From Terriglobia bacterium (lineage in GTDB: Bacteria > Acidobacteriota > Terriglobia > UBA7540): DNA of 42,951 bases. The notes under the pieces were generated by a model that was not told the origin of the DNA, searched no databases, and saw only the letters and a program-made list of their open reading frames with translations. The position numbers and the translations under genes were made by a program. Positions within the stretch are counted from its first letter, which is position 1. Every line of letters begins with the position of its first letter. The stretch lies in NCBI GenBank assembly GCA_020072925.1, contig JAIQGA010000035.1:1-42951 (forward strand), written 5' to 3'. Below are positions 1-42,951 of the stretch, piece after piece.

Positions 1-1
1 A

Positions 2-237
2 GGTGCCCGAGCCCACGCCGCTCCAGACGCGGGCGCACGAACTGATCCGGACGTTCCCAGTAACAGGAAACTGATTTTGCCGCTATCTCTCAGCGAGTCA
101 GTAGAATTCCGTCCAAATGCCGTGGAACTTCGGTTTAGATATGTCCCGGAAGGCGATGTCTATCTTTGTCCCCAGGGCCGGGAATTGAGACGGGTGGCCT
201 ACGAGGCACGCCGGGATCGCTATCACTATCGCCCACG
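2..237 (+). pseudogene. Transposase fragment (IS1182/IS5-like middle section)
   Basis: An open frame through this stretch contains FRYVPEGDVYLCPQGRELRR followed closely by RDRYHYR. This resembles the segment of IS1182-type transposases that precedes their Cys-rich region (F-Y-x-x-E-x-D-x-Y-x-CP-x-G-x-x-L). The expected C-x-x-C motif and downstream DDE region are missing: after RYHYRP the frame continues with unrelated residues. No start codon or inverted repeat is visible, and the similarity is from memory only. The fragment lies tail to tail with the GH36-like gene. A different frame, ending in a stop at 72-74, could be the tail of an unrelated gene cut by the window edge. Confidence 0.45.
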
Positions 238-302
238 GGTGAGCCTGTTTACGATTATGGACAAGGCCGTCATAAAGGCGATGTTGAACCTGACAGAATT
301 TA

Positions 303-3300
303 TCAAGTCCACCACTGAGGAACGATCCAACCCTCGCTTTGAATCTCCACCTCAAACGGCAAGTAGGCAGTAATGGCAGCGATCAGATCCTTTCCCGACC
401 ATGCCGGGTTCATCCGTATCTTGAATACGAGCCAGGGAGACCACTCGTTATTTTCCGTTTGCCGGAAGTTTGGAACTGTTTCAAACCGGATGATCGGTTG
501 GTCTCCGATCGTCGCCTTCGCTTGAACCAAGTCTGCTGGTTGGGTATAACGCCACCATTTTCCATTCTTGCGGAATCGCAAAAGGATCGCCAGCACGTGC
601 CGCCCCGGGCCTAATGAAGGAAGCTTGGCTCGAAGGGCCAGAATGCGCTTTTGGTACCCCATACTCCGGAACTCCTCCAGAGTCGGCCGGTGCATGGTTG
701 ATCGAAAGTTCGCCGCTGGCTCGCCAAAGTAGATTTCCATGCCTTGCCCGACCGGTTCAGGTTCCAATGCCAGCCGGTGGCTTTCCACCTCGCCCTTTTG
801 GGTTGGCAACTCGCGTGCCTGGATGTTCGCCGGTATCCTTCCTGCTCGGTCCTCCGGCACCACCTCCCACATCGCTACTTCAAACGGTCGCAACCACGTC
901 TCGATCGTCTGTCCACTTTTGAAGACCGTCTGCCCACCCAAGCGTAGTTCCGCTTGTTCAGGAAAATGAGCCACAAACTTCAAACTGCTGCCCGCCTTGG
1001 CCTTCAGCCCAATCGTCTCATCCAGCTTCAACCTGACTGGGCGCGCTTGAAAGTGCATATTGTTGATAAAAACAAAGCCATGTGTCCCTTCAAAATAGGC
1101 ATACCCATAGACGTCGTTGTCCCATGGATCTCCCAAGATCAGCTTCCGCTTATAGAAGATAGATTCGTTCTCTTTCGCGACTTTTTGAATTCGCGCCAGG
1201 AACTCGACGTCCTCATCAGTAAACATATAAAGGTCACCCCAGACTTGCGGGAACTGAAGGTTGCCTCGCGCCAGATCCATAACGAGCGCTTCGCGCCACC
1301 GCTCTTTGCGCATCGCGTCTCCCCAAGACGTATCCGTAATCCATATTCCAAGGCTGTCTTTGATCATGGGCGGGATCAAGTCGCTAAAGTGAACGCCCTG
1401 ATCAATAGCCAGTGTTACCGCGTCCCGAAAGAAAAGAGCAGGGTAGTCACCGGTACTGGCCGCCTCCATCACGAGCCGGCTGTCGAAGATCGAATCGCCG
1501 TGCAGTGCGAAGAATGGGGAGCGCAATCCCCCGTACCACATGATGTACAAATCAGGGCTGGCTTGGTGCGTCAGGCGTGCAATTTCGATAACGGCATCGA
1601 AGTTTGCCTCGCTCGAGTACTTTCCAGGCAGGTGGTCGTGCTCGGTGCTATTGCAGTAGTAATTGCCAGCATCCAGCTTGAAAAGCCGAAGGTTGTAGTG
1701 TCGAATATGATAGAGCAAAGCATCCCGCAAGACGCTGAAATAAGGCTCAGAGGCAAGGCAAAAATGCCGGGTACCATTATAGGTATCAAAGCTATCCCGT
1801 TGTTCATAATCCGGCCACTTGCCTCCGGCAACTACGGTTCGGCTCGGCTCGACCTTGGGGTTGAGTCCACACGACCAGTCTGCAAACGTTCCTGTGAACC
1901 AAAGCCCCCACTTCATGCCCAGTTCGTTTACCCTCTTGATAACTTTGTCCGGTCCTTCGGGGAAACACTGAGGCCAGAACCGGGTCAGGTCGCCCGTCCA
2001 GTCCTGCCAACCCACGTCCGGTACATAATAATCAAACTTCACTCCCCGCTTCTGCCATTTCTCCAGGAGCTTCAAAGTATCGAGCATTTCCTCGTCGTTG
2101 AGCGTCCAGCAAGGGTGATCCGGGAACCCATTGATACCTAGAGGATCGTAAATGCTCAGCATCTTCTTCCGCGGGCTGTGCGCTTGGATATAATCCACAA
2201 ACTGCTGGCGGCCACCGCCCTGCGGTCCCACCCCGACGATCGAAACCTTACTCGTAACCGTGCCTCCGGCTGGAAGCTTCTTGCCCGGGAAGTGCCGCAG
2301 CCGGACACGTCCCTCCATGCCTTGATTCACTCCCGCCGGATGTTCGAGAGCACAGAATATCTCTTCTCCAACGATCACCGGCAGCGCGTAGTCGCCTTCG
2401 TTCGTCAAAGCCGAGAATCGAAAGTCATCCACATCCACATCGAGCAGCAGGCGCTCGCGAGATCCCACGTTCTTGATCTCGAGCCATTTCCGCCTGATAA
2501 ACCCGTCAAGCTCAAAATTTGCGGCTAGCTGTAACTCCTCCTGGGCGTTGGCGAGCTCCAACACATACTTGGGGCGTTCGGCTGTTCCTGTCTGTCGCCA
2601 ACCCGTCAACTTGAAATCCGAAACGTGAAGGTAAGGCTCGCCCACGGCGATGAACTGATCAAAAAGTCGGCCCTCGAAGCCGAAGCGATCCAGAATCTCG
2701 TCCCGCAGCCCTTCAAAGCGTTTGTTGTATTGATATGTCCGAACTGCTAAAAGGTTCTTCTTCCCTGCACCAAACCTTAAGGCCGCATATTCGATGGAAC
2801 CAGGACGGAGGGTTAGCTCTTCGGGCGTCCTCCAGCGGCCCGCCTTGGTCCAAGTCCCCACCAGCTTTCCATTCAGGAATACCCAGTACTTATTCCAGTC
2901 TTCCTGCATATAGCCGCCCAAGCAGAAAACGATTGGTTCTCCTTCAGCATCCCTTGGCAGTTCAAACCCTTGCCGAAACCAAGCATACCCATTGAAAATC
3001 GGCGGCCCTCCACCCGGGAGCAACTTGGAGGTCGTGCCCCATTCCTTTTCGCGCCTAAAATCCTCTAGGTGATACCCCGACAAGTACCCCCGCTCCTGGT
3101 CGGGTGAAGCTTTGTCGTCGTCGGAACCCATGGCAATGTACCACCAAGGGATTTCTACCCGCGCCTTCGCCCGCGAAAGGGTAAGCAAGAACTCCCTGGA
3201 ATCCCGTAGCTCGTAGTAACGGCCGCTGAGTTTGTTCCGCAGCCCCACGCTCTGGATGGTCCCTCCGGTCATTACCAGTTCCCAATCCAGGTATTTGTTG

Positions 3301-3428
3301 CCCAAAGTGAACTTCTGACCTTCTACATACAGACCTTGGGCTTGACTTTCACCGAGAGCGGCGGCACCGAAAGCGCTGACCGACGCCACCGATACCAAAC
3401 CCGACGTTATGAATTCACGTCGTCGCAT
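303..3428 (-). CDS. Tat-exported GH36-like (clan GH-D) glycosidase
   Basis: Predicted 1041-aa secreted glycosidase that probably releases an alpha-linked sugar such as galactose from a glycan. The start at 3428 is chosen because AGGAGG lies just upstream and the protein then opens with a twin-arginine signal, MRRREFITSGLVSVASVSAFG; an upstream start would add 14 charged residues. Residues about 145-235 resemble the jelly-roll carbohydrate-binding domain of beta-galactosidases (FNGYAWFRQGFELP, YWVFLNGKLVGTW). A TIM barrel follows at about 420-760. FKLDAGNYYC places Asp586 where GH27/GH36 enzymes have the catalytic nucleophile, and WGLWFTGTF and DVGWQDW fit the barrel strands. C-terminal beta domains follow. 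It lies 77 bp downstream of the damaged propeller hydrolase on the same strand. The clan is fairly clear, but the family and substrate are not. Confidence 0.75.
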   Translation of the reverse strand: MRRREFITSGLVSVASVSAFGAAALGESQAQGLYVEGQKFTLGNKYLDWELVMTGGTIQSVGLRNKLSGRYYELRDSREFLLTLSRAKARVEIPWWYIAMGSDDDKASPDQERGYLSGYHLEDFRREKEWGTTSKLLPGGGPPIFNGYAWFRQGFELPRDAEGEPIVFCLGGYMQEDWNKYWVFLNGKLVGTWTKAGRWRTPEELTLRPGSIEYAALRFGAGKKNLLAVRTYQYNKRFEGLRDEILDRFGFEGRLFDQFIAVGEPYLHVSDFKLTGWRQTGTAERPKYVLELANAQEELQLAANFELDGFIRRKWLEIKNVGSRERLLLDVDVDDFRFSALTNEGDYALPVIVGEEIFCALEHPAGVNQGMEGRVRLRHFPGKKLPAGGTVTSKVSIVGVGPQGGGRQQFVDYIQAHSPRKKMLSIYDPLGINGFPDHPCWTLNDEEMLDTLKLLEKWQKRGVKFDYYVPDVGWQDWTGDLTRFWPQCFPEGPDKVIKRVNELGMKWGLWFTGTFADWSCGLNPKVEPSRTVVAGGKWPDYEQRDSFDTYNGTRHFCLASEPYFSVLRDALLYHIRHYNLRLFKLDAGNYYCNSTEHDHLPGKYSSEANFDAVIEIARLTHQASPDLYIMWYGGLRSPFFALHGDSIFDSRLVMEAASTGDYPALFFRDAVTLAIDQGVHFSDLIPPMIKDSLGIWITDTSWGDAMRKERWREALVMDLARGNLQFPQVWGDLYMFTDEDVEFLARIQKVAKENESIFYKRKLILGDPWDNDVYGYAYFEGTHGFVFINNMHFQARPVRLKLDETIGLKAKAGSSLKFVAHFPEQAELRLGGQTVFKSGQTIETWLRPFEVAMWEVVPEDRAGRIPANIQARELPTQKGEVESHRLALEPEPVGQGMEIYFGEPAANFRSTMHRPTLEEFRSMGYQKRILALRAKLPSLGPGRHVLAILLRFRKNGKWWRYTQPADLVQAKATIGDQPIIRFETVPNFRQTENNEWSPWLVFKIRMNPAWSGKDLIAAITAYLPFEVEIQSEGWIVPQWWT

Positions 3429-3505
3429 CTTTTCCTCCTCTCTCGCACGGGAAGCTTCTTCCCTTAACAATCAGCCTGTGTTTGCGCTCCCGAGACGCCC
3501 AACTC

Positions 3506-4360
3506 CTATTGTGTCGGCGGATGGATCATGGTCGGAATCCCTGTGATATCGCCCGACAGCAGTTTGATCTCTTGCAGATTCATGCCATGTCTCCCGCCGG
3601 GGAGATGGACTTTCTGATCTTTGGTAAGGTTGTCGGAGTAGCGCAGCCACGCAGTCTGGCCGTCTGAGCTGATGAATTTTGACGGGAAATTCACGAAGTA
3701 AGCTTGCTCGCCAAACTTTTTCGTATAGGAAACCAGCTTCCACGGGCCGGTGAGCTGATCCGATTCCAGAATCATCGTGTCGAGACCTTTACTGGTCGGC
3801 CAGCCGTGGGTGATGCACATCAGACATTTCTTCAAGGTAGCATTGTAAGTGGCGGTTACAGTACCCAGGTGATCGTTCCATTCGAGCAGCGGCTTGATGT
3901 CTGCAAACTTCTTGCTCCACTTTGGCTGTCCCTGTTCGTCTCGGCCGGCGGAGAACTCAAATTTCGGGAGATAATTCATGTTTTCCAGCGACGGGGTGAC
4001 CCGCGCCAAGAAGATCTGGCCGCCGGAACCCCAGGCATGCTTAGGCTCTGGATGACTGGGCCCGGGAGCGACCAGATAGGTTTTGCCGTCTGGGGAGTGC
4101 TCCATGCTCTTGCCGAAGTCGACGAAGTGAGGGGCGCCCATCTTAACAGGTGCGCCGTTCTTGGCCGATTCTCTGAAGAGATTATTGTCCGGTGTCAGCT
4201 TTGTCTGAACCCAGGTCTTCCCATAATCGCTGGAGATTCGGAATCCCACGAGCGGTCCTTGAACACACCAATTACCGCAAGGCCCGTTGAGATCATCTAT
4301 ACCGTATTTGCCGTAATACCAGAAATTAAGGAGTTTGGCGTGATTGAGCCCTGCCGGCAC
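3506..4360 (-). CDS. C-terminal part of a beta-propeller (BNR-like) glycosyl-hydrolase-type protein
   Basis: 284 residues with propeller/sialidase-like features: FRISSDYGKTWVQTKL is an Asp-box-type SxDxGxTW blade motif, and MEHSPDGKTYLVAPG and FISSDGQTAWLRYSDN repeat the same style. Similar full-length proteins, as remembered, are clearly longer and exported. Here the frame opens only after a stop codon, at a GTG lacking a ribosome binding site, and no signal peptide is present. Plausible N-terminal protein sequence continues upstream in other frames, so the gene looks 5'-disrupted. It sits directly before the GH36-like gene on the same strand and was probably cotranscribed with it as an accessory glycan enzyme. 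The substrate cannot be told. Confidence 0.55.
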   Translation of the reverse strand: MPAGLNHAKLLNFWYYGKYGIDDLNGPCGNWCVQGPLVGFRISSDYGKTWVQTKLTPDNNLFRESAKNGAPVKMGAPHFVDFGKSMEHSPDGKTYLVAPGPSHPEPKHAWGSGGQIFLARVTPSLENMNYLPKFEFSAGRDEQGQPKWSKKFADIKPLLEWNDHLGTVTATYNATLKKCLMCITHGWPTSKGLDTMILESDQLTGPWKLVSYTKKFGEQAYFVNFPSKFISSDGQTAWLRYSDNLTKDQKVHLPGGRHGMNLQEIKLLSGDITGIPTMIHPPTQ

Positions 4361-4480
4361 CTTTCTGAATTACAGCCCTGGTTTTGGAAAAGATCTGGTG
4401 GCCACCTACGTGCTCCACCTTCGGTACCTGCGCCAAGGGTGTTGGGAATTATCCCTTTTTGAACGTTTTCCCACTTCTTG
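4361..4480 (-). pseudogene. Frameshifted 5' remnant of the propeller hydrolase
   Basis: On the minus strand a second frame reads VPKVEHVGGHQIFSKTRAVI and joins conceptually to the NHAKLLNFWYYGKYG of the downstream frame. A third frame further up reads FKKWENVQKGIIP before it is lost. At least two frame changes or stops therefore separate coding-like segments, as expected for a decaying gene. A sequencing or assembly error could mimic one of them. Confidence 0.4.
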
Positions 4481-4801
4481 AAATTCCCCACTTCTGTGTG
4501 TGCCGGCTTTATCTCCCCGATAACTCTATGCGCTCGCGAAAGCAAATAACGAGGCCGGCATATGGCATAGGAAGAGGCCTGAATCAGGCCGCCTTACGCA
4601 ATGCCTCGAGCGCTCGTGGGTGTCCTCTTTCCGCCGTACAGACTTTGCCCCATAGCATATACCTGCCGCGCAGTCTGGCTTTGGACGGAGTACCACTGTG
4701 AAGATTCCGCGCAGCAATTGGTATCTGGAAAGGTCTATTTCCCCTCCAGAAATGGCACGACGACCCTCACTACAAGTTGGAGATGTCATGATACGCCGCG
4801 C
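4481..4801. other. Non-coding stretch between TPR operon and propeller remnant
   Basis: No convincing gene is seen. It holds a compact inverted repeat at 4576-4590 (GGCCTG-AAT-CAGGCC) and a looser 7-bp inverted repeat, TGCCGGC at 4501-4507 and GCCGGCA at 4554-4560. Part may be decayed 5' sequence of the hydrolase gene. Confidence 0.4.
4576..4590 (-). terminator. Possible hairpin terminator after the TPR operon
   Basis: GGCCTGAATCAGGCC can form a 6-bp GC-rich stem with a 3-nt loop. It lies about 210 bp past the stop of the giant TPR gene. No run of T follows on the minus strand, so a role in termination is only possible. Confidence 0.2.
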
Positions 4802-7800
4802 TTACGGCCGAGGAACCCCCGGTCGGGAATTGGCGGAGGCCGTCCCGTGCCCCCCTCTTTGGTTCGCCCGGCCAAGCTCCTTGACGGCCTCCGGATAATC
4901 CGACTTGATCTCAAGCACCCTACGAAATTCCTTGGCCGCCTCCTCCCAATCGCTCGCTGCTTCAAGCGCCAGCCCGAGCTGCATATGCACATTCGGATCC
5001 TTCGGTGTTATTCGAGCCGCCTCTCTTAGCTGTGGGATGGCGCGTGCCAGATCGCCTTTATCCCTCAAGGCGCGACCTAAGAAGTAGTGGACTTCCGGAT
5101 AGTCGGGCTTCACTTCCAGGACTTTCTGGAATTCTGCCGCGGCCTCTCCAAATCGAGATTTTTCCGCAAGCGCCAATCCCAGGTTGAAGTGGGCTTCGGG
5201 GTAGGCGGATCTTTCGCGGACGGCTTCTCGGAACTCGGTGATTGCCTGGTCCAGCTCACCACTCCGCCCCAGAGCCAGCCCGAGATTTAAATGTGCCTCC
5301 GGGTAAGAAGGCCGAAGTTCGACCGCTTTTTTGAACTCGGCAATGGCCCGTTTGAGTTCATTTGTTCCCGCCAGCATGGCGCCCAGATTATAGTGAGCGT
5401 CAGCATAATCGGCCTTCACTTCAATGGCTTTTTCAAACTCCCGCCTGGCTGCTTCGAGGTTTCCCTGTTGCGCCAGCATGACTCCCAAGTCGTTGTGTGC
5501 TTTCGCAAAGTCGCCCTTTAGCTGGACAGCCCACTGCAATTCTCTTAAGGCGGCCGCTCCGTCACCGGACTGCTTCAGGGCCAGCCCAAGATCGTAATGC
5601 GTTTCTGCATCCTCCGAGTTCAGGCTCAATGACTCGTGCAGCTCTGCAATCGCTTCCTTGACGTCACCTTTGCCTAAGCATTTGAGAGCTAAATCCCTGT
5701 GCGCTCGTGCCTGCAAGGCAGCTTGGTTGTGTTGTCGAAGATTTTCAAACTCCTGGAATTCGATGGCCGCAGCTTCCTTGTTTCCCTCCCGCATTAAAGT
5801 TTTCCCAAGGGTAAAGTGCAATTCTGGAGAATCGGGTTTCAGTTCCGATGCTTTGCGGAGCTCCTCCGATGCCATATCGGTCTTGCCGATTTGTTGATAA
5901 GCACGACACAATTCGATATGAAAATCTGCGTCGCGCGACTGCAGCTTCACTGCTGTTTGCAGCTCTGCAATCGCCTCTTGAGACCTATCCTGTTGACGGA
6001 GGAGGTGGCCCAGCCTATAGTGGGCGGAAGCATAGTCTGATTTCAGCTCAATGGCCCGACGAAATTCCGACTCTGCGTCAGGAAATTTGCCTTCCACATC
6101 CGAGATCAGGCCGAGAGCATAATGAGCTTCGGCATATTCTGGTTTCAATTGGAGCGCACGACCGAGGGCCTCCCGCGCACCCCGGAGGTCTTGTTGCTGC
6201 ATCAACGCGCTGGCCAGGTTGTAGTAAGCTTCAACAAAATCGGATTTGAGGGAAATGGCCGCGCGGAATTGTGCAACGGCTTGTACAAACTCGCCATTAT
6301 CCTCTAATAACAACCCAAGGTCATTGTGGGGTTCCACAAGACTTGGCGCCAACTTCACTGCCGCCAGGAACTCTTCTTGGGCGCCGTCGAGGTCGTTCTT
6401 TCTCTGCAAGGCGAGACCGAGATTGTAGTGAACCATGGCATCGGTGGGCTCTCTCTTCAGCGATTCCCGGTATTCTCGAATCGCTCCCTCAATATCGCCT
6501 TTGTTCCACAGATTCACACCCTTTACGTTAAGTGCCGACCCGGTCGTCTCTTTCTCGAGTTCAGCTCCGTGCAACGATTCCACGATTCCGAATTCCTTCT
6601 GTGCACCCGTCGTGTCGCCTTTCTTCTCTAAAGCGAGCCCGAGGTTGTAGTGCACACCCACGTCCTTGTCATCGCGATGCAAAACAGTCTGAAACTCGGC
6701 AATCGCACTGTCGAGGTCACCTTGGCGGAGCAACAACAAACCTAGGTTGTAATGGGCCTCGGGAGCTTCGGGGGATTCGGGTCTCAACTTGAGTGCCTGC
6801 CAGAATTCCTCAGTTGCCCCGCTAAGATCGTTCAGATTGCGCAGCGCAAGCCCCAGGTTATACCGAGCTTCGAAATGATCGGGCCTGAGCGCAAGGGCCT
6901 GCCGGAATGCCTTTGCTGCACTCTCATAGTCACCCTTTTTTGAAAGCAGCATGCCCAGGCCAAAGTAAGTCTCTGCGTCTGGATTTTGCTTGAGTGCTTG
7001 GCGAAATTCCCCTTCGGCTCGATCGAAGTTGCGCGGGCCCTGTCGAACCAGCGCTACAGCCAAGTTGTAATGCCCGCCGGAAAAGTCGGGTTTCAACTGA
7101 ATGACTCGTTCGAACTCACGTACAGCTCCTGCCAAGTCATCGACACCCCCCAGGATAAGACCCAGGTCGTAATGGGCCTCGAACAGGCCGGGCTTCAAGT
7201 TTGCAGCCTGCTCAAACTCCCGAAGGGCTGCGGAGAGTTCATCCTTCTGCTTCAATAGCTCGCCGAGTTGAAGATGAGCTTCGGCAAACTTGGGTCGCAG
7301 TTTCACGAGTCTCTGGAATTCCTGGATCGCTCCATCAATATCGTTTTTTTGTCGCTTTGCCAGCGCCAAGTTATAGTAGGCCTCGCCGTAGTCAGGCTTG
7401 AGCTTCACAGCCTCCTCGAATTCTTTGATGGCTTCCGTCATCTCCCCTTGTCGTGCCAAGGCCGTGCCCAGATTGTTGTGGGCCTCGCTAAAAGCGGGCC
7501 TGAGTTCAACGGCCTGACGAAAGTGGCCTATGGCCACTTTCAGGTCACCCTTCTTGAATGCTTCCAACCCCCGGTCATTGAGCTGCTCGGGGGTATCACG
7601 ACGAGCCGTTTCTTGCTTTCCAAGCGCCTCTCCCAGCCCCTTCTGGGCCTCTGCAAAGTCCGGCTGAAGACCAAGAGCCATTTGGAACTCCCCGATGGCT
7701 TCTTCCAAGTTTCCGTCGAGCTGCAGCGCACGTGCGAGATTAAGGTGGACCTTGGGGTTAGCGGGCTGCTGCTTCAAGGCCTCGCGCAATTCGACGATCG

Positions 7801-8929
7801 CCCCCTTGAACTCGCCCTTCATAGCTAGGACGAGGCCAAGGTTATAATGTGCCGTTCCGTAGTCAGGTTTTAACTCGATCGATTTCCGGAGATTTATTTC
7901 GGCCGAGTCTAAGTCCTGTTTCTGCATCGCGATGACGCCCCGATTGTTCAGATGTCTCGCTTCAGTCTTTATTTCATCACCTCGACGCAGCGTCTGCGAT
8001 TTTTGAAATTCGACCTTGGCCGCCTCCACTTCTCCATTCAGTGACAGTGCCCGGCCCAGACTATAGTGCGCCCTTTCGGAATCGGGTGCGAGCTGGATCG
8101 CTTTTCGAAGCTCCACGATGGCCGGATCGATTTTCCTCTGCTCGCTCAACAAAAGACCTAGCTGATAATGCGCGTCCGCGTAATCGGGACGAAGCTTGAG
8201 AGCGGTGCGAAAGGCCTGAAGGGCCGCCTCCGTTGCGCCTTGGCGTTTCAGTAGGACCCCCATAGCCTTGTAGGCGTCTGGAAAATCTGGCTTGAGTTTG
8301 AGAGCCTTTTGAAACTCAGCCATGGCATCTTCTGGTTTGTCCAAAGCTGCCAGGACTACGGCCAAATTTTCGTGGGCTTCGGGAAAGTCGGGCCGGTTCT
8401 TCAGAGCCTTTTCAAAGGCCTCTCGCGCTCCTGCCAAGTCCGCGTGTTGTGGCCAGCCAACCAGCAATAATCCCAGTTGAACATGAGCCTCGGCATCATC
8501 AGGTTGGAGCTCCAGCGTTCGTAGGAACTCAGTCTTCGCGCCCTCGAGGTCGTCCTCTTGTAAGAAGACCAGGGCAAGATTGTAATGAGCCTTGGCATCC
8601 TTGGGATTCAGTCGCAGCGCTTTCCGGATTTCGATGATTGCTCCCGCTTCGTCGCCCTTCGCTCGCAACGCCTTGCCCAACCCGACGCGGGCTGCAACCG
8701 AATTGGGGTCTACCTCCAGCGCAGATCGAAACTCCTGGATAGCTGCCTCGATGTTCCCTCGATGAAGTTGGATGCTGCCGCCCTGTTCGTGCTCCCGGGC
8801 AGGTTCCGCGACGCGTTGCGCACTTGGGTCAAAGGCAAGGAAGACCCGCGTCCCGTTTGCCAAAAGCAAAAGGGTCATCCCAAGACCTAACAGGGACACA
8901 TCCCTCGTAATTGAAGTTTTGAGAGTCAT
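4802..8929 (-). CDS. Giant TPR-repeat protein (about 38 repeats)
   Basis: 1375-aa protein made almost wholly of 34-residue tetratricopeptide repeats; about 38 can be counted (pattern AHYNLGLALxxxGDLxxAIxEF followed by ALxLxPD). TPR solenoids bind other proteins; no catalytic domain is present. The N-terminus (SLLGLGMTLLLLANGTRVFLA) is a signal peptide or membrane anchor, so the solenoid is probably periplasmic. The repeats fall into blocks: near residues 290, 430, 800 and 1090 the regular spacing is broken by an irregular charged linker, after which a unit of the form N-x-(R/K)-G with KGD or KQD restarts the series. The gene starts 45 bp after a shorter TPR paralogue, and both follow a TonB-type receptor. 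A scaffold for the receptor or its cargo is one idea. Confidence 0.85.
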   Translation of the reverse strand: MTLKTSITRDVSLLGLGMTLLLLANGTRVFLAFDPSAQRVAEPAREHEQGGSIQLHRGNIEAAIQEFRSALEVDPNSVAARVGLGKALRAKGDEAGAIIEIRKALRLNPKDAKAHYNLALVFLQEDDLEGAKTEFLRTLELQPDDAEAHVQLGLLLVGWPQHADLAGAREAFEKALKNRPDFPEAHENLAVVLAALDKPEDAMAEFQKALKLKPDFPDAYKAMGVLLKRQGATEAALQAFRTALKLRPDYADAHYQLGLLLSEQRKIDPAIVELRKAIQLAPDSERAHYSLGRALSLNGEVEAAKVEFQKSQTLRRGDEIKTEARHLNNRGVIAMQKQDLDSAEINLRKSIELKPDYGTAHYNLGLVLAMKGEFKGAIVELREALKQQPANPKVHLNLARALQLDGNLEEAIGEFQMALGLQPDFAEAQKGLGEALGKQETARRDTPEQLNDRGLEAFKKGDLKVAIGHFRQAVELRPAFSEAHNNLGTALARQGEMTEAIKEFEEAVKLKPDYGEAYYNLALAKRQKNDIDGAIQEFQRLVKLRPKFAEAHLQLGELLKQKDELSAALREFEQAANLKPGLFEAHYDLGLILGGVDDLAGAVREFERVIQLKPDFSGGHYNLAVALVRQGPRNFDRAEGEFRQALKQNPDAETYFGLGMLLSKKGDYESAAKAFRQALALRPDHFEARYNLGLALRNLNDLSGATEEFWQALKLRPESPEAPEAHYNLGLLLLRQGDLDSAIAEFQTVLHRDDKDVGVHYNLGLALEKKGDTTGAQKEFGIVESLHGAELEKETTGSALNVKGVNLWNKGDIEGAIREYRESLKREPTDAMVHYNLGLALQRKNDLDGAQEEFLAAVKLAPSLVEPHNDLGLLLEDNGEFVQAVAQFRAAISLKSDFVEAYYNLASALMQQQDLRGAREALGRALQLKPEYAEAHYALGLISDVEGKFPDAESEFRRAIELKSDYASAHYRLGHLLRQQDRSQEAIAELQTAVKLQSRDADFHIELCRAYQQIGKTDMASEELRKASELKPDSPELHFTLGKTLMREGNKEAAAIEFQEFENLRQHNQAALQARAHRDLALKCLGKGDVKEAIAELHESLSLNSEDAETHYDLGLALKQSGDGAAALRELQWAVQLKGDFAKAHNDLGVMLAQQGNLEAARREFEKAIEVKADYADAHYNLGAMLAGTNELKRAIAEFKKAVELRPSYPEAHLNLGLALGRSGELDQAITEFREAVRERSAYPEAHFNLGLALAEKSRFGEAAAEFQKVLEVKPDYPEVHYFLGRALRDKGDLARAIPQLREAARITPKDPNVHMQLGLALEAASDWEEAAKEFRRVLEIKSDYPEAVKELGRANQRGGHGTASANSRPGVPRP

Positions 8930-8974
8930 CCTGAAGCCCGTTCACTGGCTCGTACTTCGGTGAACCAACATTCT

Positions 8975-10651
8975 TCATTCTTCCATGTGCTTGGCAATCT
9001 GGGGGTCGATGGCTGTTGCTTCCTTGAGCGCCTCGGCCGCCTTCTTCGATTCCCCTGCTTCTTGGTATAAGCGACCTAGCAAGTAATAAGCCTCCGCGTA
9101 GCGGGGATGCAGTTCGACAGCCGTCTCGAATTCCTTAATGCTCTCCGGTCTGCGCCCCTCTTTAAGCAGCACATTGCCCAATCCATAATGAGCTTGCCAA
9201 TCCCCAGGCTCCAGCCGTAAAGCCGTCTTAAACTCACTGCCCGCTTCCTCGAAGCTACCTTTTAGGGAAAGGGCCAACGCCAAGTTACGGTGAATTTCTG
9301 CGTAGTCCGGGCGGAGTTCCAGGGCGGCTCGAAAGTAACCGATAGCGCCGTCAAACTCCTCCCGCTCGCTTAACGTAATGCCCTTCTCGTTATAAATCTG
9401 GACCTGCATGTCAGTATCCCGATTCTTGCGACGATCGCGAAATTTCTGCGTCACCGCTTCGGCTTCTTGTAGCTTGCCTTGCCGCCGGAGGATCTGGCTG
9501 AGATTGAGAAGGGAGGGCTCGTGCCGCGGATCTATTTCGACCGTCTTGCGGAATTCCGTGACGGCGCCTTCAAAGTCTCCCTCTTGACGCAGGATTAACC
9601 CGAGCTGGTAGTGAGCTTCAACGAGTTTGGGGTTCATGAGCAGGGATCGCTTGAACTCCGCGACGGCTTTCGGAAAGTCACCCTTGACCCGGAAATATAG
9701 ACCGTGGATGTAGTACAAGACTGGTTCGTTGGGGTCCAATTTTGAGGCTGTTTGCAGAGCGCGAGTGGCCCCGTCAAAGTCTCGCTGCTCTAACAGCATG
9801 TGGGCGAGGTGTACATAAGCGGCGGCAAAGTCAGGTTTCAGGCGTGTCGCTTCCTGGAATTCGGCCACCGCTTTTTCCCGCTGGTCGAGGCGATCGAAAG
9901 TCAACCCCATCCCGTAATGCGCGGCAGCGAAGCGAGGATCAACTCGCAGGGCGTTTTGGAACTCTGCCAGCGCTTCGTCATAATGTTCGCTTTCCATCAA
10001 GGTCCAGCCCAGTTGGTAGCGAACCTGAAGATTGTTCGGCTGGAAAAACAATATCGACTGGAATTCGGTCATCGCCTCCCAGGGCTTCCCCCTTTCCCTT
10101 AACACCACACCCACTTGCTTATGGGCCTCAGCAAGTTGGGGTTGGAGGCCAACTGCCTTTCGGAAGTCCCTTAGGGCGGCATCCGTTTCTCCAGTCCGCC
10201 GTTCCGCCATGGCAAGCTCGTAAAGGGCCGCGGGATAGTTGGGCTTCAGCCGCAGGGCCTCCTGGAATTCCTGGATCGCTTTCTTGAACTCCCCTTGGAG
10301 GAGAAAAGTCTGCGCGAGCAGGTAGCGAGGTTCCCAGTACTGCGGTTGCAATGCGACGGCTTTCTCTAGTTCTGCACTAGCTGCCCGCATGTCCCCGCTT
10401 GCCCGAAGGGCTTTCCCCAGCCCGACGTGGGCTGAAGCTGAGTTCGGCTGAAGTTGGAGAACGGCTCGAAATTCCAGGATAGCGCCCTGAGAGTTCTTTT
10501 GCTCTAGTTGCAGGCTAGCTTTCCGTTGGTGTTCCCGGGCCTCTCCTCCTCGGTTCTGTCCAGCCGGGGCGAAGCCTCCAAAAAAGAGCGCCCCGCAGAG
10601 TGCAAGAAGGTTAATCATTCCTCCTCTGCGGGGCTGACTGTGCTTCCGCAT
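8975..10651 (-). CDS. TPR-repeat protein, exported
   Basis: 558-aa protein with a short N-terminal hydrophobic signal (INLLALCGALFFGGFAPAG) followed by about 15 TPR units. Its beginning (AILEFRAVLQLQPNSASAHV) closely resembles that of the downstream 1375-aa protein, so the two are tandem paralogues. One irregular linker (KFRDRRKNRDTDMQ, near residue 405) divides it into two blocks, as in the larger protein. The start is uncertain: ATG at 10651 gives a basic n-region and has a weak AGGTTAG upstream, while ATG at 10618 is preceded by GAGGAGGA but with almost no spacing. It lies 88 bp downstream of the receptor gene and probably belongs to its transcription unit or has a promoter in that gap. 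Confidence 0.85.
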   Translation of the reverse strand: MRKHSQPRRGGMINLLALCGALFFGGFAPAGQNRGGEAREHQRKASLQLEQKNSQGAILEFRAVLQLQPNSASAHVGLGKALRASGDMRAASAELEKAVALQPQYWEPRYLLAQTFLLQGEFKKAIQEFQEALRLKPNYPAALYELAMAERRTGETDAALRDFRKAVGLQPQLAEAHKQVGVVLRERGKPWEAMTEFQSILFFQPNNLQVRYQLGWTLMESEHYDEALAEFQNALRVDPRFAAAHYGMGLTFDRLDQREKAVAEFQEATRLKPDFAAAYVHLAHMLLEQRDFDGATRALQTASKLDPNEPVLYYIHGLYFRVKGDFPKAVAEFKRSLLMNPKLVEAHYQLGLILRQEGDFEGAVTEFRKTVEIDPRHEPSLLNLSQILRRQGKLQEAEAVTQKFRDRRKNRDTDMQVQIYNEKGITLSEREEFDGAIGYFRAALELRPDYAEIHRNLALALSLKGSFEEAGSEFKTALRLEPGDWQAHYGLGNVLLKEGRRPESIKEFETAVELHPRYAEAYYLLGRLYQEAGESKKAAEALKEATAIDPQIAKHMEE

Positions 10652-10667
10652 ACAGCTAACCTATCAT

Positions 10668-10675
10668 TAAGCGTT
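10668..10675. promoter_or_regulatory. TAAGCGTT element upstream of the TPR pair
   Basis: The 88-bp gap before the TPR gene contains TAAGCGTT. The same eight bases, in inverted orientation relative to the genes, occur at 14504-14511 upstream of the receptor. A short shared word like this could be a regulator site or chance. Confidence 0.2.
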
Positions 10676-10739
10676 CACAATAAATAACACAACCTCCCCG
10701 TGATTTCCGATCCTGCTCCATCCGGGGATTCGTTCAGTC

Positions 10740-13700
10740 TCAAAAGATCCACTTTCCTCCAAACTGGATTTGCCGTCCCGGTCCGGCGAAGTTCAACCGA
10801 CCAAAGTTGCCGCTCTGCAAGTTCACCCACTGAGTGTTGCCGGAAGTGGCCGCCAAGTTGGGCAGGTTGAAGATGTTGAACAATTCTGCTCGGATCTGGA
10901 TCCTACCAAGCCTTTCCGAAATCGGGAAGTCACGAAAGAACGAGAAATCCCAATTCTGTTTAGCCTTGTCACGAAGCGTGTTTCGTCCCAAGTATCCAAA
11001 GCGGCATTCCGACGCCGGCACAATTCTACAATCTGGCGCGAACTGAAAAGCGTTAGGATTGACCCACACCAGGCTCTTTACGTCCCGGCCGGCGGTAGGG
11101 TCGCTAATCTGATCAGGGCGGTAAAAGCCGAGATTCCCGGTATTAGGGAGGTCCGTGCTCACGTTGGGCGTAAACGGGCGCCCGGAGTAGAACGATGTGA
11201 TTCCGTTGACCTGCCAGTTCCCAAGGATCGCGCTTGCGAGCCCTCCCTGTCTAAAGTAAGACTTCCCTTTTCCAAAAGGCAATGCCCAAGTGTAGCTGAT
11301 GACGAGCATGTGGGGGATATCGAAGTCGGAAACCGATTTTTCACCCGGGAGGTTATTGGGGTTCTGTATCTCGCACCCTTCGATACCAGCATAGCCCGAA
11401 CAACCCGTGTCTGTCGATTTCGACCAAGTGTAAGACACCAGGTAGCTCAATCCGTAGTTCAAGCGTTGGTCCAGCTTAAACTGAAAGGCGTTGTACCAAG
11501 CCGAGCCGATTTGTCGCCCCCCGACGAGGAATCCCGAAATCCCGTATTTGGCGTAGGGTCGGCGTGGGTCTACCGGACCTGCGCCGGGTGTTGGCGCCAC
11601 ATTTTGAATGAACCCTGAATAAAGCCTGGAACCTTTAGAGCCTACATAGGCTGCGGTGAGGGTCAGGGAGTTGGTCATTTGCCGCTGAACGTCCAAGTTC
11701 CAAGCGCCGATATAGGGGTTCTTCCCCTTCGTGTTTATAGTTTGGGCCGAGCCGTGATTGAAAGTCGGAGGCACGCCTCGGATCGGAGGGAACGGATGCT
11801 GAGTGTCCACGGTAAACACCGGATCGTTGAGGTTACCCTGGCTTATATTCGCACCGAAGGGCCACTGGCCAGTGGTGCTGACCCCTTGATTGCCTTGAAT
11901 TACATTTGCCCAATTATCAAAGAACCATCCGCCCCCTGCGCGGACAACCGTGCGATCGCTTAGCCGGTAGGCCAGTCCAAGCCGGGGCTGAAAATTGTCG
12001 TAAACGGGCTCCGCTAGAGAGTTCCGCCCGGACATAGCCACACCCGGTGGCAGCGTTCCCCCCGGAATGCATCCGTACGGATTACCGTTGGCATCACAGG
12101 CCGGAGGGACCTTCGATCCCGCTAGGTAATAGTTACCAGTGGAAAGGTCGAACCCCGAGATCCAATTGTTTCGTGCTGAGGGAGGCGTACTATGGTCCCA
12201 GCGCAGTCCGAAGTTCATAGTCAGTTTCGGCGTCACCCTCCAGCTGTCCTGCCCATAAAAACCCATCTCAGTGAACCACGCGACCGTGCCCGCATTACCA
12301 CCATAAATTGCGGCGGTATCCACATCCCCTATAAGGAGACTGGCCAGCTCGTTTCCTGTCGTAGCCCGGTTTTGGGTGTCACCAGTTTGGTCCCGCTTGA
12401 ATGCCACAGACGGAGACGTCGAAATAAGAGTTTCGTGGATGTGAAACCACTGCGCGCCAGCCTTAAAGGTGTGACGTCCCATGGTTTTGGTGATGTCACC
12501 AGCGTACTGTTGAACTCTATTGGGGTCTTCTCCTGTACCGGCGGAGCCGTCTATTGATACATAACGCGGCAGCCCGACATTTGGAAACATAGGTATATTG
12601 CCCCCTCCACCGAGGGTAAGCGAGGCGTCCGGCACAGCGAAACCGGCATCACTAAACAATTGAATCTTGTCAGACGGCTGTGCAATCAAGACACGCATCC
12701 TGACTTGCTGGAACGCAGCCCTTAGATCCAAGCCAGCAGTCGAACCGAAATTATGCACCCAGTGCAAGCCCACAATGTGGCGCGTGGACGTGTTACTGCT
12801 GGCACCGTTCGGGACACTCCCCGGCATAAGCTGGCGGGCGCCGAACCGTAACCACTGGCCATACACCAAGTCATTATCACCAAAGCGATGATCAACCCTA
12901 ATAGAGTGTTGGTTCCACACGTTGGTCGCCGACTGCGTATTGACGTAGTTAACGCTAAACGGGTCAGCCGGGTCTTGAAGAGGCAAATTGGGCAAGGGAA
13001 CCCACCTTTGCCAAGCAACCAGCGGATTAAACTCGCCCGCCGGGTATTGCCCCGGGTGACTGGAGGGCAACGTGGTGGGGTCGATAACATTCCCCGGAAA
13101 AGGTTCACGGACAAAGCCCGTGGCCTGCGCCACCAAACCAGTCGTTGGATCGACCTGTCCCGCGGTCGTGGCCCGGCCGGTATAAGGGTTGAAGATTTGG
13201 TTCTCGAACACTGGCCGGCCTAAGGCATCCACACCCACCTGCGACCCCAGCGATTCGCTGAAATCTCCAGCCCACTCCGCCGCCGTAGGCACATGAGCAC
13301 GGTTGGTAGCACCTTGCGTAAACCGGTATCCCTCGTAATTTGTGAAGAACCAGGTGTTATGCTTCAACTTCCCAATCGGTATCGGCCCCCCCACGCTAAA
13401 CCCAAACTGATTCTGGTTGAAGTTGGGCCGCGTTGCGGGATCGAAGAAGTTTCGGGCCGACACCGCCTTGTTCCGGTTGAACTCATACACGGAGCCGTGG
13501 AAAGTATTCGTCCCGGACTTCGTGATCACGTTGATTTGGCCGCCCAACGATCCGCCCGCCTCCGCATTGTCGTTGTGCGTCTCCACGTCAAACTCTTGGA
13601 TGCTGTCCAAGCTAGGGTTGATGGCAAACCCGCTGTAGTAGGCGTCGTAATTGATAATCCCGTCCACCATGAAAAAGCTGCTGCGCGAGAATTGACCGCC

Positions 13701-14279
13701 AACGGCGGGAAGGATAGAGTTGCCAACAAAGTCATAACCTGCATGATAGTCTACTGGGCTGGCTCCCGGTACCAGCAGAAGCAACTGGCTGAAGTTCCGC
13801 CCGTTGAGAGGTAGGTCGGCAACCTTTCCCTGGTCCACCAGGGTGCCCAACGTTGCGGTTCCGGTTTGCAGGGTCGGGGGCGCCCCGGTCACTTCCACTT
13901 TCTGTGTCACTGCACCGACTTCCAGCACAAAATCCAGGGTTGAAGATTGGTTTACAATCAGCACGAGGTCGCTGCGCACCGTAGTCTTGAACCCCTGGCC
14001 GCCTGCGGTCACCGTATAGGTTCCTGGTGGCAAGTTCAGAAGCACGTACTGCCCAGCGGCATTGGTGGTAGCCTTGTACTCCACGGAAGTCCCGGAATTC
14101 GTGGCCACCACCTGAGCTTGTGGCACGACCCCCCCACTGGGATCGCTGACCGTTCCGTTCAAAGTCGCCGTAGTTGTAACTTGCGCAGCAAGGCGCATCG
14201 GCTGGAATAGACCAACGCTGAACCACGCCACCGCGCAAGACAATGCAAAGAACCTCAAAAATCCACACGCTGGCCGCAT
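10740..14279 (-). CDS. TonB-dependent-receptor-like outer membrane protein with N-terminal carboxypeptidase-regulatory domain
   Basis: 1179-aa outer-membrane beta-barrel. The start at 14279 is chosen because GAGGAGG lies 7 nt upstream and a signal peptide follows (MRPACGFLRFFALSCAVAWF), ending in LAAQ. Residues about 35-120 form a CarboxypepD_reg-like Ig fold (GTVSDPSGGVVPQAQV, LPPGTYTVTAGG). Next comes the plug region with the LPLNGRNFSQL motif (about 155-165) and ITKSGTNTFHGSVYEF, then a long barrel ending in the aromatic GGKWIF. The family, abundant in Acidobacteriota, is thought to import oligosaccharides or other large nutrients with TonB energy. The exact ligand is unknown. It heads the minus-strand cluster with the two TPR genes and the glycosidases, which suggests a polysaccharide. 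Confidence 0.85.
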   Translation of the reverse strand: MRPACGFLRFFALSCAVAWFSVGLFQPMRLAAQVTTTATLNGTVSDPSGGVVPQAQVVATNSGTSVEYKATTNAAGQYVLLNLPPGTYTVTAGGQGFKTTVRSDLVLIVNQSSTLDFVLEVGAVTQKVEVTGAPPTLQTGTATLGTLVDQGKVADLPLNGRNFSQLLLLVPGASPVDYHAGYDFVGNSILPAVGGQFSRSSFFMVDGIINYDAYYSGFAINPSLDSIQEFDVETHNDNAEAGGSLGGQINVITKSGTNTFHGSVYEFNRNKAVSARNFFDPATRPNFNQNQFGFSVGGPIPIGKLKHNTWFFTNYEGYRFTQGATNRAHVPTAAEWAGDFSESLGSQVGVDALGRPVFENQIFNPYTGRATTAGQVDPTTGLVAQATGFVREPFPGNVIDPTTLPSSHPGQYPAGEFNPLVAWQRWVPLPNLPLQDPADPFSVNYVNTQSATNVWNQHSIRVDHRFGDNDLVYGQWLRFGARQLMPGSVPNGASSNTSTRHIVGLHWVHNFGSTAGLDLRAAFQQVRMRVLIAQPSDKIQLFSDAGFAVPDASLTLGGGGNIPMFPNVGLPRYVSIDGSAGTGEDPNRVQQYAGDITKTMGRHTFKAGAQWFHIHETLISTSPSVAFKRDQTGDTQNRATTGNELASLLIGDVDTAAIYGGNAGTVAWFTEMGFYGQDSWRVTPKLTMNFGLRWDHSTPPSARNNWISGFDLSTGNYYLAGSKVPPACDANGNPYGCIPGGTLPPGVAMSGRNSLAEPVYDNFQPRLGLAYRLSDRTVVRAGGGWFFDNWANVIQGNQGVSTTGQWPFGANISQGNLNDPVFTVDTQHPFPPIRGVPPTFNHGSAQTINTKGKNPYIGAWNLDVQRQMTNSLTLTAAYVGSKGSRLYSGFIQNVAPTPGAGPVDPRRPYAKYGISGFLVGGRQIGSAWYNAFQFKLDQRLNYGLSYLVSYTWSKSTDTGCSGYAGIEGCEIQNPNNLPGEKSVSDFDIPHMLVISYTWALPFGKGKSYFRQGGLASAILGNWQVNGITSFYSGRPFTPNVSTDLPNTGNLGFYRPDQISDPTAGRDVKSLVWVNPNAFQFAPDCRIVPASECRFGYLGRNTLRDKAKQNWDFSFFRDFPISERLGRIQIRAELFNIFNLPNLAATSGNTQWVNLQSGNFGRLNFAGPGRQIQFGGKWIF

Positions 14280-14418
14280 TTTAGATCCTCCTCTCAATGT
14301 TCTAACCCAATTAACCCTTGACCCGACGCTGAAAGGGGCAGCAGGGCTGGTACTTTGCCCCCAAGTAGCACTCCCGCTCTCTTCACTTCTAGTCCCTCGA
14401 TGACGATATCGACCTATC

Positions 14419-14447
14419 ATCTATCACCTACCGGACCACGTTGTCAA
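14419..14447 (-). promoter_or_regulatory. Sigma70-type promoter for the receptor/TPR cluster
   Basis: On the minus strand TTGACA (14447-14442) is followed after 17 nt by ATAGAT (14424-14419), a good sigma70-like pair. It lies about 140 bp upstream of the chosen receptor start, leaving a leader that includes the GAGGAGG ribosome binding site. Confidence 0.5.
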
Positions 14448-14583
14448 GAGATTTTTTTCGATCATGAATTCGGCCCAAAGTCCCTGATCATCCGATGCCG
14501 TTAAACGCTTATGAATCAGTGAGATTCTTAGATAAGCCCAAAGCAGGCAGCAAATGCGGCGGTAAATTCACTTTCAATTTAGG

Positions 14584-14602
14584 TATTCCATAATCCGGAA
14601 TA
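14584..14602. promoter_or_regulatory. Inverted repeat TATTCC-N7-GGAATA
   Basis: Perfect 6-bp arms TATTCC and GGAATA are separated by 7 bp in the AT-rich part of the divergent region, about 140 bp upstream of the minus-strand promoter. The geometry suits a dimeric regulator; no family is assigned. Confidence 0.25.
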
Positions 14603-14827
14603 AAAGCTTCTGCAATGCAATTAACACCGTCGGATAGAGGAAATCATTACGGTAGCGCTCAAACAATTGACCGACACTAAGTCGGGTATATTATCCTCAA
14701 CACTGCCGCGCTTGGCCTCGCAGGTCGCCCCAGAAACATTCCTTCCTTTCGGCCAGAAAGCCTGCAAACTGTTCTGTAGTATAGTCGGTCCGTGTCAAGG
14801 GTGTAGGCTCCTTTCCAAGCGAGTTCC

Positions 14828-14843
14828 TGTTGTCCACACAACA
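14828..14843. promoter_or_regulatory. Perfect 16-bp palindrome, candidate GntR/FCD operator
   Basis: TGTTGT-CCAC-ACAACA has perfect 6-bp arms. Its TTGT...ACAA core resembles operators of FCD-type GntR regulators, and one such regulator is encoded in the downstream cluster. It lies about 60 bp upstream of a promoter candidate, and about 470 bp before the first gene. The 4-bp spacer is longer than in the best-known sites. Confidence 0.35.
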
Positions 14844-14903
14844 AAAACCTGCACCCTCTGCCTTTATGCACAATCAGATTTACGTCACCGCTGTTGTTTT
14901 GCC

Positions 14904-14932
14904 TTGACCACCGCTTCCCTTCGCGCTAATCT
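14904..14932 (+). promoter_or_regulatory. Candidate promoter for the dehydrogenase cluster
   Basis: TTGACC (14904-14909), a 17-nt spacer and TAATCT (14927-14932) match sigma70 consensus well. The leader before the first gene would be about 370 nt, which is long, so another promoter nearer the gene is possible. Confidence 0.35.
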
Positions 14933-15312
14933 GATAGATGATAGTCTGAGCTTCCGGCGGATCGGAAATAGCGAATAGGCTTGGCCAATCTGCCCAGCAC
15001 CGAGCTCCGGAATCAACAAGAATCCTGAGGCCACATGCCACTCAACAAGTGCCCGACCGTACGTCAAGCCAAAACTGCGAGGCGCCGTGGCAGGAAAGTA
15101 TCTGGCCTGTTCCGCAGCGCGCGTAATGCGCGAACTGCGTTTGTGGTCTGCTCGTAGCTTTTCTCACAAATGACCAAGGAGGTCTGACCTGGCGCTTTGA
15201 TTCGAGCCCATGAGGCGACCCAAGAGAAGAGACCCAGGGGGGAAGAAAGGGAGCCTCCGTTTCCACATCCAAGGATTTTGCCCGTTTGAGGTTGCATAGG
15301 CACGGGATCGAG

Positions 15313-16323
15313 ATGAAAATTCTGCGGCTTAATTCGGACACGTTCCCCATGACGCCCCAAGAACTCCGGGAGTATGAACGGGCCGTGATCGAGGTTGTTC
15401 GCCGGGAAACAGTTAATGAGAGTCAAGACGATGGGCTTTTACGGGATTTGGATGCCTTGGCGATCGTTTCGGCCAAGGTCGGGGGAAGTCTGATCAAGCG
15501 CCTGGAGAAGTGCAAGGTCATCTCGCGTTACGGGAGCGGGACGGACAACATCGACGTGCCATCAGCTACCTCTTGCGCGATTGTGGTGACGAACGTGCCC
15601 GATTTCTGTCTTTCGGAGGTGGCGGACCACACGATGGCGTTGATGTTAGGGCTCGCTCGGAAGCTCCTAATCATGGACCGCTCCACCCGCGCAGGGGAAT
15701 GGCAGGCGCGCCTAAATCGGCCAGTCAGGCGAATTGCTGGAAGGACCCTCGGTTTGGTGGGGTTCGGAGGGATCGCCCAGAAAGTAGCGAGCCGCGCGGC
15801 AGCCTTTGATCTTCGTATTGTCGCCACGGACCCGCGGCTGGACTCCGCGGCATGTGCCCGGCTTGGGGTCGATCCTGTTTCGCTACCGGAATTGCTTGAG
15901 CTGAGTGACTTTGTCTCGCTTCACGTGCCTCTCCTTCCCGATACTTTTCATTTGATCGGTGAAGGGGAATTGCGCCGCATGAAGCCTTCGGCTTTCCTTA
16001 TTAACACTGCTCGCGGAGCAGTTGTGGACGAAAGTGCACTTGTAAAAGCACTGAAAGAGGGATGGATTGCGGGCGCCGGCTTGGATGTCTATGAAGGCTT
16101 GGCGATGTTTGATCCGAGCCCTCAGGTTCCTGATCACCCGCTGTTCAAGTTGGAGAATGTCATCCTTACTCCACACTCGGCAGGATGTTCTGTGGACTCG
16201 CTGGAGGAGTTGTGCCAGCGGGGTGCGCAAAATGCCGTGGCGGTGCTGAAAGGGCGATGGCCCCTGCATTGTGTGAACCCGGCAGTTGTGCCCAGGATTT
16301 CTCTTGTCGGCAAGGTGGGGTGA
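15313..16323 (+). CDS. D-2-hydroxyacid dehydrogenase (phosphoglycerate-dehydrogenase-like)
   Basis: 336-aa NAD-dependent dehydrogenase that interconverts a D-2-hydroxy acid and a 2-oxo acid in the cytoplasm. The sequence shows the NAD-binding G-F-G-G-I-A turn (about 150-155), SRYGSGTDNID, the catalytic Arg234 in LINTARGAVVDE, the Glu in LDVYEG (261) and His288 in LTPHSAG, which is the full Arg-Glu-His triad of the family. There is no regulatory ACT domain, unlike long SerA enzymes. The start at 15313 is preferred over an upstream TTG, which would add nine residues; the ribosome binding site is weak. It is the first gene of the plus-strand cluster, 8 bp ahead of an SDR gene. In context it probably yields or reduces the 2-oxo acid used by the E1 enzyme rather than making serine. 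Confidence 0.85.
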   Translation: MKILRLNSDTFPMTPQELREYERAVIEVVRRETVNESQDDGLLRDLDALAIVSAKVGGSLIKRLEKCKVISRYGSGTDNIDVPSATSCAIVVTNVPDFCLSEVADHTMALMLGLARKLLIMDRSTRAGEWQARLNRPVRRIAGRTLGLVGFGGIAQKVASRAAAFDLRIVATDPRLDSAACARLGVDPVSLPELLELSDFVSLHVPLLPDTFHLIGEGELRRMKPSAFLINTARGAVVDESALVKALKEGWIAGAGLDVYEGLAMFDPSPQVPDHPLFKLENVILTPHSAGCSVDSLEELCQRGAQNAVAVLKGRWPLHCVNPAVVPRISLVGKVG

Positions 16324-16331
16324 CTCGATCC

Positions 16332-17111
16332 ATGGGACGACTCGAAAACAAAGTGGCGCTGATCACAGGAGCAGCAGGCGGGCTCGGACGCTCTTTGGCT
16401 GCAACATTTGCCCGCGAAGGGTCACGCTTATTCCTTTGCGATATTAATAAAATTCAGCTCGAGCGGCAGGTAGCTGAACTCTGTAGCCAGAGGGCCGATG
16501 TTTCCGGTTCGGCCTGCGACTTAGCGGTGACGGACCAGGCACGGTCAATGGTAGACCGGGCCCTACAAGCATATGGGCGCATTGATATCCTTGTAAACAA
16601 CGCTGCGGTGAGTAGCACAAAGAGGCTTTGGGACCTGTCAGAATCGGATTGGGACGCAGTTCTGGGTGTAAACGTAAAAGGGCTCTTCTTTGTTTTGCAG
16701 ACCGCGGCGAAGCACATGATCTCCAACAGACAAGGATCGATCATTAACATCGCGTCTGTTGCTGGCAGAGTGGGGCGCCCTACACTCATCCACTATGCAG
16801 CCAGCAAAGCTGCAGTCATCTCGATCACGCGCTCCTGCGCTCTGGGACTGGCTTCCTACAATGTGCGTGTGAATGCGATAGCCCCCGGCATGATTGAGAC
16901 GGGAATGCTCGACGAGCTTCGCGCTGAGTGGGCCCGAAACTCGGACGCCAACGGATTGGCCCAGCAACTTTCGCCTGCTAAAACAGTCCCGCTCGGCCGC
17001 GTAGCCCAGCCCGAAGAAATCGTGGGAGCGGCGGTTTACCTCGCGAGTGACGAGTCGAAATATGTCACGGGACAGACCCTGAATGTTTGTGGCGGGATTG
17101 TCATGAGCTAA
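16332..17111 (+). CDS. SDR-family NAD(P)-dependent oxidoreductase
   Basis: 259-aa classical short-chain dehydrogenase (FabG-like fold). Visible motifs are the cofactor turn TGAAGGLG (12-19), NNAA (89-92), and the catalytic Ser142, Tyr155 and Lys159 of YAASK. The end NVCGGIVM is typical of the family. Asp37 after the second strand (LFLCDINK) suggests NAD rather than NADP. The start at 16332 is preceded by AGGTGGGG, which overlaps the stop of the dehydrogenase upstream. Family members oxidise sugars, sugar acids, diols or hydroxyketones. Placed between a 2-hydroxyacid dehydrogenase and an E1 pair, it probably oxidises a hydroxyl group of the same catabolic intermediate; the substrate is unknown. 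Confidence 0.85.
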   Translation: MGRLENKVALITGAAGGLGRSLAATFAREGSRLFLCDINKIQLERQVAELCSQRADVSGSACDLAVTDQARSMVDRALQAYGRIDILVNNAAVSSTKRLWDLSESDWDAVLGVNVKGLFFVLQTAAKHMISNRQGSIINIASVAGRVGRPTLIHYAASKAAVISITRSCALGLASYNVRVNAIAPGMIETGMLDELRAEWARNSDANGLAQQLSPAKTVPLGRVAQPEEIVGAAVYLASDESKYVTGQTLNVCGGIVMS

Positions 17112-17152
17112 CTGTTCTCGACTTCAGTAGAGAAAACATTATCGAGGGACCG

Positions 17153-18166
17153 ATGCGACCGCTTCTTTCCGATCATATTGTGTGCAGAGAAATCTACCGC
17201 AAGATGCGCCTGATCCGCCGTTTTGAAGAGCGGGTCGTTGAACTGGTCAACCGGAACGAAATTGCCGGTACTACCCACGAATACAGCGGCCAGGAAGCTG
17301 TAGCCGTAGGTGTTTGTACAGTGCTTGAACCAGAAGATGTGATCACTAGCACGCATCGCGGCCATGGCCATCTGATTGCGAAAGGCGGGGACGTCAGGCG
17401 GATGATGGCAGAGCTTTTGGGGCGATCAACGGGTTATAACCGCGGCAAGGGTGGCTCGATGCATATTGCTGACCTGTCATTGGGCATCTTTGGTGCCAAT
17501 GGCATCGTGGGAGCGGGTGTCCCTATTGCGGCCGGAGCAGCGTGGTCATCTAAGATCAAGAAAGTCGGGCGCGTGGCCGTCGCCTTCTTCGGCGACGGCG
17601 GGGCGAACCAGGGGGTCGTCCACGAAACCATGAACATTGCTGGTATCTGGCAACTGCCCCTGGTCTTCGTATGCGAGAACAACCAATATGCTGTCTCCAC
17701 GCGGGTTACTTATGCAACCGCGGGATCCAGCATTGCGGCGCGTGCCTCTGGATATGGATTCCCGGGCTGTATCGTGGATGGAATGGACGTCGGCGCGGTG
17801 ATGGAGGCTGCACAGGATGCCGTGTCTCGCGCACGGTCAGGCAATGGGCCCACTTTGCTCGAGTGCCAGACTTATCGGTTCCATGGACATTTTACAGCCG
17901 AGCGCGCCCTGGGAATCCGCTATCGGACCGAATCCGAAGTGGAGATGTGGAAGCGACGGGATCCGGTCAATTCGTGGGGCGCATGCCTTGAGGAGCTTGG
18001 ATATCTGAACGGTGCAGAGCGAGATAAACTCGATGATGAGGTCGATAAGCTGCTGGATGAGGCAGTGGAATACGCGCGATCAAGCCCCTGGCCCGAGCAA
18101 GCGGAGGCTCTCGAACATATGTATGTCACGCGTTATCCAGGACTACCAGCCGCGACGTCTCTATGA
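17153..18166 (+). CDS. Thiamine-dependent dehydrogenase E1 component, alpha subunit (pyruvate/acetoin type)
   Basis: 337-aa alpha subunit of an alpha2beta2 thiamine-diphosphate enzyme that oxidatively cleaves a 2-oxo acid or an alpha-hydroxyketone such as acetoin, passing the acyl group to lipoyl-lysine. It carries the ThDP/Mg site GDGGANQGVVHE (GDG 147-149) to CENNQYA (Asn177), and the lead-in ITSTHRGHGHLIAKG with the conserved His residues. The start at 17153 has GAGGG 5 nt upstream. Its stop overlaps the start of the beta-subunit gene (ATGA), so the two are translationally coupled. Its length and the close coupling to beta resemble AcoA/PdhA proteins. Alpha-subunit sequence alone does not fix the substrate. 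Confidence 0.9.
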   Translation: MRPLLSDHIVCREIYRKMRLIRRFEERVVELVNRNEIAGTTHEYSGQEAVAVGVCTVLEPEDVITSTHRGHGHLIAKGGDVRRMMAELLGRSTGYNRGKGGSMHIADLSLGIFGANGIVGAGVPIAAGAAWSSKIKKVGRVAVAFFGDGGANQGVVHETMNIAGIWQLPLVFVCENNQYAVSTRVTYATAGSSIAARASGYGFPGCIVDGMDVGAVMEAAQDAVSRARSGNGPTLLECQTYRFHGHFTAERALGIRYRTESEVEMWKRRDPVNSWGACLEELGYLNGAERDKLDDEVDKLLDEAVEYARSSPWPEQAEALEHMYVTRYPGLPAATSL

Positions 18167-19164
18167 ACCGGCAATTAAACTACTTACAGGCTTTGAGGGA
18201 AGCATTGATTTTTGAGATGCGACGCGACCCCAATATTGTCGTATTAGGAGAAGACGTTCGCATCTCGTTGCGCGGTGTCACCAGAGGTTGCTATGAGGAG
18301 TTCGGACCCGAGCGCGTATGGGATACGCCCATCTCAGAGTCAGCCTTCGTCGGCTTGGCGACAGGTGGAGCCTTAGCAGGGCTACGTCCTGTAGTAGAGT
18401 TTCAGATTGGGACTCTCCTCTACATCGCTTTGGAGCAGATGGTTAATCAGGCTCAGAAACTCAGGTACATGACAGGCGGGCAAGCAAAGGTTCCTGTGAC
18501 ATACCTTGTTCCCGGTTCCGGAGCACGGCCGGGTCTGGCCGGTCAGCACTGTGACCATCTTTATCCGCTCCTCCTACATGGCGGGATGAAAGTCGTTATA
18601 CCTTCGACCCCGTATGACGCAAAGGGTCTTTTCACTGCCGCTTTGCGAGAAGATGACCCCGTAATCCTATTCGCGCCCGCCGCTCTGTTGGGTGCAAAAG
18701 GACCGGTGCCGGACGAGGAGACTTACGTCCCGCTCGGAAAGGCCGAGATCAAGAGAACGGGGAGAGACGTGACCATTGTGGCAGTGGGCCCGTGCGTCGC
18801 CGAAGCGCTGAAGGTTGCCGAGCGGTTGGAGAAAGACGACATCGCCATAGAGGTATTGGACCCTCGCACGCTGCTCCCGTTTGATCAATCCGCCTTGGAG
18901 GCATCGGTGCGCAAGACGGGCAGGCTTATTATCTTCGATGATTCAAGCCGCACGTGCGGCTTTGCGGCTGAAGTTGGGGCGCGGGCAGCGGAAACTCTTT
19001 TCGCTCATCTCAAGGCTCCCGTTGTGAGAATCACTCGCGCCGATGTCCCTGTACCATTTAGCATCGCACTGGACAAACACGTTCTTCCAGGTACGGATAG
19101 CCTGGAACAGGCCATCCGCCAACTGATGGGTAAAACGGCAAGTCCCAAGCTCGCGGCCAGCTGA
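18163..19164 (+). CDS. Thiamine-dependent dehydrogenase E1 component, beta subunit
   Basis: 333-aa beta subunit (AcoB/PdhB-like) that completes the ThDP active site with the alpha subunit. Typical segments are VLGEDV, RVWDTPISESAFVGLATGGA, GGQAKVPVTYLVPGSGARPG, the conserved His of GQHCDHLYPLLLHGGMKVV, and the C-terminal transketolase-like domain TIVAVGPCVAEAL with VLDPRTLLPFD. It overlaps the alpha gene by 4 bp and lies 22 bp before the lipoyl-domain gene, so all three are surely made together. The usual beta-subunit ending is present and the length matches the family. Confidence 0.9.
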   Translation: MNRQLNYLQALREALIFEMRRDPNIVVLGEDVRISLRGVTRGCYEEFGPERVWDTPISESAFVGLATGGALAGLRPVVEFQIGTLLYIALEQMVNQAQKLRYMTGGQAKVPVTYLVPGSGARPGLAGQHCDHLYPLLLHGGMKVVIPSTPYDAKGLFTAALREDDPVILFAPAALLGAKGPVPDEETYVPLGKAEIKRTGRDVTIVAVGPCVAEALKVAERLEKDDIAIEVLDPRTLLPFDQSALEASVRKTGRLIIFDDSSRTCGFAAEVGARAAETLFAHLKAPVVRITRADVPVPFSIALDKHVLPGTDSLEQAIRQLMGKTASPKLAAS

Positions 19165-19186
19165 TCCTTCGGGGGTGGTAGTCAAC

Positions 19187-19432
19187 ATGTCGGAGTTATT
19201 TCAAGTTGTGGTCCCGAAGGTGGGGATGGACACAACTGAAGTAGAAGTTGCGAGATGGCTGGCAAAAGTCGGCGACTCGGTCACAAAAGGTACACCGTTG
19301 GCAGACCTCGAGACCGAGAAGACGACTTACACGCTGGAGTCGGAAGTGGCTGGCGAGCTTGTAGAGATCTACCATCCTGAGGGGCGAATGGTGCCAGTTG
19401 GCCAACCACTATGTCTTGTCAAAATCGGGTGA
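19187..19432 (+). CDS. Stand-alone lipoyl-domain (biotinyl/lipoyl attachment) protein
   Basis: 81-aa protein consisting of a single lipoyl domain: VPKVGMDTTEVEVARWLAKV, then the modification site LETEKTTYTLES with Lys45 at the hairpin, then VPVGQPLCLVKIG. In 2-oxoacid and acetoin dehydrogenases this domain is fused to a subunit-binding and an acyltransferase core (E2). Here the gene stops right after the domain, and the next gene, 15 bp on, is an unrelated regulator, so neither core nor hinge is present. The start at 19187 follows GGGGGTGG. It is expected to carry the acyl or reducing group from the neighbouring E1 to an enzyme encoded elsewhere, or the complex works without transacylation. 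Confidence 0.85.
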   Translation: MSELFQVVVPKVGMDTTEVEVARWLAKVGDSVTKGTPLADLETEKTTYTLESEVAGELVEIYHPEGRMVPVGQPLCLVKIG

Positions 19433-19447
19433 ACGAGGAGGGCTAAG

Positions 19448-20206
19448 ATGAAAGCAGACTTAACCCGTGGCGATGAGCTCCCCAGAAGCCAGATGACCGT
19501 GTCTTTCCCGAGAATCGAGCCAGTCACACTGCGCGACAAAATCGTCGCTCTGCTCAAGGAAGCCTTCTTCTCAGGGAAGCTGAGACCAGGAGACCCGATT
19601 GTGGAACGAGAGTTGGCCCGGCAGTTCGACAGCGGCACGCCCGCAGTCCGGGAAGCTCTCATTACCCTCGAGCAGCAGGGGTTCGTACACCGGATCGCAA
19701 ACAAGGCAACCTATGTGACCGAGTTCAATCGGGACGAGGTGGAGCAGCTATATCTCCTGCGCACCGAGTTGGAACTGATTGCACTTCGATGGGCCAAGCC
19801 ACGGGTGACGGAAAATGACCTCGAAGCGTTGGAGAAGATGACTGAGGACATTATCGAAGCGGCGAAGAAGAAAGAGGCACACCTTTTTTACGAGCGAGAC
19901 CTGGCGTTCCACCGCCAGTGTTGGGCGCTAGCCGGGAACAATTTCCTGTATCGCTGCCTGGAGACCATCGTGGCCCCTCTGTTTGCGTTTGTGCTGGGTG
20001 ATAGTCAGATCACCGTGAACGAGGCGGTGGCTCGCGAACACTTGAATATTGTTAACGCACTCCGAAATCTCCGGGACCCCGATTTCTCTTCGGTCATTCG
20101 AAGCACCCTGAGTGGATTCGCTCTTAAAGGCATGACCTCGATAGTCGAGGTGAGCAAGTCTGGCAGTCGGGGCGCAGGGACAATGGGGAGACGTGGGACC
20201 GAATGA
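19448..20206 (+). CDS. GntR-family transcriptional regulator with FCD domain
   Basis: 252-aa regulator. Residues about 25-90 form the winged helix-turn-helix (LRDKIVALLKEAFFSGKLRP, GTPAVREALITLEQQGFV), and about 95-235 the all-helical FCD ligand domain with RDLAFHRQCWALAGN, whose Asp and His residues are typical metal/ligand positions. FCD regulators usually sense organic acids or sugar acids and repress their own catabolic operon. A strong GGAGGG lies upstream, and the stop overlaps the next start by 4 bp (ATGA). Encoded inside the dehydrogenase cluster, it probably controls it; the palindrome at 14828-14843 is a candidate target. Confidence 0.9.
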   Translation: MKADLTRGDELPRSQMTVSFPRIEPVTLRDKIVALLKEAFFSGKLRPGDPIVERELARQFDSGTPAVREALITLEQQGFVHRIANKATYVTEFNRDEVEQLYLLRTELELIALRWAKPRVTENDLEALEKMTEDIIEAAKKKEAHLFYERDLAFHRQCWALAGNNFLYRCLETIVAPLFAFVLGDSQITVNEAVAREHLNIVNALRNLRDPDFSSVIRSTLSGFALKGMTSIVEVSKSGSRGAGTMGRRGTE

Positions 20207-20976
20207 GCGATCTGGCAAAAAAGATTGGCCTCGAGGCGGCAGAGTCCGGGGGTCTTGCGATTTACTGGCTCGCTCAGGCCGGTTTTGTCTTTAAGGCACA
20301 CTCGAAAAGCATCGTCTATGTGGATCCCTATTTCTCTGACGTCGTTGAGAAAACATTCGGGTTTAAGCGAATGATGCCCTGCCCCATCTCGCCAGAGGAA
20401 GTAAGCGCGAATCTGATCGCCTGCACCCACGAGCACCTCGACCACATGGATACGGATGCTCTCCCCATCATCGCGAGAAACCCATCCACTCACTTTGCTG
20501 GACCCGTCGAGTGTGTGAGGGAATTCGGGAAAATGGGCATACCCGAGGAGCGTTGCCATCTGCTTGAGGAGGGGAAAGACGTCATCATCACGGGGATCAA
20601 GGTAGCCGCCGTCTTTGCTGACCATGGCGAGCTGGCACCCGATGCGGTCGGGATAGTGTTCGATTTCGACGGCATCAAAGTTTACCACACGGGAGACACT
20701 GCTTACCGCCCCGAAGCATTTCGGCGAGCCATTGAGATGAAGCCGGATGTTTTGATTCCTTGCATCAATGGGCGTTACGGCAACATGGATGCCCGGGAGG
20801 CTGCGTTGTTGGCAAGCGCTTGCCGTCCGCGAGTGGTGATTGCCAGCCACTTCTGGATGTTTGTGGAGCACAACGGAGATCCTGGTTCGTTTTTGGGACA
20901 TTGTTCCGAGCTGGCCCCGGACGTTCAGGCTTTGGTGATGAAGCCCGGTGAGAGGTTTCTATTCGAGAAATTGTGA
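20203..20976 (+). CDS. UlaG-like metallo-beta-lactamase-fold hydrolase (lactonase candidate)
   Basis: 257-aa cytoplasmic MBL-fold protein. The metal motif THEHLDH supplies His76, His78, Asp80 and His81; further ligand-type residues lie in FADHGELAPDAVG, YHTGDTAY and IASHFWMF. The order and length match the UlaG family, whose best-known member hydrolyses L-ascorbate-6-phosphate lactone. It overlaps the regulator gene by 4 bp. In a cluster with two SDRs, opening of a sugar lactone formed by sugar oxidation is an attractive role, but this is inference from fold and context. Confidence 0.8.
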   Translation: MSDLAKKIGLEAAESGGLAIYWLAQAGFVFKAHSKSIVYVDPYFSDVVEKTFGFKRMMPCPISPEEVSANLIACTHEHLDHMDTDALPIIARNPSTHFAGPVECVREFGKMGIPEERCHLLEEGKDVIITGIKVAAVFADHGELAPDAVGIVFDFDGIKVYHTGDTAYRPEAFRRAIEMKPDVLIPCINGRYGNMDAREAALLASACRPRVVIASHFWMFVEHNGDPGSFLGHCSELAPDVQALVMKPGERFLFEKL

Positions 20977-21026
20977 CGTGAGAAAGCCCTGGTGTCTGAC
21001 AGGCGGCAAAAGCGCGAGGCACTCCG

Positions 21027-21902
21027 ATGAGGGAGAAGGGAAAGCTGGCCGGGAAAAAGGCACTGGTCACCGGCGCCGGAACCGGCATCGGGCGTGAGAT
21101 CGCGTTGGAATTCGCGCGCCAAGGCGCCAATGTTGCGCTGCACTACCACAACGAGGAAGGAGCGAAGACAGCAGCGGAAGAAATCCGGGGCATGGGACGC
21201 CGCGCCGCAGCCTTTCAAGCAAATTTCGATAACGTGGACGAAGCCGTTGGGCTCGCGCAGCAAGCAATCGAATTTCTAGGAGGCATCCACTGTCTGGTGA
21301 ACAACGCGGGCATCACCCTCAACAAGCCGTTTCTTGAGGTGTCGCGCGAGCAGTTTGAGACGTTGTTTCACGTGAACGTCCGCGGGCAATTTTTTCTGAC
21401 CCAACGAGTGGTCGAGTGCATGCTGGAGCACGGGGGGGGCGTGATCTGCAATCTGACCTCGATCCACGGACTGCAAGGCGCGCCGGAACACTCGGTATAT
21501 GCGGGAACGAAGGGTGCAATTATTGCCTACACGAGGTCCTTGGGGGTCGAATTGGCCCACCGAGGGATCCGCGTCAACGCCATTGCTCCAGGTTGGATCA
21601 CGGTGGAGAACTACTACAAGGCAATTCCCGGTTTTAACGAGAAGGAGACGGCCAAAACGGCATGGGAAAAAGTCCCCGTCGCACGCTATGGGACACCTCT
21701 GGACATCGCACGGTTGGCTGTGTTCCTATGCTCGGACGACGCCGAATTTATTGTGGGTCAAACGATCGTCGCCGACGGCGGAACAACCGCTTTGATGTCG
21801 CTATTCCCCGACTTTCGCACGAAGTCAAAGGCGCGCTTCGGCATCGGTTACGTACCCGGCGTTCAGGCGCGGGCGCGAATCCTGCGAAAGAAAGAGAGAT
21901 GA
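21027..21902 (+). CDS. SDR-family oxidoreductase (second in cluster)
   Basis: 291-aa classical SDR with TGAGTGIG (15-22), NNAG (92-95), Ser145, Tyr158 and Lys162 (YAGTK) and the end motif VGQTIVADGG. The residues HYHNEE after the second strand resemble FabG/glucose-dehydrogenase members that accept NADP or NAD. It has an unusual 30-residue basic C-terminal tail after the normal SDR end (KARFGIGYVPGVQARARI, then RKKER). It lies 50 bp after the lactonase-like gene and shares little beyond family motifs with the SDR at 16332, so it likely acts on a different step, for example the first oxidation of the imported sugar. The substrate is not identifiable. Confidence 0.85.
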   Translation: MREKGKLAGKKALVTGAGTGIGREIALEFARQGANVALHYHNEEGAKTAAEEIRGMGRRAAAFQANFDNVDEAVGLAQQAIEFLGGIHCLVNNAGITLNKPFLEVSREQFETLFHVNVRGQFFLTQRVVECMLEHGGGVICNLTSIHGLQGAPEHSVYAGTKGAIIAYTRSLGVELAHRGIRVNAIAPGWITVENYYKAIPGFNEKETAKTAWEKVPVARYGTPLDIARLAVFLCSDDAEFIVGQTIVADGGTTALMSLFPDFRTKSKARFGIGYVPGVQARARILRKKER

Positions 21903-22039
21903 CTTATCGGATAAGTGGCGCTCCGTCGTGCCCACCAAGCATCGTCGCAGGATACGAGAGCAAGTTTCACCTGAGATTGGAAAGGGCTGTTGAGCTGGAC
22001 CCGCGCGATATGGACGAGTCCACATGTCAACGTTCTTAG
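21899..22039 (+). CDS. Possible 46-codon peptide bridging SDR and transporter
   Basis: An ATGA overlap with the SDR stop opens a 46-codon frame beginning MTYRISGAPSCPPSIVAGYE, ending 16 bp inside the transporter gene. The chained overlaps at both ends suggest translational coupling, but the sequence is not recognisable and it may simply be spacer. Confidence 0.2.
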   Translation: MTYRISGAPSCPPSIVAGYESKFHLRLERAVELDPRDMDESTCQRS

Positions 22040-23058
22040 GAATTCTAGTGGTTACATTGGCGGGCCTGCTGATGGGCAGCGCGCTCTGGCCAATGAAGGT
22101 CATGCGACGGTTTGAGTTCGAACACTGGTGGTTTTGGGGGATGTCCGTGGGACTGGTCCTGATCCCCTGGCTGGTCACCCTTCTTTTCTGCCCGCATGCT
22201 ATTTCCGCCTACCGAACCGTCGATACCTCCGTGGTCGTGAAGGGCAATCTCTTGTCGCTGGCATGGGGCATCGCCAATGTGCTTTGCGGCCTGTGCTTCG
22301 TGCGGATCGGCTTCGCATTAACCGGGGGAATTCTCGCTGGCCTGGGAGTTTCGGTTGGCGTGATCCTGCCGATGATTCTCAAGGGGTCGGGACTATTCAG
22401 CGCAGCACCCAGTCTGGGATCTCTAGCGGGCCGGACAGTGCTGGCGGGGGTAGGCGTCATGCTGGTGGGCGTTGTTTTCGTATCTCTCGCGGGCTTCGGT
22501 CGCGAACGGGCGCTGAAGAACTTCGACAAACACTCAGGCGGTTTCGGGACGGGCTTGACCATGGCAGCAATTTCGGGAGTGCTTTCGGCAGGCTTGGGCC
22601 TTTCCTTCGTTTACAGTCAAGGCCCGATCGTCGCGGCCATGAAGGCGGGAGGAGCCGCGGATATCCCGGCCAATTTTGCGGTTTGGGCAGTGGGTCTGCT
22701 CGGCGGAGCCTTCGTCAACATTTCTTATCCCGTCTATCTTATGACCAAAAACCGATCGTGGAACATTCTGGTGGAGAGTTGGCGAGAAGCCGCCTTGGCC
22801 GCCCTCATCGGGTTGAATTTCTGTGGGGCGGTTGCGCTTATGGGTAAGGGAATGCTTCTGTTGGGCGCTTTGGGTGCCTCGGTGGGCTTCGGCATCCAGC
22901 AAAGCATGCAGATGCTGGGGAACCAAGGAGTCGGCTTCCTTAGCGGCGAATGGCGCGCCGTCCATGGCGTCCCCCGGAAACAAATGTTTATCGCTATCGT
23001 GATTCTGCTTGCGGCTGCGATCCTGATGGCTTACGGCAAAACATTGGTCAAGGCTTGA
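22024..23058 (+). CDS. RhaT-type L-rhamnose:proton symporter family permease
   Basis: 344-aa inner-membrane protein with about ten hydrophobic helices, starting MSTFLGILVVTLAGLLMGSA. Its length equals that of E. coli RhaT, and segments such as GSALWPMKVMRRFEFEHWW, WGIANVLCGLCFVRIGFAL and the C-terminal LGNQGVGFLSGEW follow the RhaT pattern. The family imports L-rhamnose with protons; relatives may take other deoxy or neutral sugars. It lies between the catabolic dehydrogenases and the glycosidase genes, so it probably brings in the monosaccharide those glycosidases release. No rhamnose isomerase, kinase or aldolase is nearby, which points to an oxidative pathway. Confidence 0.8.
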   Translation: MSTFLGILVVTLAGLLMGSALWPMKVMRRFEFEHWWFWGMSVGLVLIPWLVTLLFCPHAISAYRTVDTSVVVKGNLLSLAWGIANVLCGLCFVRIGFALTGGILAGLGVSVGVILPMILKGSGLFSAAPSLGSLAGRTVLAGVGVMLVGVVFVSLAGFGRERALKNFDKHSGGFGTGLTMAAISGVLSAGLGLSFVYSQGPIVAAMKAGGAADIPANFAVWAVGLLGGAFVNISYPVYLMTKNRSWNILVESWREAALAALIGLNFCGAVALMGKGMLLLGALGASVGFGIQQSMQMLGNQGVGFLSGEWRAVHGVPRKQMFIAIVILLAAAILMAYGKTLVKA

Positions 23059-23096
23059 TTGCGGTTGTGGGGCGGTTCGAGTTCGGAGACCCCCTG

Positions 23097-24152
23097 ATGA
23101 CGCTTGGACATCTCATGGAGGCGCTGAACCGCGTGGGCAAGCCCACGGAACTGTACAGAAGCCCGGATGGCAGTCGAGCGTTGATGCTGCCCCATGGCGG
23201 CCGAATTCTGGGCCTGTTCAGCCCCCAGAGTGAGGAAAACCTTTTTTGGACGCACCCGGCGCTCTCGTCCGTTGAATCCGCGCGCCGGTTTTACCAAAGC
23301 GACGCCTGGCACAATTCCGGAGGAGATCGTACCTGGCTCTCGCCGGAAGTGGATTTCTTCTTCCCGGATTTTCCCGACCTGAAGAGGTATTGGCAGCCGC
23401 GCGAACTCGATCCGGGCAATTACAGAGTGATCGAAGCTAGCGCCGGCGCGAGGATGGTGAATCGGGCAACGGTGACCCTCTCGCGATCTCAAGAGAGGAT
23501 TGAGTTGGAAATCGTTAAGGCCGTGAGTCCAGCCGCCAATCCCCTGCGGTACGGAAAGCTGCTTGGAGAGTCTGAAGGCGTCGAATACGCCGGATACACA
23601 CTGCAGGTCTCCTTAGAGATCAGGGAGGCGAGCGCGAGGAGTTCCGCGCGGGTGGGAATCTGGAACTTGCTGCAAATGCCCCACGGTGGGGAGCTTCTAA
23701 TCCCCACCTATGTCCGGGCCGAGCCCAAGGCCTACTTCGGAACGATTCCCCCTGAGGATCTCTCTGTGGGCGACCGCCTGATTCGATACAGGATGGGGGC
23801 TTCAGGCGAACAAAAAATTGGAGTTCGGGCCGTGGCAACGACTGGGCGGGGTGGGTATTTGTGCGAAACCGGCGACCAATCCCTGCTCATAATTCGCAAT
23901 TTTTCCGTCAACCCATCGGGGGAGTACATCGATGTGCCCTGGAAGGAAACCGAAGATTACGGCTATGCCTTTCAGGCGTGCAATGTGAACAGCGCGCTGG
24001 GCAGTTTTAGTGAATTGGAATATCACGTCCCTGCCATCGGGAAGGACACCGGGCTCCGTTGCTGCCAGGACACGTCTCAGGTCTGGGCATTCCGGGGATC
24101 CGGCGAACAAATACAGCGGGTGGCAAGGAGTCTTTTGTCTCCGCATGTGTGA
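23097..24152 (+). CDS. DUF6786-like (aldose-epimerase-fold-like) protein
   Basis: 351 aa, without a signal peptide. It starts at ATG 23097 (GGAG about 9 nt upstream), 38 bp after the transporter. It reads like a beta-sandwich sugar-binding/mutarotase-fold protein: LMLPHGGRILGLF near the start, then GGDRTWLSPEVDFFFPDFP and NLLQMPHGGELLIPTYVRA, and a late FQACNVNSALGSFSELEYH. I recall similar features in the uncharacterised DUF6786 family that sits in glycan loci; this is memory, not a search. Interconverting sugar anomers or binding a glycan would fit its position between a sugar permease and glycosidases. About 260 bp without a clear gene follow it. Confidence 0.55.
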   Translation: MTLGHLMEALNRVGKPTELYRSPDGSRALMLPHGGRILGLFSPQSEENLFWTHPALSSVESARRFYQSDAWHNSGGDRTWLSPEVDFFFPDFPDLKRYWQPRELDPGNYRVIEASAGARMVNRATVTLSRSQERIELEIVKAVSPAANPLRYGKLLGESEGVEYAGYTLQVSLEIREASARSSARVGIWNLLQMPHGGELLIPTYVRAEPKAYFGTIPPEDLSVGDRLIRYRMGASGEQKIGVRAVATTGRGGYLCETGDQSLLIIRNFSVNPSGEYIDVPWKETEDYGYAFQACNVNSALGSFSELEYHVPAIGKDTGLRCCQDTSQVWAFRGSGEQIQRVARSLLSPHV

Positions 24153-24411
24153 CGCTGCAAGTCCGATGCTGGTTACGACGAGCCTTTACCGGAGAGTAGT
24201 CCTTTGCGTGCCTTCCTCAATGTCATCCGCACAAGTCATTCCGCATCGGTCTCCGCAAGGGCAACTCGCATTCTTCAGTGCGAGGCCCCCGCGACGGCTC
24301 TCGATTTCTTGCAAGGGAGACGGCCGGCAGCGGGGTTGTAGGAGACCGCTATCGCCGGAAAGACACCTCGATCGAGCTGCGCTTGTTGGGATACCTGAAG
24401 AAGGGGTTTGA

Positions 24412-26610
24412 ATGAGCGGCGAATGGGACAGGCGCGAATTCATAAAGAGTGTGATTCTGCAGGCTGGGATGTTTTCGATCAGCCTGCGCGGGAAGGCTCG
24501 CGACGAGTCCGGTGGGATACCACTCGTGGCCTTTCGGATCCTGCCCGCGCATTGGCTGACGGACGACCGTTTCCAGGAGCTGTTGGAATTCTTCGTGCGG
24601 CACCAGGGGGCCGTAGACGAGTTGGCTTTCTTCACTTCGCAGACCCATCCGCCATTACCGCTGGAAGAAATTGAGCATCGAGCAGAGCGATTGCAGAAGG
24701 TGCTGCCGAGAGTCCGGGAGAAGGGAATGCGGGCCGGCATCAATGTGCTCGCAACGATGGGGCATCACGAGGAGAATCTTCCCAACTCTCTCGATGAACC
24801 TTGGCAGCGCGTGATGGGTCCGCAGGGAAACATCTGCCGCGGTTCCTTCTGCCCGGCCCATCCCGAGCTGATCAATTACGCCAGGAAGCTTCATACCCTG
24901 ATGGCTGCGGCCGGCCCCGATTTCATCTGGATAGACGACGATGTGCGGCTTGCGGGTCACAAGCCGGTCACTTTCGCCTGTTTCTGTGACCTTTGTGTGC
25001 AGCAGTTCTCTCGCCAGGTCGGGACTCGATTTACGCGCGAGACGCTGGTGGCGGCCTTCGACACCGGCCCTCTGGAAGAACGGCTCCGCTTGCGCCGTGA
25101 GTGGCTGGAGCGCAACCGAAGGGTCATCGACAACCTGTTCCGAAATATCGAGCAAGCCGTGCACCAGGTGAATCCAGGACTCCCTTTGGGTTTCATGACC
25201 GGAGATCGCTTCTACGAAGGCTATGACTTCGAGCGCTGGGCAAAAACCTTGAGCGGCCCTGGACAGTCGCCGGTGCGGTGGCGGCCGGGCGGTGGCTTTT
25301 ACGATGACGACCATCTGCTGGGGCTGGTGGAAAAAGCCAACGACATGGGACGTCAGGTTTCGGCGTTGCCGCACGAGATCGACGTTATCGAGTCGGAGGT
25401 GGAGAACTTTCCCTATCAGCGGTTGCGTAAGAGCAAGCGGGCGACAGTGGTTGAGGCGGCGGTATACATGGCGGCGGGCACCGCGGCTACAGCATTCAAT
25501 GTCCTGAGCATGTACAAAGAGCCGCTTGACGAGTACGTCCCTCTTTTGGACCGAATCTCGCAGTATCGGCCTTTTTACCAGAAGTTGCAGTCCGCACTCG
25601 GACGGAGCATGGCGAAGGGCATCTGGCCTGCATGGAATAGCGATCTTTACAGCACGGTGAATCTGGACGGAAACTGGCTCTCGAATTTCAAATTACCTTT
25701 CACCGAAGCGTACGTCTTAGGCGAAGTCGGGATTCCTCTTTGTTACCACCCTGATGGTCGCACGGCCACAGCCCTCGCCGGTTCGGCTGTCTTTGCGTTT
25801 CCTCAGGAGGAACTTCGCCGAATGTTCGCTGGCGGTGTGTTGATGGACGGAGAGGCGTGGTTGGCCATGAAGCACTTGGGACTAGAAAGATGGACCGGTG
25901 TGAGCGAGTTGGAGAACGTCGATCGCGATGCTACCGAGGTTTTCACGAAGCATTCGATCAACGGCAGGTTTGCAGGCTGGTCAAGGGATTGCCGGCAGTC
26001 CTTCTGGTCGGAGCGCGCTTACCGCCTACGCCCTCAGGGTGACAACGTCGGAATCCTGGCAAGGATGATCGATTATGGCGGACGTGATCTTGGGCCCTGC
26101 ATGACAGCGTACACCAACGAACTTGGCGGTCGCGTGGTTGTCCTGGGATATTTTCCCTGGAGCCAGATTTACAGTATGGCGAAATCATCTCAAATGAAAG
26201 CTGTTTGTGTCTGGCTCAGCCGCGAACATCTCCCGGCCGTTGCGGAGTCTTTCGCGAAAGTCGTGATCTGGAGCCGTGAAGGCGCCGGAGGGGAAAAGGG
26301 AATCGTTGTGCTGAACGCCGCGCTTGACCCCGTGGAGAGATTGTCTTTGCGTGTGCTGAGCGACGAAATTCGCTTCACGCATATTAGCCCGGAAACGGAG
26401 CCGACGGAGATTTCCGGGGAGCGTCTGGTCTCCTTCCGTGGATATGTTCGCGTAGTCCTGTCCGATCTCGCTCCGTGGAGCGCGCACCTGCTGGTCATCC
26501 TGGGGCCTAAAGGGGATGGAGCGCGGCCTCATGGTTTAAACGAAGGCGCCAGACAGCTTTTTGGCCCAAGGCCGTCGAAGGTGCGAGAGAGCTACTCTGC
26601 GGAATCCTGA
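24412..26610 (+). CDS. Exported TIM-barrel-like glycoside-hydrolase candidate of unknown family
   Basis: 732 aa. The N-terminus WDRREFIKSVILQAGMFS is a twin-arginine signal like those of two other enzymes in the window. The middle is rich in barrel-strand-like segments with acidic ends (FIWIDDDVRLAG, LGFMTGDRF, SALPHEIDVIESEVENFPYQ), two Cys pairs (FACFCDLCVQQF), and a late GRVVVLGYFPW as in GH42/GH10-like proteins with an amidotransferase-like or beta domain. I do not recognise a family; WIDDDVR and HEIDVIESE are where I would look for catalytic acids. AAGGGG precedes the ATG. Its position between the DUF6786-like and GH95-like genes supports a role in glycan breakdown. Confidence 0.6.
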   Translation: MSGEWDRREFIKSVILQAGMFSISLRGKARDESGGIPLVAFRILPAHWLTDDRFQELLEFFVRHQGAVDELAFFTSQTHPPLPLEEIEHRAERLQKVLPRVREKGMRAGINVLATMGHHEENLPNSLDEPWQRVMGPQGNICRGSFCPAHPELINYARKLHTLMAAAGPDFIWIDDDVRLAGHKPVTFACFCDLCVQQFSRQVGTRFTRETLVAAFDTGPLEERLRLRREWLERNRRVIDNLFRNIEQAVHQVNPGLPLGFMTGDRFYEGYDFERWAKTLSGPGQSPVRWRPGGGFYDDDHLLGLVEKANDMGRQVSALPHEIDVIESEVENFPYQRLRKSKRATVVEAAVYMAAGTAATAFNVLSMYKEPLDEYVPLLDRISQYRPFYQKLQSALGRSMAKGIWPAWNSDLYSTVNLDGNWLSNFKLPFTEAYVLGEVGIPLCYHPDGRTATALAGSAVFAFPQEELRRMFAGGVLMDGEAWLAMKHLGLERWTGVSELENVDRDATEVFTKHSINGRFAGWSRDCRQSFWSERAYRLRPQGDNVGILARMIDYGGRDLGPCMTAYTNELGGRVVVLGYFPWSQIYSMAKSSQMKAVCVWLSREHLPAVAESFAKVVIWSREGAGGEKGIVVLNAALDPVERLSLRVLSDEIRFTHISPETEPTEISGERLVSFRGYVRVVLSDLAPWSAHLLVILGPKGDGARPHGLNEGARQLFGPRPSKVRESYSAES

Positions 26611-26634
26611 AAGGCGCATGCCTCTGTAGAGGGT

Positions 26635-26652
26635 TTCCTCAACGCTGAGGAA
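26635..26652 (+). other. Perfect hairpin before the GH95-like gene
   Basis: TTCCTCA-ACGC-TGAGGAA forms a 7-bp stem with a 4-nt loop, just upstream of the AGAGAGGA ribosome binding site. No T-run follows, so it is more likely an mRNA-stability or processing element than a terminator. Confidence 0.3.
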
Positions 26653-26670
26653 CAAAGAGAGGATCATGGC

Positions 26671-26760
26671 ATGAAAAGAAAATGGAATCGTAGAGAGTTC
26701 TCAAAGTTGGCGGCTATGCAGTTGGGCATGGCATCACTGCCCATCCTACGCTCGGGATGC
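26671..26760 (+). other. Detached Tat signal of the GH95-like gene
   Basis: ATG at 26671, 7 nt after AGAGAGGA, begins MKRKWNRREFSKLAAMQLGM, a clear twin-arginine signal peptide. In its own frame it then reads out of the protein, while the next frame takes over with MPIGNGDLGALVW at 26757. A small deletion or frameshift must lie near 26750. Confidence 0.6.
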
Positions 26761-29282
26761 CGATCGGCAACGGCGATTTGGGGGCGCTGGTCTGGACCAC
26801 CGACCGGGAACTCGTCCTGGCCATCAACAAGTGCGACACCTGGGATGACGACAAGGCCGGGCCCTTCCACAATTGGGGGCGCACGGAAGAAGAGAACTAC
26901 ACGACCCTGCGCCATTGCGGCAGGCTGGTGGTTGATTTGGACTGTCCCGCTTTCGATCTTCTTTACCAGCAGGACTTTCAAGGCCGCCTGGAACTGGCCG
27001 CGGCCGTGGCTTCCCTCCGGGCCACCACACCATTTGCCAAGGTCGCCGTCTCAAGCTACGTGAGCGCCGACCCCGCCGTCCTGGTCGTACGCTGCGAGAC
27101 CAGCGGCGCCGAGGCCTATTCGCCACGGGTCAGGCTGGAACGTTGGGGCAGCCGCGTTTTCGGCCATTGGTTCGGCCTGGTGGTCCGTGATCCCTCGCGA
27201 GGACTGGAGGGCACGGAGACCACGATTGAGCACAACCGCATCGTCATTCAGCAACAACTCCGGACGCTTTCCTTTGTCGTGGCGGCCCAGGTGGTGCCGG
27301 ACGCTCAAGGAGTTCCTCCTCAGAGATTGCATAACCGCGCGGGCGCCGTCAACCTGCCCGTGGCGAAGCAATCCGCGTTTACGATTTTCGTCACCGTGGT
27401 CACTTCGGAGAACAACCCGGAGCCCCTGGCGGAAGCGCATCGTTTTCTGGACCGCGCCGTCGCCCAAGGCGAAGCGGTGATCCGCCAGAAGCATGAAAAC
27501 GAGTGGCGAGAATTCTGGTCGCGGTCGATGATCGCGCTGCCGGAAAAGTACCTGGAGAATTACTGGTATCTCGACCTCTATCTGGCGAATTCGTCCTCGC
27601 GAGGAGCGTATCCCCCTCACTTTTGCAATGGGCTGTGGGGCTGGAACCGGGACTTTGTTCCATGGGTGTACTACTTCCACTGGAATATGCAGTGGTATGC
27701 CTGGCCGCTGCAGGCCGCGAATCACGCCGAACTGGCCCAACCTTACTTTCGCTACCGCCGGGCGCAACTCCCCCACGCCATGGAATTCGCCAGCCAGCAA
27801 CTGAAAAAGCCGGGCGCCTTCTATTCGGACGTCGCCGACCGGCGCGGATACAACGATCTAGGCGCCAATGACAACCGCACGCCGGGAGCGCAGATCGCCC
27901 TCGATTTTTGGCGACAGTATATCTACACGGGTGATGAAACCTTCTTGCGGGATGCCACCTGGCCGGTCATCCGGGAAGTGACGAGATTCAACGCCGCCTG
28001 CCTGACGCTGGGGTCGGACGGACGCTATCACACCTCCGGAACGAGCGCTTATGAAGGTTCCCCCTTATTTGACGATACGATTACCGACCTGGCCATGATC
28101 CGGGGGTTGTTTCCTGTGGCGATCAGCGTGGGGAAGATGATGGGGCACAATCCGGACGAAATCCAAACCTGGCAGAAAATGGTGGAGAACCTCGCGCCCT
28201 TCCATCTGGTCGAGTTGAATCCCTCAGAATTCGAAGTGCGCGGCAATGAGCTGGTCCACCGTGGCGGCCTGGCTCCTGGAAAGCAGCTCGCCTCACGCAA
28301 GGTCTTCGCGGAGGGGCGCAATGCCAGCGGGAAATGGGTCAGGAATCGGTACGGCGACCGAAAGGAGACGGAGTACGGTGTTCCCGATCCCGAGATGGCG
28401 CCGGTGTTTCCGGCTGGCGTGATCGGGCTGGGCAGTCGCGATAGCGAGTTGTTTCGGGCTGCCGTCACTCAACTCCGTCTACACCCCCAGGTGGAACCCG
28501 ACCCAACGTCGCTGTGCAAACCGGCCCCCAAGAATCAGGGGGAGGTCGGCTGTATGGGTTGGTGTCCTTACCCCATCGCCCTGGCGCGGCTTGGGCTGGC
28601 GGAGGAGCTGGTTTCCGAGCTGATTAACAGCGTTTCAACTTGGCAGTTCTATCCCCAAGGTTTTGGCCATTATGGCGGCTATTATCAGTTCAAGCGGGAC
28701 CAGGAGTTCCGGTGGAATCAAAATCAGCCGCTCGACGCAAGCAGCCCTCTGCCCGGCGACCAAGCGCCCAGATTCCCCTTTCCTACTTGGCCCTTCCGCC
28801 ATTTCGACAACGAGACCATGCCGATCGTCGCGTGCGCGATCAACGAGATGCTCATCCAAAGTTACGACGGGACAATCCGCATCTGCCCATCCGTTCCTTC
28901 CACCTGGAATGTGTGCTTTGACTTGGCGGCGGCGGGAGGATTCCGGGTAAGCGCCGAACAGAAAAATGGAAGAATTCTGTTCGTGTCGCTAGAAAGCCGG
29001 TTGGGCGGGCCGTGTCGCATCCGCCATCCCTGGCCGGCTCAAGGCCTGCCGGTCTGCCTTGATGTGACACCCGGCAGCTCGAATCAGTCAGTGAAATTGT
29101 CGGAGGAGGTAGTCGGCGCAGAACGGATTCTTCTTTGGGAGACGGTTGCCAGCCGCCGCTACTTGCTGGTGCGAACCGAGACAGATCTCCAAAGCTGGAA
29201 GGCAATCAAGGAAACGCCGGAGCGCCGACTTACTCCCCGCACACTCAAGCAAGCCAAGCTCGGTCGCGAGCGGCTCTTTTGA
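26757..29282 (+). CDS. GH95-like (alpha-L-fucosidase-type) glycoside hydrolase, N-terminus disrupted
   Basis: 841-aa frame. MPIGNGDLGALVW is the signature found near the start of GH95/DUF5703-type proteins; about 40 residues of N-terminal beta-sandwich normally precede it and are missing here. A super-sandwich region follows to about residue 270, then an (alpha/alpha)6 barrel with CNGLWGWNRDFVPWVYYFHW, SDVADRRGYNDLGANDNRTP, and a C-terminal beta region (DGTIRICPSVPSTWN). GH95 enzymes remove alpha-L-fucose or L-galactose. The natural ribosome binding site and Tat signal belong to the ATG at 26671 in another frame, so the gene is either recently broken or carries a sequence error. It ends the plus-strand cluster. 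The family is likely; activity of this copy is doubtful. Confidence 0.6.
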   Translation: MPIGNGDLGALVWTTDRELVLAINKCDTWDDDKAGPFHNWGRTEEENYTTLRHCGRLVVDLDCPAFDLLYQQDFQGRLELAAAVASLRATTPFAKVAVSSYVSADPAVLVVRCETSGAEAYSPRVRLERWGSRVFGHWFGLVVRDPSRGLEGTETTIEHNRIVIQQQLRTLSFVVAAQVVPDAQGVPPQRLHNRAGAVNLPVAKQSAFTIFVTVVTSENNPEPLAEAHRFLDRAVAQGEAVIRQKHENEWREFWSRSMIALPEKYLENYWYLDLYLANSSSRGAYPPHFCNGLWGWNRDFVPWVYYFHWNMQWYAWPLQAANHAELAQPYFRYRRAQLPHAMEFASQQLKKPGAFYSDVADRRGYNDLGANDNRTPGAQIALDFWRQYIYTGDETFLRDATWPVIREVTRFNAACLTLGSDGRYHTSGTSAYEGSPLFDDTITDLAMIRGLFPVAISVGKMMGHNPDEIQTWQKMVENLAPFHLVELNPSEFEVRGNELVHRGGLAPGKQLASRKVFAEGRNASGKWVRNRYGDRKETEYGVPDPEMAPVFPAGVIGLGSRDSELFRAAVTQLRLHPQVEPDPTSLCKPAPKNQGEVGCMGWCPYPIALARLGLAEELVSELINSVSTWQFYPQGFGHYGGYYQFKRDQEFRWNQNQPLDASSPLPGDQAPRFPFPTWPFRHFDNETMPIVACAINEMLIQSYDGTIRICPSVPSTWNVCFDLAAAGGFRVSAEQKNGRILFVSLESRLGGPCRIRHPWPAQGLPVCLDVTPGSSNQSVKLSEEVVGAERILLWETVASRRYLLVRTETDLQSWKAIKETPERRLTPRTLKQAKLGRERLF

Positions 29283-29460
29283 GATAAGCGAGTCTGAGCA
29301 GGGTGCGGCACCGCAAAGCTGTCTCTTAAGCCTGTTGGATTTCGTCTTGCCCAGGGTAACAGGCGTGAGATTCGGGTCTGACATGTCGTGATTTGAGTAA
29401 GTATCTCCCGGCAGAGCCGGGGGGCCTCCCAACGGACTAGGAACAAGATGGACTCCTTAG
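29283..29460. other. Non-coding spacer with REP-like hairpin
   Basis: No gene is recognised. It contains the palindrome at 29407-29421 next to an IS630-type remnant, which suggests old mobile-element sequence. Confidence 0.35.
29407..29421. repeat. REP-like palindrome
   Basis: CCCGGC-AGA-GCCGGG is a perfect 6-bp GC hairpin with a 3-nt loop, followed by GGGCCTCCC. Such elements often recur in intergenic regions; I see only this copy in the window. Confidence 0.35.
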
Positions 29461-29680
29461 TTAAGCCCGGCGACACTGCGGCTGACGGCACTCAGGCTCA
29501 TGCCGCAACGCCGTGCCAGCAGTCGGGCGCTCCAGTGCGTCGCGTTAGACGGCATCGATTCCTGCGTCACGGTCAATACCTGTTCTACCTGCGCATCGCT
29601 GATGCGGCGCGGCGCTTGAGGGCGGGGAAAGAGCCTGCTCGCAAAAAGGGCGAGCTGCGGGAAGCCGCGGATAACATCAT
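29461..29680 (-). pseudogene. IS630-family transposase remnant
   Basis: On the minus strand a frame reads PRRISDAQVEQVLTVTQESM, then NATHWSARLLARRCGMSLSA and VSRSVAGLN before a stop at 29461-29463. The ISDAQVE...NATHWS...LA...G.S.S.VSR order is characteristic of the helix-turn-helix region of IS630-type transposases. The catalytic DDE domain is missing, so only the DNA-binding part remains. The sequence upstream toward 29680 is degraded. Confidence 0.7.
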
Positions 29681-29686
29681 GTGGAG

Positions 29687-30631
29687 ATGAATGTGAATAG
29701 CAACCAGTTCCTGCGGTGTTGGGTTCTCATGGCGGTTGTGCTGATTTCACCCCATATAGGATGGGGCCAGGCGGGGACTGCGGATCACAGGGCCATTCTC
29801 CTTTGGCCCGATGGGGCCCCCGGTGCAGTGGGCAACGAAGATGCGGACCGGCCGTCGATCGAGCCTTACGCCCTCCCTTACAGCAAGCAGCCTCGCGGCG
29901 CCGTGGTGATCTGTCCGGGAGGAGGCTACAGCGGGCTGGCCATGGATTACGAAGGACGCGAGGTGGCGCAATGGCTGAACTTGCTGGGGTTGGATGGCTT
30001 CGTCCTCAAGTACCGCTTGGGGCCCCGTTACCACCACCCTGCCATGCTGCGGGACGCGCAACGCGCGTTGCGCTATGTGCGCTCGCATGCTGCGGAATTC
30101 GGGATCGCACCGAATCGCATCGGAATTTGGGGTTTTTCCGCGGGCGGACACCTGGCTTCCACGGCGGCAACGCACTTTGATTATGGAAACGCCGGCTCCC
30201 CCGATCCCGTCGAACGCGCGAGTTCGCAGCCGGATTTTGCGATCCTCGCTTATGCGGTAATCACCTGCACCGAATGGTTCCGGGAAATAGGTTCCTGCGA
30301 AAATCTGCTGGGCAGTAATCCCGATCCCCGCCTTGCGGAGTATCTCTCCAACGAGAAGCAGGTCTCGTCCGAAACACCGCCGACGTTTCTATTTCACACC
30401 GATGAAGACAAGGTCGTCCCGGCAGAAAACAGCATCGCATTTTATGCCGCTCTCAGAAGGGCGCGTGTGTCGGCGGAACTCCACATTTACGAGCATGGCG
30501 CGCACGGAGCAGGATTGGGAAAGAAAGACCCCGTCCTGGCAAGCTGGCCGCAGCGCCTAGCCGATTGGTTTCGCATCCGGGGGATCCTGCCGCCTGAAAT
30601 GATTCCTGGAGGCGCGCCGGAGCCTCATTAG
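29687..30631 (+). CDS. Exported alpha/beta hydrolase (acetyl-esterase/BD-FAE-like)
   Basis: 314-aa secreted esterase candidate. A signal peptide (FLRCWVLMAVVLISPHIGWG) ends near residue 28. The alpha/beta-hydrolase core shows the oxyanion segment VVICPGGGYSGLA, the nucleophile elbow GFSAGG (Ser151), the Asp of TDEDKVVP and the His of HGAHGAG, a complete triad. Relatives annotated as xylan esterases or bifunctional feruloyl/acetyl esterases remove acyl groups from plant polysaccharides. The start is uncertain: ATG 29687 is used, but GGAG at 29683-29686 would better serve a GTG at 29693. The gene follows mobile-element debris and stands apart from the upstream cluster, though it fits its theme. 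Confidence 0.8.
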   Translation: MNVNSNQFLRCWVLMAVVLISPHIGWGQAGTADHRAILLWPDGAPGAVGNEDADRPSIEPYALPYSKQPRGAVVICPGGGYSGLAMDYEGREVAQWLNLLGLDGFVLKYRLGPRYHHPAMLRDAQRALRYVRSHAAEFGIAPNRIGIWGFSAGGHLASTAATHFDYGNAGSPDPVERASSQPDFAILAYAVITCTEWFREIGSCENLLGSNPDPRLAEYLSNEKQVSSETPPTFLFHTDEDKVVPAENSIAFYAALRRARVSAELHIYEHGAHGAGLGKKDPVLASWPQRLADWFRIRGILPPEMIPGGAPEPH

Positions 30632-30871
30632 TTAGAATTCTACCGGTGCTGCCGTAGCGCTGGCCTGCAGGTAGTGTAACGGGGCTTGTTGCTCAAGGGG
30701 GATTCGTCGTCGATACTGAATGGCACGCGGGACGCATAGAACGGGTCAAGATCCATTCACGCCAGGGAAACCGAGCCGCATCAAGGTAAATGTCCCGGGT
30801 GCAAAAATCCGGTTGAGCCAAGCGGGGCGTCCAGTGTCCTTTAACCGGCTCCCATGAGAAGTGATCGAGTT

Positions 30872-30889
30872 CCTGTCCGTGGCGAATTG
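30872..30889 (+). repeat. Left terminal inverted repeat of the IS
   Basis: CCTGTCCGTGGCGAATTG; pairs with the right end at 32200-32217 (16 of 18 identical). Confidence 0.65.
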
Positions 30890-30940
30890 CTAATTTGCCC
30901 GGAATTCCGCGAGTTTTCAGTTTCTCGCTACGATAAGGAG

Positions 30941-32023
30941 ATGCGCGATCTCGTGACCCTTTTCGTCCATCTCTTCACGACCGTCGCCCGACTTGCAAGT
31001 CCCGGCGGCGTCCGTTCCGTAGTGGCCGAGTCCGTCCTCGTCAAACATCAACTGCTGATCCTCAATCGCTCGCGCCAGCGCGCTCCCAATCTTCGCCTAT
31101 CGGATCGCATCGTCGCCGGTTGGTGCACTCTGTTGATGCGGCCGTCCCGGCTGCTCCGTTCGGCCATCGTTCTGAAGCCGTCGACCCTTCTGTACCTTCA
31201 CCATATCCTGACCAAGCGCAAGTACCGCCTGCTTTTCTCCCCGAAAGGCAAGCGCAAGCCCGGCCCCAAGGGCCCCTCCAAAGAACTTATTGATGCGATC
31301 GTCGCCACCAAGCAACGCAATCCCTCCTGGGGCTGCCCGCGAATCGCTCAGCAAATTGCTTTGGCGTTCGGCGTCCCCGTCGATAAAGACGTCGTTCGGC
31401 GCGTCCTGGCCACGCATTACCAACCCAAGCCGGACGCCGGCGGTCCGTCCTGGCTGACTTTCCTCGGTCACATCAAGGACAGTCTCTGGAGCGCGGACCT
31501 CTTTCGCTGCGAGTCAGCAGCGTTGCGGACTCACTGGATACTGGTCGTCATGGATCAGTACACTCGTCGGATCATCGGGTTTGGCCTGCATGCCGGCGCG
31601 GTCGACGGTATCGCCTTTTGCCGAATGTTCAACCACGCCATTCGAGGCCACCGCTCAATCCCGAAATACCTCAGTTCCGACAACGATCCGCTTTATCGTT
31701 TTCATCAATGGCAAGCCAACCTGCGAATCCTGGATGTGGCCGAAATCAAGACCGTGCCCTACGTTCCCTTGTCCCATCCATTTGTGGAGCGCTTGATCGG
31801 CACCCTCCGCCGAGAGTGCTTGGATCGTATGCTGTTCTGGACAACCGCCGATCTCGAAAGCAAGCTGCTCGATTTCCAAACCTATTTTAACCATCATCGC
31901 ACGCATAGCGCACGGGCGGGGCGACCACCAGACGACGCACTGCCTCGGCCGGTCGCGAACCTCCAATCTTATCGATGGGAATCTCACTGCCGAGGACTGT
32001 ATCAAACACCGATAGCTGCTTGA
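30941..32023 (+). CDS. DDE transposase with integrase core domain
   Basis: 360-aa transposase. Residues 1-120 contain a helical DNA-binding region, about 120-160 an HTH-like segment (NPSWGCPRIAQQIALAFGVP), and about 165-330 the RNase-H-like rve core. The catalytic triad is Asp176 (WSADLF), Asp237 (SSDNDP) and Glu273 (PFVERLIGTLRRE), with exactly 35 residues between the last two, as in DD35E enzymes of the IS3/IS481 type. The C-terminal YFNHHRTHSARAGRPPDD is the usual ending. The start at 30941 is chosen because longer frames begin outside the inverted repeat. The gene looks intact, so the element may be active. Confidence 0.85.
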   Translation: MRDLVTLFVHLFTTVARLASPGGVRSVVAESVLVKHQLLILNRSRQRAPNLRLSDRIVAGWCTLLMRPSRLLRSAIVLKPSTLLYLHHILTKRKYRLLFSPKGKRKPGPKGPSKELIDAIVATKQRNPSWGCPRIAQQIALAFGVPVDKDVVRRVLATHYQPKPDAGGPSWLTFLGHIKDSLWSADLFRCESAALRTHWILVVMDQYTRRIIGFGLHAGAVDGIAFCRMFNHAIRGHRSIPKYLSSDNDPLYRFHQWQANLRILDVAEIKTVPYVPLSHPFVERLIGTLRRECLDRMLFWTTADLESKLLDFQTYFNHHRTHSARAGRPPDDALPRPVANLQSYRWESHCRGLYQTPIAA

Positions 32024-32199
32024 TCCCCTACAGAATCTGGTCGCTGTTGTATGCCCGTGAACTTGGCACAGCTAGACTTCCTGATTCCGTCCTTGGATCA
32101 GCGAAGCTCGTTCGCCGATTGGCCCGTGTCGCCGCGATGCATTCCTGTGATTCGAGGTTTCTCAGTTTCCGCCATCGGCTCTAAAATCGGCTTCAATAT

Positions 32200-32217
32200 C
32201 AATTCGCCAGCGACAGG
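32200..32217 (-). repeat. Right terminal inverted repeat of the IS
   Basis: Read on the minus strand: CCTGTCGCTGGCGAATTG, matching the left end. Confidence 0.65.
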
Positions 32218-32436
32218 GTACCTACGCGGACTGCACCTCTCGCAGCTTCCGTGCTGCATCCCGGATGATGCGGGCGCGAATGCGCATCGCCCCGGCGCTC
32301 TGAGAGTACCGCTACAGCAAGCTATACGACTACGTCTAAAGGACTTTCTTAGGGACGGCTGAGTCGAATTTCTTCCTCCGCGGGAATTGCCGGATTTCGC
32401 AGGCCAGTCATGGTCGGAAATCAGGCATACGGGCCG
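32218..32436. other. Spacer between IS and LacI gene
   Basis: No gene recognised; with the non-coding IS end, 413 bp separate the transposase and lacI-type stop codons, which converge here. Confidence 0.4.
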
Positions 32437-33489
32437 TTATCCAGCGTGAGCAGATCTGACCGCGGCTGTTGACTCCCTTACGATGAGGACAGGTTTGATT
32501 TTGTGGTGAACAGGCTGGAAGGTTTCCTTTCTGAGAGAAGCGCTGACTGCCTTTAAGAGAGCTGCAACCCCGATAGACCCCAGACTCTCCAAGGGCTGCT
32601 GGATTGTCGTCAAGGAAGGATTATAAAAGGCTGCCGTGGCAACATCGTCGAAACCGACGATCGAGCAATCGGAGGGGACCATCCGGCCTTCGCGAGCCAA
32701 GGCGCGGATGGCGCCGAAGGCTGTCATGTCATCAAAGGCCATAAGTGCTGTGAACGGGCAATTGCGGCGAAGGAGATCCAGGGTGGCTGCGTAACCGGCC
32801 TCGTGGCTTGAGGCCGGGTCCCCCAGTTCGACCACTAGTTTTGGATCGATTCTGTGACCCACCTCCTGTGCGAATTCCAGTATGCCACGCCATCGCTTGC
32901 TGGTATCGATAACCTTTCTTGGTCCCTTGATAAAGGCTATTTTGCGATGCCCCAGGCCGTATAAGTGCTGCATTCCGGACCGTGTCCCGGATTCGTTATC
33001 GATCACGACGAGGCTCATAGACTTCTGCCCGCACTCCCGGCCAATTACTACTGTCGGTATCTTGCGTGCCGGGAACACGTTCAGAAGATTGGGCCTGAGA
33101 TACAATGAGTTAGCGATAGCGATCAGCCCTTCTACGCGTCGCTCGATCAGCATATTGACGCTACGTTCGAAACGGACCTCATTGTTCTGGACGTCCGTCA
33201 GGATCGGAAGATATCCCGAATCGTATAGAGCGTTTTCTATTCCTGTGAAAATCTGTGTGCAGTATGGGTCCCTAATATCGGAGACCATTACTCCGACCGT
33301 GTGACTGCGGTTGGTCACTAAAGATCGCGCGAATGTATTCGGATGGTAACCGAGCGTACGGGCGGTTTCTTTGATCCGGCTCTTCGTACGTTCGGCGATG
33401 GTGCGGGCGAGTGGACGGTCGTTCAACACGATGGAGACCGTGGTAATCGAACATCCACTCTGCTGGGCGACATCGGTTATTGTAACCAT
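32437..33489 (-). CDS. LacI-family transcriptional regulator
   Basis: 350-aa repressor. Residues 1-55 form the LacI helix-turn-helix and hinge (TITDVAQQSGCSITTVSIVL, TLGYHPNTFARSL); 60-340 form the periplasmic-binding-protein-like sugar sensor (HTVGVMVSDIRDPYCTQIF, RKIAFIKGP, FTALMAFDDMTAFGAI, VGFDDVATAAFYNPSLTTIQ). Family members bind a sugar and release an operator that has a central CG pair. A candidate operator lies at 34248-34261, upstream of the receptor operon, about 760 bp from this gene's start. Only a weak ribosome binding site precedes ATG 33489. The family is certain; the effector is unknown. Confidence 0.92.
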   Translation of the reverse strand: MVTITDVAQQSGCSITTVSIVLNDRPLARTIAERTKSRIKETARTLGYHPNTFARSLVTNRSHTVGVMVSDIRDPYCTQIFTGIENALYDSGYLPILTDVQNNEVRFERSVNMLIERRVEGLIAIANSLYLRPNLLNVFPARKIPTVVIGRECGQKSMSLVVIDNESGTRSGMQHLYGLGHRKIAFIKGPRKVIDTSKRWRGILEFAQEVGHRIDPKLVVELGDPASSHEAGYAATLDLLRRNCPFTALMAFDDMTAFGAIRALAREGRMVPSDCSIVGFDDVATAAFYNPSLTTIQQPLESLGSIGVAALLKAVSASLRKETFQPVHHKIKPVLIVRESTAAVRSAHAG

Positions 33490-33698
33490 TGGTTTTTCTC
33501 AGTAATTGCACGCAGACACAAAGGCAGGTGGTCCGCGATCGCAGCGCTGAAATGATTGTGGTTGAACATCAGGAATGCAGTATAGCTCATCTAAGTCTTT
33601 CACATCCTGGGAATCTGCGTCACTCGGAAGTCGAGGAACCCATTCTCCCCACGAAAAGCCTAAGCGAACGCGCCCTGGCACGCAATACGCAACGCAGC

Positions 33699-34025
33699 GA
33701 CCCCGATGCGTTGGCTTTACTCATCCCCTTCATCGCGGGCAAAGTCCATAAACCGAGTGATCAACTCGGCCTCGATCACGTTAGCGCCGAACGCGCGCGA
33801 CAGTTCCTTCAAAGCTTGGAGCAGACGCGCGGCTGTAGAGTGGCGACGCGCGACCAAAGACCGGCGGTGATCTATGGGCTGGCCCATTTCATCTGCCACC
33901 ATGAGCCCAACAGCTCTCTGCTCGGCTGGTTGCTGGCCGCCCTGGCCTTGACCATCGAGCGCCTCTACCGCCTTCGCCACCTCCCCCGCGGCACCCATCC
34001 GATTCGCCCCGCCATTACCCTCTGA
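33699..34025 (+). pseudogene. C-terminal transposase fragment
   Basis: The reading frame through this stretch has QTRGCRVATRDQRPAVIYGL, HHEPNSSLLGWLLAALAL and ERLYRLRHLPRGTHPIRPA. These match, from memory, the C-terminus of IS transposases common in Acidobacteriota and Planctomycetes (VIERLYRIRYLHRGTHPVR). The catalytic part is absent and upstream residues are not recognisable. The stop codon is at 34023-34025. It is a relic of an insertion between the LacI gene and the receptor operon. Confidence 0.55.
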
Positions 34026-34198
34026 CAACTCCTCTGGTTCTGCTTATCCCGCCCGGTCGCCGACGACACCTGGGTTCCGCCCCGAAGCTGCGCCCCGAAC
34101 CCGGCGGATCTCGGGCGGGCTCGCTTCCACACACCCTACTCATCTCAGAGAAATCCATTAATGTAAAGATAATACTCACGAAAGAACTTTTTGCACTT

Positions 34199-34221
34199 GA
34201 GATTTCCCTCGAGATTTCCCT
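34199..34221 (+). repeat. Tandem direct repeat GAGATTTCCCT
   Basis: Two identical copies (34199-34209 and 34211-34221) lie one base apart and abut the TTGACA box. Spacing near one helical turn suggests an activator or cooperative regulator site. Confidence 0.4.
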
Positions 34222-34261
34222 TGACAGAGAATCGCAGATGTGCCAGGTTAAAACGGTTTAG
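34221..34261 (+). promoter_or_regulatory. Promoter -35 box with LacI-type operator candidate
   Basis: TTGACA at 34221-34226 is a perfect -35 box; the -10 is poor (AGGTTA-like after 17-18 nt). TTAAAACGGTTTAG at 34248-34261 is an imperfect palindrome centred on CG, the hallmark of LacI-family operators, and overlaps or follows the expected -10. It lies about 140 bp before the receptor start. Confidence 0.45.
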
Positions 34262-34402
34262 TAAGTGGTGTTGCGCAGGGTCTCCGCTCATATTTCGGAG
34301 GGCGGTGCCGATGAAGAAAGGATTTTGTTTGTACTTCTTGGTACTTCCGTGTCGGAACTAGCTCCGGCGGTTTACTGAATGCTTTCGTCAGGAGGCGCCC
34401 CC

Positions 34403-37400
34403 GTGTACAAACGAATACTAACGTTCGTTCTCGTCCCGACTTTCGCAGCGATTACTTTCGCTCAGCAGCTAAATACCGCAGCCATATTTGGCACGGTAAC
34501 CGATCCGCAAGGATCCGCGATTCCGGGCGCGCTCGTGACTTTGACGCAGGTCGCCACGGGTCAAGTCCGCTCGGTGAACAGCACCCAATCCGGCGAGTAC
34601 CTATTTAGTCTTCTTCCAGTAGGAACGTACAGATTGGCAGTAGAAAAGCAAGGTTTCCAAGGTTATCGCCAAAGCGGCATACTGGCCCATGCGAACGATA
34701 ATATCAAAGTCGATGTCGCCCTTAAGGTCGGAAGCACGAAGACCATTGTCTCAGTCAGCGGGGCGGCATCTCAGGTCGAAACGCGTTCCATGACTCTCAA
34801 GGAGACGATGAATTCGCAAAGCATCCAGGATCTCCCGCTCAATGGTCGTAATCCCGGCGACCTAGCCCTCAACACAGCCGGCGTTGTGTCCGGCGAAGGC
34901 GGTGTCTCCGGAAACACGGGGGAGGGGGCAACCATCCGCGGGGAAAAAACGTTCTCCATTAACGGTTCCCGTCAGAACAATACCCAGTTTACGCTCGACG
35001 GTGGAATCAACACCGACAATTTGTACGGCTATGGAATGCCATTTCCGTTTCCTGACGCTGTGCAGGAGTTCTCGGTTGAGAGCAGCAACATGAGCCTGCA
35101 ACAGAGCAGCGCTTCCTCAGGCTCCATTAACATCGTTACCAAGTCGGGAACAAATGAGGTCCATGGTGACGTATTCTGGTATGTTCGAAATACTGCCTTC
35201 GACGGGCGCAGCTTCTTCTCTGATAAGCCGGACGTGTTGAAACAGAACCAAGAGGGCTTCACGCTGGGCTTCCCGATAAAAAAGAACAAGCTCTTCCTGT
35301 TCGGAGGGGTACAGCCTACTCAAATCCGCACCGCATCGGGCGCTTCCCGAGCCCTCACCCTGAGCGCGGCGGAGCAGACGGGGGACTTTTCTGCCGATGC
35401 ACCGATTACGGACCCGCTGACCGGCCAGCCATTTTCGGAAAACAAAATCCCGCCCTCACGCCTCTCCCAAGCTGCATTGAACCTTCTTAGCCACACCCCG
35501 CTTCCCGGACCAGACGGCTTCGCGCATTTTACGTACCGCCTACCCGAAAACGACCTCCAGTATATCGGCAGAGCCGATTACATAATCAGTGATAAGAACA
35601 GGCTGACGTTCCGGTATTTCGAAAACGACCAGAACGTGGAATATGATTCACCTCCCGACGATATTTTTGCCGCCCAGGCAAACCTCCATAATTGGTCTCA
35701 GAGCGGCACGCTGGCGGATACCTACATTGTGCATCCGAATCTGATGGTTCATACGCAGTTTACGGGACTTCACCTGGTGGGGAACGACGCAAGCAATTTG
35801 AAGCTGACGATGGCAGATCTAGGGGTAAAAGTCTACGCACCCTCCAACGATATCACCGTGGCCCTGATCAGTAGCGGTATAGGCTACGGCACACCCGCTG
35901 CCCTGCACTTCGCCCGAGCAACCGAGGAGCTTCTCCACGACTGGACATGGATGAAAGGTAGCCATACAGTCACATGGGGTGGGCGATTGGCCTGGGAACA
36001 GTACAACGAAAACACAGTTTTTCTTTCTTCCGGAGCGTATGATTTCGACGGCCACGTCACGGGCCTTGACCGGGCGGACTTCATGCTAGGGCAGATGTCA
36101 TTCTTTGAGCAGATTAACGGCGAACTGGAGAATCGCCGCCAGCCAGAGGAGGGGGTTTATTTTGGGGATGTCTGGCGTGCGACGCGGCGGCTCACCCTCA
36201 GCGCGGGGATACGTTGGGAACCTTACACGTTTTTCACCGACACTAAGAACCGGAATCAGACGTTTTACCCAGGGAATTACTATAAAGGGGTCAAAAGCAC
36301 AGTGTTCCTGAATGCTCCTCCTGGACTGCTTTATTATGGCGACGTGGATCCTTCGGGCAGAAAGCTCCCCCGGGGTGTAACTCGATCAACTCCATGGAAC
36401 TTCGGTCCGCGGATCGGAATAGCCTGGGATCCATTCGGTAATGGTAAGACAAGCCTGCGCGCTGCCTATGGAATTTACTATGGGGCACCACAACTGAATC
36501 AGTTAAACAATGCTAACGATGTGGCCCCCTTCAGCTATCAAGTGAGCTTCGATAATGGCTTGTTTGATGACCCCTACGCGGGCCGGGAGAGCCTTGACCA
36601 GTTTCCAGTAAAAAACTTTTCCTCCACTGCTCCTTTTCAAAGCCCCTTGTATACCATCGTCAACGACAACTACTGGCCTGTGCCCTACAGTCAGAATTGG
36701 AGCTTCACTGTTGAGCGCCAAGTAGCGGCCAACACAATGGTGAGCTTGGCTTACATCGCCACGAAGGGCACGCACCTTTATGGAGACTACGATGAAAACG
36801 CGCCCATTTACGATCACAACCTCACGCTAGATCAGAACCTTGCTAATATCAACAGTCGTCGTCCTTTTCAGGGCTACCAGGGCATCGTCCGGGGAATGAA
36901 TGGGTTAAACTCCACTTACAATTCTTTGCAGATCTCGGTGGATAAACGACTCAGCCACGGGCTCACGGGTCTTGCCTCTTACACGTGGTCGAAAAGTCTG
37001 GATTATATATCTCTAAATACCTACGTGAGCGTTATACTGGTACAGAATCCGTTCAATTTCTTCTTCCGGCGAGGTCCTTCGGATCAAAATGTGCCGCAGC
37101 GATTCGTGGCTTCCTTCGTATGGGATTTGCCGAACGTACCCCAACAAACACCCAAAGTCGCCAAGACAGTGCTGCGAAATTGGAGATTTAGCGGCATGGT
37201 GACCCTCCAATCAGGGCTGCCGTTCACGGTCCCGTCAGGCATAAATTCGCCGGCTATCGGTACTTCCACTCTTGGTGCCCCTGGCTCGACAGTTGCGTAC
37301 GCTGATTTGATCGGCGCGGGTAATCCGGTGCTGCATGCAAGCAGCAGGGGGGCCGAAGTCGCCGAATATTTTGATATCACGCGATTCGCGGAGCCGGCTC

Positions 37401-37663
37401 CTGGCACTTACGGGACGGTTGGCAGAAATGCCTTGCGGGGCCCAGGTTATGCCAACATGGATGCTTCATTGGTCAGGGGTTTTCCGCTGCGCTTCCTGGG
37501 AGAGGCCGGAAGGTTCGAGCTACGGCTCGACGCCTTCAATCTGTTCAACCGTCCTAACTTTGGCCAACCCGACACGGGCTTGACGAGTTCCACCTTTGGC
37601 CAATTGACATATACGATCGGGAATGCGCGCCTGTTGCAGGTTGCAGCCAAAATTGTTTTCTGA
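34403..37663 (+). CDS. TonB-dependent-receptor-like outer membrane protein with N-terminal carboxypeptidase-regulatory domain
   Basis: 1086-aa outer-membrane receptor. GTG at 34403 is chosen as start: AGGAGG lies about 7 nt upstream and the product then begins with a clean signal peptide (MYKRILTFVLVPTFAAITFA), whereas the ATG at 34379 is ahead of that ribosome binding site. Residues 25-110 are a CarboxypepD_reg-like domain (FGTVTDPQGSAIPGALVTLT), then the plug with LPLNGRNPGDLALNTAG and IVTKSGTNEVHGDVFWYVRN, then the barrel, ending in VAAKIVF. It is a paralogue of the receptor at 10740-14279 but clearly diverged. It heads an operon with a molybdoenzyme, a TPR protein and another receptor, and is likely under LacI control. 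Confidence 0.85.
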   Translation: MYKRILTFVLVPTFAAITFAQQLNTAAIFGTVTDPQGSAIPGALVTLTQVATGQVRSVNSTQSGEYLFSLLPVGTYRLAVEKQGFQGYRQSGILAHANDNIKVDVALKVGSTKTIVSVSGAASQVETRSMTLKETMNSQSIQDLPLNGRNPGDLALNTAGVVSGEGGVSGNTGEGATIRGEKTFSINGSRQNNTQFTLDGGINTDNLYGYGMPFPFPDAVQEFSVESSNMSLQQSSASSGSINIVTKSGTNEVHGDVFWYVRNTAFDGRSFFSDKPDVLKQNQEGFTLGFPIKKNKLFLFGGVQPTQIRTASGASRALTLSAAEQTGDFSADAPITDPLTGQPFSENKIPPSRLSQAALNLLSHTPLPGPDGFAHFTYRLPENDLQYIGRADYIISDKNRLTFRYFENDQNVEYDSPPDDIFAAQANLHNWSQSGTLADTYIVHPNLMVHTQFTGLHLVGNDASNLKLTMADLGVKVYAPSNDITVALISSGIGYGTPAALHFARATEELLHDWTWMKGSHTVTWGGRLAWEQYNENTVFLSSGAYDFDGHVTGLDRADFMLGQMSFFEQINGELENRRQPEEGVYFGDVWRATRRLTLSAGIRWEPYTFFTDTKNRNQTFYPGNYYKGVKSTVFLNAPPGLLYYGDVDPSGRKLPRGVTRSTPWNFGPRIGIAWDPFGNGKTSLRAAYGIYYGAPQLNQLNNANDVAPFSYQVSFDNGLFDDPYAGRESLDQFPVKNFSSTAPFQSPLYTIVNDNYWPVPYSQNWSFTVERQVAANTMVSLAYIATKGTHLYGDYDENAPIYDHNLTLDQNLANINSRRPFQGYQGIVRGMNGLNSTYNSLQISVDKRLSHGLTGLASYTWSKSLDYISLNTYVSVILVQNPFNFFFRRGPSDQNVPQRFVASFVWDLPNVPQQTPKVAKTVLRNWRFSGMVTLQSGLPFTVPSGINSPAIGTSTLGAPGSTVAYADLIGAGNPVLHASSRGAEVAEYFDITRFAEPAPGTYGTVGRNALRGPGYANMDASLVRGFPLRFLGEAGRFELRLDAFNLFNRPNFGQPDTGLTSSTFGQLTYTIGNARLLQVAAKIVF

Positions 37664-38699
37664 CGCACTCAACGATCGTTGCTCGCGACGACGCGCGGTG
37701 TGGCGAGCCATGGCCGGCGTGGCAGCCTTGCAGCGCGTAATCCGGCAAACTGCCTGGGCAAATCCGGAGGGAGAGATCGAAAGTTTCGATCTCTCCTTGC
37801 TGGATGAACAGATTACCCCCAACGATCTGTTCTTTATTCGCAGCCACTTTTCGCCTCCGGCATCTACCGATACTTGGACCATATCCATTAGCGGCGAGGT
37901 ATCGCGGCCGTATCAGGTATCCGTCAAAGACCTGCCGAACTTTGCACAAATTACTGTTGGGGCGACGATGGAATGCGACGAAAACCCTGTGGGAGGTGGT
38001 CTGGTCAGTACCGCTGAATGGAGGGGGGCATCACTGGCGGCATTAATCGAAGCAGCGAAACCTTTGCCATCGGCTCAATTCGTCCGGCTGTGGGGTGCGG
38101 ATCACAATTACGCCCAAAGCCTGCCTCTGTTGAAGGCGACTAGTGCTGACACGCTATTAGCCTACCGCATGAATGGGGATGCACTTCCTCAAGCACATGG
38201 GGGGCCAGTAAGAGCGATTGTCCCCGGATGGTATGGGATGTACTCGGTCAAGTGGCTTAGCAGATTGGAAATGCTGGCGGAGGACCGCGACGGAAACCAC
38301 CTTCGTCAAATTCGGGGTGGGCGAACGGAGCCCATCCGCAGCATGGAGGTTAAGTCCGCGTTCGCTCGTCCCCTCGATGGCGCGATCCTCTCCGGTTGGA
38401 GCTTTATTGTGAGAGGAGCCGCCTGGGCTGGTGAGAAGAGTATCTCGAAAGTCGAGTTGAGTACGGATGGAGGAAGGTCCTGGAAGGCGGCGCAACTGCT
38501 GGATCGCTCACAGCGTTACATGTGGGTACGATGGCAATCGGCATGGAAGATTGCAAGTCCCGGTCCTCACGAATTGGTTGTGCAAGCTACCGATGCGGAG
38601 GGCAATTCTCAACCTGCGGTACGAAATCCGGAGCGGCTGGACGGCTATGAACGCAATGAATGCCAGAGAGTGCGGGTCCAAGTGATATGGGCAAAATAG
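37623..38699 (+). CDS. Sulfite-oxidase-family molybdopterin enzyme
   Basis: 358-aa oxidoreductase of the sulfite oxidase/SorA/SoxC fold. The molybdenum-cofactor domain has ATMECDENPVGGG, where Cys118 is in the right place for the molybdenum ligand, and PGWYGMYSVKWL, a strongly conserved cofactor loop. From about residue 245 a Mo-co dimerisation domain follows (SWKAAQLLDR, PGPHELVVQATDAEGNSQP). No heme-binding domain is present, and no cytochrome is encoded nearby. SRRRAVWRAMAGVAAL near the start may be a degenerate Tat signal. The start is uncertain: ATG 37623 overlaps the receptor by 41 bp, and TTG 37653 or ATG 37710 are alternatives. The true substrate could be sulfite or another oxidisable compound. 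Confidence 0.8.
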   Translation: MRACCRLQPKLFSDALNDRCSRRRAVWRAMAGVAALQRVIRQTAWANPEGEIESFDLSLLDEQITPNDLFFIRSHFSPPASTDTWTISISGEVSRPYQVSVKDLPNFAQITVGATMECDENPVGGGLVSTAEWRGASLAALIEAAKPLPSAQFVRLWGADHNYAQSLPLLKATSADTLLAYRMNGDALPQAHGGPVRAIVPGWYGMYSVKWLSRLEMLAEDRDGNHLRQIRGGRTEPIRSMEVKSAFARPLDGAILSGWSFIVRGAAWAGEKSISKVELSTDGGRSWKAAQLLDRSQRYMWVRWQSAWKIASPGPHELVVQATDAEGNSQPAVRNPERLDGYERNECQRVRVQVIWAK

Positions 38700-39904
38700 C
38701 CGGAATCCCCCTACTTCTTCTCGCCATCGGGCTTGGGTTTGGCCAAGACCTCACACATCAGGCAGAAAGCGCGTTCCGTTCCGGTGATTTCGATCGGGCG
38801 GTGGCTCTTGCTAGGAAAGCACAGGCTGAGGACCCAAGTTCCACGCAAGCTTATCTTATCCTTGGTATCGTGGCGGCCCGGCGTAACCAGTGGGACGCTG
38901 CTACGCGGAGCTTCAAGGCCCTAATCCAACTTGTGCCTTCTGATCCGCAGGCCTACTTTTACTTGGGGCAAGCCTGCCTTTATCAACAGAAATGGGATCA
39001 GGCGGTCACTTATTTTTCGCTGGCGCGCGACCACAACTACCCGGACCTTGACCGGCTGGGCATCGAACTTGCCATGGCCCAGGAACAAGCTGGACATTCC
39101 AAGGAGGCGCTCGAAACCTTGAGGAGGGTGCAGCCGCCAGCGGCTGGGCCCTTGGCTGCTCAGTATCATGCCGTGACCGCGTTTGCTGCTGCCAAGCTGA
39201 ACATGCAGGAGGAAGCCGCCTCCGCCTTGGCGCGAGCGCGCGAAATCGATCCAGCCAACCCTGAGTACGCGGAGTTTATGATCTCCGCCTTGCTGAACGT
39301 GAATCAGACTCGACAAGCGCGGGAGGAGGCCATCGAAGCGCAGAAACGGTGGCCTGATGAGCCGGAAATCCAATATCTGTTCGGATTGGCGGATTACTTT
39401 GCTACTAGCGGCCAGCTGATTCAAGTGGCGCTTCGGAATCTTTCGGAAGCGCAGCCTGAAAGTTACCTGCTGCCGTCCTTGAAGGGACTTTTTTATTTGC
39501 GGCATAACGAGTTGGATAAATCGGCCCAGGCGTTCGTCGAAGCAGCACGACGGGGCGTTCCAGATTCTCATCTACTCCTTGGGTTGGTTTACAGGGAGCG
39601 TGGCAATCTGGACGCGGCGGAGCGCGAATTGCGTGAAGCTGAGCAGATGACACCTCAGAACGGCCAGGCGCACTTCGAGCTCGGAAAAGTTCTAGAGGCG
39701 CAGGGCAAGCCACGCGATGCCGCCGCGCATTTTGAAACAGCCTTACAGTACATGCCGCAGGATCCCGCTGCACATTATCGACTTGCACTTTTGTATGCCC
39801 GACTTGGTGACAAAGAGAAGTCGCAGGAGCATATGAGGCAGTACAGGGAACTCACGAAGAATATCCCGAGCGCATCCAATACGGTTGATATGCAACCAAA
39901 GTGA
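38687..39904 (+). CDS. TPR-repeat protein, exported
   Basis: 405-aa protein with a signal peptide (IAGIPLLLLAIGLGFGQ) and about nine TPR units, for example FRSGDFDRAVALARKAQAED and GKPRDAAAHFETALQYMPQD. The start at 38687 overlaps the molybdoenzyme stop, so the genes are coupled. It is unlike the giant TPR protein on the left, being less regular and having degenerate middle repeats, but it repeats the receptor-TPR pairing. It probably acts in the periplasm as a scaffold; the partner is unknown. Confidence 0.8.
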   Translation: MGKIAGIPLLLLAIGLGFGQDLTHQAESAFRSGDFDRAVALARKAQAEDPSSTQAYLILGIVAARRNQWDAATRSFKALIQLVPSDPQAYFYLGQACLYQQKWDQAVTYFSLARDHNYPDLDRLGIELAMAQEQAGHSKEALETLRRVQPPAAGPLAAQYHAVTAFAAAKLNMQEEAASALARAREIDPANPEYAEFMISALLNVNQTRQAREEAIEAQKRWPDEPEIQYLFGLADYFATSGQLIQVALRNLSEAQPESYLLPSLKGLFYLRHNELDKSAQAFVEAARRGVPDSHLLLGLVYRERGNLDAAERELREAEQMTPQNGQAHFELGKVLEAQGKPRDAAAHFETALQYMPQDPAAHYRLALLYARLGDKEKSQEHMRQYRELTKNIPSASNTVDMQPK

Positions 39905-40062
39905 TCATCAGGAAGAGAGCCGAAATGGCTAGTTTGGTTCCTTAGCCGCGCGGTGTGGACCTCCGAAGCAGGCTTATCCCGTTCAAACTGGCACAAATAC
40001 AGATGACTATGATGCCGCCAATGCTGTGCGGGAATGAATTCTGACGCATAATCCGGGCCGAT

Positions 40063-42951
40063 ATGCGCAATCAAATCTCCCTTTTTGTTCTTCTCGGACT
40101 GTTCACCTCCATGACTATGGCGCAAATAGCGACTTCGGGCGATCCTGTAGCCGCGAGATGGAGCGGGACTTTGCGCGATTCGAAGGGCAATGCCGTTGTG
40201 AATGCCACGGTCGAGTTGCATGAAGTCCAATCCAAGAAAACTCTGAATTGCCTCACGGATGCTCGCGGCGCATTCACGTTCTTGGATCTCCCCAGCGGTG
40301 AATACACGGTGTCGGTTCATTGGAAGGGCCAAACCTCGGCTGCGAGGGAGACTTTCAAAGTTGCTCCTGGTCGAGTCCTCGACAGCAGGTTCGAACTTGG
40401 TGCGGGGGGCGTCGAGATCATCTCTCCCCGAGAGGCAGAAGAGACCGGCAGTCAAGCGAGTGGCGGAGAAGTGCTGTCCAGCCAGGAGGTCGCCGATTTG
40501 CCGCTCAACAAGCGCGACTTCAGTCAACTGCTTCTGCTCGCCGCCGGCACCATGACCGACACCAACGGCGCCGCCAATTTTACCCAGCAGTTTGCCGTGA
40601 ATGGCCAGCGCGGTTCGACTACAGTTTTTGCCACGGACGCCATCGATACGACGGACCCGGAGATGGGCGGGGCGACCTTCTCGAACTTCAACGTGGACGC
40701 GATTCAGGAAGTCAAGTCGAGTTCCGGTGTCATGCCGGCAGAGATCGGCCACGGCGCCGCCGGCTTCACTAATGTGATCACCAAATCCGGCAGCGACCAG
40801 GTTCATGGCTCGGTATTTGAATTCGCGCGCAACGCTGCGTTCGATGCACGCAACTTCTTTGACCGCCGGAATAGCGCGAATCCGTGGCGAATCCCACCTT
40901 TCGTGCGCAATGAATTTGGACTCACGAACGGCGGGCCCCTGATTCTTCCCGGAATTTATGACGGCCGGCGCCGGACGTACTACTTTGGTCAATACCAGGG
41001 CTTCCGCCAGGTTCTGGGAACCACGCAAGTCCTATCGGTTCCGACTGCCAAAGAACGCCAGGGCTTGGACACGACGGCTTTTGCCGGTGATACCTTGAGA
41101 GTTCCGGTAAACCCTCAGATCGTTTCCGTATTAGCGGGTTACCCCTTGCCGAACGACCCTGTGGGAGCGTATGGCGCCCGCACTTACGCAACTTCCGAAA
41201 AAGTCTCAACCAATACCGACCAATTCTCGGTGCGCATCGATCATCGTATATCTGACCGGGCCACGTTCTTCGCCCGGTTCAATTTCAGCAACGTTACGGG
41301 GCCACTCACGAACCCCGACCAGACGGCCATTGATCCAAGTTTCGCCATTCGTTTCCTAGACCACCAGCGGAATGCGGGAATGACCTACACTCGCACATCT
41401 TCACCAAACTTCAGTTGGGAGTCTTCTTTGGGATTCATTCGGGCCACTCCGTTTTTCCCCTCGATCAACAAAACCCAGCCGGCCCTTGAGTTCGGCGACG
41501 GCCTCTATGAACCTTTGAACTCCGCGGACGGTTCGGTGATCGGCGCCTTCGGGAATCTCTTCCAGGCAAGGCAGAACTTCACTTATGTTCACGGAACCCA
41601 CACGCTTAAATGGGGCTGGGAATTTCGCCAGAACCGCGATGCCACCGTCTTCGGCGTGAATCCGAACGGTCTCTATACATTTGGTGGCGGCCCGGCCTAC
41701 GCGCAAGTAGCGATTCCATCCGCAAGCGGATCGCACGACGTCCACATCGGCGATTTGCTTCCCGATGCTCTGACGGGTTTGCTCACGGCCACGCCCTTCT
41801 CCTACACGATCTCGGTAACCTCGCCACAGACAGCTACGGGGAATCGCTTCAACGAGGACGCACTCCACCGCCAGGCCTACAATTTCTATTTTCAGGACAC
41901 ATGGAAGGTAACGCCCCGTCTCCAGGTGCACTACGGTTTGCGGTATGAATACAACTCACGATTTAATGAGCCCAAGGACCGGTCGTCGGGGGCAGTCTTC
42001 CTGGGCCCGGGTGGGGGACGGGCCCGCTACTGGGATCCGGGTGCCTATCAGCAGTTCGTGGTCAGACTGGAGCCACCCTACCAGAACGATTGGCGAGGGT
42101 GGGGACCGCGGCTGTCAGTGGAGATGCGGCAGAGGGAACACACCCTCTGGCGTGCCGGCGCCGCCATCACCACGCGCCTGCCCAACCTTTTTCAGGAAGA
42201 CTTCGAAACCGGCGGCGCCCCCTTCACGCTGCAGCCTTCCCTTACCGCCAAGCCGGGAGTCACCGTTCCTTTTGAAAACGCGGTGACCCATTTCAACCTG
42301 CCGGTGCCTTACACCCTCTCGGGACAACTGGTTTTTCCGACCGGCCGCACCACGGACGTTTCGCCCAATACGGTGATGGACGTCCAGCGTTATGAGAGCG
42401 ACCTGGCGACTGCGACACCCGGCCACCAGATCCAGCCCATCTCCATCACCGGAATGATGCCCGACTTTGCCAATGGTTACATCCAAAGCTACACGGCAGG
42501 AGTGGACCAGGATTTGGGCGACGTCAAGTTGAGTGCTTCCTATGTGGCCACCATGGGCGTGCGATTGCCCAGCGTGGTTTATCCCAACGGTTATACGGGC
42601 GCAGACGCGGCGTTCGCACCCTTTACGAATTTCGACTCCGCCGGGCACATCTTGGGAGGATTTGGCCCGGAAGCTCTAATGAGCAGCCGGTCGCACTCCA
42701 CGTATCATGCCCTGCAGGTGGGCGTGGAAAAGACCTCCGCCCGGCTCGGTTTGGGATTTCAGGCGAGTTATACCCTGAGTAAATCGCTCGACGACACGAG
42801 CGCCACCTTGGGAGGTTTCCTCGGCTCCTCGGGGACGGTGCTGCAAACGAGTCCCCAAAACCCCTGGAACCCCGGGGCGGAGAAAGGTCCCTCTACCTTC
42901 GACACGGCCCACGTTTTGACCCTCAGCTTGATTCAGGACCTGCCCTTCGAC
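40063..42951 (+). CDS. TonB-dependent-receptor-like outer membrane protein (3' end cut by window)
   Basis: 963 codons run open to the window edge. The protein begins with a signal peptide (MRNQISLFVLLGLFTSMTMA). A CarboxypepD_reg-like domain follows (WSGTLRDSKGNAVVNATVEL, LPSGEYTVSVHWKG), then a plug with ADLPLNKRDFSQLLLLAAG and VITKSGSDQVHGSVFEFARN. The barrel includes YYFGQYQGFRQVLG and ARNFFDRRN-type strands and continues past the end. LPLNKRDF replaces the usual LPLNGRNF. It lies 158 bp after the TPR gene and is the third receptor of this type in the window. Family assignment is firm; the ligand is unknown. Confidence 0.85.
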   Translation, partial: MRNQISLFVLLGLFTSMTMAQIATSGDPVAARWSGTLRDSKGNAVVNATVELHEVQSKKTLNCLTDARGAFTFLDLPSGEYTVSVHWKGQTSAARETFKVAPGRVLDSRFELGAGGVEIISPREAEETGSQASGGEVLSSQEVADLPLNKRDFSQLLLLAAGTMTDTNGAANFTQQFAVNGQRGSTTVFATDAIDTTDPEMGGATFSNFNVDAIQEVKSSSGVMPAEIGHGAAGFTNVITKSGSDQVHGSVFEFARNAAFDARNFFDRRNSANPWRIPPFVRNEFGLTNGGPLILPGIYDGRRRTYYFGQYQGFRQVLGTTQVLSVPTAKERQGLDTTAFAGDTLRVPVNPQIVSVLAGYPLPNDPVGAYGARTYATSEKVSTNTDQFSVRIDHRISDRATFFARFNFSNVTGPLTNPDQTAIDPSFAIRFLDHQRNAGMTYTRTSSPNFSWESSLGFIRATPFFPSINKTQPALEFGDGLYEPLNSADGSVIGAFGNLFQARQNFTYVHGTHTLKWGWEFRQNRDATVFGVNPNGLYTFGGGPAYAQVAIPSASGSHDVHIGDLLPDALTGLLTATPFSYTISVTSPQTATGNRFNEDALHRQAYNFYFQDTWKVTPRLQVHYGLRYEYNSRFNEPKDRSSGAVFLGPGGGRARYWDPGAYQQFVVRLEPPYQNDWRGWGPRLSVEMRQREHTLWRAGAAITTRLPNLFQEDFETGGAPFTLQPSLTAKPGVTVPFENAVTHFNLPVPYTLSGQLVFPTGRTTDVSPNTVMDVQRYESDLATATPGHQIQPISITGMMPDFANGYIQSYTAGVDQDLGDVKLSASYVATMGVRLPSVVYPNGYTGADAAFAPFTNFDSAGHILGGFGPEALMSSRSHSTYHALQVGVEKTSARLGLGFQASYTLSKSLDDTSATLGGFLGSSGTVLQTSPQNPWNPGAEKGPSTFDTAHVLTLSLIQDLPFD

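Follow-up and report, generated by a model that had tools for sequence, protein, structure and literature searches.

In the textbook view of 2-oxoacid dehydrogenase complexes, lipoyl arms are tethered to a giant E2 core, an arrangement that provides for substrate channelling. In AcoC-type E2 proteins, the lipoyl domain continues into an α/β-hydrolase-fold domain. Lipoyl groups can also be provided in trans by another protein, as in actinobacterial OdhA/KGD, where catalysis uses the lipoyl domains of AceF (PMC10415282), and lipoyl carriers can be free-standing, as in the GcvH-like proteins GcvH and LbpA, which serve glycine cleavage or Hdr-like sulfur oxidation (PMC6067878).

The locus presented here, from a Terriglobia bacterium, shares with the 2-oxoacid and acetoin dehydrogenase complexes E1 subunits of clear family and a lipoyl domain, with E2 cores and E3 encoded in the genome, but its lipoyl domain is a separate 81-residue protein without linker, subunit-binding domain or catalytic core. 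As with OdhA/KGD, catalytic parts would be served by the lipoyl groups of another protein; whereas that carrier remains part of the pyruvate dehydrogenase E2, the one described here stands alone, with its own E1 encoded alongside. Among NCBIfam models, the lipoyl domain matches the AcoC-type acetoin dehydrogenase E2 (NF011457) best, and the E1 is of similar type, but the protein described here ends at residue 81, directly after the lipoyl domain and with no fused α/β-hydrolase domain. Finally, it is free-standing like GcvH and LbpA but E2-lipoyl-like and located beside E1. In a literature search that covered few subscription journals, nothing beyond GcvH-like cases and general reviews turned up on free-standing lipoyl proteins next to E1; we found in it no earlier description of what appears from sequence to be an E1 with a free lipoyl carrier of its own, an arrangement conserved across phyla whose core is separate or absent.

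Results

A complete E1 pair is followed by a free-standing lipoyl protein

The window, meaning the whole stretch of DNA analysed, is contig JAIQGA010000035.1 (contig C2 of the draft genome) at its full 42,951 nt, giving a view of 15 kb of upstream and 23 kb of downstream sequence. Nine tightly packed genes run in one direction:

15316..16323, + strand: D-2-hydroxyacid dehydrogenase (2-Hacid_dh), gene 1 of the putative operon; Pfam PF02826/PF00389; same order in L043
16332..17111, + strand: short-chain dehydrogenase (SDR); Pfam PF13561/PF00106; same order in L043
17153..18166, + strand: E1α, ThDP-dependent dehydrogenase; Pfam PF00676, 297 bits; aligns with human PDH E1α 1ni4
18163..19164, + strand: E1β; Pfam PF02779/PF02780; aligns with Thermus E1β 1um9
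19187..19432, + strand: free-standing lipoyl-domain protein, 81 aa; PF00364, E 7e-18; model TM 0.92 against 3crk
19319..19321, + strand: AAG codon of Lys45, the expected lipoylation site, within the preceding gene; column invariant in ten detached homologues
19448..20206, + strand: GntR/FCD-family regulator; Pfam PF00392/PF07729; ortholog equally placed in L043
20203..20976, + strand: metallo-β-lactamase-fold hydrolase, UlaG-like; Pfam PF13483; absent from relatives' loci
21027..21902, + strand: second SDR; Pfam
22024..23058, + strand: RhaT-like sugar symporter; Pfam PF06379

Both E1α and E1β (17153-19164) are complete, can be aligned over their full length with E1s of known structure, and together supply the ThDP-dependent α and β subunits of a 2-oxoacid dehydrogenase complex. 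The lipoyl gene starts 22 bp past E1β and ends 15 bp before the GntR gene. GH95-like, esterase and outer-membrane receptor genes lie further downstream and, with the symporter and the second SDR, suggest that the substrate may be a plant-sugar derivative, perhaps derived from a sugar acid. A 732-residue protein without Pfam match is encoded at 24412-26610, in a sugar-type neighbourhood between a DUF6786 gene and the GH95-like gene.

The preliminary description of this DNA, made from the letters alone, had reported E1α and E1β followed by a gene that ends right after a complete lipoyl domain, with Lys45 in ETEKTTY, and both points stand. The intact 81-residue frame holds a full lipoyl domain across residues 6-76 as its sole Pfam match, and the structure that AlphaFold predicts for it (mean pLDDT 87) overlays 3crk, the lipoyl domain of PDH, with a TM of 0.92. 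The motif lysine is at the position given and, from its conservation, is predicted to be lipoylated. We also considered a GcvH-type carrier and rejected it: the protein matches PF00364, E2 lipoyl domains are its closest matches of known structure, and neither these nor Pfam place it in the GCV_H family.

The gene stops exactly where an E2 linker would start, as would be expected of a truncated-E2 remnant or of a sequencing frameshift, the latter having been named at the outset as one finding that would overturn a detached carrier. However, HMM scanning of 19.0-24.5 kb in all six frames, with filters off, found no remains of an E2 core, the regulator gene begins almost at once, and both the length of the protein and the gene order are the same in L043 and other loci, with Lys45 invariant. 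Recurrence in other bacteria of E1α-E1β with a lipoyl protein of 78-81 residues behind them argues against a frameshift, and we consider either kind of artefact or decay highly improbable.

E2 cores, E3 and lipoylation genes lie elsewhere in the genome

The absence of an E2 core and of E3 asserted in the preliminary description holds for the window and its operon, where no core is joined to the lipoyl domain and no E3 is encoded, but not for the genome (a 6.5 Mb draft of 456 contigs, 95% complete). Five E2 cores (PF00198) are found, on contigs C41, C282, C75, C95 and C155, each fused in frame to a lipoyl domain of its own and adjacent to its own E1, and E3 is available from two genes (TIGR01350, above the NCBIfam cut-off) on C41 and C282. 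LipB is encoded on C41, and LipA is present but split across two contig ends. Close kinship of one of these cores to the split cores of relatives, described below, was considered and found no support: none of the five is a close match to those, and they share 35-47% identity with many fused cores.

A second core-less E1 set is present on contig C33 of the same genome (L031:4121-10393). It comprises E1β, E1α, an SDR and a 175-residue protein in which a lipoyl domain, a linker and an apparent peripheral subunit-binding domain end before any catalytic core, and the set has enolase-superfamily and CoA-transferase III genes as its neighbours.

Related loci pair a detached carrier with a separate core, a dead-arm E2 or no linked core

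Among the 80 closest E1α loci in GTDB genomes, nine encode a free lipoyl protein of 78-90 residues after E1β: L042 and L043 in one Acidobacteria MAG, L045 in an Actinomycetota MAG, L089 in Chloroflexi, L044 and L046 in Mesorhizobium, and L050, L053 and L068 in Bacillaceae. L043 reproduces the window's order of hydroxyacid dehydrogenase-SDR-E1α-E1β-lipoyl-GntR, and detached carriers with an intact Lys45 occur in Acidobacteriota, Actinomycetota, Chloroflexi and Alphaproteobacteria loci. In the three Bacillaceae loci, E1α, E1β and the lipoyl gene (80-90 aa) are followed by a bare E2 core of 227-233 residues that keeps the catalytic HxxxDG motif. The Mesorhizobium operons contain, in addition to the detached lipoyl protein, an E2 (L044:13201-14268 and L046:9190-10260) whose built-in lipoyl domain carries Ser at the position of the Lys found in all the others, so that this E2, if active, would have to rely on the detached carrier as its arm.

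Plasmids carry further variants. The order on a Shinella plasmid (NZ_OZ000533.1, 212568-230789; L209) is E1α-E1β-lipoyl-glpD-aldolase-core, the core being bare at 225 residues; a bare E2 core adjoins E3 on an Arthrobacter plasmid; and a Rubrobacter plasmid has E1α-E1β-lipoyl with no core within 50 of 52 kb. The Shinella locus as a whole is of polyol/sugar type, combining the split E2 with its own lipoyl synthase gene lipA, a GlpD-like enzyme, an aldolase and an FGGY kinase.

No linked E2 core was found for the window genes or for their three nearest relatives. That a dedicated stand-alone core sits in the unassembled ~5% of the genome is conceivable given the fragmented draft and the existence of such cores in relatives, but none of the three PF00198 matches in the nearest relative genome, which has two detached-carrier loci, is a stand-alone core. 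Such a core is also missing from the near-complete same-class relative G434 (98% complete, 10 contigs), where three lipoyl-E1α-E1β loci are found and all three E2 cores are accompanied by an E1 of their own; we therefore judge a missed core to be improbable. At one of these loci (L192, on G434 contig C5), lipoyl-E1α-E1β adjoins apparent MetE-like, methylenetetrahydrofolate reductase and aromatic ring-cleavage type genes, a set that could indicate a folate or C1 connection.

Across 396 Acidobacteriota genomes, the other best matches to the detached-carrier profile are either part of full-length E2 frames or sit in short ones. The latter, 121-174 residues long and tried as candidate detached carriers, turned out where checked to be at contig ends or broken by N runs, and the detached arrangement is accordingly rare in this phylum. 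E1α genes outnumber E2 cores four to one in G010, five to one in G004 and seven (α-type) to three in G434, counts that are approximate in drafts; such an excess in several genomes fits a sharing of cores.

The window lies in an E1 clade with no intact fused lipoyl-E2 beside E1

In a tree of joined E1α and E1β (640 columns), L042 and L043 are the closest neighbours of the window (100/100); L044, L045 and L047 join next (100/99), followed by the Bacillaceae set (100/100). The E1α-only tree agrees. This ten-member clade spans Acidobacteriota, Actinomycetota, Bacillota and Alphaproteobacteria, and in none of the ten does an intact fused lipoyl-E2 lie beside E1: the lipoyl protein occurs alone in four, with a separate core in three and with a dead-arm E2 in one, and two (L047 and L117) have neither carrier nor E2. 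Other genomes with an E1-lipoyl pair lacking a linked E2, which the preliminary description had proposed to seek, are thus present. Shinella, Rubrobacter and Novosphingobium form a second, separate split group (100/95). The tree is unrooted and so gives no order for gain and loss of the core.

At L117:9959-15119 and L047:9962-11946, E1α-E1β of the clade has neither a lipoyl protein nor an E2 near it, and at L117 lactate-racemase (Lar)-like genes follow.

Discussion

In light of these results, we propose, with a probability of roughly 60%, that E1α, E1β and the lipoyl protein together make up a split 2-oxoacid or acyloin dehydrogenase in which the free carrier would be charged by its own E1 and discharged to CoA, and reoxidised by E3, in trans. 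The hydroxyacid dehydrogenase would oxidise its substrate to a 2-oxoacid; E1α2β2 with ThDP would decarboxylate or cleave the substrate and reductively acylate the lipoyl group on Lys45; and the acylated 81-residue carrier would then diffuse to an E2 catalytic core on a different protein, where the acyl group would pass to CoA, before its lipoyl group is reoxidised by a shared E3. In some clade members a neighbouring gene encodes the core; here, one of the five house-keeping E2s would provide it in trans. Read directly from sequence are the intact E1s and carrier, their conservation, the separate cores of relatives and the genomic E2, E3, LipA and LipB, from which we infer lipoylation, charging by E1, use of a core in trans and a CoA-ester product. 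We count against the model that no core is linked, that the genome's cores are not close to the split ones and that the carrier has no subunit-binding domain through which it could be recruited to one; actinobacterial OdhA offers precedent for lipoyl groups acting in trans, and the operons of Bacillaceae and Mesorhizobium clade members include an E2 core, which favours conventional transfer to CoA on a separate core.

That a detached carrier serves E1, as first put forward in the preliminary description, is well supported by its recurrence across phyla, the 100/100 E1 clade and the invariant Lys45, whereas we do not favour the accompanying idea of an H-protein-like protein with an unknown acceptor: in both sequence and fold the carrier is an E2 lipoyl domain rather than GcvH, and the operons of some relatives include the core. 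A carrier that needs no E2 core, its acyl-lipoyl group being hydrolysed or passed to a non-CoA acceptor in an oxidative decarboxylase or H-protein-like shuttle, could nevertheless account for the lipoyl-only members that recur without a linked core in unrelated taxa; free-standing LbpA shows that lipoyl proteins can serve other chemistry (PMC6067878), and the window does encode a metallo-β-lactamase-fold hydrolase. Yet the same E1 clade holds split-E2 members with a canonical core, the 81-residue protein is not GcvH by sequence, and we rejected the hydrolase as a general acyl-lipoyl hydrolase because it is not conserved at relatives' loci. On balance this reading is unlikely, and it is likewise doubtful that E1s with a free lipoyl protein form a widespread class that never uses an E2 core, delivers its acyl group to a non-CoA acceptor or to hydrolysis, and so represents a new type of lipoate-dependent decarboxylase.

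Taken together, these comparisons give good support to an E1 lineage, present in four phyla, whose lipoyl arm has been freed as a small, diffusible protein and whose core is a separate gene, part of a dead-arm E2 or missing. Recurrence in four phyla marks this as a real, inherited way to assemble the machine out of separate components. Release of the arm suggests that a single pool of E2 and E3 can be shared by several E1 enzymes of a cell. A freed arm would also permit direct tests of the need for tethering.
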